DNA of 32,890 nucleotides from a virus: positions 1-32,890 of the IMG/VR virus record IMGVR_UViG_3300042691_022595, one strand, 5' to 3'. The position numbers and the translations under genes were made by a program. The notes under the pieces are model-generated. The model saw only the letters and a program-made list of their open reading frames with translations. It was not told the DNA's origin and did no database searches. Each line of letters begins with the position of its first letter. The stretch's first letter is position 1. Positions 1 through 32,890 of the stretch are shown here, one piece after another.

Positions 1-587
1 TCACTCTCACCCAAGCGGCTTCTGCTAGGTTGCACACATTCGCAGTCTCGCTACACCCTCTCCCGCTAACTCAAGAGGCCGCAGGAACCCGCGACTCTGG
101 CGGGTCTTCGACGAATCTCCTGCCCCTCACCCAGCAGGTGACTGCGTCCGTCCAAGTGGCCGTCGCGGCAGTTCAGATCCTTCCCATTGCACAACTCGCT
201 TCTGCATCCAGCATCTCGATTGTCGTTGAAGAGACCCTCACACTCACTCAGCAGATCCAGACAATTCGTGGGACCCGCGCTGTTGCAGCGGTGACGCTTG
301 AGTTCAGTCAGGGTGCTATCTCCGCGGTGGTGTCCTACCGAGTGAGTGCCTTGCAGTCGGTACCGGCCGCCCAAGTCACTGTTGGATACGTTGATCTCAT
401 CACTTCGGCGCAATTCCTGATCATCCTCACGCAACTAGCACGCCGAACAGAGATCCCCCTATCGCTTCTCCCCATCCCTCTCCGACCTGACGTCATTATC
501 AGTGGTCAGGGCAACGCTCAGGGCGGCCCCCTGGACGCACCCAACTCGGGTGGGGTGCTCATTTCGGCAGGACAGCCCCCCGAGTAA
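1..587 (+). CDS. Repeat-built tail-tip/fibre-like protein, 5' partial
   Basis: The reading frame is open from base 3 to the TAA at 585-587 and has no stop upstream, so the gene begins outside the window; the TTG at 30 is internal. About 194 residues are visible. They are made of roughly 20-residue units, each starting with a hydrophobic-T/S/A-Q tripeptide (mostly LTQ), followed by a stretch of alternating hydrophobic residues that looks beta-prone. The last ~35 residues are Gly/Pro-rich and not repetitive (SGQGNAQGGPLDAP). I do not recognise a named family. A regular 20-residue beta-prone repeat near the tail and lysis genes suggests an elongated fibre or tip protein, which is inference. It is followed by about 100 bases without a gene. 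Confidence 0.6.
   Translation, partial: TLTQAASARLHTFAVSLHPLPLTQEAAGTRDSGGSSTNLLPLTQQVTASVQVAVAAVQILPIAQLASASSISIVVEETLTLTQQIQTIRGTRAVAAVTLEFSQGAISAVVSYRVSALQSVPAAQVTVGYVDLITSAQFLIILTQLARRTEIPLSLLPIPLRPDVIISGQGNAQGGPLDAPNSGGVLISAGQPPE
6..434 (+). repeat. Eight ~60-bp coding repeats (20-residue LTQ units)
   Basis: The x-T/S/A-Q codon triplets begin at 6, 66, 126, 186, 243, 303, 366 and 426, spaced 57-63 bases. The tripeptides are LTQ, LTQ, LTQ, IAQ, LTQ, FSQ, AAQ and LTQ. The repeats are diverged in DNA but regular in protein, and they extend beyond the left window edge. Confidence 0.8.
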
Positions 588-641
588 GGCTACCCTTGTT
601 GGCGATCCAAGATCGTGATCGTGTTCCGACTAGATTGTCCG

Positions 642-652
642 TAGGGTATGCT
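642..652 (+). promoter_or_regulatory. Possible promoter -10 region
   Basis: The intergenic stretch 588-691 holds TAGGGT (642-647) overlapping TATGCT (647-652), both fitting the actinobacterial TANNNT -10 pattern. A weak -35 candidate, TTCCGA at 624-629, lies 17 bases upstream of TATGCT. The same GTAGGGTA core recurs at 2343-2350. The position just before a run of small genes supports a promoter, but the -35 is poor. Confidence 0.3.
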
Positions 653-691
653 TGAGGGTAGTCTTATCTATACCGATTGGAGCCGTCACGC

Positions 692-997
692 ATGAGGATC
701 AGTCTTCTGTTCTTCGGGTTGGCGCTCCTTGCTGTATTTGCCGCCTCCGTGTCTTTGATGGCATCCGGATTCGATATTTGGACTGCGGTCTGGCTGGCCT
801 GGGCGCTGTTGTTCGCAGGCATCGAGGGCGTTGCTCTAACGAACGACGAGAAGGGTGACACCTTGTCGGAGAAGTTGCGTAACTGGTCAGGGATCAAGTC
901 AAACGGCGGGCGGTCGCCGCGCTCATGGGTCATCTTCTCCGCCCTACTCTTGTTCTTCGTCTGGTTCCCTATTCACATTCTGACAGGGGTCATCTGA
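692..997 (+). CDS. Small three-segment membrane protein
   Basis: This 101-aa protein has three predicted membrane segments at about residues 4-25, 28-49 and 78-97. Between the second and third lies a charged loop (about 50-76, rich in K, E, D, R and N). The ATG at 692 is chosen over the TTG at 677 because GGAG at 679-682 sits 9 bases before it. Its stop overlaps the next ATG. The family is not recognised. Small membrane proteins downstream of tail-fibre genes are often holins or host-surface proteins, and the neighbouring coiled-coil/TM protein at 1408 fits a lysis cassette, but no endolysin is visible here, so that role is a guess. Confidence 0.7.
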   Translation: MRISLLFFGLALLAVFAASVSLMASGFDIWTAVWLAWALLFAGIEGVALTNDEKGDTLSEKLRNWSGIKSNGGRSPRSWVIFSALLLFFVWFPIHILTGVI

Positions 998-1353
998 TGT
1001 CCTACGCTTCTACGGATCGCACGTTCTACATCAAGGAAGGTGCTGCACTTCCGTACATGGTCGGAACGCTCACGGACGCGACCACCGGGATCCCTGTTCG
1101 GCTGATCGAAGTAAACGAGGTCCGCGTAAAGATTAGCGACGACGAGATGCAGATCATCGAAGCCTCGGTTGAGATCGACCCCGATCAAAACGGCGCAGGA
1201 AAGGGTCGAGTCTACGTCGACCCTGCGCTATTCTCGGGGCGACACGGTCGATACTACGCCGAGTTTGATGTCTACTGGACCGGTGCCAGAGTTCCGCAGA
1301 CTTTCCCTGATGACGGCTATGTCACGATTGTCGTTGTTGAGGACTTGGACTGA
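997..1353 (+). CDS. Ig-like/baseplate-upper-protein-like beta protein
   Basis: This 118-aa protein starts at the ATG at 997, which shares its A with the upstream TGA (995-997) and has AGGGG at 985-989 as ribosome site; the longer frame from 925 overlaps the previous gene and is not used. The sequence alternates short beta strands and turns: an N-terminal FYIKEGAALPYMVGTLTD strand pair, then VRVKISDDEMQIIEASVEI, and a C-terminal GRYYAEFDVYWTG...GYVTIVVVED. This pattern of intended property, range-limited variable and written-out strand resembles the Ig-like N-terminal domains of phage baseplate upper proteins (BppU type). The family match is from memory and moderate. It probably decorates the virion or supports a receptor-binding protein. 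Confidence 0.65.
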   Translation: MSYASTDRTFYIKEGAALPYMVGTLTDATTGIPVRLIEVNEVRVKISDDEMQIIEASVEIDPDQNGAGKGRVYVDPALFSGRHGRYYAEFDVYWTGARVPQTFPDDGYVTIVVVEDLD

Positions 1354-1407
1354 TACAATGAAATCTGTACGCCACACGACTGCCCAAACAGAGCCGAGGT
1401 GCTCTCC

Positions 1408-1773
1408 GTGACCCCCGGGGAAGAGGCAGTAGTGGACTTGGGACAGCGCTTGGAAGATTTGGCTCGACGCGCTGACATCAAGGATATTCGTGATCATGCC
1501 GCACTAGAGAGCCTGCGGACCTACATCACCACAGAGATCGCCGCGATGCACAAGGATCTCGAGGTTATTGACGCCTCGTTAGCCGCAGCAGTTAAGCGCG
1601 TCGAGAAGCAGGTGTCTGATGTTGAAAGCGAGATGAAGGATAACTACGTCCCCGTAACGCGCTTCTCAACTCTCGAGAAGGTGTTCTGGGCGCTCATCTT
1701 GGCTGTCCTGCTCGGTCTTATCGGTGGGGCGATCTCTATCCTTACGGGCCAGCCTGGTGGTGTTTCTGGATGA
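1408..1773 (+). CDS. Coiled-coil protein with C-terminal membrane anchor (XhlA-like layout)
   Basis: GTG at 1408 is preferred because GAGG (1396-1399) lies 8 bases upstream; GTG at 1399 would overlap that site and add three residues. The product is 121 aa. Residues ~10-90 are charged and helical with heptad-like spacing (LGQRLEDLARRADIKDI, then AAVKRVEKQVSDVESEMKD), and one membrane segment (VFWALILAVLLGLIGGAISI) follows near the C-terminus. Coiled coil plus C-terminal TM is the layout of XhlA/hemolysin-type proteins that work with holins, though those are usually shorter. Its stop overlaps the next start by ATGA. Function is inferred from layout only. Confidence 0.65.
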   Translation: MTPGEEAVVDLGQRLEDLARRADIKDIRDHAALESLRTYITTEIAAMHKDLEVIDASLAAAVKRVEKQVSDVESEMKDNYVPVTRFSTLEKVFWALILAVLLGLIGGAISILTGQPGGVSG

Positions 1774-2330
1774 TGGAGAAAATCAAGAGGACCTGGCAGA
1801 GCAGCAAGATTTATGCCGCTGCGCAAAAGGCTGCTGTCCTCGGAGTATTGGCAGTTATCACTGTACTCGTGACTATCTTCTCAGTGATCATCTACTGGAA
1901 GGTCGCGCCCTACGAAGGTATTCGGTACGACGGGCCGCCCCAGATCGACCCGACAAAGACGTACTATCCTGGTGATTTCGTCGAAATTAAGACCGCTGCA
2001 TTCTGCAATGATGGGTACGGTACCAAAATTGAGCGTAAGATCGGCTCAAAGATTGGTAACCTTGGGTTACTGCCGATCGAGTTCTACGCCCCCACCGAGC
2101 CGGTCTGCGTCGAAGGCGCAGTGAACGCAGTGCAGATCCCCGAGGAAACACCGCCCGGGGAGTGGCAGATCATCATCAAGACCACATACGAGCCAAATCC
2201 TGTTCGCGCTATAACGATTGAGCGTGTCACTGAGTTCTTCACCGTAGTTGCTAATCCCAACTCCCCATCAGGGTACGACGCAAAACTCAAGGCTGCCGGT
2301 AACAGTTCGGCGAGGCAAGTAGACAAGTAG
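1770..2330 (+). CDS. Membrane-anchored extracellular beta protein
   Basis: This 186-aa protein has a positively charged N-terminus (K4, K6, R7, K13), one membrane segment at about 21-43 and a long C-terminal domain likely outside the membrane. That domain is beta-rich, with two cysteines (C79 and C113) that could form a disulfide, and strands such as GEWQIIIKTTYEP and ITIERVTEFFTVVANP that look Ig-like. It starts at ATG 1770 (or the adjacent ATG 1773), overlapping the upstream TGA. It closes the four-gene block that begins at 692. I do not recognise the family. An exported, anchored product suggests an envelope role such as lysis, superinfection exclusion or host-surface change, but none can be chosen. 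Confidence 0.7.
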   Translation: MMEKIKRTWQSSKIYAAAQKAAVLGVLAVITVLVTIFSVIIYWKVAPYEGIRYDGPPQIDPTKTYYPGDFVEIKTAAFCNDGYGTKIERKIGSKIGNLGLLPIEFYAPTEPVCVEGAVNAVQIPEETPPGEWQIIIKTTYEPNPVRAITIERVTEFFTVVANPNSPSGYDAKLKAAGNSSARQVDK

Positions 2331-2358
2331 CATCCAGGCGTGGTAGGGTACGGATATG
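2320..2358 (+). promoter_or_regulatory. Predicted promoter giving a leaderless mRNA
   Basis: TAGACA at 2320-2325 matches the -35 consensus TTGACA at five of six bases. An 18-base spacer leads to TAGGGT at 2344-2349 (-10). Six bases later comes the ATG at 2356, so transcription would begin at or next to the start codon. No Shine-Dalgarno sequence precedes that ATG. Leaderless genes are common in actinobacteria, and phage repressor genes can be leaderless (lambda cI from PRM). Confidence 0.55.
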
Positions 2359-2937
2359 CTGACCTCCAGACCCCTACGACGCCTTCGCCCCCACAAGATT
2401 CGGGCTGACCGAGTCCACTCGCCCGGGATCCCCGCGGATATCGCGGAGTCGCTATCTCTCTTGGCCGAGGACGCCCGCCGTGTTACGCGACACAGCCCCC
2501 CAGAGTCCCGCGAGTCAACTTCTCGCTACCTGCTGAATGCAACACTTGCGGCCCTCGCTGCCCGCCGTGTCCCGATCGAGGATCTTGCACGCGCTACCGG
2601 GATTAACCATCAGGCTATCCGCCGGAGGATTGCATCGGCCAACCCGAATGACGGGGTATTCTCCATCTTTCCTGAGTCCTTGGACCCTAGCCTCCCACTG
2701 GGTGGCCGATTCCACTATCTCCTGACCCCGACCGGAGCCACTCCTGGTCGGTTCACGATTCGGGAAATCCTTAATGACCCGAACAGTGCGACAGGGGTCG
2801 AAGTGCTTCGCACCCCCAACGAAGCGCTCGACTGGCTCACTAGCGACCAGATCTCCTGGCTGATTCCGGTTCGCACCAGTGGTGAGATTCTGGAAGTGGT
2901 GTTCGCCATTGACGCAGGAGACCTCATCCGTGACTGA
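2356..2937 (+). CDS. Helix-turn-helix DNA-binding protein
   Basis: This 193-aa protein has a basic N-terminus (RPLRRLRPHKIRADR) and a helix-turn-helix at about residues 72-92 (VPIEDLARATGINHQAIRRR). An unrecognised C-terminal domain of about 95 residues ends in alternating strands (WLIPVRTSGEILEVVFAID). The HTH with a separate C-terminal domain fits a transcription regulator; a DNA-packaging recognition protein is an alternative because the head genes follow. The start codon appears to be the first base of the transcript (see the promoter at 2320). The stop overlaps the next gene by 8 bases, so it heads the operon with the nucleotide-metabolism genes. Which DNA it binds is unknown. Confidence 0.65.
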   Translation: MLTSRPLRRLRPHKIRADRVHSPGIPADIAESLSLLAEDARRVTRHSPPESRESTSRYLLNATLAALAARRVPIEDLARATGINHQAIRRRIASANPNDGVFSIFPESLDPSLPLGGRFHYLLTPTGATPGRFTIREILNDPNSATGVEVLRTPNEALDWLTSDQISWLIPVRTSGEILEVVFAIDAGDLIRD

Positions 2938-3352
2938 CCCACAGACTCCCCCAGTCTGGGCAACCACGACCGCCTCTGAGCCGTGGGATCCCGAACTCGA
3001 GCCTGACGCCCAGCAGCATCAATTCGTGTTCCACGACTTGTTCCCGGCGCGTGTCTGCGGGACCGCAGCGAGGACCTTCAATGCGGGTGAATGCTGGCGA
3101 GGGAAGACCCGCGTCATCGTCACGACGACACACGCGTTCTTCTTCACTGAGGTCCCCGAGTACCCCGGGATCGGCCTGCTTCACAAGGAGGAGTACGTCA
3201 GCACCACAGGGGGACAACATGACGACGGAGGGGTCCTGCTAGAGTTCGCCGACTACTCCGTTAGGCTGCTTCCCGACCGGGGCTGTGGCTGCGGCTCACG
3301 GCTGAGGAATCTCCGCCCTTTCCCCCAGTTCTCCATGCAATCTCGTGACTAA
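2930..3352 (+). CDS. Conserved-type phage protein with CGCG motif
   Basis: GTG at 2930 is the start because GCAGGAG at 2914-2920 lies 9 bases upstream; the longer frame from 2879 runs into the previous gene. The product is 140 aa: an acidic, Pro-rich N-terminus (SEPWDPELEPDAQQ), a central stretch of short beta strands (RVIVTTTHAFFFTEVPEYPG), and a C-terminal RGCGCGSRLRNLRPFPQF. The CGCGSRLR-type ending looks familiar from small actinobacteriophage proteins without known function; closely spaced Cys residues might bind a metal. It is the second gene of the 2356-4671 block. I assign no function. Confidence 0.65.
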   Translation: MTDPQTPPVWATTTASEPWDPELEPDAQQHQFVFHDLFPARVCGTAARTFNAGECWRGKTRVIVTTTHAFFFTEVPEYPGIGLLHKEEYVSTTGGQHDDGGVLLEFADYSVRLLPDRGCGCGSRLRNLRPFPQFSMQSRD

Positions 3353-3367
3353 CTGAAAGGACCTCAA

Positions 3368-4330
3368 ATGTATGATGACGACGACATTCGCCCCTACCGA
3401 CCGATGCTTTCCCTGATCTACCCGGTTGGTGAGACTCTGGCCGACATCAACGAGTTCGTTGCTGCCGTAGAGAACCACACGACCGTCTCTGTCATGGCTG
3501 GCCTGGACTGCCCTGAGGAGCGTTGTCAGACGTACGACAACTACCTCTACCAGCGTCTGGTCGTCGTTTTCGATATGGACACTTGCGACGGGGTTCTGGT
3601 CTACCCAGGATGGGAGACCTGCGAAGCAGCGCGCGAGGCAGTCCGCACCGCGTACCGGGCGAAGTTGCCCATCTACCGCCTCGGGATGACCGATGACGGT
3701 CCCACCATCCTCCCCCGCATTGAGGTCGTCGGAATCGCGGGCTGGGCACAGTCCGGGAAGGACACCACCGCGCTGACGCTGACTGAGAATGAGGGCTACT
3801 ACCGCGCTTCGTTCGCCGACGTGCTCCGCGATATCGTCACCAAGGTCAACCCGATCATCGGGTTCAACGAAGACGGACAGGTCCGCTACGTCGATGCCGT
3901 TTCCACAATCGGCTACGAGGAAACCAAGCGCCGGTACCCCGAGTCCCGCCGCATCCTCCAGACGCTTGGAACCGAGGGCGTGCGCGACACGCTCGATGCT
4001 GAGGCGTGGCCGATCGCGCTCTACCTCAACGCTCGCGACGGAGCCCGCGTGGTTGTTCCTGACGTCCGCTTTGAGAACGAAATCGAGTTTGTTCACTTTT
4101 GCGAGGGTGAGGTCTGGTGGGTCAGCCGTCCCAGCGTCCCCGCCCCACCCGACGCTCATGCCTCAGAAGTGACCCTCACCCCCGACCACTGCGACCGAGT
4201 CATCGTGAATGACGGTACCCCTATCGATCTCGCTCGCAAGGCCTCTGAGGCCATTCGACAGATGCGTGAGCAGCAGGCCAACGACGACTCCGACCCGGAC
4301 GAGTGGATCGAAGTTTTGAGGCCCGAATGA
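3368..4330 (+). CDS. DUF4406-like domain fused to dNMP kinase
   Basis: This 320-aa protein has AAAGGA about 7 bases before the ATG. Residues ~10-110 look like the DUF4406/nucleoside 2-deoxyribosyltransferase-like fold: a YPVGE strand, a DTCDGVLVYPGWETCEAARE motif and a following helix. Residues ~118-300 match phage deoxynucleoside monophosphate kinases: P-loop GWAQSGKDT (G125 to T133, K131 binding phosphate), FADVLRDIV (~149), RILQTLGTEGVRD (~194), VVPDVRFENE (~229) and HASE (~264). The kinase half would phosphorylate dNMPs to dNDPs to feed phage DNA synthesis. The N-terminal half may cleave or bind nucleotides, which is less certain. It is coupled to the next gene by ATGA. The kinase call is strong. 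Confidence 0.88.
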   Translation: MYDDDDIRPYRPMLSLIYPVGETLADINEFVAAVENHTTVSVMAGLDCPEERCQTYDNYLYQRLVVVFDMDTCDGVLVYPGWETCEAAREAVRTAYRAKLPIYRLGMTDDGPTILPRIEVVGIAGWAQSGKDTTALTLTENEGYYRASFADVLRDIVTKVNPIIGFNEDGQVRYVDAVSTIGYEETKRRYPESRRILQTLGTEGVRDTLDAEAWPIALYLNARDGARVVVPDVRFENEIEFVHFCEGEVWWVSRPSVPAPPDAHASEVTLTPDHCDRVIVNDGTPIDLARKASEAIRQMREQQANDDSDPDEWIEVLRPE

Positions 4331-4671
4331 CTGGCCTCGAACTGGTCGTCCTCGGCCTCGCCACCTACCGCCTTACTCGGCTGATCTATAAGGACGACAT
4401 CACTGAGCCGGTACGGTCGAAACTCTGGTGGTACCTCCGTAGCCCTGTCGCCAAGACCGCGCGTGAGCGGCACAGCAAGACCCTCCCGGCGGCCGAGTGG
4501 CTATTTCGTCTGATCGGCTGCCCCTACTGCGTGGGGATCTGGTGTGCGGGTGGTCTGATTCTCCTGCTCGCCGTCCCCTACGTCAACTTCTTCGTCTACC
4601 TTCTGGCTGTGGCCGGTGCCGCATCTTTGGTGCAGGAAGTCCTCGATACCAGAGATAATCTGGTAGAGTAG
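4327..4671 (+). CDS. DUF1360 family membrane protein
   Basis: The ATG at 4327 overlaps the upstream TGA, giving 114 aa; the earlier frame start at 4303 lies inside the previous gene. Visible DUF1360 features are the N-terminal LATYRLTRLIYKDDITEPVR stretch and the central GCPYCVGIWCAG motif, followed by two hydrophobic segments (about 68-80 and 85-105). DUF1360 proteins occur in Bacillus and in many actinobacteriophages with no established biochemical role. The CxxC pair next to a membrane segment could be a thiol or metal site. It closes the accessory block; a probable promoter follows. Confidence 0.85.
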   Translation: MTGLELVVLGLATYRLTRLIYKDDITEPVRSKLWWYLRSPVAKTARERHSKTLPAAEWLFRLIGCPYCVGIWCAGGLILLLAVPYVNFFVYLLAVAGAASLVQEVLDTRDNLVE

Positions 4672-4675
4672 AGGG

Positions 4676-4745
4676 TAGACTATCCCAGTAACTCCCCATG
4701 ACACACGCCTCCGCCATATCGTGAAGTGACCGAGAGGGTTTTTAC
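4676..4745 (+). promoter_or_regulatory. Possible promoter and leader of the head operon
   Basis: TAGACT at 4676-4681 fits the TANNNT -10 pattern, but no convincing -35 is seen 16-19 bases upstream. A ~58-base leader leads to GAGAGGG at 4732-4738, a strong ribosome site 7 bases before the portal ATG at 4746. The same TAGACT hexamer sits just after a stop codon at 27202, before the tail-chaperone gene. Confidence 0.35.
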
Positions 4746-6332
4746 ATGGGCGTGTTCACTCGCCGTAAGAGTAGCGATGACCCGACGCCTTCTCGGTCCC
4801 CCCTGGTCGCATCGGCTAGTCGCGAGAACCTGTCCGACCGTAAGGCGCAGGAAGCCACTACGGCTCGACGTCGACAGAGTGAGGCGTGGCAGAAAGAAGC
4901 CTGGGAGTACCACGACGACATTGGTGAGATCAGTTACGGATTCTCCCTCGTCGCAAACATCGCCAGCCAGACCGATCTCATCCCAGCCGTAGTTCCTGAG
5001 GGTGTAGACGGATATCGTTCCGCCACTGAGGTCGACGACCTTACCCCTCGCATCCTCCGGGCGTCACAGATGGCGCTGGCTGCACTCCGTCCTGAGGGCG
5101 GAACCACCGCCGACGTTATTCACGACATTGCGATGAACTACCAGGTCGCGGGCGAGTGCTACCTCATGCGTACCCCGCGTCAACTCGGCAGTGGTACGTT
5201 CACTTCTTGGAACGTACGTTCAGTAAGTGAGATCCGAGTCGCTAACGGAAAGACCTACTTCTTGCCCGACCCGGTATCAACCACAGGGGTCGAAATCAAC
5301 GAAGCCACCGGATTCTATCTCGCGCGCCTCTGGAATCCCCACCCGAGGTATAGCACTCTCCCGCACTCGTCGATGCGCGGCGTACTCGACCTCTGCGCCG
5401 AACTCCAACTAATCAACACGACTTTCCGATCGACCGCACGCTCACGCCTCAACTCCGGCCTGCTGTTCATCCCAGACACGCTCACCGTCACTGGGGCGCA
5501 GGGCTACGACGACATCGATGGTGAGCCCGAGGAAGAGTTCGAGTCGTTCGAGACCGAGTTGATGGACTCGATGACAACGCCAATCGAGGACGAGACCTCA
5601 GCATCGGCTGTTGTCCCTTTGCTGGTACGCGGCCCGTCTGAGGCTGGCGCTGCGATCAAGTACCTCCAGTTCGAGCGTTCCTTCGATGAGCAGTTGCGCA
5701 CGCGCGCCGATCGCGTCCTCGAGCGCATCATGCAGGGAATCGACCTTCCTAAGGATGTCGTCACCGGGCTCGCGAACATCAAGTACTCCAACGCGATCAA
5801 GATCGAGGAAAGCCTGTACCGCCAGCACGTCGAGCCACTGATGCGACGCATCTGCTCCGCGCTTACCACAGCCTACCTCCGCCCCGTTCTCGAGGCGCAG
5901 GGATTCAGTCGCGAGCAGGCGCTGCGGATGGCGGTGTGGTACGACCCCTCGTCGGTCGTCTCTTCCCCGAACATGCCCGAAGCGTCAAGGTACGCACACG
6001 AGAACTACCTCATCTCGGATGAGGCGTGGTTGAGACTCAACGGGTTCGAGACGACCGACACCCCCGACGGCGAAGAGATCGTCCGACGCGTCGCCATCTC
6101 TAAGGGTCAGGTGCTCCCCGAGTACCTGGACAAGGTTCTCCAGGTACTCTCACCCGAGACCACCGCGGAGGTCCAGGCTGCTACCGCTGCCGAGTCCCCG
6201 CAGACCGCACTCCCGCCTGAGGTTGTGCAGGCACTCACCGGTAAGCCGACAGGTGTTCCGGACAACCTTCCAGAAGACGAGACAACGACTCCGCCAACAG
6301 CACCGCCCGCTACTGAGGAGACCCCGGCCTGA
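4746..6332 (+). CDS. Portal protein
   Basis: This 528-aa protein has the length and look of actinobacteriophage portal proteins, the dodecameric ring at the capsid vertex through which DNA is packaged and ejected. Visible hallmarks are an N-terminal SEAWQKEAWEYHDDIGEI helix, an AGECYLMR strand, a WNPHPRYSTLPHSSMRGVLDLC segment, an RSTARSRLNSGLLFIP stretch and a helical central part (RTRADRVLERIMQGIDLPKD). The C-terminus is acidic and Thr/Pro-rich. It opens the head gene cluster and overlaps the next start by one base. The large terminase that should work with it is not in this window. Confidence 0.92.
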   Translation: MGVFTRRKSSDDPTPSRSPLVASASRENLSDRKAQEATTARRRQSEAWQKEAWEYHDDIGEISYGFSLVANIASQTDLIPAVVPEGVDGYRSATEVDDLTPRILRASQMALAALRPEGGTTADVIHDIAMNYQVAGECYLMRTPRQLGSGTFTSWNVRSVSEIRVANGKTYFLPDPVSTTGVEINEATGFYLARLWNPHPRYSTLPHSSMRGVLDLCAELQLINTTFRSTARSRLNSGLLFIPDTLTVTGAQGYDDIDGEPEEEFESFETELMDSMTTPIEDETSASAVVPLLVRGPSEAGAAIKYLQFERSFDEQLRTRADRVLERIMQGIDLPKDVVTGLANIKYSNAIKIEESLYRQHVEPLMRRICSALTTAYLRPVLEAQGFSREQALRMAVWYDPSSVVSSPNMPEASRYAHENYLISDEAWLRLNGFETTDTPDGEEIVRRVAISKGQVLPEYLDKVLQVLSPETTAEVQAATAAESPQTALPPEVVQALTGKPTGVPDNLPEDETTTPPTAPPATEETPA

Positions 6333-6715
6333 TGTTGTCACTGGAGACACCAAGCGGTGTGCGTGAGGCGATTGCGTTGCTCGACCAGGCGTCTATCGTC
6401 ACCGACCAGATCCTGGCTGCTCGCCGCATGGTGATTCGTCGTGCGCGGGTGCTGCACTGCTCGAGCCTCATCCCAGTCGAGTGGAGCAAGGTCTCGCTCG
6501 TTGCGGCGTCCGGAGAGATCGATCTCCCCGCGCACGAGCAGGTTCTGCGTGCCAAGGCTGCTGCTAGTGGCACCGACGCTGACATTCTCCGCCGCGCTTA
6601 CATCGAGGGCACTCGCGAGTACGCCATGCTTCCTAAGGACAGCCGACCGCCATTCACTCGTGACGCTTACGCCCAAAGCCGCGTCAACGCCGCTATCCGT
6701 GAGCAGGGGATCTGA
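6332..6715 (+). CDS. Small helical protein coupled to portal
   Basis: This 127-aa protein starts at the ATG at 6332, which shares a base with the portal stop. It is almost entirely helical: REAIALLDQASIVTDQILAA, then a basic stretch RRMVIRRARVL, and a second helical half ending REYAMLPKDSRPPFTRDAYA. No membrane segment or catalytic motif is seen. It lies between portal and the giant protein and ends two bases before the latter's start, so it is probably made in step with both. It could be a portal-associated or internal head protein or a chaperone; I do not recognise the family. Confidence 0.7.
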   Translation: MLSLETPSGVREAIALLDQASIVTDQILAARRMVIRRARVLHCSSLIPVEWSKVSLVAASGEIDLPAHEQVLRAKAAASGTDADILRRAYIEGTREYAMLPKDSRPPFTRDAYAQSRVNAAIREQGI

Positions 6716-6717
6716 CC

Positions 6718-9700
6718 ATGACTTACTTTGACCACGTGAACGATGACCTGACCATGGGTGCCCTCACGGCCGGTGGTGCTAGTGCCATTGTTGACTCGCT
6801 CGGTCGTATCTGGAAGCCGTGGCTCCACCCGCGTGACCACAAGGGACGATTCATCCAAACCTTCGGGTCCGTGAAGTTCCGCACCAAGAAGGGCGGCGAG
6901 TTCAACGACGCTTCGGGTGTTGTCGAGAACATGGACCGCGACGGGTCGATCTGGGTCCGCATCGACAAGGCGCTCTCCCTCGACGCTTCGCAGAAGTTCC
7001 AACGTGGAGACCTCGTCCGCGTACGCAAGGAGGACATCGAGGTTTTCGACGCCAAGGCTCGAATTGCCCAGGGCCGCGGCGCGCAGGCGCTCCGTCGGGG
7101 CGAGCGAACCAGACTGGACAGCAACAAGAACTCGCTGCGGAAACTCGACCCCGAGCAGTACCCGGACGCCGGTCGCGTTGCTGACATTCTCCAGCAGGTG
7201 AATCAGGAGAACGGCGCTCTCAAGCAGATGAAAAACGCCAAGTCCCCTGACCAGGAGAAGATCGCGCAGAAGGGGGAAGTTATCTCTAACCTCCTCGAAG
7301 AGGCGGCGGACCTGCTCGACCAGATGCGTGGCGAAGGTCGTCAGGAGGGCGAAGAGTACGTTCCTGGGCAGGCTAACAAGGAACAGACGCTGCTTGATAA
7401 CGCGTTCAACACCGTCACCAAAGCACAGAGCGTTGTCGAAGGCGTGCCCAAGGCCCGCCAGCGCGACGCGGCTAGGGTTCAGGGTCGCCAGCAGGAGCGC
7501 GGCGGAGAGATTGGTCGTGGGGACCTCCCCGGCGCCGACACCGACGTGAACGTGTACAAGGACATTGACGGAAATGTCATTGAGAGTCCTGTCCTCGCCG
7601 AAATTAAGGCTGTTAAGGCTGACCGCGCCTCGCGAGGTGCACCCGTCCTCACCGACGAAGAGATCTACCAGGAGTTCATCGCTAACGACGGTCTCGTTGA
7701 GCCGCGTCAGGTGAATGGTATGGACCGAGTACGTGGTGCGTTCGCACGCGGCAAGGAAGCCCTCGCTGTTCGTTCGTTCACTGACAAGCGTGGAAGCAAG
7801 GTCGTTCCGGGATCGATCGTGCGCGTTGCCGCCGGTAGCGGGCGTGGTGGCGGTTTCGTTCGTCCCGAGTTCGTCGGTATGGTGCAAGGCCTCATGGTCG
7901 ACAAGTCGGCCGGTGGTCGGGTCTTTGCCAAGGTTCGTGACTACCGCCCCGAGTTCAAGGGAATGAGCAAGGCGAAGCACCAGGAGTACATCGCGTCGCT
8001 CCCCGAGGAAGAGCGCGAGAACGAGGCCAAGCGCCCCAAGTCCTACTTCACGGATGGATGGGGCACGTACACGCGCCTCACTTCCAACTCGCTCGAAGAC
8101 CTCTCCCCCACTGAGGACGCTAACTTCGTTGCGCTGATGGGTGGGCTCAAGGGTGAGTACGGCCTAACGATCGACGATCTGAGCGCCGCGATGATTGCAG
8201 TTGGAGGCGAGCGCCGCTTCGCTGGTGGCGAGGCTGGACGTCTATCGCAACTCCAGCGGTTTGGAGCGCTGGCGCAGAACCTCCGCCGCAAGGTGGACGG
8301 AAACGGGCGCGTCATCCAGCAGGGTGACTGGGTCTACGTACCGACTAGCGGGCAGTACGGGCAGGTCACGTACCTCGACCCGACCCGCTCCACGATTAGA
8401 GTTTCGCTCTACAACCAGCCTGGTGAGCCGATCCGCGTCTCCGCTAAGAAGGTTGCTTTCACCAGCGGCGCCAACGCGCGAGTGTTCGGTCGCTCTGATC
8501 TCGACGCTGCCAGCGGAGTTGGCCGCTATGCGCCGACGCGCCAGGAAGCCGCAGACGTCGCTCGGCGTAACGGACTTGACGACATTGCCGACGCTGTCGA
8601 GTCTGGCGCAACCGGCAAGGATCTGCTCTCGGTCTTCGAGAACAGCGACCGCTGGATGCTACTGTCCACCCAGGCGATGAACCTGCGTGGTCGAATGTAC
8701 GACCGCGGACAGCGTGGACTCGGTATTGACCCCGAAGACTCGAGCGCCCTCCTGGACGCATCGATCCTCGGTGCGGCGATGGCCGAACTCTTCCGCAAGG
8801 ACGACTCGACGCCTAAGGTGGAGGTCGTCGTTCCCGATAGCGCCCCTGAGTTTGACGTTCCCGCGATCCCGGACGGCGTTCTGCCTGAGGGCGCCGACCT
8901 CGGAGACGGACAGATCGTTGCGAATCCTGAGGATGAGAACTCGGTCTTCCGCATCAACCCCGACGGCAGCATTGACCTGCTCGAGATTGACCCCGAGACG
9001 GGCGAAGTTTTTGAGACGCCTGATCTCCAGTTCGGTGGTCCCGCAAAGGGCCCGTTGGCAGACGGTCAGGAGCCGCCTGCTGGATACGAGCGTCGTAGCA
9101 ACGGCGCTGGTGCGCGCGACACGTTCTACACGCCCGACGGACGCTTCAAGATCCAGGAGAACTCTCAGGGCGAACTCGGTGTTGTCGACGTTAGTGACGT
9201 GAACAACCCGCAGATCGTTGGCGTCGGCTCGGACTGGGACGAAGTTGGCTCGCTTATCGGCGATGTTAGTCCCGAGTCTGTTCCCTCGGCTGAGGCTAGT
9301 GGATCTCCTGAGGAGATCTACTCGGCGCGCGAAGATGCTGCACGTGCAGACCTCAGCGAGCGTCTCGGCACGGATGTCAGTGACATGTCGCGCGAGGAGA
9401 TCGTCAACACGCCTGAGTTTGCTGAGGCGGTACAGGGCGACGACTACTCGCAGATCGCGTTTGACTTCAACGAGATCGCAAACGCTGAGGCCGCGCAAGA
9501 GGCTCCGCCCTTTGAGGCCCCCGCTGCCGAGCCTGCCCCTGAGCCGGTCAACGTCCCAGAGCAGATTGGTCAGACCCCCGACTCCGTCGAGGCTCCCGCA
9601 GAAGTTCCGACCGACGGAAGCGTTGAGCGCGGAATCGTCGACAACCTATGGAACGTCCTTGACCGCATGGGAAGGGACGATCGGATCAGCCCGAAGACGA

Positions 9701-12700
9701 GGAGCGATACTCTCGACAACATCTCCGAGATGGAAGATGCTCTTGAGTCGGGTGACCTCGCGCAGTTCTACGCGTCCGCTGACAAGATCGTCCGCAATCC
9801 TGGTGTTCCGGCCCCGATCCGTGAGGGTCTGGCTCGTGACCTCGAGGCGCTGCGCCGCAACGGTGCGAGCGGAGAAGATGACGCGTCCCCAGATGTGCTT
9901 ACCGACCAGTTTGCCGACCAGTTGGTTCCCCTGGACTTCGAGCCGATCGACGGTATCGACGACATCGGTCTCGACGCTGCGCTCTTCCTCGAAGACCTCT
10001 TCGCCAACATGGGCTCATACCTGGCAGCGCGAATGGTCTTCGATGCAGCGGACGACAAGTTCTGGAACAGCACTAAGGGTCGCAAGAAGAACGAGGACCG
10101 CATCGCAGAGGCGAAGGAAATCCGCTCTGACCTCGAGAAGGCCATGACGAACGCCGACTTCTCCGAAGACGAGCGTCGTAACGCCGTCGACAACGCCCTC
10201 CAGCGCCTCAGACTATTCATGGGCCGCGGTGAGGGCGAAGACCGCGTCAGTGGGATCAACGCAGTCGGTCAGTTGATCGCGAGTAACAAGAGCGGCTACA
10301 GCGTCCGCGACGCCTCCATTGCGATTACGGACGACGAGGAACTGGTTGACGACATCGTGGACGTTCCCTGGGGTGACCGCCTCGGAGACGGTGAGACCGG
10401 CTACACAGTGGTTGACGGTGATGGAAACCAGATCACCGAAGGCTACGCCGCCGAGATTCCGGAGTCGCGTCTTGTGCTCGATCCCGAGACTCCCTTGACC
10501 CAAGAGCAGTTCGATGCGTGGTGGGAGACTGTCCCCGACGCCATGGTCGGCGAAGATGGGACCATCCCCTCGTTCTTCATCACCACCGATGAGGACGGGG
10601 CAACGACCATCAGCGTCGGCTTGTGGTCGGACACGGAGTCTGACGCACAGGCGCTCGCAGCAGAGAACGGCGACGTGTACTTCGACGCCGAGAGCAACTC
10701 CTGGTTCACTCCTCCGACTGAGGCGGATCTTCCGGAGTCGATCACTGAGGTCGAGGCCGCCGAGCGAGACCTCTACAACGCGATCTTTGACTACGAGAAG
10801 CCATTGAGTCGCGAGGCCCTGGACGATCAGGCGACTGAGATCAACGCGCTGAACGACGCGATCGAGACGGTCAAGAACGCCGAGACGGTCGAAGAGATTG
10901 ACGCCCTCGAGGCCGAGTACGGTGGTCCAGACCTCGGAGACAGTGTCGACGACTCCTACGCAGCGTACGTTGCGGCTCGCCGTGCTGAGGTCAGCGCGTC
11001 GGGTTCGGACGAGGGCTGGGTCGCAGAGGTCGACGGGAAGCCTGTGGCCGCCGTCCGAGTCGTTAGGGCCGAGAACGCCGACGAGGAAGACAAGTGGGAA
11101 GTCTATCTTGCCGACGAAGACTCTCCAGACGGGTATGGCGAGCCTCTCAAGGATATTGATGGGTTCCCGTACTCAGAGACCTACGAGGACGCAGTAGCCC
11201 GCGCCGAGGGCGTTGCAGACAGGGTCAGATCTGATGAAGCGGTTCCTTCTGGTGAAGCAGAGCCAGCGCCTGAGGCCGCCAAGCCGGAGCGCAAGAAGAA
11301 GGCCCCGAAGAGCCCGATCTCTCCCGCCGCCCGTAGTGCCATCTCGGACAACGCAGAGAGCATGGGACCTGAGGGTAACCGCCGACTGCGTGAACTTCTC
11401 GCTGGAGAGTACCCGCAGAGCGACGAGGACTGGGACCTCCTGGAGAATGCGGTCGACTCCGCCCTAGACTACGTCGACACACTGCTCGACCAGGGCAAGG
11501 AGCGCCTGGAGATGGACGGTATCGATGTCCCGACTCTGCGCGGCCAGCGCACGGCTCTCCGCTCGGCCTCGCGCAAGGTTATCGCTGCCCGTGACGCATC
11601 CGACACGGACGTTCCCGCCCCAACCCCCGAGGACCTCGACGAGGTCGACGTTACGGAGCCCGACACTGGTCGCGGAGTTCTCCCGCGCTTTGATGACGCG
11701 ATGACCACTAAGGCGCAGGAGAAGATCGACACCACAGGCGGCTACAGCATCGACTTGTCTACCGGACAGGACGAGTTCAACGAGGGCTACGCAGTGGCAC
11801 TCCCCGGACGCGAGAGCGACCGCTACGACCTTGAGGACTTCAACGAGAACGCGAAGACCTATACGAACTACTACATCACCCAGTACGAAAAGGACTTGGC
11901 CGAAGATGGAAAGGTTCTGGGGTTCTGGAAAGACGACGAAGACCGCGTGGTCATCGACGTCAGTGAGATGGTAGATGATCTTGAAGAGGCACTACAACTT
12001 GGTCGCGACCGCAACCAAGACGCAATCTGGGATAACAAGAACAAGAAGGAGATCCCAGTACCTAAGGACGGAGCACCTAGTGGCCCAGACACAGATCCTC
12101 AAGCCCCAGGAGGGGGAGACGATGGAGGACTTCCGCCTTCGGGTGGTGGAGACTCTGGCGGCGGCGGGACTCCTGACGGTGGGGGACGCGGCGGACCTGG
12201 CGGAGGAGCAGGACTGAGCAACGAGATCACCGCGGAGTCCATTGAGGGCGTCGAAGCGGTCGAACTCAGCGATCAGACCGAGGCACCGGAGTCGCCCCCA
12301 AAAGGCCCCGCCCCTGAGCGGTTCGTAGCCGCCGGGGGCACCTCGCTCGAGGACCGCGCCGCCAAGCAGGAGCAATACATCGGCGATGGAAACATCTCGC
12401 GCGAGGTCTTGCTTAGCGACCTCACAGGGAACATGACCTCTGAGGAGTGGGCCGCCGCGTTTGGTGGTGAGGGCACGGCAGAGGGACTGTCGTCGTGGCT
12501 CAAACTGCTTGAGCAGCCGTTCAGCCCGTACACTGTGGCCCTGGACGGCAATCCGACTGGGAACGTAGGCATTGCCCGCACGATTGCCTCGACCGTCCTG
12601 GCAGACATCCCTATCGACACCGATGTCCCCGAGTATCAGGCGATGCGTGAGGCAGCGAAGCAGACTCTCCTCGGAATCGACGGTCTCCAGGGCGCTGAAA

Positions 12701-14178
12701 AGGAAAGCCCGCTGAACGAGGCGGAGAAGAAGGCGCTCCTAGAGGCCCGCGCCGCGTACGCCGAATCCCTCAGTGACTCCGAGTCGCCTGCGTGGCTGCT
12801 GAGCCTCGCTCGGTGGCGGGTCGCGACCCTCGAGGCCGTGCTCGCGATCGACGACATCCAGCAGTCCCGACTCTGGGACTACCTCGACGAGTTCAAGGGT
12901 GACGGGGCATACCAGTCCTTGGACGCCGAGCGCAACGTCCGAGGGATCACGCGAGCGCTCCGCGAGCGCGTTGATTGGGTAAACCCGGCCGACTTCATGC
13001 CGACAGACGCGATGCCCGAGTTGGGGATCGGGGAGACGGCAGAGGGAGAGATCAGTCTCGACTCAGTTTCCAAGAGCCTGCTGCAAGCCGATGTCCTCGG
13101 CGTCGATCTATCTGAGGCCACAGGGATGCGCGCGCTGCTCGATGCGGTCGCGTCCGTTAACCGTCCAACGGGCGGACCACAACTAGGGATGTCAGGACCC
13201 GCTAACGGGCTTACGCTCAAGAACGGGATCCGCATCACCCCGCTCGAAGATGGCGAGGGGGGTGTCAACCAAGGACTCTCGTTCATGGTCGATGCTGGAG
13301 GCGAGCGCTTCTTCTTGAAATACGACTACACCGCCTCCGCCGCCGCTGAGGCCATTACCCCGAGGATCGTCAGATCGTTCGGTGGTCCATCCCCCCGCGT
13401 CGTCCCGCTGAGTGTGGACTACGGAGACCTCGAGACGTACAGTCTCAACGATCGCCAGCGCGACGAGGAGCGTACCCTCCCACGGCTCCCGTTCCTCCAG
13501 GAGATGGCGGGTAAGTCCCTCGGGGAGGACTGGAACACGGTAGGTCAGTTGATGTCCAGTGAGCAGGCTGCTGAGGACATCAACTGGCAGATCGAAGAGA
13601 TGCTCGGCGACCCGAGTACTCCCGCCGCTCTCGACTTTGCGTCCAACCTGCTCCAGAGCCTGTTCGCGAACGTCGTGGCTATGCGCTGGGACACTCACGA
13701 CGGGAACGTCATGGTTGCCGAGGACGAAGGCGCAGATGGGGACACCGCGCGTATCAAGGTCGTTCCCATTGACAACGGGCTATCCGTTCCCTGGCTTACC
13801 ATGCCTGGACGCACTCCCGCACCCGATAACATCCCGCAGTTTGCGAGAATGATGGTGGGATCACGGGCGGGCGCGCTGGTAGGAGAGTTTGCTCAGTCAA
13901 CTACCACGGCAAACCTAACGGCTCTGCAAGACTCCCTGTCCGAGTGGGCAGACAGCCTCCGTGAGTGGATCAAGACCCGCGCCTTGACAGATATCAAGGA
14001 TGGCGGTATCCTCGCAGGAAGCAAGATGGATAAGTACACCAAGTTGTGGCTCCAAGAAGCCGCGGCACTCTCCAACGAGGAGTGGTGGGACATCCTGATT
14101 GATCTTAATCTCGGTGATCCGTTCGCTGGGTACGGGGACCTGTTCAACCTCATCGACCGAAAGGAGTCCGTGCTATGA
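6718..14178 (+). CDS. Giant multidomain head/ejection protein with C-terminal kinase-like domain
   Basis: This 2486-aa protein is encoded where phages often place MuF-type minor head proteins. Near the N-terminus is an HPRDHKGRF motif (H37-F45) and an SH3/KOW-like beta segment (to ~110), related to modules in the protease at 14537. Coiled-coil and acidic helical regions follow, with further small beta segments (around 395-430 and 535-580), Pro/Glu/Ala-rich linkers (~920-965) and a Gly-rich linker (~1795-1835). The last ~320 residues look like a kinase fold: FFLKYD (K2201), possible helix-C E2211, a WDTHDGNVMV loop (D2325, H2327, N2330) and PIDNG (D2352), as in PI3/4-kinase or HipA-like enzymes. 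The substrate is unknown. It is ATGA-coupled to the next gene. A classical MuF domain was not recognised. That it is packaged in the head is inferred. Confidence 0.8.
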   Translation: MTYFDHVNDDLTMGALTAGGASAIVDSLGRIWKPWLHPRDHKGRFIQTFGSVKFRTKKGGEFNDASGVVENMDRDGSIWVRIDKALSLDASQKFQRGDLVRVRKEDIEVFDAKARIAQGRGAQALRRGERTRLDSNKNSLRKLDPEQYPDAGRVADILQQVNQENGALKQMKNAKSPDQEKIAQKGEVISNLLEEAADLLDQMRGEGRQEGEEYVPGQANKEQTLLDNAFNTVTKAQSVVEGVPKARQRDAARVQGRQQERGGEIGRGDLPGADTDVNVYKDIDGNVIESPVLAEIKAVKADRASRGAPVLTDEEIYQEFIANDGLVEPRQVNGMDRVRGAFARGKEALAVRSFTDKRGSKVVPGSIVRVAAGSGRGGGFVRPEFVGMVQGLMVDKSAGGRVFAKVRDYRPEFKGMSKAKHQEYIASLPEEERENEAKRPKSYFTDGWGTYTRLTSNSLEDLSPTEDANFVALMGGLKGEYGLTIDDLSAAMIAVGGERRFAGGEAGRLSQLQRFGALAQNLRRKVDGNGRVIQQGDWVYVPTSGQYGQVTYLDPTRSTIRVSLYNQPGEPIRVSAKKVAFTSGANARVFGRSDLDAASGVGRYAPTRQEAADVARRNGLDDIADAVESGATGKDLLSVFENSDRWMLLSTQAMNLRGRMYDRGQRGLGIDPEDSSALLDASILGAAMAELFRKDDSTPKVEVVVPDSAPEFDVPAIPDGVLPEGADLGDGQIVANPEDENSVFRINPDGSIDLLEIDPETGEVFETPDLQFGGPAKGPLADGQEPPAGYERRSNGAGARDTFYTPDGRFKIQENSQGELGVVDVSDVNNPQIVGVGSDWDEVGSLIGDVSPESVPSAEASGSPEEIYSAREDAARADLSERLGTDVSDMSREEIVNTPEFAEAVQGDDYSQIAFDFNEIANAEAAQEAPPFEAPAAEPAPEPVNVPEQIGQTPDSVEAPAEVPTDGSVERGIVDNLWNVLDRMGRDDRISPKTRSDTLDNISEMEDALESGDLAQFYASADKIVRNPGVPAPIREGLARDLEALRRNGASGEDDASPDVLTDQFADQLVPLDFEPIDGIDDIGLDAALFLEDLFANMGSYLAARMVFDAADDKFWNSTKGRKKNEDRIAEAKEIRSDLEKAMTNADFSEDERRNAVDNALQRLRLFMGRGEGEDRVSGINAVGQLIASNKSGYSVRDASIAITDDEELVDDIVDVPWGDRLGDGETGYTVVDGDGNQITEGYAAEIPESRLVLDPETPLTQEQFDAWWETVPDAMVGEDGTIPSFFITTDEDGATTISVGLWSDTESDAQALAAENGDVYFDAESNSWFTPPTEADLPESITEVEAAERDLYNAIFDYEKPLSREALDDQATEINALNDAIETVKNAETVEEIDALEAEYGGPDLGDSVDDSYAAYVAARRAEVSASGSDEGWVAEVDGKPVAAVRVVRAENADEEDKWEVYLADEDSPDGYGEPLKDIDGFPYSETYEDAVARAEGVADRVRSDEAVPSGEAEPAPEAAKPERKKKAPKSPISPAARSAISDNAESMGPEGNRRLRELLAGEYPQSDEDWDLLENAVDSALDYVDTLLDQGKERLEMDGIDVPTLRGQRTALRSASRKVIAARDASDTDVPAPTPEDLDEVDVTEPDTGRGVLPRFDDAMTTKAQEKIDTTGGYSIDLSTGQDEFNEGYAVALPGRESDRYDLEDFNENAKTYTNYYITQYEKDLAEDGKVLGFWKDDEDRVVIDVSEMVDDLEEALQLGRDRNQDAIWDNKNKKEIPVPKDGAPSGPDTDPQAPGGGDDGGLPPSGGGDSGGGGTPDGGGRGGPGGGAGLSNEITAESIEGVEAVELSDQTEAPESPPKGPAPERFVAAGGTSLEDRAAKQEQYIGDGNISREVLLSDLTGNMTSEEWAAAFGGEGTAEGLSSWLKLLEQPFSPYTVALDGNPTGNVGIARTIASTVLADIPIDTDVPEYQAMREAAKQTLLGIDGLQGAEKESPLNEAEKKALLEARAAYAESLSDSESPAWLLSLARWRVATLEAVLAIDDIQQSRLWDYLDEFKGDGAYQSLDAERNVRGITRALRERVDWVNPADFMPTDAMPELGIGETAEGEISLDSVSKSLLQADVLGVDLSEATGMRALLDAVASVNRPTGGPQLGMSGPANGLTLKNGIRITPLEDGEGGVNQGLSFMVDAGGERFFLKYDYTASAAAEAITPRIVRSFGGPSPRVVPLSVDYGDLETYSLNDRQRDEERTLPRLPFLQEMAGKSLGEDWNTVGQLMSSEQAAEDINWQIEEMLGDPSTPAALDFASNLLQSLFANVVAMRWDTHDGNVMVAEDEGADGDTARIKVVPIDNGLSVPWLTMPGRTPAPDNIPQFARMMVGSRAGALVGEFAQSTTTANLTALQDSLSEWADSLREWIKTRALTDIKDGGILAGSKMDKYTKLWLQEAAALSNEEWWDILIDLNLGDPFAGYGDLFNLIDRKESVL

Positions 14179-14471
14179 CCATCCACATGACCATCCTGAG
14201 CACCACCCCTGACGGGGCCAACCCCATCGCGGCGGTTGCTACCGACGGGCAGTCCTTGCAACTTGTGGGGAACCTCGCCGTCGACCAACTCAATGACGCC
14301 GACAAGACCTACCTCAAGTCCTTGCTGACCGCTGGTGGGCGCCCGCTCGATATCGCCGCCTTGTTCACACGAGGACGAAACGTCTCCCTCAGTGGGGACT
14401 TCGAGTACGCCACCGTCACTGAGGCCGCCGAGGCTGCAAAGGGCGTTATCGACATCATCCAGGGACGCTAA
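14175..14471 (+). CDS. Small protein coupled to the giant kinase-like protein
   Basis: This 98-aa protein starts at the ATG at 14175 inside the stop of the giant gene (ATGA). It has no membrane segment. The sequence alternates strands and helices: IAAVATDGQSLQLVGNL, then a helix DADKTYLKSLLTAGG, then FTRGRNVSLSGDFEYATV and a final helix. The family is not recognised. Tight coupling suggests it is made together with the giant protein and may be its partner, such as a chaperone, head-loading factor or inhibitor of the kinase-like domain; none of these is shown by the sequence. It is followed by a promoter/hairpin region and the protease gene. Confidence 0.65.
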   Translation: MTIHMTILSTTPDGANPIAAVATDGQSLQLVGNLAVDQLNDADKTYLKSLLTAGGRPLDIAALFTRGRNVSLSGDFEYATVTEAAEAAKGVIDIIQGR

Positions 14472-14478
14472 CTCACGT

Positions 14479-14536
14479 TCACGCACACCCATCGAGTAGG
14501 CTAAACTGGTCTCCTCAGACTTCTTAGGAGACCCAC
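14479..14536 (+). promoter_or_regulatory. Promoter overlapping an SD-sequestering hairpin
   Basis: TTCACG (14479-14484), a 17-base spacer and TAAACT (14502-14507) form a plausible promoter; TAGGCT at 14497-14502 is an alternative -10. Directly downstream is a perfect 8-bp inverted repeat, 14508-14515 with 14526-14533, separated by a 10-base loop. The right arm contains the AGGAG ribosome site (14526-14530) for the ATG at 14537. Transcription from the TAAACT box would start near 14514, removing most of the left arm. Confidence 0.5.
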
Positions 14537-17500
14537 ATGCAGTATCTCGGACGCACGGGCGACTGGGCCGCGTACCAGCACGAAGACCGCACGGTCTTTG
14601 TTAACGTGAATACGCTGGACGCGACGGACCCGATCGAGCCCTCTCTCGTGGCGGCTGGTGCTGAGACTTTTGTGGTCCACGAGGAGGGGCTCGAGGTCGA
14701 GAACTCCGCCCGTCAATCCTTTATTGGTCCCTCGCTGTTCTCTGAGGAGTTCGGCGAAAACACCATGATTCGTGTCCCCTCTGGGGTTCGTGCAGCCGCC
14801 AAGCGCGCCATCGAATGGCGACGGGTGTACGAGCGAGGCGGTACGGATGTCGGTCTCGCTACCGCACGTCTGCTGGCTTCCCACGACAAGATCAGCCTCA
14901 AGAAGGTCCGCCACATCGCCAAGTACTTCCCCCGCCACACAGTGGACAAGAAGGCAACAGGCTGGAAGTCTGGGCAGGAAGGGTTCCCAACCGCCGGACG
15001 GATCGCGTGGGATCTCTGGGGTGGGGATGCTGCTGAGCGTTGGGCGTCAAGTCAGGTAAGCAAGGCTGATCGTCGCGTCCTCTCCGGGATCACCGCGGCT
15101 GCTGCTGCGGCTGACCTCGTCAACGACTCTGATCTCGTCGAGGACGATGCGGCCGGGTCTGTCCCGCACGCCTTCCACCCCTCGATTCAGCAGCCGTACG
15201 CCTGCACCTACTGCTTGAACAGCCCAACGAACCCGATCCACGATGACGCCGCGGTGAACTACGCGCTAGAGAGCATCAACCCGGACTGGGCGCACTTGTT
15301 CTCGGAGAGCCCTACCGACGAAGAAGTCTGCGACGTTTGTGGACAGGATGCGAGCGCATGGCAGCACCAGCACGCCAATGCTGCGGTGCGGATCACCAAC
15401 CCAGGTGACTTCGAGTACCAGAAGAGCCTTACTCAGGACGTCCCAGAAGAGGCGCCCATCGCTGCGTCCGCCTACGTGCTCAACATGGACGCGATCTCGC
15501 GCGCTCAGGCCAGCATCGAGAGCGCCCTACACCCCGACTTCGATCACTACATCACGGTCGCGCCCAACGACCCCATGATCGCCACTGGGCTGTACAAGCA
15601 GGTTGGCGAGACGTGGTACGAGTGGAGCGCGCTCGCCACCCGTTGGCTCAAGTCCAACCCCGCTGGTCCGGTCTATCTCGTCGACGTGGATGCCGAGACC
15701 GCTCAGTTTGTGCTGAACGGCCTCCAGGACTTCGGAACGCCGGTCGACCTTCGCCTGCTTGATCCGGAGGAGTACGCGCTGCACCAGGAGTCGATGTCTG
15801 GACTCGACTGGGACTTCATCGACACGCTGCTTGAGACCGCTCCCGAGTTCGGGATCATCGCCGCCGCTGGAGACGGGGAGTACACCCCTGAGGAGCGCGC
15901 CGAAAATGCCAAGCGGCAGGTGCGAGACGCCAACGGTCGATTTGCTCGCTCGAACGACTCGGTGTACCTGCCAGACGGCACTCCTGGGAAGATCAGTAAG
16001 ATCAACCCGGACACGAAGGAAGTCACTGTGGTCTCGGACATCGACGGCACGGAGACGACGATCTCGGCCAAGGAGATCGAGATCCAGAACAACCAGCCTC
16101 CGAGCAAGTTGGACCTCGACGCGATCCGTGCAATCCCTCGCGCCACGCGTATCACCCCCAAGGCGTTTATCGACAACCTTCTCCCCCCGATGGACGCTGG
16201 CGCTATCGCCCAGGTCATCAAGGACTACAGCGCCTACATCGCAAAGGAGCGCAATCTCAACATTGAGGCCTTTGCGCTCAAGGTCGTTGACGTTGATGGG
16301 GTCCCGGTCTACAAGACTCTCGAGGGATCGGAGATTCCTCCGATCTACCTGGCGCTGGTCGATGAGGATGACAACTCCGCCATCCTCGACATGATCGCGA
16401 TCATCCCCGCATCCGAGGAGGGTGCGGAGGTTCGCACGGTGCGTCGGACGAACCTCGGATGGGAGATCGACAACGAGATCCGGGATGAACTTCTCAGCAG
16501 CGTTCCGCCCGCTGTGGTCGCCCTTAAGGACGACCAGATCGCCGACACGGAGGCTCAAATTGTTGAGTGGTACTCCGCGAACGGCTCCGATGTCTCCCCC
16601 GAAGCGGCAGAAGCGTCTCTGTACGACCGCTACGGAACGCTAATCGCCGCAGGAGGTGCTGACCGGAACCGAGGCAATGCCGAAGAACTGCGGCGGTACT
16701 GGCTCACTGGTAAGGGTGCTGCAAAGATTCGCTGGAACACGCCAGGTGACTGGAAGCGCTGCTACAAGCACCTCGCGAAGTACATGGGTCCGCGAGCCAA
16801 GGGCTACTGCTCGCTTCGTCACAAGGAGGCGACAGGGGTCTGGCCGGGGGACAAGACAAACGTCGGCAAGAAGATGCGCACCGCGAGCAACGCAGGTAAC
16901 ATGTTCTTCACCCCGGGTGACCTGTTTGACCTGCGCCCTGTGGACAAGGTCTTGTCTCTGGTCGCCTCTGGTGTCGGCGTCTACGACGACGAGATGCTCC
17001 CCGAGATTCCGCAGGAAGTCGCTTTGGAGAGCACTGGCCTTCCCTTCGTGATCCCGGTGGTGGCTCCGGTCAACATCGAGTCCGGAGACGGGCGCCTGAT
17101 CCACCCGATGGCGCTGTCCTTCCGCGATCTTCCGCTCCCGCTTATGTGGCAGATCAAGACGGGCGCCGGACACGATGGCGCTGTCGTCGTCGGACGCATC
17201 GACTCGATCGATGTGCTCGAGAACGGCGGCCTCGGAAACGCTCGCGGTGTCTTCGACACTAACCCCTACGCCCGGGAAGCCGAGCGCATGGTGGATAACG
17301 GATTCTTGAACGGTGTCTCTGTCGACCTCGACAAGTTCCGGGCAGTGAGCAAGGCAAACGCTGACGAGGCGAGTGTCGAAGGCGAGACCCGCATTTCCAA
17401 TGACAAGACGGAGATCGAAGAAGGACGCGTCATGGGCATCACCATTGTGCCTAAGCCCGCTTTCCAAGAGTGCCGCATTTACATCGACAGGACCGCAACT

Positions 17501-19201
17501 GACGGAGAGGTACCCATCGTGGCCGATGGAACATACGCTGGAGTTCCCAGCAACGAGGAAGACGTTGAGGCTCTTGTCGCAGCGGCGCTTCTAGCGGCAG
17601 GCATTCCTGTCAATCCTCCGAGCGCGTGGTTCCGTAACCCGCACCTAAAGGAGCCGACCCCGCTGACGGTGGATCCTGATGGTCGCGTGTTTGGGCATAT
17701 CGCAACGTGGACGACCGATCACATCGGGATCCCGATGTCGACGAAGCCCCCACGTAGTCGGAGTAACTACTCCTACTTCCACACGGGCACGCTCCACACC
17801 GACGACGGTGACCTCGTCCCTGTCGGGCAGATCACGCTCGCTGGTGGACACGCGCCGCTCAACCTCGACGCTGCCTCTGCCGCCGCGCACTATGACAACA
17901 CGCACAGCGCGTGGTGCGACGTGCACGCTGGCGAGGACGAGTTCGGCATCTGGGTCTCTGGTGCGCTTCGTCCGTCCGTGACGCCGGAGAACATCCGCGC
18001 GATTCGCGCGTCGGCTCCGTCCGGCGACTGGCGTCCGATCGGTGGCCGTCTCGAGATGGTGGCCGTCTGCTCGGTCAACGTCCCTGGATTCCCCGTGACG
18101 CGCGCCCTGGTGTCGTCTGGCGAACTGGTGGCGCTGGTCGCTGCTGGCACCTCCGTGCTCCTCGAGGCTCGCAAAAGCGCCGAGGGCAGCACCTACTCGG
18201 AGTTGGCCGCTCGTCTCGAGCGTCTGGAGGCACCACAGCGTGCCCGTCTCGATGCTCTCCGCACCGCCTCCATTAACCGCAAGGCTGAGAGCGCTAAGAC
18301 GCGCTTCGCCGCCCTGCTCGCCGAGAACACTCGCGCCGAGAAGATCGCAACGGAGACGCGTGACGGTGAGGCCAGTGTCAAGATCGAGACGTTGGCTGAC
18401 CTTCGCATCGCGATCCAGACGTACGGATCCTCTCCCGACAAGCCCGCGGCTAAGGCGTACATCATCCAGCGCGCGCGCGAGATGAACGCCACTGACTCCC
18501 TCCCGGGCGTGTGGCAGAGGGTCGCACTCACCGCATCTGCTCAGGAGGTCAAGGACCGCTTTGCGGCTCTTGGTGTCAAGACGCTCGACGAGCGTCTGTC
18601 TGATGCGCGCGCCGCCTTCGCCAGCAAGAAGCGCGACTTCGATCCCAAGCGCCACCCCCGCGCTGATGACGGCAAGTTCCGCGCCGTGCTGGCCCGTCTT
18701 CGTACGGACCTTGAAGAGTTGAAGATGAAGGAAGACCCGGGAAACCCCCAGTACGATGAGGGAACCGCATCTGGAAGCGCCGACTCGAAGATTGCTGACC
18801 TCGCCGAAGTTGAAGGCGAGTTGACTGGTGGAGATATCGACGCCGCGAAGATCGCGGGTGCTCGCCTGCTCCACGAGTTGGACCTCACAGACACCGAGAT
18901 TGGCGACGCGCGTCTGGCTGAGCGTCTTCGCGACGACTACTCCTTGCTGGGAGACGTCGTTTACAACATTGGAGTTCCGGTGGGAGAGGACGATCTCCTC
19001 CGCTGGAGTGAACTACCTCCTGTTCTCCAGGATCTGGTAGACGGTCTGGTGACTCGAATTGAGGAGCAGACCCCCGATGACGAGAGCAATGAGACGGCTC
19101 AGGCTGTTGAAGACCTCAAGGGGTACATGGGAGGAGACGACCAGTTGAAGCAGGGTGAGATCTCTGCCCTGCTCTCGAAGTTGGTTCGCCTGCTCGTCTG
19201 A
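14537..19201 (+). CDS. Multidomain capsid maturation (prohead) protease
   Basis: This 1554-aa protein is far longer than a usual prohead protease (~200-250 aa). In order: a GGTDVGLATAR...FPRHTVDKK...AWDLWGG module (~87-172); a zinc-ribbon-like pair CTYC (223/226) and CDVC (265/268); an RDANGRF plus beta module (~463-516); an ELRRYWLTGKGAAKIRW...RCYKHLAKYMG...GYCSLRH module (~710-775); a prohead protease core (~845-1005) with likely catalytic H879 (GAGHDG) and S928 (NGVSVDL); a TPLTVDPDGRVFGHIATW...VNVPGFPVTR domain (~1028-1192); a coiled coil (~1215-1280); and a DFDPKRHPRADDGKFR motif (~1366-1382). It should cleave scaffold and capsid during head maturation. The ribosome site lies in a hairpin; a terminator follows. 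Confidence 0.9.
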   Translation: MQYLGRTGDWAAYQHEDRTVFVNVNTLDATDPIEPSLVAAGAETFVVHEEGLEVENSARQSFIGPSLFSEEFGENTMIRVPSGVRAAAKRAIEWRRVYERGGTDVGLATARLLASHDKISLKKVRHIAKYFPRHTVDKKATGWKSGQEGFPTAGRIAWDLWGGDAAERWASSQVSKADRRVLSGITAAAAAADLVNDSDLVEDDAAGSVPHAFHPSIQQPYACTYCLNSPTNPIHDDAAVNYALESINPDWAHLFSESPTDEEVCDVCGQDASAWQHQHANAAVRITNPGDFEYQKSLTQDVPEEAPIAASAYVLNMDAISRAQASIESALHPDFDHYITVAPNDPMIATGLYKQVGETWYEWSALATRWLKSNPAGPVYLVDVDAETAQFVLNGLQDFGTPVDLRLLDPEEYALHQESMSGLDWDFIDTLLETAPEFGIIAAAGDGEYTPEERAENAKRQVRDANGRFARSNDSVYLPDGTPGKISKINPDTKEVTVVSDIDGTETTISAKEIEIQNNQPPSKLDLDAIRAIPRATRITPKAFIDNLLPPMDAGAIAQVIKDYSAYIAKERNLNIEAFALKVVDVDGVPVYKTLEGSEIPPIYLALVDEDDNSAILDMIAIIPASEEGAEVRTVRRTNLGWEIDNEIRDELLSSVPPAVVALKDDQIADTEAQIVEWYSANGSDVSPEAAEASLYDRYGTLIAAGGADRNRGNAEELRRYWLTGKGAAKIRWNTPGDWKRCYKHLAKYMGPRAKGYCSLRHKEATGVWPGDKTNVGKKMRTASNAGNMFFTPGDLFDLRPVDKVLSLVASGVGVYDDEMLPEIPQEVALESTGLPFVIPVVAPVNIESGDGRLIHPMALSFRDLPLPLMWQIKTGAGHDGAVVVGRIDSIDVLENGGLGNARGVFDTNPYAREAERMVDNGFLNGVSVDLDKFRAVSKANADEASVEGETRISNDKTEIEEGRVMGITIVPKPAFQECRIYIDRTATDGEVPIVADGTYAGVPSNEEDVEALVAAALLAAGIPVNPPSAWFRNPHLKEPTPLTVDPDGRVFGHIATWTTDHIGIPMSTKPPRSRSNYSYFHTGTLHTDDGDLVPVGQITLAGGHAPLNLDAASAAAHYDNTHSAWCDVHAGEDEFGIWVSGALRPSVTPENIRAIRASAPSGDWRPIGGRLEMVAVCSVNVPGFPVTRALVSSGELVALVAAGTSVLLEARKSAEGSTYSELAARLERLEAPQRARLDALRTASINRKAESAKTRFAALLAENTRAEKIATETRDGEASVKIETLADLRIAIQTYGSSPDKPAAKAYIIQRAREMNATDSLPGVWQRVALTASAQEVKDRFAALGVKTLDERLSDARAAFASKKRDFDPKRHPRADDGKFRAVLARLRTDLEELKMKEDPGNPQYDEGTASGSADSKIADLAEVEGELTGGDIDAAKIAGARLLHELDLTDTEIGDARLAERLRDDYSLLGDVVYNIGVPVGEDDLLRWSELPPVLQDLVDGLVTRIEEQTPDDESNETAQAVEDLKGYMGGDDQLKQGEISALLSKLVRLLV

Positions 19202-19211
19202 CGCACACGTA

Positions 19212-19251
19212 GAAGAGGCCTCCTCCCGGAGTAGTGGGAGGGGGCCTCTTC
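19212..19251. terminator. Strong convergent (bidirectional) terminator hairpin
   Basis: A 16-bp stem pairs 19212-19227 with 19236-19251, with one G-U pair and an 8-base loop. It lies 11 bases after the protease stop and 33 bases beyond the end of the last minus-strand gene, so it can stop transcription from both sides. There is no long T tract, as is common in high-GC hosts. Confidence 0.85.
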
Positions 19252-19283
19252 GTTCCTCGTCTCCGGGAGAGGAGATCTAAGGG

Positions 19284-19427
19284 CTAGGCAGGGGAGAGTG
19301 CGGTCTGCATAGCGTGCACGTGTGCGAGTGCTTCGGTCAGCGCGATGGTGTCAGCGCGATTCGTGGAGCGTGCGAGCAGGCGGCGCAGCGAGTGCTCAAG
19401 ACTCGAGAGTCGTTCCTGGGTCGACAT
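19284..19427 (-). CDS. Short helical protein
   Basis: This 47-aa frame is read on the minus strand from the ATG at 19427. GAGGA lies a short way upstream, and the frame overlaps the end of the previous gene by 32 bases. A longer start at 19493 would lie deep inside that gene. The product is a single amphipathic helix-rich stretch (TQERLSSLEHSLRRLLARST) with no known family. The coupled start and good ribosome site argue that it is real, but its size leaves doubt. It is the last gene of the minus-strand cassette, just before the convergent terminator. Confidence 0.5.
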   Translation of the reverse strand: MSTQERLSSLEHSLRRLLARSTNRADTIALTEALAHVHAMQTALSPA

Positions 19428-19887
19428 CGGTATCCTCATCTTCTTCGTCGGAGGTGTCGATGTCGTTAGTGTCATCAATGACTTCGCCGTCAATTACGGC
19501 GGCCAGCGCGGCGCGACCAGCAGCGAGCGCAGCAAGGCGCTCCTGGAGAACCTCGCTGGGGGCAATCCCAACTTCTCCGCTCACTTCGACGCGGATAGCC
19601 TGCTTCATCCCGACGCGGTCAAGCACGTCGGCTGCCGCTTTCTGTCGGACAGATGCCGGGACCGTGTCGTCCTCCATGATCTCTTCGATCGCGGTGAGGG
19701 CGGCCGGAGCAAGGTCAAGCAGACGGATCGCTGAGTACTCGTGGATCCGCTGGATGTAGTCCTGTACCTCTTCGTCGTCTCCGCGTGGAGGCAGCGTAGG
19801 GGCCGCCCGCCCACCCCGACGACGCAGTTCGCTCGTGGTGGTGGGCGCGGCGGCCGGTACTACGAAGTCCCAGTCCTCATCGGACAC
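19396..19887 (-). CDS. Small-terminase-like or packaging-associated protein (tentative)
   Basis: This 163-aa protein starts at the GTG at 19887 with AAGGAG just upstream. The N-terminus is disordered (Ala/Pro/Thr/Arg), followed by a helical core (DYIQRIHEYSAIRLLDLAP, then EEIMEDDTVPASVRQKAA and ADVLDRVGMKQ). It ends in an Ala-rich helix and a very acidic tail (DTSDEEDEDTDVD). The helical pattern of 'deaI...vR.kAA..vLDR.G' recalls the C-terminal part of some phage small terminase subunits, but no DNA-binding HTH is obvious and no large terminase is adjacent. The assignment is therefore weak. It is translated from the minus-strand cassette between the holin-like gene and the 47-aa gene. Confidence 0.6.
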   Translation of the reverse strand: MSDEDWDFVVPAAAPTTTSELRRRGGRAAPTLPPRGDDEEVQDYIQRIHEYSAIRLLDLAPAALTAIEEIMEDDTVPASVRQKAAADVLDRVGMKQAIRVEVSGEVGIAPSEVLQERLAALAAGRAALAAVIDGEVIDDTNDIDTSDEEDEDTDVDPGTTLES

Positions 19888-19892
19888 GTAGG

Positions 19893-20249
19893 TTACTCCT
19901 TGTCAGGGGCGGGGTCGACCCACTCGTCGACCAGCGCGGGGTCCTCGTCCGGGTAGCCCTCGTAGTCACGCGGGTCTTCGTTGGCGATGGCCTGCTCGTC
20001 AACAGCATTCACGTACGCGGGAGCCTTGGCAAATCCGAGGAGCCATCCGAAGCGCGGGTCAACCTTGCGCTCCAGGGCGGTGATCGCGCCGTAGTACACG
20101 GCGATGGAGAGGGAGACAACCCCGGTGGTAAGCGTCTCCTGCGTCGCGGGGTCGATCTCGATACCACGGCCTACGAAGAAGGCGATCACGGTACCGACGA
20201 CTGCCGGGACGAACGTGCGGATAAGAGCGATAAGGCTCGGAGCGAGCAT
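19893..20249 (-). CDS. Two-TM holin-like membrane protein
   Basis: This 118-aa protein starts at the minus-strand ATG at 20249 with AAAGGA upstream. It has two membrane segments, about residues 5-30 (LIALIRTFVPAVVGTVIAFF) and 41-63 (TTGVVSLSIAVYYGAITALE), followed by an ERKVDPRFGWLLGFAKAPAY segment and a strongly acidic tail. The layout of two TMs, a short loop and a charged tail fits holins, which make the membrane lesion at lysis. Similar proteins in actinobacteriophages are usually annotated only as membrane proteins or holins. No endolysin gene is beside it. It ends five bases before the next gene's start, so the two are coupled. Confidence 0.65.
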   Translation of the reverse strand: MLAPSLIALIRTFVPAVVGTVIAFFVGRGIEIDPATQETLTTGVVSLSIAVYYGAITALERKVDPRFGWLLGFAKAPAYVNAVDEQAIANEDPRDYEGYPDEDPALVDEWVDPAPDKE

Positions 20250-20270
20250 TGTCAGTCCTTTCTTAGACTG

Positions 20271-20885
20271 TTAGGAGGGCCCGATGTCAATGAGAATGAA
20301 GGATCCGCCAGTTACGACGGGGCGACCATTTACTGACGTGCGCTTCACCCGATGGCCGATTGTGCGTGATCCGCTGGACGTGATATCAACGATCGCCTGG
20401 GTCGAGACGCTCGTGTCAAACGCGGACGCAGAGCCCTCAACCCACATCTTTACAGATCCCCGCGTGGTGGGACTTCCACTGGTTACTGTTAGCCCGATCT
20501 CGATCTGAGCGCCAGTCCCACCGGTCCATTCAGTTGAGCCGTTGGAGACTTCAGACTTGTAGAGGAAAAGATAGCGCCTGCCCGCGGTTACCGTTACGGT
20601 TGAGGTGGACCAGGCGGAGTAGGTATCATCAGTGGCCTCGATGTTGCCAAGAGAGGAGGCTCCGACGACACCCCACCCAATCTCAGGGGTCTGGCTCAAC
20701 ACGCTGTGGCTGTGGGTGGTGGGCGCCTTGGTGGGGAACAGGGCGTTGATCGCGGCCAACTCGGTCGCGAGCGTGTTCAACTTGATCTCGAGCGAATCAG
20801 CCAAAGCCTTGATATTCAGGTGTCCCTCAGCCGCCTCACCTCCCAGGGGGTAAGGAAGGCCTTGCGTCGAGGTAGATCCAGGCAT
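20271..20885 (-). CDS. Tail-fibre/receptor-binding-like protein
   Basis: This 204-aa protein starts at the minus-strand ATG at 20885 with GGAGGA upstream. The N-terminus (GLPYPLGGEAAEGHLNIKAL) resembles the attachment ends of phage tail fibres and minor tail proteins, which often begin with a G-x-PYP-x-G motif and an 'LA..ie' helix. A helical part (to ~50) is followed by a beta-rich C-terminal domain (YLFLYKSEVSNGS, IEIGLTVTSGSP, FILIDIG) that looks like a jelly-roll. It may bind the host surface. Its place on the opposite strand, away from the other tail genes, is unusual and suggests that this cassette moves as a unit. Confidence 0.65.
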   Translation of the reverse strand: MPGSTSTQGLPYPLGGEAAEGHLNIKALADSLEIKLNTLATELAAINALFPTKAPTTHSHSVLSQTPEIGWGVVGASSLGNIEATDDTYSAWSTSTVTVTAGRRYLFLYKSEVSNGSTEWTGGTGAQIEIGLTVTSGSPTTRGSVKMWVEGSASAFDTSVSTQAIVDITSSGSRTIGHRVKRTSVNGRPVVTGGSFILIDIGPS

Positions 20886-20932
20886 GTGTCCTCCGAAGTA
20901 CGTATGGTGCTCTCAGTTTAGCAGGCTGAGCA

Positions 20933-21079
20933 TCAGAAAGAGTCGATGGCCCAGTTCACGGCGACGATCGCGATCGAGAGGCAGACGGCGATGAAGGATC
21001 CCGCCACGACGAAGGCCACGACGACTCCCGCCGTCTGGTAGGGGGCATTGGTCTTGGGGTCATTCTCAGGAGTAGTCAT
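20933..21079 (-). CDS. 48-aa single-TM protein
   Basis: The frame runs from the minus-strand ATG (CAT at 21077-21079) to the TGA at 20933-20935. The N-terminal 17 residues are polar (TTPENDPKTNAPYQTA), followed by one membrane segment (about 18-43) and a short end (NWAIDSF). No Shine-Dalgarno lies at normal distance, but TAGGCT lies six bases before the ATG, as at 2356, so it may be leaderless. It heads the minus-strand cassette and may act with the holin-like protein, as a second membrane component or antiholin, though nothing in the sequence settles this. Confidence 0.6.
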   Translation of the reverse strand: MTTPENDPKTNAPYQTAGVVVAFVVAGSFIAVCLSIAIVAVNWAIDSF

Positions 21080-21085
21080 GCCGTC

Positions 21086-21116
21086 AGCCTACCACTTTAT
21101 CCGGCCAAGTGTGCAA
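21086..21116 (-). promoter_or_regulatory. Minus-strand promoter candidate, possibly leaderless
   Basis: On the minus strand, TTGCAC (21116-21111) is followed after 19 bases by TAGGCT (21091-21086), then six bases and the ATG at 21079. The spacer is longer than usual, so the promoter is tentative. It would drive the whole reverse cassette and diverges from the plus-strand promoter at 21112-21140, which it overlaps. Confidence 0.4.
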
Positions 21117-21140
21117 ACCCGACTAAACCTGTGCTATGCT
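21112..21140 (+). promoter_or_regulatory. Extended -10 promoter for the capsid operon
   Basis: TGCAAA (21112-21117) is followed after 17 bases by TATGCT (21135-21140), which carries a TG one base upstream (21132-21133), giving an extended -10. Transcription would start near 21147, leaving a leader of about 120 bases before the capsid ATG at 21266. It is the best plus-strand promoter in the window. Confidence 0.6.
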
Positions 21141-21186
21141 CTCTCTAGGAGACGGTTGCTTAGCGCACCGCTCACGTCGAAACGAG

Positions 21187-21261
21187 ACCCACACCCGAGC
21201 ATGTCTGCCCGGTGGGTACTTGAGTTTCGCGTACCTTCCTCCGGTTCAGACAGGAAGGTAC
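21187..21261 (+). promoter_or_regulatory. Capsid leader with SD-sequestering hairpin
   Basis: A perfect 10-bp inverted repeat pairs 21231-21240 with 21252-21261 around an 11-base loop. The right arm holds AGGAAGG (21252-21258), the ribosome site 7 bases before the capsid ATG. Upstream, GGTAC at 21215-21219 could instead pair with GTACC at 21231-21235, and ACCCAC (21187-21192) with GTGGGT (21212-21217), so alternative folds exist. The main hairpin is clear; any switching is a guess. Confidence 0.7.
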
Positions 21262-21265
21262 TTCC

Positions 21266-23293
21266 ATGGACGAGGTCATCAAGGACCTCCTCAACAGGCT
21301 TTCTAGCCTGAATGAGGAAGAAATGGCTGATCTCGAGTCTCAGATTCTTGCCTCCTACGAGGCAATCGAGTCTACCGAGCACTCCACCGAGTCCGTCGAC
21401 ACAATGTTCGCATTGGCCGACGCACTGGAGGCTGTCCGCACTGAGCAGGCAAATCGTGTCGCTGCCGCCAAGGAACTTGAGGACCGTGCCGCTGAGGCCG
21501 CTGCTCGGATCCGGGGTACGCAGGGAGACGACGCTGCTGAGGACGAGCCGCTCGAGGATGAGGTTTCTGAGACCGAGGTCGACGCTGAGCCCGACCCGGA
21601 GGAGGACAAAGAGGAAGAGATGTCCACTGAGGCATCCGCCACTACGGCAGACATTGAGCCTGCCGAGTCTACCGCTGGAGACAACACCCCTGAGGACGAC
21701 ACCGAGGCTCCGGCTGACGACGTGGAGCCCGTAGAGGAGGTCGGGGGTTCGGAGAACGACACCGCATCTACCGCGGCATCTGTTGAGGCTGAGGACGAGA
21801 CGGACGTCACCGACGAGGTCGTCGAGAACGACGCCGACGAAGACGAGGTCGTCTCTGAGGCTTCCACCGACGCACCTGCTGGGGCCGAGGCCGCAGCAGC
21901 CGAAGACAACACCACTGAGGTCCCCGCACCCGCGGAGGCCAGCAACGCTACTGACTCTCAGGAGGAGACCCCGATGACTGCTTCGGGTACCGACGAGAAC
22001 CGTAACGACGACGCGGCCCTTTCTCGCCCCGAGAGCCACGCACCCGTCGCCACGGTCCCCACGCTCGTCACGATCACTGCCGGGGCCGACATTCCGGGCA
22101 TCACTGCCGGAAGCACCATCGAGGACATGAAGAGCGTTGCGAGTGCCTTCACCAAGCGCCTGGACACGATCCGTCGTGTTTCCGGTGGCGACGGTGAGCA
22201 GCACGTGGTTGCTTCGTTCCAGACCAGCCTCCCCGAAGACCGCCTGCTCGGTGCAGACCGCTCCCGCAATGCTGAACTGATCAGCGGCGCGCTTGCTCCG
22301 TCGGCGCTGACCGCTTCCGGTGTCTGTGCCCCGATCGCTGGGTACTTCGAGGTTCCGGGCATGGGTGTTGTGGACCGTCCGGTCCGCGACGCGCTTGTCG
22401 GCTTCGGCGCTGACCGTGGCGGTATCCGCTTCGTTCCGGCTCCGGCGCTGACCTCGTTCATCTCGGAGACCACGGCGGCTAACTCCGCTGTCGGCCTGTG
22501 GGACGGCCAGACCGGCGACCGCAAGGGTGGCCTGGGTACTGGTGTCAAGCCGTGCCTCGTCGTCGACTGTGGTACCGAGTCGAGCGTCTACGTTGACGCT
22601 GTCACCGCGTGCCTGGTATTCGACAACATGAACGCCCGCGCGCACCCCGAGATGGTCGCCCAGAACAACGAGTTGGCGCTCGTTGCTCACGCCCGCCTCG
22701 CCGAACTGACGCTGCTGCGTGCGATCAAGACGGCCGGTACCGCGCGTACCGCCGCCGCGACCGCCCCGCAGGGTGTCGGCTTCTCGCGCCAGTTCCTGCT
22801 GGACGTGGAGATCACCGCGTCGCGCTACCGCTCGACGCACCGTCTGTCGGACAGTTCGACGCTGCGTGCGATCATCCCGGGCTGGGTCAAGTCCGCCATT
22901 CGGGCCGACCTCGTCCTCCAGGCCCCCGGCGACTACACCTTCGACCGTGCTGACCGCGAGATTGAGGCGTTCTTCACGACCCGCAACATCGTTGTCGCGT
23001 GGTCGCTCGAGACGCTGACGAACTTCGGCACCACTGGCGCCGGTACCTTCCCGACCACGGTCGAGTGGGACCTGTTCCAGGAAGGCACGTTCCTGTTCGT
23101 CGATGGTGGCAACCTCGACCTCGGCATCATCCGTGACTCCTCGCTCGTCGAGACGAACGCCTACAAGCAGTTCGTTGAGACCTTCGAGGCCGTCGCGCGC
23201 ATCGGTGCTTCGTCGATCCACACCACCGGTACCGTGTCGATCTCGGGTGGCGCTGCTGCTCTGGCTGACACCATCACCGGTTCGGGCGCCTGA
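21266..23293 (+). CDS. Scaffold-major capsid fusion protein
   Basis: This 675-aa protein starts at the ATG at 21266 (SD AGGAAGG within a hairpin). Residues 1-85 form a helical segment (NRLSSLNEEEMADLESQIL), 86-236 are extremely acidic and low-complexity (D, E, A, T, S, P, V), and from ~237 the HK97-type capsid begins (MTASGTDENRNDDAALS). Capsid-like features include RAHPEMVAQNNELALVAHAR, a long helix through ARLAELTLLRAIK, and the C-terminal ETNAYKQFVETFEAVARIGA. The N-terminal part likely acts as internal scaffold (delta-domain-like), removed by the protease at 14537. A strong internal start at 21974 may also make the capsid part alone. The antisense frame of 695 codons is a shadow. Confidence 0.9.
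   Translation: MDEVIKDLLNRLSSLNEEEMADLESQILASYEAIESTEHSTESVDTMFALADALEAVRTEQANRVAAAKELEDRAAEAAARIRGTQGDDAAEDEPLEDEVSETEVDAEPDPEEDKEEEMSTEASATTADIEPAESTAGDNTPEDDTEAPADDVEPVEEVGGSENDTASTAASVEAEDETDVTDEVVENDADEDEVVSEASTDAPAGAEAAAAEDNTTEVPAPAEASNATDSQEETPMTASGTDENRNDDAALSRPESHAPVATVPTLVTITAGADIPGITAGSTIEDMKSVASAFTKRLDTIRRVSGGDGEQHVVASFQTSLPEDRLLGADRSRNAELISGALAPSALTASGVCAPIAGYFEVPGMGVVDRPVRDALVGFGADRGGIRFVPAPALTSFISETTAANSAVGLWDGQTGDRKGGLGTGVKPCLVVDCGTESSVYVDAVTACLVFDNMNARAHPEMVAQNNELALVAHARLAELTLLRAIKTAGTARTAAATAPQGVGFSRQFLLDVEITASRYRSTHRLSDSSTLRAIIPGWVKSAIRADLVLQAPGDYTFDRADREIEAFFTTRNIVVAWSLETLTNFGTTGAGTFPTTVEWDLFQEGTFLFVDGGNLDLGIIRDSSLVETNAYKQFVETFEAVARIGASSIHTTGTVSISGGAAALADTITGSGA
21960..21976 (+). 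promoter_or_regulatory. Internal ribosome site and start codon
   Basis: AGGAGGAG (21960-21967) lies 6 bases before an in-frame ATG at 21974, codon 237 of the capsid fusion. Initiation here would give a ~439-aa capsid without scaffold. A weaker in-frame ATG at 21620 (codon 119) follows GAGGAAGAG. The 21974 site has a better ribosome match than most genes here. Confidence 0.65.
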
Positions 23294-23323
23294 TCCAGTC
23301 GCCTGAATGACAGTCCGTACACG

Positions 23324-23413
23324 CTCAGCAGCCCCGAAGGGATAGCAACTGATGGCCTACAAGGGATACTTTCCCGCATCACCGGTCAAGGCTGCCCCCT
23401 TCGGGCTGCTGAG
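23324..23413 (+). promoter_or_regulatory. Long-range stem enclosing the start of the next gene
   Basis: The left arm 23324-23341 pairs with the right arm 23397-23413 over 17 bp with one bulged C. The left arm includes the AAGGG ribosome site (23337-23341) for the ATG at 23352, which lies in the ~55-base loop. The right arm is already coding (residues ~16-21), so the pairing spans non-coding and coding DNA. This could hold down translation of the second capsid-like gene relative to the capsid. Confidence 0.6.
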
Positions 23414-24185
23414 TGTGGCGACTGTCGTCGAGCACGACGAAACCGACCTGCAATGGGCCGGGTTCGACTTCGACTATGTGGCTCCCGCCAACGGCTACAC
23501 CGCGGGGGTGTGGTCGACGTGCGCGTCGACCCCCGCCGCGGTCCTGTACAACTCCTCCTCAGCCGAGCGCTTCCCGACCGGGAACGCGCTCGGTATCACG
23601 GTAGATCGTTCCTGCTCGGTACTAGGTGAGACCCCTGAGGAGCGCTTCGACGATATCGAAGCGGCCCTCGACCTCATTACGGGCAAGGCACTCGAGCGTG
23701 AGTTGTGGACTGGAGACTTCGCCAAGACCCTCACTCCGGACGGCTTCTTCCTCGCGTCGGCTCTGGCCGTTAACGCTGGTACTGCGGCGTCCCCCGTTCA
23801 CGGCCTCGCACTGCTTGAAGATGCAGTCGCTGCGTGCAGCATGGGTGAGCAGACCACGATCCACATGACCAGAGGAACCGCCACCGCGCTCGGGGGTGAC
23901 GTCATCGCCGAGCGCGATGGTGTCCTCGAGACCACTGGCGGATCCCTGGTGTGCGCTGGACCGGGCTACCCGGGAACTGGCGCTGATGGGACCACCAAGA
24001 CGTTTATCTACGCCACTGGCCCCATCACCGTACATCTTAGCCCAACGTCTGTGGTCGAAGACCGCGCAGCGTCCGGGTTCGACGCAACTGACAACACACT
24101 CCTGGTCAGAGCCGAGCGCTTTGCAGCCTTCACTGTAACAAGTGAATGCCTGTTCCGCGTTCAGGTCGATTTGGCCGATCTCTAA
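23352..24185 (+). CDS. Second capsid-like/minor head protein
   Basis: This 277-aa protein starts at the ATG at 23352. It follows the capsid gene directly and has a capsid-like composition: ERFDDIEAALDLITGKALEREL helix, WTGDF, then ALLEDAVAACSMGEQTTIHM and GTATALGGDVIAERDGVLET, and a beta C-terminus. Proteins with this 'helix, then AxxLLExA, then GtATAL' layout are widespread after capsid genes in actinobacteriophages and are probably minor capsid, pentamer or decoration proteins. I cannot place it firmly in a family. It lacks a scaffold-like N-terminus and a protease site is not visible. It precedes the tail-tube gene, so it probably completes the head. Confidence 0.75.
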   Translation: MAYKGYFPASPVKAAPFGLLSVATVVEHDETDLQWAGFDFDYVAPANGYTAGVWSTCASTPAAVLYNSSSAERFPTGNALGITVDRSCSVLGETPEERFDDIEAALDLITGKALERELWTGDFAKTLTPDGFFLASALAVNAGTAASPVHGLALLEDAVAACSMGEQTTIHMTRGTATALGGDVIAERDGVLETTGGSLVCAGPGYPGTGADGTTKTFIYATGPITVHLSPTSVVEDRAASGFDATDNTLLVRAERFAAFTVTSECLFRVQVDLADL

Positions 24186-24203
24186 GAGAAGGGAAGGCAT
24201 CAC

Positions 24204-24947
24204 ATGCCTACTCAGGACTACGCGGCTAGTGTCCAGGGTGTCGCTGTCCGCATCACCGCGCTGGAGTCCAACGGAGCACTCTCCACGACCGCCGGTCGTT
24301 CCGTCGTCACCTCAGCGTTCACGCGTGTTTCGTTCACCCCCGAGTACGAAGAGGGCGACGAAGTCACCGAGAAGGGCGCAGACGGCGCTGTCTGCGTCAC
24401 GTACAAGGCACCTGACACGCTCAAGCGCGTCAACTTCGAGATCGCGATTTGCGAGCCCGACCCCGAGATCACCTACCTGCTGGGTGGCGGTGTACTGCTG
24501 ACCGACGGCAGCCCCGTTGTCGCTTCCGGCTGGGCCGCACCGAAGATCGGTGAGGACCCGACTCCGAACGGCGTCGCGATTGAGGTCTGGTCGCGTGCGA
24601 TCCAGGACGGCAAGATCGCCAACACGAACCCGTACTTCCACTGGATCTTCCCCTACGTCAAGACGCGTGCGTCCGGCGACCGGGTTGTGGAGAACGGCCT
24701 GCTCGCAAACACCTTCGAGGGATTCGGTGTCGGAAACACCGGGTTCAACGAAGGCCCCGACGGTCGCTGGAACTGGCCTGCTGTGGACGACCGTGCGTAC
24801 GCGTACGCTCGCTCCGCCTGGGCGCCGGTCGGACTCAAGGGACCATACACCTGGAACGCGACGACTGGTGTCGGCACTGCCGTAACCACGATCACGGACC
24901 CGGGTGCTGGTATCGGAACTGGCGACAGCATCTACGACGCAGTGTGA
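24204..24947 (+). CDS. Major tail (tail tube) protein
   Basis: This 247-aa protein has a strong ribosome site (GAAGGGAAGG) before the ATG at 24204. It matches the actinobacteriophage major tail protein type: N-terminal VQGVAVRITALESNGA, an FTPEYEEGDEVTEKGADG strand pair, then TYKAPDTLKRVNFEIAICEP and DPEITYLLGGGVLLTDG, and GVAIEVWSRAIQDGK. It should polymerise into the tail tube around the tape measure. The start codon also lies in a small 6-bp palindrome (AGGCAT-CAC-ATGCCT, 24195-24209). In most siphophages the connectors come before the tail tube; here the tube gene comes first. A strong hairpin lies after its stop. Confidence 0.85.
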   Translation: MPTQDYAASVQGVAVRITALESNGALSTTAGRSVVTSAFTRVSFTPEYEEGDEVTEKGADGAVCVTYKAPDTLKRVNFEIAICEPDPEITYLLGGGVLLTDGSPVVASGWAAPKIGEDPTPNGVAIEVWSRAIQDGKIANTNPYFHWIFPYVKTRASGDRVVENGLLANTFEGFGVGNTGFNEGPDGRWNWPAVDDRAYAYARSAWAPVGLKGPYTWNATTGVGTAVTTITDPGAGIGTGDSIYDAV

Positions 24948-24953
24948 TTCGTT

Positions 24954-24993
24954 GGCAGCGCGTGGGCCCGGTATACTGGGCTCACGCGCTGTC
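24954..24993 (+). terminator. Strong hairpin after the tail-tube gene, possible terminator
   Basis: An ~18-bp stem, with three G-U pairs on the plus strand, pairs 24954-24971 with 24976-24993 around a TATA loop. It begins 7 bases after the tail-tube stop. No T tract follows, so it may be an attenuator, RNA-processing site or mRNA-stabilising element rather than a full terminator. TATACT (24972-24977) in the loop also resembles a -10 box, without a well-placed -35. Confidence 0.55.
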
Positions 24994-25015
24994 GCTTAGT
25001 TAGGGAAGGTTCGCG

Positions 25016-26056
25016 ATGTATTGGATCACCGCACAAGATCTTGATTCGCCCTCTTCCCCGTACGCAGAAGAGGCAGTACAGGCTGCCTCGTACATCCTGT
25101 GGCAGTTGTCCGGCCGCCGGTTTGCCGGTCTGTCGACCAGCACCGAGATCTACCGCTCAACTCCGTCTTCGCTTGACGACATCATTGCGCTGTCGGTAAG
25201 TGGCGGTATGGTTAACGTCCGATGCTCCGGATGCGGCGCCACACACTGTGTCTGGCTGCGCCAGCGCCCGGTGCGGGACATCGTCGAACTTACAGTGGAT
25301 GGTGCTGTTGTTCCGAGCAACAAGTACATTTTGCTCGATCGCAACCGCATCGTTCCATCCTCCCCAACTACGTGCTGGGGAACGAGCACGGCTGACATCG
25401 TGGTGACATATACCCACGGTGCCGAGGTCCCCGCCGCTGGCCTCCTGGCCGCAAAGGAACTCGCCAACCAGATTCTCTACTCGGCCTCGAACGACGACCG
25501 ATGCCGCCTCCCAGATCGCGTCACCTCGATTTCGCGTCAGGGCGTCTCGTGGACGATCATCGACCCGCAAGACTTCCTTGACAAGGGGCGCACCGGGCTC
25601 TACCTCGTCGACCTCTTCCTCAAGACGGTCAACCCGACCGGATCCCGCGTCCGCGCGCGCGTCTTCTCTCCCGACATTCGGACCGCCGGAAAGATCGCGC
25701 GGCCCGTCCCCAACCAACCATCTGGTTCGGTCCTCACCGTGACCGCGCTCCGCGGGGACCCCTTCACCACGGTGCTCGGATACGCGACCGAAGACGTCAT
25801 CGTCGTGCAGATCACGGCACACTCTGGAGCCTCCTGGGAGATTCCGCAGCGGATGCTCGTACGTAATGGGACTACCGGAATCTGGAGTCTCGTTGGAACG
25901 CTCCCGCAGGACACCTCTCTGGTCCCGAATAAGGCCCTCATTGACGTGTTTGGGGTAGACGGAACGGCGATCACGCACCTGTCTACGAGAACGATTTTCC
26001 GCGCGGGGAGTACGTCTGACGGCGACAACTACTCGGATCCTTACGTTGCCCCGTAG
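25016..26056 (+). CDS. Head-to-tail connector (gp6-like adaptor) with long C-terminus
   Basis: This 346-aa protein has TAGGGAAGG before the ATG at 25016. The first ~200 residues have the layout of HK97 gp6-type head-tail adaptors in actinobacteriophages: N-terminal EEAVQAASYILWQLSGRRF, an RPVRDIVELTVDG...YILLDRNRIV strand pair, a DIVVTYTHGAEVPAAG motif and helix, then RLPDRVTSISRQGVSWT, DPQDFL and TGLYLVDLFLKTVNP. RCSGCGATHC (~70-79) may bind metal. The last ~120 residues are a beta-rich extension (VLTVTALRGDPF, VIVVQITAHS) not expected for a basic connector. The protein should close the portal and join the tail. Confidence 0.78.
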   Translation: MYWITAQDLDSPSSPYAEEAVQAASYILWQLSGRRFAGLSTSTEIYRSTPSSLDDIIALSVSGGMVNVRCSGCGATHCVWLRQRPVRDIVELTVDGAVVPSNKYILLDRNRIVPSSPTTCWGTSTADIVVTYTHGAEVPAAGLLAAKELANQILYSASNDDRCRLPDRVTSISRQGVSWTIIDPQDFLDKGRTGLYLVDLFLKTVNPTGSRVRARVFSPDIRTAGKIARPVPNQPSGSVLTVTALRGDPFTTVLGYATEDVIVVQITAHSGASWEIPQRMLVRNGTTGIWSLVGTLPQDTSLVPNKALIDVFGVDGTAITHLSTRTIFRAGSTSDGDNYSDPYVAP

Positions 26057-26090
26057 GAGATGATCTCGACCAAACATCGCACTAATGCGG

Positions 26091-26120
26091 TACTATAGGC
26101 ACACCGACTACTTTCAGGAG
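26091..26120 (+). promoter_or_regulatory. Possible promoter and ribosome site of the 60-aa gene
   Basis: TACTAT at 26091-26096 resembles a -10 box and TCGACC at 26066-26071 is a weak -35, but the spacer is 19 bases. CAGGAG (26115-26120) then sits 6 bases before the ATG at 26127. The ribosome site is clear; the promoter is doubtful. Confidence 0.3.
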
Positions 26121-26126
26121 ATTAGC

Positions 26127-26309
26127 ATGACCATGAAGAACTTCCGCGCCGTCGACATGCCGAGCGGCCCCGCAGCCCCTGCTTCCGCTCCGGTCGAGCC
26201 AGTCGTCGAGCCAGTCGCGCTGATCACCGACGAAGGCGCGACCACCATCGCCGACTCCTCTGTGAACGAGGGCGGGACGGTCACGGATGCCGACGCGCCT
26301 ACCGTCTGA
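26127..26309 (+). CDS. Small Pro/Val-rich acidic protein
   Basis: ATG at 26127 is the start because AGGAG lies 6 bases upstream; the earlier start at 26085 is not preceded by a ribosome site. The 60-aa product has a short basic start (MTMKNFRAVDMPSG), a PAAPASAPVEPVVEPVAL linker and an acidic, Thr/Asp-rich end. It looks disordered, with no known family. Such small acidic proteins occur between connector and tail-terminator genes in actinobacteriophages without assigned roles. Its end overlaps the next gene by 23 bases. Confidence 0.7.
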   Translation: MTMKNFRAVDMPSGPAAPASAPVEPVVEPVALITDEGATTIADSSVNEGGTVTDADAPTV

Positions 26310-26787
26310 GTTCGTAGGCGCCTCAGAGCGTCAACGGTCGGTGGTCACTCTACTGGACACAGTCCTTGAGGGGATCATTGATTTCTACAGGCAGGAAAGT
26401 ACTCCGCTTCCGGATAAACGGTACTGGGCTATAGGTGACGTCTCTGCTGACTGTGAGCAGTTGACGGTCACGTTAGTTCAGACCTACCTCGGTCTTCCAG
26501 GAACAGAGAGTTTCGACCCTGTCACGTGCAACAGTCCACGGACCGCCGTAATCGGGATCCAGATTTTGCGGAAGGTTCCCGTCGTTGGGCCAACCGGGAA
26601 GAACGTCCCCACCAGTACCAGCATCCAAGAACTAAGTGTCGGACCTGCGATTGACGCATGGATGCTTATGGACGCCCTGGCGGCTATCGACATCTTCAAC
26701 AGCCAAGTGGTGCTATCCATCAACGCAGTTGCGCCTCAGGGTGGGCTACACGGAATCATCGCGACTTACGCGATGCAGATCCCATAG
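26287..26787 (+). CDS. Tail terminator/tail-completion-like protein
   Basis: This 166-aa protein starts at the ATG at 26287, inside the end of the previous gene; the ribosome site is weak, so coupling is likely. The sequence has an N-terminal helix (VVTLLDTVLEGIIDFYRQ), a strand pair (QLTVTLVQTYLGLPG), then AVIGIQILRKVPVVG and a C-terminal WMLMDALAAIDIF...VVLSINAVAPQGGLHGIIATYA. This alpha/beta layout and its position before the neck protein fit tail terminator proteins, which cap the tube. The family match is not certain; it could be another neck component. Confidence 0.65.
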   Translation: MPTRLPSEFVGASERQRSVVTLLDTVLEGIIDFYRQESTPLPDKRYWAIGDVSADCEQLTVTLVQTYLGLPGTESFDPVTCNSPRTAVIGIQILRKVPVVGPTGKNVPTSTSIQELSVGPAIDAWMLMDALAAIDIFNSQVVLSINAVAPQGGLHGIIATYAMQIP

Positions 26788-26796
26788 GAGATCGCG

Positions 26797-27201
26797 GTGG
26801 CGGGCACCTTCAAGTTGAACGAGCGTGGCATCAACAGCGTCCTGAACAGTCCACGAGGGGATGTCGCAAAGGATCTACAAAGACGGGCGCGGCTCGTAGC
26901 GATGGCCGCAAAACAGCGTGTCGGAGTTGACACAGGCCTGCTTCGGAAGAGTATTCACACGACTAAGGTGGCCCGCGGCTACACCGGACTCATCGTCTCG
27001 GTGAGAGCACCAGTACACTACGCGCTGATGCACCACAACGGAACCCGCCCACACACAATCTCTAAGCGCCCAGGGAGGATTGTGCGGTTCCCGAGCAGAG
27101 GTCAGATCGTATTCGCTGACGTCGTCATCCACCCAGGTACGCGTCCAAACCCATTCCTGCTAAGTTCACTCGAACTCGCGGGGGATCGCTCCAGAGTGTA
27201 G
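26797..27201 (+). CDS. HK97 gp10-like neck/tail-completion protein
   Basis: GTG at 26797 is the start, with TAGGAGA just upstream and a 9-base gap after the previous stop. The 134-aa protein carries hallmarks of the HK97 gp10-like family: an N-terminal DLQRRARLVAMAAKQRVGVDTGLLRKSI segment split here as helix plus VDTGLLRKSI, a central APVHYALMHHNGTRPHTI strand-helix, and a terminal HPGTRPNPFLLSSL motif. These proteins sit at the head-tail joint or complete the tail. It is followed by a leader of about 70 bases with a hairpin. Confidence 0.82.
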   Translation: MAGTFKLNERGINSVLNSPRGDVAKDLQRRARLVAMAAKQRVGVDTGLLRKSIHTTKVARGYTGLIVSVRAPVHYALMHHNGTRPHTISKRPGRIVRFPSRGQIVFADVVIHPGTRPNPFLLSSLELAGDRSRV

Positions 27202-27243
27202 TAGACTGACCCTCATCACTCGCCCTCTGAACCCCAGTAGGGC
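27202..27243 (+). promoter_or_regulatory. Possible -10 box and leader hairpin before chaperone gene
   Basis: TAGACT (27202-27207) follows the stop codon of the neck gene but has no good -35. A hairpin comes next: GCCCT (27222-27226) with AGGGC (27239-27243) and CTG with CAG inside, with one bulged T and a 5-base loop. The ribosome site GAGGAG (27257-27262) lies outside the stem. Confidence 0.35.
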
Positions 27244-27271
27244 ATCGACAGCATCTGAGGAGACACGGACA

Positions 27272-27679
27272 ATGGCTCGACACAAGGATTTCGGTGACAG
27301 TGGAGTTTACCGACCCGAAGAACTCGAAGACATCTCGTTCGACTTGCTAGGTCAGACCTTCCGCTGCGTCTCTATCCTCCCTGGCTCTGCTCTGGTCCAG
27401 ATCATCGAGACCACTGAGAGTGGTAACGGCGTTGGCGTGATCAACGAACTGTTCCGTGACGCCATCGTCGAAGAAGATCAGGAACGATTCTTCGCCCTTC
27501 TGGACGGCAAAGAGTTTGTCGTCTCGATTGAGACGCTTCTCGAGATCCTCCAATGGCTCGTGGAGCAGTACGCGCAGCGCCCTACGAAGCGGCCCTCTTC
27601 TTCGGAAGATGGGCAATCGACCACTGGCCTTATTTCCGAGGATGGTATCTCGTCAACTCCGGGATCCTTGGAGGAGTAG
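27272..27679 (+). CDS. Tail assembly chaperone, first frame (G-like)
   Basis: This 135-aa protein begins at the ATG at 27272 with GAGGAG upstream. It lies just before the tape measure gene and overlaps a second frame, the hallmark of lambda G/GT-type chaperones. Features are an EELEDISFDLLGQTFRCV strand pair, a helix around INELFRDAIVEEDQERFF, a LLEILQWLVEQYAQRPTKR helix, and a low-complexity Ser/Gly/Glu tail. It binds the tape measure and tail tube during assembly and is usually absent from the virion. A -1 shift into the next frame would make the longer fusion. Confidence 0.88.
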   Translation: MARHKDFGDSGVYRPEELEDISFDLLGQTFRCVSILPGSALVQIIETTESGNGVGVINELFRDAIVEEDQERFFALLDGKEFVVSIETLLEILQWLVEQYAQRPTKRPSSSEDGQSTTGLISEDGISSTPGSLEE

Positions 27680-28008
27680 GCCCGCGTGGCGCCGAGCACG
27701 CACTCACACGTCTCCCTGCCGCCGACTTCCTCGACATTGCGCATTACGCGTTTGAGGAAGACATGAAGCCGCGTGAAGAGGGTGTGGCTGAGGCTAAGAG
27801 CCGCGTTCGCGGTGTTACGTACTCTATGTATGGGGTAGAATCATACCAGTGGGGAACCAAGGGTACGGCTAGCGGAACGCGAGACGTATCTGATCCCACT
27901 GTGTTGTCCCCGGCGTCCAATACGACACGGAAGCCGTACGTTCCCCCCACCCCCATGACAGACGACCCGAACCGGCCCTATCAGGGGCTTGACGTACCAT
28001 TGGGTTGA
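27553..28008 (+). CDS. Tail assembly chaperone, second frame (T-like, via -1 frameshift)
   Basis: This frame is -1 to the G-like frame and is open from 27532 to 28008; the ATG at 27553 is the first start codon, but it lacks a clear ribosome site, so it is probably reached by programmed frameshifting. The APYEAALFFGRWAIDHWPYF segment resembles the T part of actinobacteriophage chaperones. A further helical part (PAADFLDIAHYAFEEDMKP) and a disordered end follow. The overlap lies at 27532-27679. No classic X-XXY-YYZ heptamer is present; CCT-ACG at 27581-27586, where CCT can re-pair with CCC one base back, is a candidate. Coordinates show the frame, not the true start. Confidence 0.8.
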   Translation: MARGAVRAAPYEAALFFGRWAIDHWPYFRGWYLVNSGILGGVGPRGAEHALTRLPAADFLDIAHYAFEEDMKPREEGVAEAKSRVRGVTYSMYGVESYQWGTKGTASGTRDVSDPTVLSPASNTTRKPYVPPTPMTDDPNRPYQGLDVPLG

Positions 28009-28023
28009 GGGTGAGGTGGCACG

Positions 28024-31000
28024 GTGGCGGTTGTTGGAGAAGCCTATGTCAACATCCGCGCCGTTGGCGACAAGTTTCGCGGTGATCTTGCAAAGATCTT
28101 GCTCAAGGGCGCAGAAGACGCCAAAGCCGGAGGAGAACTTCTCGGCGAGGAGTGGGGCCAAGGGATAGGCAAGTCATTCAGCAAGAACCTTAACAAGGCG
28201 ATGTCCGACGGCGTCGACGAGGCTAATTCGTACTTGGCGAACAACCTCGAGACCGATCTCGCACCGATAAAATTAAACGTCGATACGGGAGAGTCTCGAC
28301 GGGAAGTAGACGAACTAGACGACTTGGTGCAGGACGTCGTCCGGTCTGTTACTTCTGGAGCAGGTGGGGGCGGAGGTGGTGGGGCATTTACGTGGTTGAC
28401 TAGGGGAGCAGAAAGCGCTGCTGCTACTCTCGACATTCTGGTGCTCACGAGCAATATTCTTGGCCCGCTTCTGGCAAGCCTAGTAGGCGCCGTATCCGCA
28501 CTTGGAACCTCACTTTTCGCTCTTGGATCAGCCGCTGCTTCTGCCGCCCCAGCGCTCGCTGTGCTCCCGGGACTGCTTGCCGCCATCGCGCAGGGTGGAA
28601 TCGTCGCCAGACTGGGGTTCAGCGGGGTCGGCGAAGCCATTTCCGCAGGAACAGATCTACTCAACAAGCAAGCCGGTGCCGGGGCCAGATCTGCCCAGGC
28701 AAGTGTGTCAAACGTGCGCGCCATCGAAGCCGCACAGCGTCAACTTCGTGACGCCTATCAGCGAGCCGCCGATACCGCGCAGAGTTCGCTTGAGCGGATC
28801 GCTGACGCCGAACGAGATCTCGCTGATGCAGTCAACCGGTCGCGCATCGCGCAGGCCGGTCTCAACGCGGCCCGCAAGGAAGCCGCTGAGCAACTTCAAC
28901 AGTTGGCGTTTAGCGCCGAAGACGCTGTGCTCGCCCAAGAACGTGCAGGACTTTCGTTGCAGGATGCTTGGGCCGAACTCCAGGCAATCCAAGACCTTCC
29001 AGCCGACAATCGTACGCGCATCGAAGCGGAACTTGCGTTCAAGGAGGCCGACCTCAACTACCGACAGGCCAAGGATCGCGCTAGCGACCTTGCCGAGGAG
29101 CAGCGGGTTGCGGCCAGGGCTGGAATCGAAGGCTCCAGAGAAGTCGTTGACGCAAAGAACGAGATTGCTGAGGCTGACCAACGTGTCATTGATAGCCAGC
29201 GCGCCGTCACTGAGGCGTTCGATGACCAGCGACGTGCAGCGCGCGACGCGGCAGAGGGAATCTCAGACGCCCAGCGTGCGCTCCAACTCGCGTACCAGAC
29301 AGGCCAGTCTGGTGCCACACAGGTTGCCACTGCCACCAACAAGTATCAGCAGGCCCTCAGTGACCTAGTTCCTGCACAGCGAGAGTTTGTCAAGTTCATC
29401 GTAAGTCTGAACCCGCTGTTGAAGGCACTCAAGGGTGAAATCGCAGACGGGCTGTTCCCCCCGATCACGAAGGCACTCGATGCCCTGCTCGGTAAGACTG
29501 GAGTCGGGTCGTTCTTCGCCACACTAAAGACGGCTCTCGGTGATACGGGAACGGTGATCGGTGAGTTCTTGGGTGGACTCGTCGACATCTTGAATAACCC
29601 GTTCTTCCGGGGCGTGTTCTTCGAGGTCTTGAACGCTAACAACGCGATCCTTAAGGAACTTGGTGGGGCCGGTATCGCCTTCGTCAAAATCCTGCTCCTG
29701 CTGCTGCGTGCAGTCGCCCCTCTCACACTCGAGTTTGCTAAGTGGGTCAACTCCAAGTTGACTGAGTGGGTGGACACGCTCGCCAAGAATAAGGATCTGC
29801 CAGCCTTCTTCAAGAGGGCTGGTGACGCTGCAAAGACCGTTGGAGAGTTCCTTTGGGAACTGGGCGCTGCTCTTAAGGATCTTGGGGAGATCGCTGCTCC
29901 GATCGGACTTGCTCTGTTTGAGGCAATGACCGGAGGTAAGGGTAAAACCCCTGGCGCTGAGGGAAAGAAGGCCATCGAAGAAGGTCCCCTTAGTGGCCTG
30001 CGTCTGTTGCGGACAGAGATTGCAAAGAACAAGGATGGCATCAAGAACTTCTTCGAGGGTGCTGCCAAGAATGCTGGTCCGGTATTCAGTGCCATCTCGG
30101 ACATCGCCAAGGCTTTGCTGTCACTGGGAGACAATCCTGAGGTCGGTACTACGTTTGAGAAGTTGGGGGATCTAGCACCGACAATCCAAAGAATCGGCGA
30201 CAAGTTGGTCGAAGCAGGTCCCGCGCTCGCTGACCTGGCTGCTGAGGCCCTGCGACTCGTAGATGCGTTCACAGACAGTTCCGCTATTGAGACTTTCTTG
30301 AATATTTTCAAGAACGTCTTTGGCTTCATTGCTAACCTCTTGGAAAGCGACGCGGGGGCATGGTTTCTTGGGGTTGCGGGCGCCATCTTTGCCGTGACAC
30401 GGTCCGTTCGTCTCCTGCTACGCACGTTCAAGTTCCTCACCACCGCCACAGTCGGTAACGTCGCCAGCGGAGTGCGTAAAGGCGTCGAGAGGGTTGCCGG
30501 ACAGAAGACAAAGGATGCTGACGGAAACAGAACAGGACCGCGTGCTGGCGGATTAGCACAGACCAGTGCTGGTAAGGCTGTCGCTGATCAGACAAAGAAG
30601 GCGACAGCAGCAGCGAGGCAAGGTGGTCGGAACATCGGGCGGGCGCTCATGGAGGGGATCACGCCTGGGATCGTAGCAGCCACGCCTGCTGCCAACCGAG
30701 CGATGGGACGAGCAGCCGACCTAGTCACTAAGGCCGCGAAGGTCCGATGGCTCATCAGTAGTCCCTCGAAGGTGTTTACTAAACTCGGACGCGACCTGAT
30801 GGCTGGGTTGGCGATCGGCATCCGTACCTCAACGACTCGCGCAGTAGCAGCGGCCCGCGGTGCGGCGTCTGCTACCTCTAAGGCCGCTACGGCGGGGGTT
30901 GCTAAGGGTACCGCCGCAGCCAGGAGTGGTGCCTCTGCTACAGGGGCTGCTGCCTCGCGCGCTGTCGGACCTATCCGTAGACTTGGCGTTACTTCGCGTA

Positions 31001-32286
31001 TTTCTTCGGGTGGCGTGCGAGCACTGGGAGCGGCGGGTCGGGGAGCCCGCGGAGGCCTTCGCCTCCTCGCGGTCGGGATTCGTGGTGTTGGCAGGGCCAT
31101 CACATCAGCGCTCGGCCCCATCGGACTCCTCTTCCTCGCCATCGAGTTCCTCCCCCCGCTGATCAAGAAGTTGTGGGAGGAGAACGAGACGTTCCGCAAG
31201 GTTGTCACGAAGGTCTGGGAGTTTGTCCAGAAGGTCTTCTCTGGGGCCCTCGAAATCATCAAGGGAGTGTTCAACTGGGTCAAGGAGAACTGGCCTCTGC
31301 TGCTGGCTATCATCACCGGCCCTATCGGCTTGGCCGTCCTCGCAATCACTAAGAACTGGGACACGATCAAGGGCGCAATCAGCGCCGTGATTGAGTGGGT
31401 CAAGACAAACTGGCCTTTGCTGCTGGCTATCATCACTGGACCTATCGGTCTGGCCGTACTAGCCGTCGTGAGGAACTGGGACTCGATCAAGAACACGTTC
31501 ATTGCGGTCAAAGATCGAGTTGTTGAGACGATTGGCAATCTGGTCGAAAACTTCCGAACCAGATTTGAGAACATCAAGACGAATGTTGGTAACGCATTCC
31601 AGGCGATTCGCGATAGGTGGGAGGCGGTCAAGAATCGAGTTCTTGCAGCGGTCGCTGCCGTTGTCGAGTTCTTCCGAACCAGATTTGAGAACATCAAGAC
31701 GAATGTTGGTAACGCATTCCAGGCGATTCGCGATAGGTGGGATACCGTAAAGCAGGGAGTCGTTGATGGTGTCAATAGTATTGTGCGCTTCTTCCGTGAA
31801 CTCCCTGGTAGGATCAGCAGCGCCGCAAAGAATGCCTTCAAGGGACTCTACAACGGGTTTGCTGACATTCTGAACAATATGATCGAGCAGTGGAACAAGT
31901 TCGAGTTGAAGATTGGAGGAGCAGAGTTCAAGGTTGGGGGTGTGGGTGTTAAAGTTCCAGAATTCACACTCAGAACCCCTGACATTGGTTTCCGCATCCC
32001 TCGACTGGCGAGCGGTGGCGTTGTGTCGTCTACTGGTGGAGGTATCATCGCCCAGATCGCTGAGGCTGGTCGGTCGGAGCGTGTCACCCCCCTTGACTCG
32101 AACGGGTTCAGTGCTGCTGAACGCGCTATGATTAAGATCCTGTCAGACGCGCAGAACTCCGACAAGTCGGTCAACGTACAAGTCTTTGTCGGGACACGAC
32201 AGATTGAGGATATTGTGGATGTCAAGGTGAACGGGAAGTCGACTACGGATGCCCGGACTGACCGTTACTCGCGACCGGCAATCTGA
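28024..32286 (+). CDS. Tape measure protein
   Basis: This 1420-aa protein starts at the GTG at 28024. It has the expected composition: N-terminal AYVNIRAVGDKFRGDLAKIL, a hydrophobic segment at about 130-195, a long helical/coiled-coil part (~235-430), further hydrophobic helices (~530-570 and ~775-795), an Ala/Arg-rich region around 860-1010 and a C-terminal ASGGVVSSTGGGIIAQIAEA motif. It sets tail length; at about 1.5 angstrom per residue, 1420 residues would give a tail near 210 nm, which is a rule-of-thumb estimate. Four 40-residue repeats lie at about 1080-1240. It follows the chaperones and overlaps the next gene by one base. Confidence 0.96.
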   Translation: MAVVGEAYVNIRAVGDKFRGDLAKILLKGAEDAKAGGELLGEEWGQGIGKSFSKNLNKAMSDGVDEANSYLANNLETDLAPIKLNVDTGESRREVDELDDLVQDVVRSVTSGAGGGGGGGAFTWLTRGAESAAATLDILVLTSNILGPLLASLVGAVSALGTSLFALGSAAASAAPALAVLPGLLAAIAQGGIVARLGFSGVGEAISAGTDLLNKQAGAGARSAQASVSNVRAIEAAQRQLRDAYQRAADTAQSSLERIADAERDLADAVNRSRIAQAGLNAARKEAAEQLQQLAFSAEDAVLAQERAGLSLQDAWAELQAIQDLPADNRTRIEAELAFKEADLNYRQAKDRASDLAEEQRVAARAGIEGSREVVDAKNEIAEADQRVIDSQRAVTEAFDDQRRAARDAAEGISDAQRALQLAYQTGQSGATQVATATNKYQQALSDLVPAQREFVKFIVSLNPLLKALKGEIADGLFPPITKALDALLGKTGVGSFFATLKTALGDTGTVIGEFLGGLVDILNNPFFRGVFFEVLNANNAILKELGGAGIAFVKILLLLLRAVAPLTLEFAKWVNSKLTEWVDTLAKNKDLPAFFKRAGDAAKTVGEFLWELGAALKDLGEIAAPIGLALFEAMTGGKGKTPGAEGKKAIEEGPLSGLRLLRTEIAKNKDGIKNFFEGAAKNAGPVFSAISDIAKALLSLGDNPEVGTTFEKLGDLAPTIQRIGDKLVEAGPALADLAAEALRLVDAFTDSSAIETFLNIFKNVFGFIANLLESDAGAWFLGVAGAIFAVTRSVRLLLRTFKFLTTATVGNVASGVRKGVERVAGQKTKDADGNRTGPRAGGLAQTSAGKAVADQTKKATAAARQGGRNIGRALMEGITPGIVAATPAANRAMGRAADLVTKAAKVRWLISSPSKVFTKLGRDLMAGLAIGIRTSTTRAVAAARGAASATSKAATAGVAKGTAAARSGASATGAAASRAVGPIRRLGVTSRISSGGVRALGAAGRGARGGLRLLAVGIRGVGRAITSALGPIGLLFLAIEFLPPLIKKLWEENETFRKVVTKVWEFVQKVFSGALEIIKGVFNWVKENWPLLLAIITGPIGLAVLAITKNWDTIKGAISAVIEWVKTNWPLLLAIITGPIGLAVLAVVRNWDSIKNTFIAVKDRVVETIGNLVENFRTRFENIKTNVGNAFQAIRDRWEAVKNRVLAAVAAVVEFFRTRFENIKTNVGNAFQAIRDRWDTVKQGVVDGVNSIVRFFRELPGRISSAAKNAFKGLYNGFADILNNMIEQWNKFELKIGGAEFKVGGVGVKVPEFTLRTPDIGFRIPRLASGGVVSSTGGGIIAQIAEAGRSERVTPLDSNGFSAAERAMIKILSDAQNSDKSVNVQVFVGTRQIEDIVDVKVNGKSTTDARTDRYSRPAI
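31261..31800 (+). repeat. 120-bp (40-residue) repeats in the tape measure
   Basis: Units begin at about 31261, 31381, 31501 and 31621, with a partial fifth at 31741-31800, all exactly 120 bases apart. Units 1 and 2 share a WVKxNWPLLLAIITGPIGLA core; units 3 and 4 share FFRTRFENIKTNVGNAFQAI. Between 3 and 4, 72 bases (31551-31622 and 31671-31742) are identical, which points to recent duplication. Confidence 0.9.
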
Positions 32287-32890
32287 TGTCGATCACGTCT
32301 TTTACCGCCGTATCCTCCGAGGGAGGATCGACTGCGCTTGTCACCACTGGGCTCAGCGGTGAGCATGAGTTGACGCTCTACCGCGCACACGCCGGAACGC
32401 CTGTGAAGTACCCGACCTACATCCCGAGCCTGCGCGCAGTGACCTCCAGCGATGCGACGCTGACCGTCGGACCGAACAAGTTTTCGGTGGGCGACATCAT
32501 CAAGGTGGAGAATGTCAACTCCGCGGTGTTCAACGGGATCTTCCAGATCACTGGGGTTACAAGCACCACGATCACGTACACGGTGACCAGCCCCAACGTG
32601 ACCTCCGGTGCAGCAGGAACGGGTGCCATTGTGAAGAAATTGATTCCTGAGATCATCTCGCTAAAATCTACCATGACGGACACTTTTGCCTATCCGGACA
32701 GGACGGCAGCGTTCGGTACAGAACTCACCTATGTGGCCGTCGCTACGGCCGGAGCGAGCACGTTCTCGGCACGGGCCCGTGTGACCCTCCCCTACCCCAC
32801 CGACGTCTCGGTGTGCTACCCCTGCCTGGTGAGTGATCCAATCTCGCTCGTGCAGCAAGCCGCAACTCTCCAGATCTATCGTCCGTTCTC
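32286..32890 (+). CDS. Distal/minor tail protein, 3' partial
   Basis: The ATG at 32286 overlaps the tape measure stop (TGA 32284-32286). The frame is open to the window end, giving 201 visible residues. The sequence is beta-rich with Ig-like strands: STALVTTGLSGEHELTLYRA, then LTVGPNKFSVGDIIKVENV, VFNGIFQITGVTSTTITYTV, and TSGAAGTGAIVKKLIPE. The gene after the tape measure in siphophages is normally the distal tail or first minor tail protein, and this fits that role. No catalytic motif is visible in the part present. Confidence 0.75.
   Translation, partial: MSITSFTAVSSEGGSTALVTTGLSGEHELTLYRAHAGTPVKYPTYIPSLRAVTSSDATLTVGPNKFSVGDIIKVENVNSAVFNGIFQITGVTSTTITYTVTSPNVTSGAAGTGAIVKKLIPEIISLKSTMTDTFAYPDRTAAFGTELTYVAVATAGASTFSARARVTLPYPTDVSVCYPCLVSDPISLVQQAATLQIYRPF

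Follow-up and report, generated by a model that had tools for sequence, protein, structure and literature searches.

In bacteriophage T4, hairpins in the messages of e, soc, 49 and I-TevI bury the ribosome site and/or the start codon, and lysozyme synthesis from start-burying transcripts is 100-fold lower, as described in the part of the T4 literature drawn on here (PMC3014915). Gene e also has late promoters just 5' of its ribosome site, which yield transcripts without the 5' arm and provide temporal control, and the proteins gp32, gp43 and RegA repress translation at structured or other start regions, according to the same sections (PMC3014915). The leader of MS2 offers a period of translation before its final structure folds, in the portion of the source that deals with it (PMC6733600). 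Among actinobacterial phages, the Start-Associated and Extended Start-Associated Sequences (SAS and ESAS) of Cluster K mycobacteriophages are inverted repeats at translation starts (PMC3203893), and similar start motifs occur in Microbacterium phage clusters (PMC7302621). The function of these start-linked repeats is given as unknown in the parts of both reports used here (PMC3203893, PMC7302621).

The element described here lies between the hexamer and pentamer capsid genes of a 32,890-base virus record, the whole of which was analyzed and is called the window; a search of the record found the junction DNA once. As in the T4 genes covered by that source, the message folds back on itself so that a helix contains the ribosome site and/or the start codon, but the 3' arm of the window stem is inside coding sequence, at a hexamer/pentamer capsid junction. 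T4 gene e has, in the same source, late promoters that skip the arm, whereas a search for sigma70-like promoters found none in 20900-24500 of the window. The leader-controlled gene of MS2 is the maturation gene, encoding a low-copy virion protein, and its leader is an upstream cloverleaf. Both systems would have a late-forming structure that confines translation to a limited time, as far as the MS2 source describes it, the delay here being a prediction; MS2 is an RNA phage, whereas the window belongs to a DNA phage, in which the arm that closes the structure lies downstream and within the gene. SAS and ESAS share the link of inverted repeats to translation starts in actinobacterial phages, but are conserved motifs at many starts, and in Cluster K they precede the start codons of non-structural genes, in the portions of those reports used here; the window junction occurs once in its record, at a structural gene and with one arm in coding sequence, so the stem shows neither the repetition at many starts nor the upstream position of those motifs. 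The REP element between malE and malF is a stabilizing intergenic hairpin that separates a highly expressed gene of an operon from a sparsely expressed one. It is similar in its place between an abundant and a sparse gene and different in that the stem of the window and its like (class A, below) encloses a start codon. No description of an element at the hexamer/pentamer junction was found in searches of the open-licence PMC literature.

How does a phage with separate hexamer and vertex proteins obtain the very unequal amounts that it needs from adjacent genes? An icosahedral head with a portal contains 11 pentamers compared to 60(T-1) hexamer subunits.

A long stem encloses the start of the pentamer gene

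The product of the upstream gene has homologues annotated as major capsid hexamer protein. The downstream gene matches a family entry of unknown function, and its homologues are named "major capsid pentamer protein" in 8 of the 40 matches listed (61 records matched), the others being hypothetical. An AlphaFold2 model of its product (mean pLDDT 77.6, pTM 0.76, from a 42-row alignment) matched HK97-fold capsid proteins and encapsulins when compared with the PDB by Foldseek (best E 3.2e-8), with moderate TM-scores of 0.27-0.57 among the 50 PDB matches listed. Because of these matches the product is, as modeled, a second HK97-fold shell protein, and it joins this fold to homology with annotated pentamer proteins; its putative place at the vertices follows the annotation of such proteins in other phages. 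Farther upstream, the 14537-19201 gene encodes a 1554-residue protein, possibly a fusion, whose part 837-1269 matches portal and head-maturation-protease families. The features of the junction are as follows.

21266-23293, plus strand: hexamer (major) capsid gene; phrog_777 major head protein, E 6.4e-67
23309-23341, plus strand: left arm of the stem, intergenic; 30 paired bases, one-base bulges at 23316, 23319 and 23335
23336-23342, plus strand: ribosome site GAAGGGA; 6 of 7 bases paired, at the top of the stem
23352-23354, plus strand: pentamer start codon, in the loop region; bases 2 and 3 paired in a weak inner helix of the best fold
23352-24185, plus strand: second capsid gene (pentamer protein), HK97 fold as modeled; phrog_779, E 9.7e-26
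23397-23426, plus strand: right arm of the stem, unbroken; pentamer codons 16-25 (PFGLLSVATV)
23309-23315 with 23420-23426, plus strand: stem helix 1, 7 bp in the minimum-energy fold
23317-23318 with 23418-23419, plus strand: stem helix 2, 2 bp in the minimum-energy fold
23320-23334 with 23403-23417, plus strand: stem helix 3, 15 bp, the longest unbroken run
23336-23341 with 23397-23402, plus strand: stem helix 4, 6 bp in the minimum-energy fold

The first-pass annotation of this DNA had reported a 17-bp pairing between the ends of 23324-23413. That pairing is the core of a helix of 30 pairs, 23309-23341 with 23397-23426, in the minimum-energy fold of 23272-23452, and the ribosome site and start codon lie where they had been placed, in the left arm and in the loop. 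The core of the stem heads a list of 16 inverted repeats in the window. As in the T4 e, soc and 49 kind of control, the Shine-Dalgarno sequence is paired in a stable helix, the predicted unpaired probability of 23336-23342 being 0.0006. A search of the window against Rfam gave no match at the gathering score.

The fold of 23314-23423 reaches -61 kcal/mol compared to a shuffle mean of -36 (standard deviation 3.54; z -7.06), and the intergenic stretch paired with the first 110 bases of the gene reaches -68.4 kcal/mol (z -7.3); none of 200 shuffles did as well in either case. None of 63 other gene starts had pairing with z below -3, whereas all eight class A pentamer starts in the same run did; the lone class B pentamer start, of the second junction type described below, had z +1.34. 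These control starts comprised 15 picked by the authors from the list of open reading frames in the window and annotated starts from eight phage loci, one of them entered 6 bases off. Along the window itself, 3 of 205 positions, spaced one per 160 bases, fell below -3 and one below -5. The stem is thus real, longer than first reported and not a product of chance.

The single sliding position below -5 (23900, z -5.5) is a separate local hairpin inside the pentamer gene, where 23881-23920 holds a 20-bp inverted repeat without spacer, 85% complementary.

Two junction classes in the capsid family

Junctions were compared within one capsid family, so that rows are phylogenetically nonindependent in both sets. 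Relatives were the best 80 of 435 and later the best 80 of 378 and the best 80 of 338; L001-L003, L007 and L028-L034, which were the same contigs under other identifiers or fragments, were left out early. In the first set, 3 of 98 hexamer loci had no pentamer match and 17 of the remaining 95 junctions were dropped as identical or incomplete, leaving 78. In the second, 4 of 148 new loci had no pentamer match and 96 of 144 junctions had already been seen, leaving 48. Two tests were applied to each junction: the intergenic stretch was paired with the first 110 pentamer bases and compared with 200 dinucleotide shuffles of the stretch, and it was folded alone and compared with 100 shuffles. Class A junctions have a start-enclosing stem (pairing z below -3) and class B junctions a self-contained intergenic hairpin (hairpin z below -1.9); these thresholds were set after inspection of the first 78 junctions and frozen before the 48 new ones.

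The first set contained 21 class A junctions, with z from -5.5 to -10.7 (0 of 200 shuffles as good in each) and no local hairpin, and 54 class B junctions, with hairpin z from -2.0 to -6.9 and no long-range stem. Under the fixed thresholds, the 48 new junctions divided evenly into 24 A and 24 B, none being both or neither. Overall, the 126 distinct junctions of the two sets comprise 45 A and 78 B, none with both structures and 3 with neither under these thresholds. That 123 of 126 junctions have one of two mutually exclusive strong structures suggests a specific RNA answer to the problem of unequal capsid gene output. It also offers an aid to annotation, since the second gene is often labeled hypothetical and the element shows where the hexamer gene gives way to the pentamer gene.

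Class A extends well beyond the close relatives of the window. The nearest contigs, with pentamers 70, 60 and 61% identical to that of the window, have the same stem, and at 31-35% pentamer identity the phages Mimi, Atuin and A3Wally have a stem of different sequence at the same place, as do Pumpernickel, Big4, Cece and Zooman, relatives of A3Wally. Mimi and Atuin infect Arthrobacter and the other five Microbacterium; an RNA answer could be tested in culturable phages of these two hosts. In DSL-LC01 and in the Streptomyces and Gordonia phages whose records were opened, there is a hairpin between the genes instead of the stem.

In class B, the ribosome site lies outside the hairpin. GNRA or UNCG loops are found on the sense strand in 62 of 78 class B hairpins and on the other strand in 0 of 78; these hairpins look like sense-strand RNA. 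A comparable strand argument was tried for class A and set aside, as the excess of G.U over A.C pairs is weak (59 against 37) and the folding energy, lower on the plus strand in 22 of 45 junctions, carries no strand signal.

The three junctions in neither class belong to the Microbacterium phages Savannah (L015), Nicole72 (L024) and NoodlelyBoi (L027), which fold through the start with a strong first-codon hairpin (z -2.8, -3.6 and -4.2; 2, 1 and 0 of 200 shuffles as good). The motif codons of the pentamer gene that form the class A right arm also form the 3' arm of this hairpin. The pentamer gene in the NoodlelyBoi record is annotated from a later start than the one analyzed.

Both arms change while pairing is kept

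Each left arm pairs best with its own gene. Measured against class A relatives with less than 75% intergenic identity, the cognate combination was best in 20 of 21 class A junctions with one tie, and the mean pairing energy was -51.6 kcal/mol for cognate and -30.6 kcal/mol for 394 noncognate pairs. In the enlarged class A set, the cognate was strictly best in 36 of 45 and not strictly best in 9. Among codon-aligned columns of the right arm, 29 of 39 hold pair types that differ on both sides, a count that leans towards structure because the pairs were taken from each sequence's own best duplex. When the 21 class A junctions were aligned by sequence only (A4), the left arms were misaligned by eye, and this alignment was set aside for pair-count and R-scape-type tests. 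The stem is maintained in evolution: its sequence differs between clades in both arms, with pairing kept, and of the starts tested, those at the hexamer/pentamer junction alone have the covarying feature.

The pairing might instead be a by-product of the protein, with conserved GLLSVA codons that happen to complement the intergenic sequence. The right arm does coincide with the best-conserved protein motif of the pentamer gene start, and its codons are not significantly frozen at synonymous sites (3/8 against 42/130, Fisher p 0.52, in the first clade tested; 4/8 against 40/145, p 0.17, in the second). Against such a coincidence stand the pairing scores of the first 21 class A junctions and of the 24 added later (z -4.6 to -7.6, again 0 of 200 shuffles in each), the lack of comparable pairing at the 63 control starts and the preference for the cognate partner, so that this explanation can hardly be right.

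The junction class follows the pentamer gene

On the hexamer tree (78 rows), class A does not form one clade and requires 4 changes. An AU test rejected class A as a single clade (p 0.0094) in a comparison of 47 of the 78 rows, from which eight remote and 23 class B rows were omitted and for which the group was chosen with the first tree already in view. A quick method, applied to 126 pentamer rows with the first 40 residues omitted, gave a tree that places all 45 class A junctions on one side of a branch, interspersed with eight remote rows that are class B or other. Multiple origins of class A, which the hexamer tree had suggested, were therefore not retained, and the grouping on the pentamer tree implies that exchange of pentamer modules explains much of the scatter on the hexamer tree. 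A direct case is provided by L159 (class A) and L167 (class B), whose hexamers are 97.7% identical over the last 480 residues compared, whose sequences diverge after the hexamer stop and whose pentamer genes and junctions differ. The class thus follows the pentamer gene rather than the hexamer gene in these sequence comparisons and, because of the trees and the divergence of this pair, the pentamer gene and the element appear to pass on together, with exchange through recombination close to the hexamer stop codon.

L165 and L211 likewise have hexamers that are 95.6% identical over the compared part, followed by different pentamer genes and junctions; here too the sequences diverge past the hexamer stop, as at a recombination boundary separating the capsid genes.

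Start accessibility and possible roles of the junction

The median predicted cost of opening the start region is 19.0 kcal/mol in 21 class A junctions and 7.7 kcal/mol in 54 class B junctions, a difference that includes any effect of base composition. In 8 of 11 class A phages tested, the pentamer start is costlier to open than both the start of the hexamer gene and that of the tail gene, the exceptions being L014, L016 and L017. To follow the growing transcript, openness was predicted at equilibrium. For window transcripts that end at +15 to +48 from the start codon, the unpaired probability of the ribosome site is 0.47-0.67; the value is 0.47 at +48, drops to 0.03 at +51 and is 0.00 beyond that, from +54. 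The opening cost rises by more than 5 kcal/mol from +40 to +100 in 34 of 45 class A junctions compared to 3 of 77 class B junctions; the other 11 class A junctions have no such rise.

The first-pass annotation had raised the possibility of translational control. The stem is kept through changes on both sides, the ribosome site of the window is predicted to be almost wholly paired, and translational control of the pentamer gene is a good candidate, although burial is not uniform: the unpaired probability of the ribosome site is below 0.2 in 12 of 21 class A junctions and reaches 0.60, 0.46 and 0.50 in L016, L017 and L018. We suggest that a cis-acting RNA element uncouples the scarce pentamer protein from the abundant hexamer protein, the two genes being adjacent and probably on one message. 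In class A, the left arm with the ribosome site would pair with codons 16-25 and trap the start codon in the loop. On the nascent message, the ribosome site would stay partly open until about base 48 of the pentamer gene is transcribed and is predicted to close once transcription has gone a few bases further into the right arm. Since the site would close once the right arm appears, each message may load a few ribosomes at the pentamer start and then fall almost silent; the hexamer gene and, on the downstream side, the tail gene are outside the stem. That the RNA element keeps pentamer output below hexamer output in this way, with copy-number balance as the benefit, has in our estimate about an even chance of being correct. 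Several observations weigh against it: class B, the majority, leaves the ribosome site outside the hairpin, the leader of the hexamer gene is itself structured, and the exceptions given above for site burial, opening cost, its rise with transcript length and cognate preference point the same way, as do the right-arm codons that are not significantly frozen and the class A stems that fold equally well on either strand.

The main rival, because of the exposed ribosome site of class B, is an effect on message stability or processing, in which the stem blocks 3'-5' exonucleases or is cut on both strands by RNase III, the hexamer message outlives the part downstream and the burial of the start in class A is secondary. 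RNase III needs about 20 or more base pairs of double-stranded RNA, a length exceeded by the window stem with its 30 pairs and three one-base bulges. A strong junction hairpin is common to class A, class B and, in the first codons, the three remaining phages, and is the sole family-wide feature; the position of the class B ribosome site implies that the family-wide job cannot be burial of that site, and the sense-strand tetraloops, with U tracts mostly absent, also count in favor of this reading. Such a role leaves unexplained why the start is inside the class A stem and why the ribosome site is predicted to close so sharply when the right arm appears, and a double-strand cut in class A would destroy pentamer coding sequence. 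We regard it as possible but less probable than translational control, and the two could act together. Also tentative is a broader proposal in which the hexamer-pentamer junction is an obligatory RNA gauge of capsid stoichiometry with two interchangeable designs, a stem acting as a cotranscriptional timer (A) and a tetraloop-capped hairpin (B), each inherited in the pentamer module and swapped by recombination at the hexamer stop.

Two further alternatives would act through other machinery. A capsid protein or another phage protein might bind the stem as an operator and exert feedback on pentamer synthesis. Translational repressors of this sort are known in phages, T4 gp32, gp43 and RegA among them in the part of the T4 source used here (PMC3014915), and a single gene of the record has the element. 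Across clades, however, only pairing is kept and not the stem sequence, and no shared loop motif was noticed, which makes an operator unlikely. An attenuator that halts a fraction of polymerases between the capsid genes would suit the strong, intergenic hairpins of class B, a few of which are followed by a T-rich stretch (at least 4 T among the 8 bases 3' of the stem in 5 of 54). It is nevertheless very unlikely: most class B hairpins have no U tract, the class A stem has no terminator-like site, and expression of the downstream tail and adaptor genes would drop too. For an intrinsic terminator proper, a GC-rich stem would be followed directly by a U tract, which neither the window stem nor most class B hairpins have; a search of 20900-24500 covering loops of 3-8 found no terminator at the stem, and no T run follows the right arm by eye. 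Readthrough of the hexamer stop was also considered and discarded: the frame is open across the junction in the window (by eye), but in L004 and L005 it is interrupted by a stop codon after only a few codons.

Other hairpins in the window

Buried ribosome sites or start codons had also been noted at three other structural genes, together with the idea of a control shared by all four. Hairpins do exist at 14508, 21231 and 24204 but are unremarkable in strength (z -1.70, -1.97 with the leader and -0.86, respectively), and a shared control was rejected because they are not conserved. The hairpin at 14508 has z -0.06 in L004, the one relative folded, and is not kept. The palindrome at 24204 is within chance in the window and in both relatives folded (-0.67 in L004 and -1.29 in L005). 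At 21231, a different helix covers part of the ribosome site in three relatives, two of which were folded with the leader and gave -3.46 (L004) and -1.80 (L005).

The hexamer gene leader is structured in all three records (window 21170-21275; L004 5905-6010; L005 1310-1420). In L004, the structure with z -3.46 is a long stem holding part of the ribosome site, and the window uses a different local hairpin. Strong inverted repeats also occur in two gaps between genes of the window: 19212-19251, after the 14537-19201 gene (16 bp, 94% complementary), and 24956-24991, which separates the tail gene from the gene for the head-tail adaptor (18 bp, 89% complementary).
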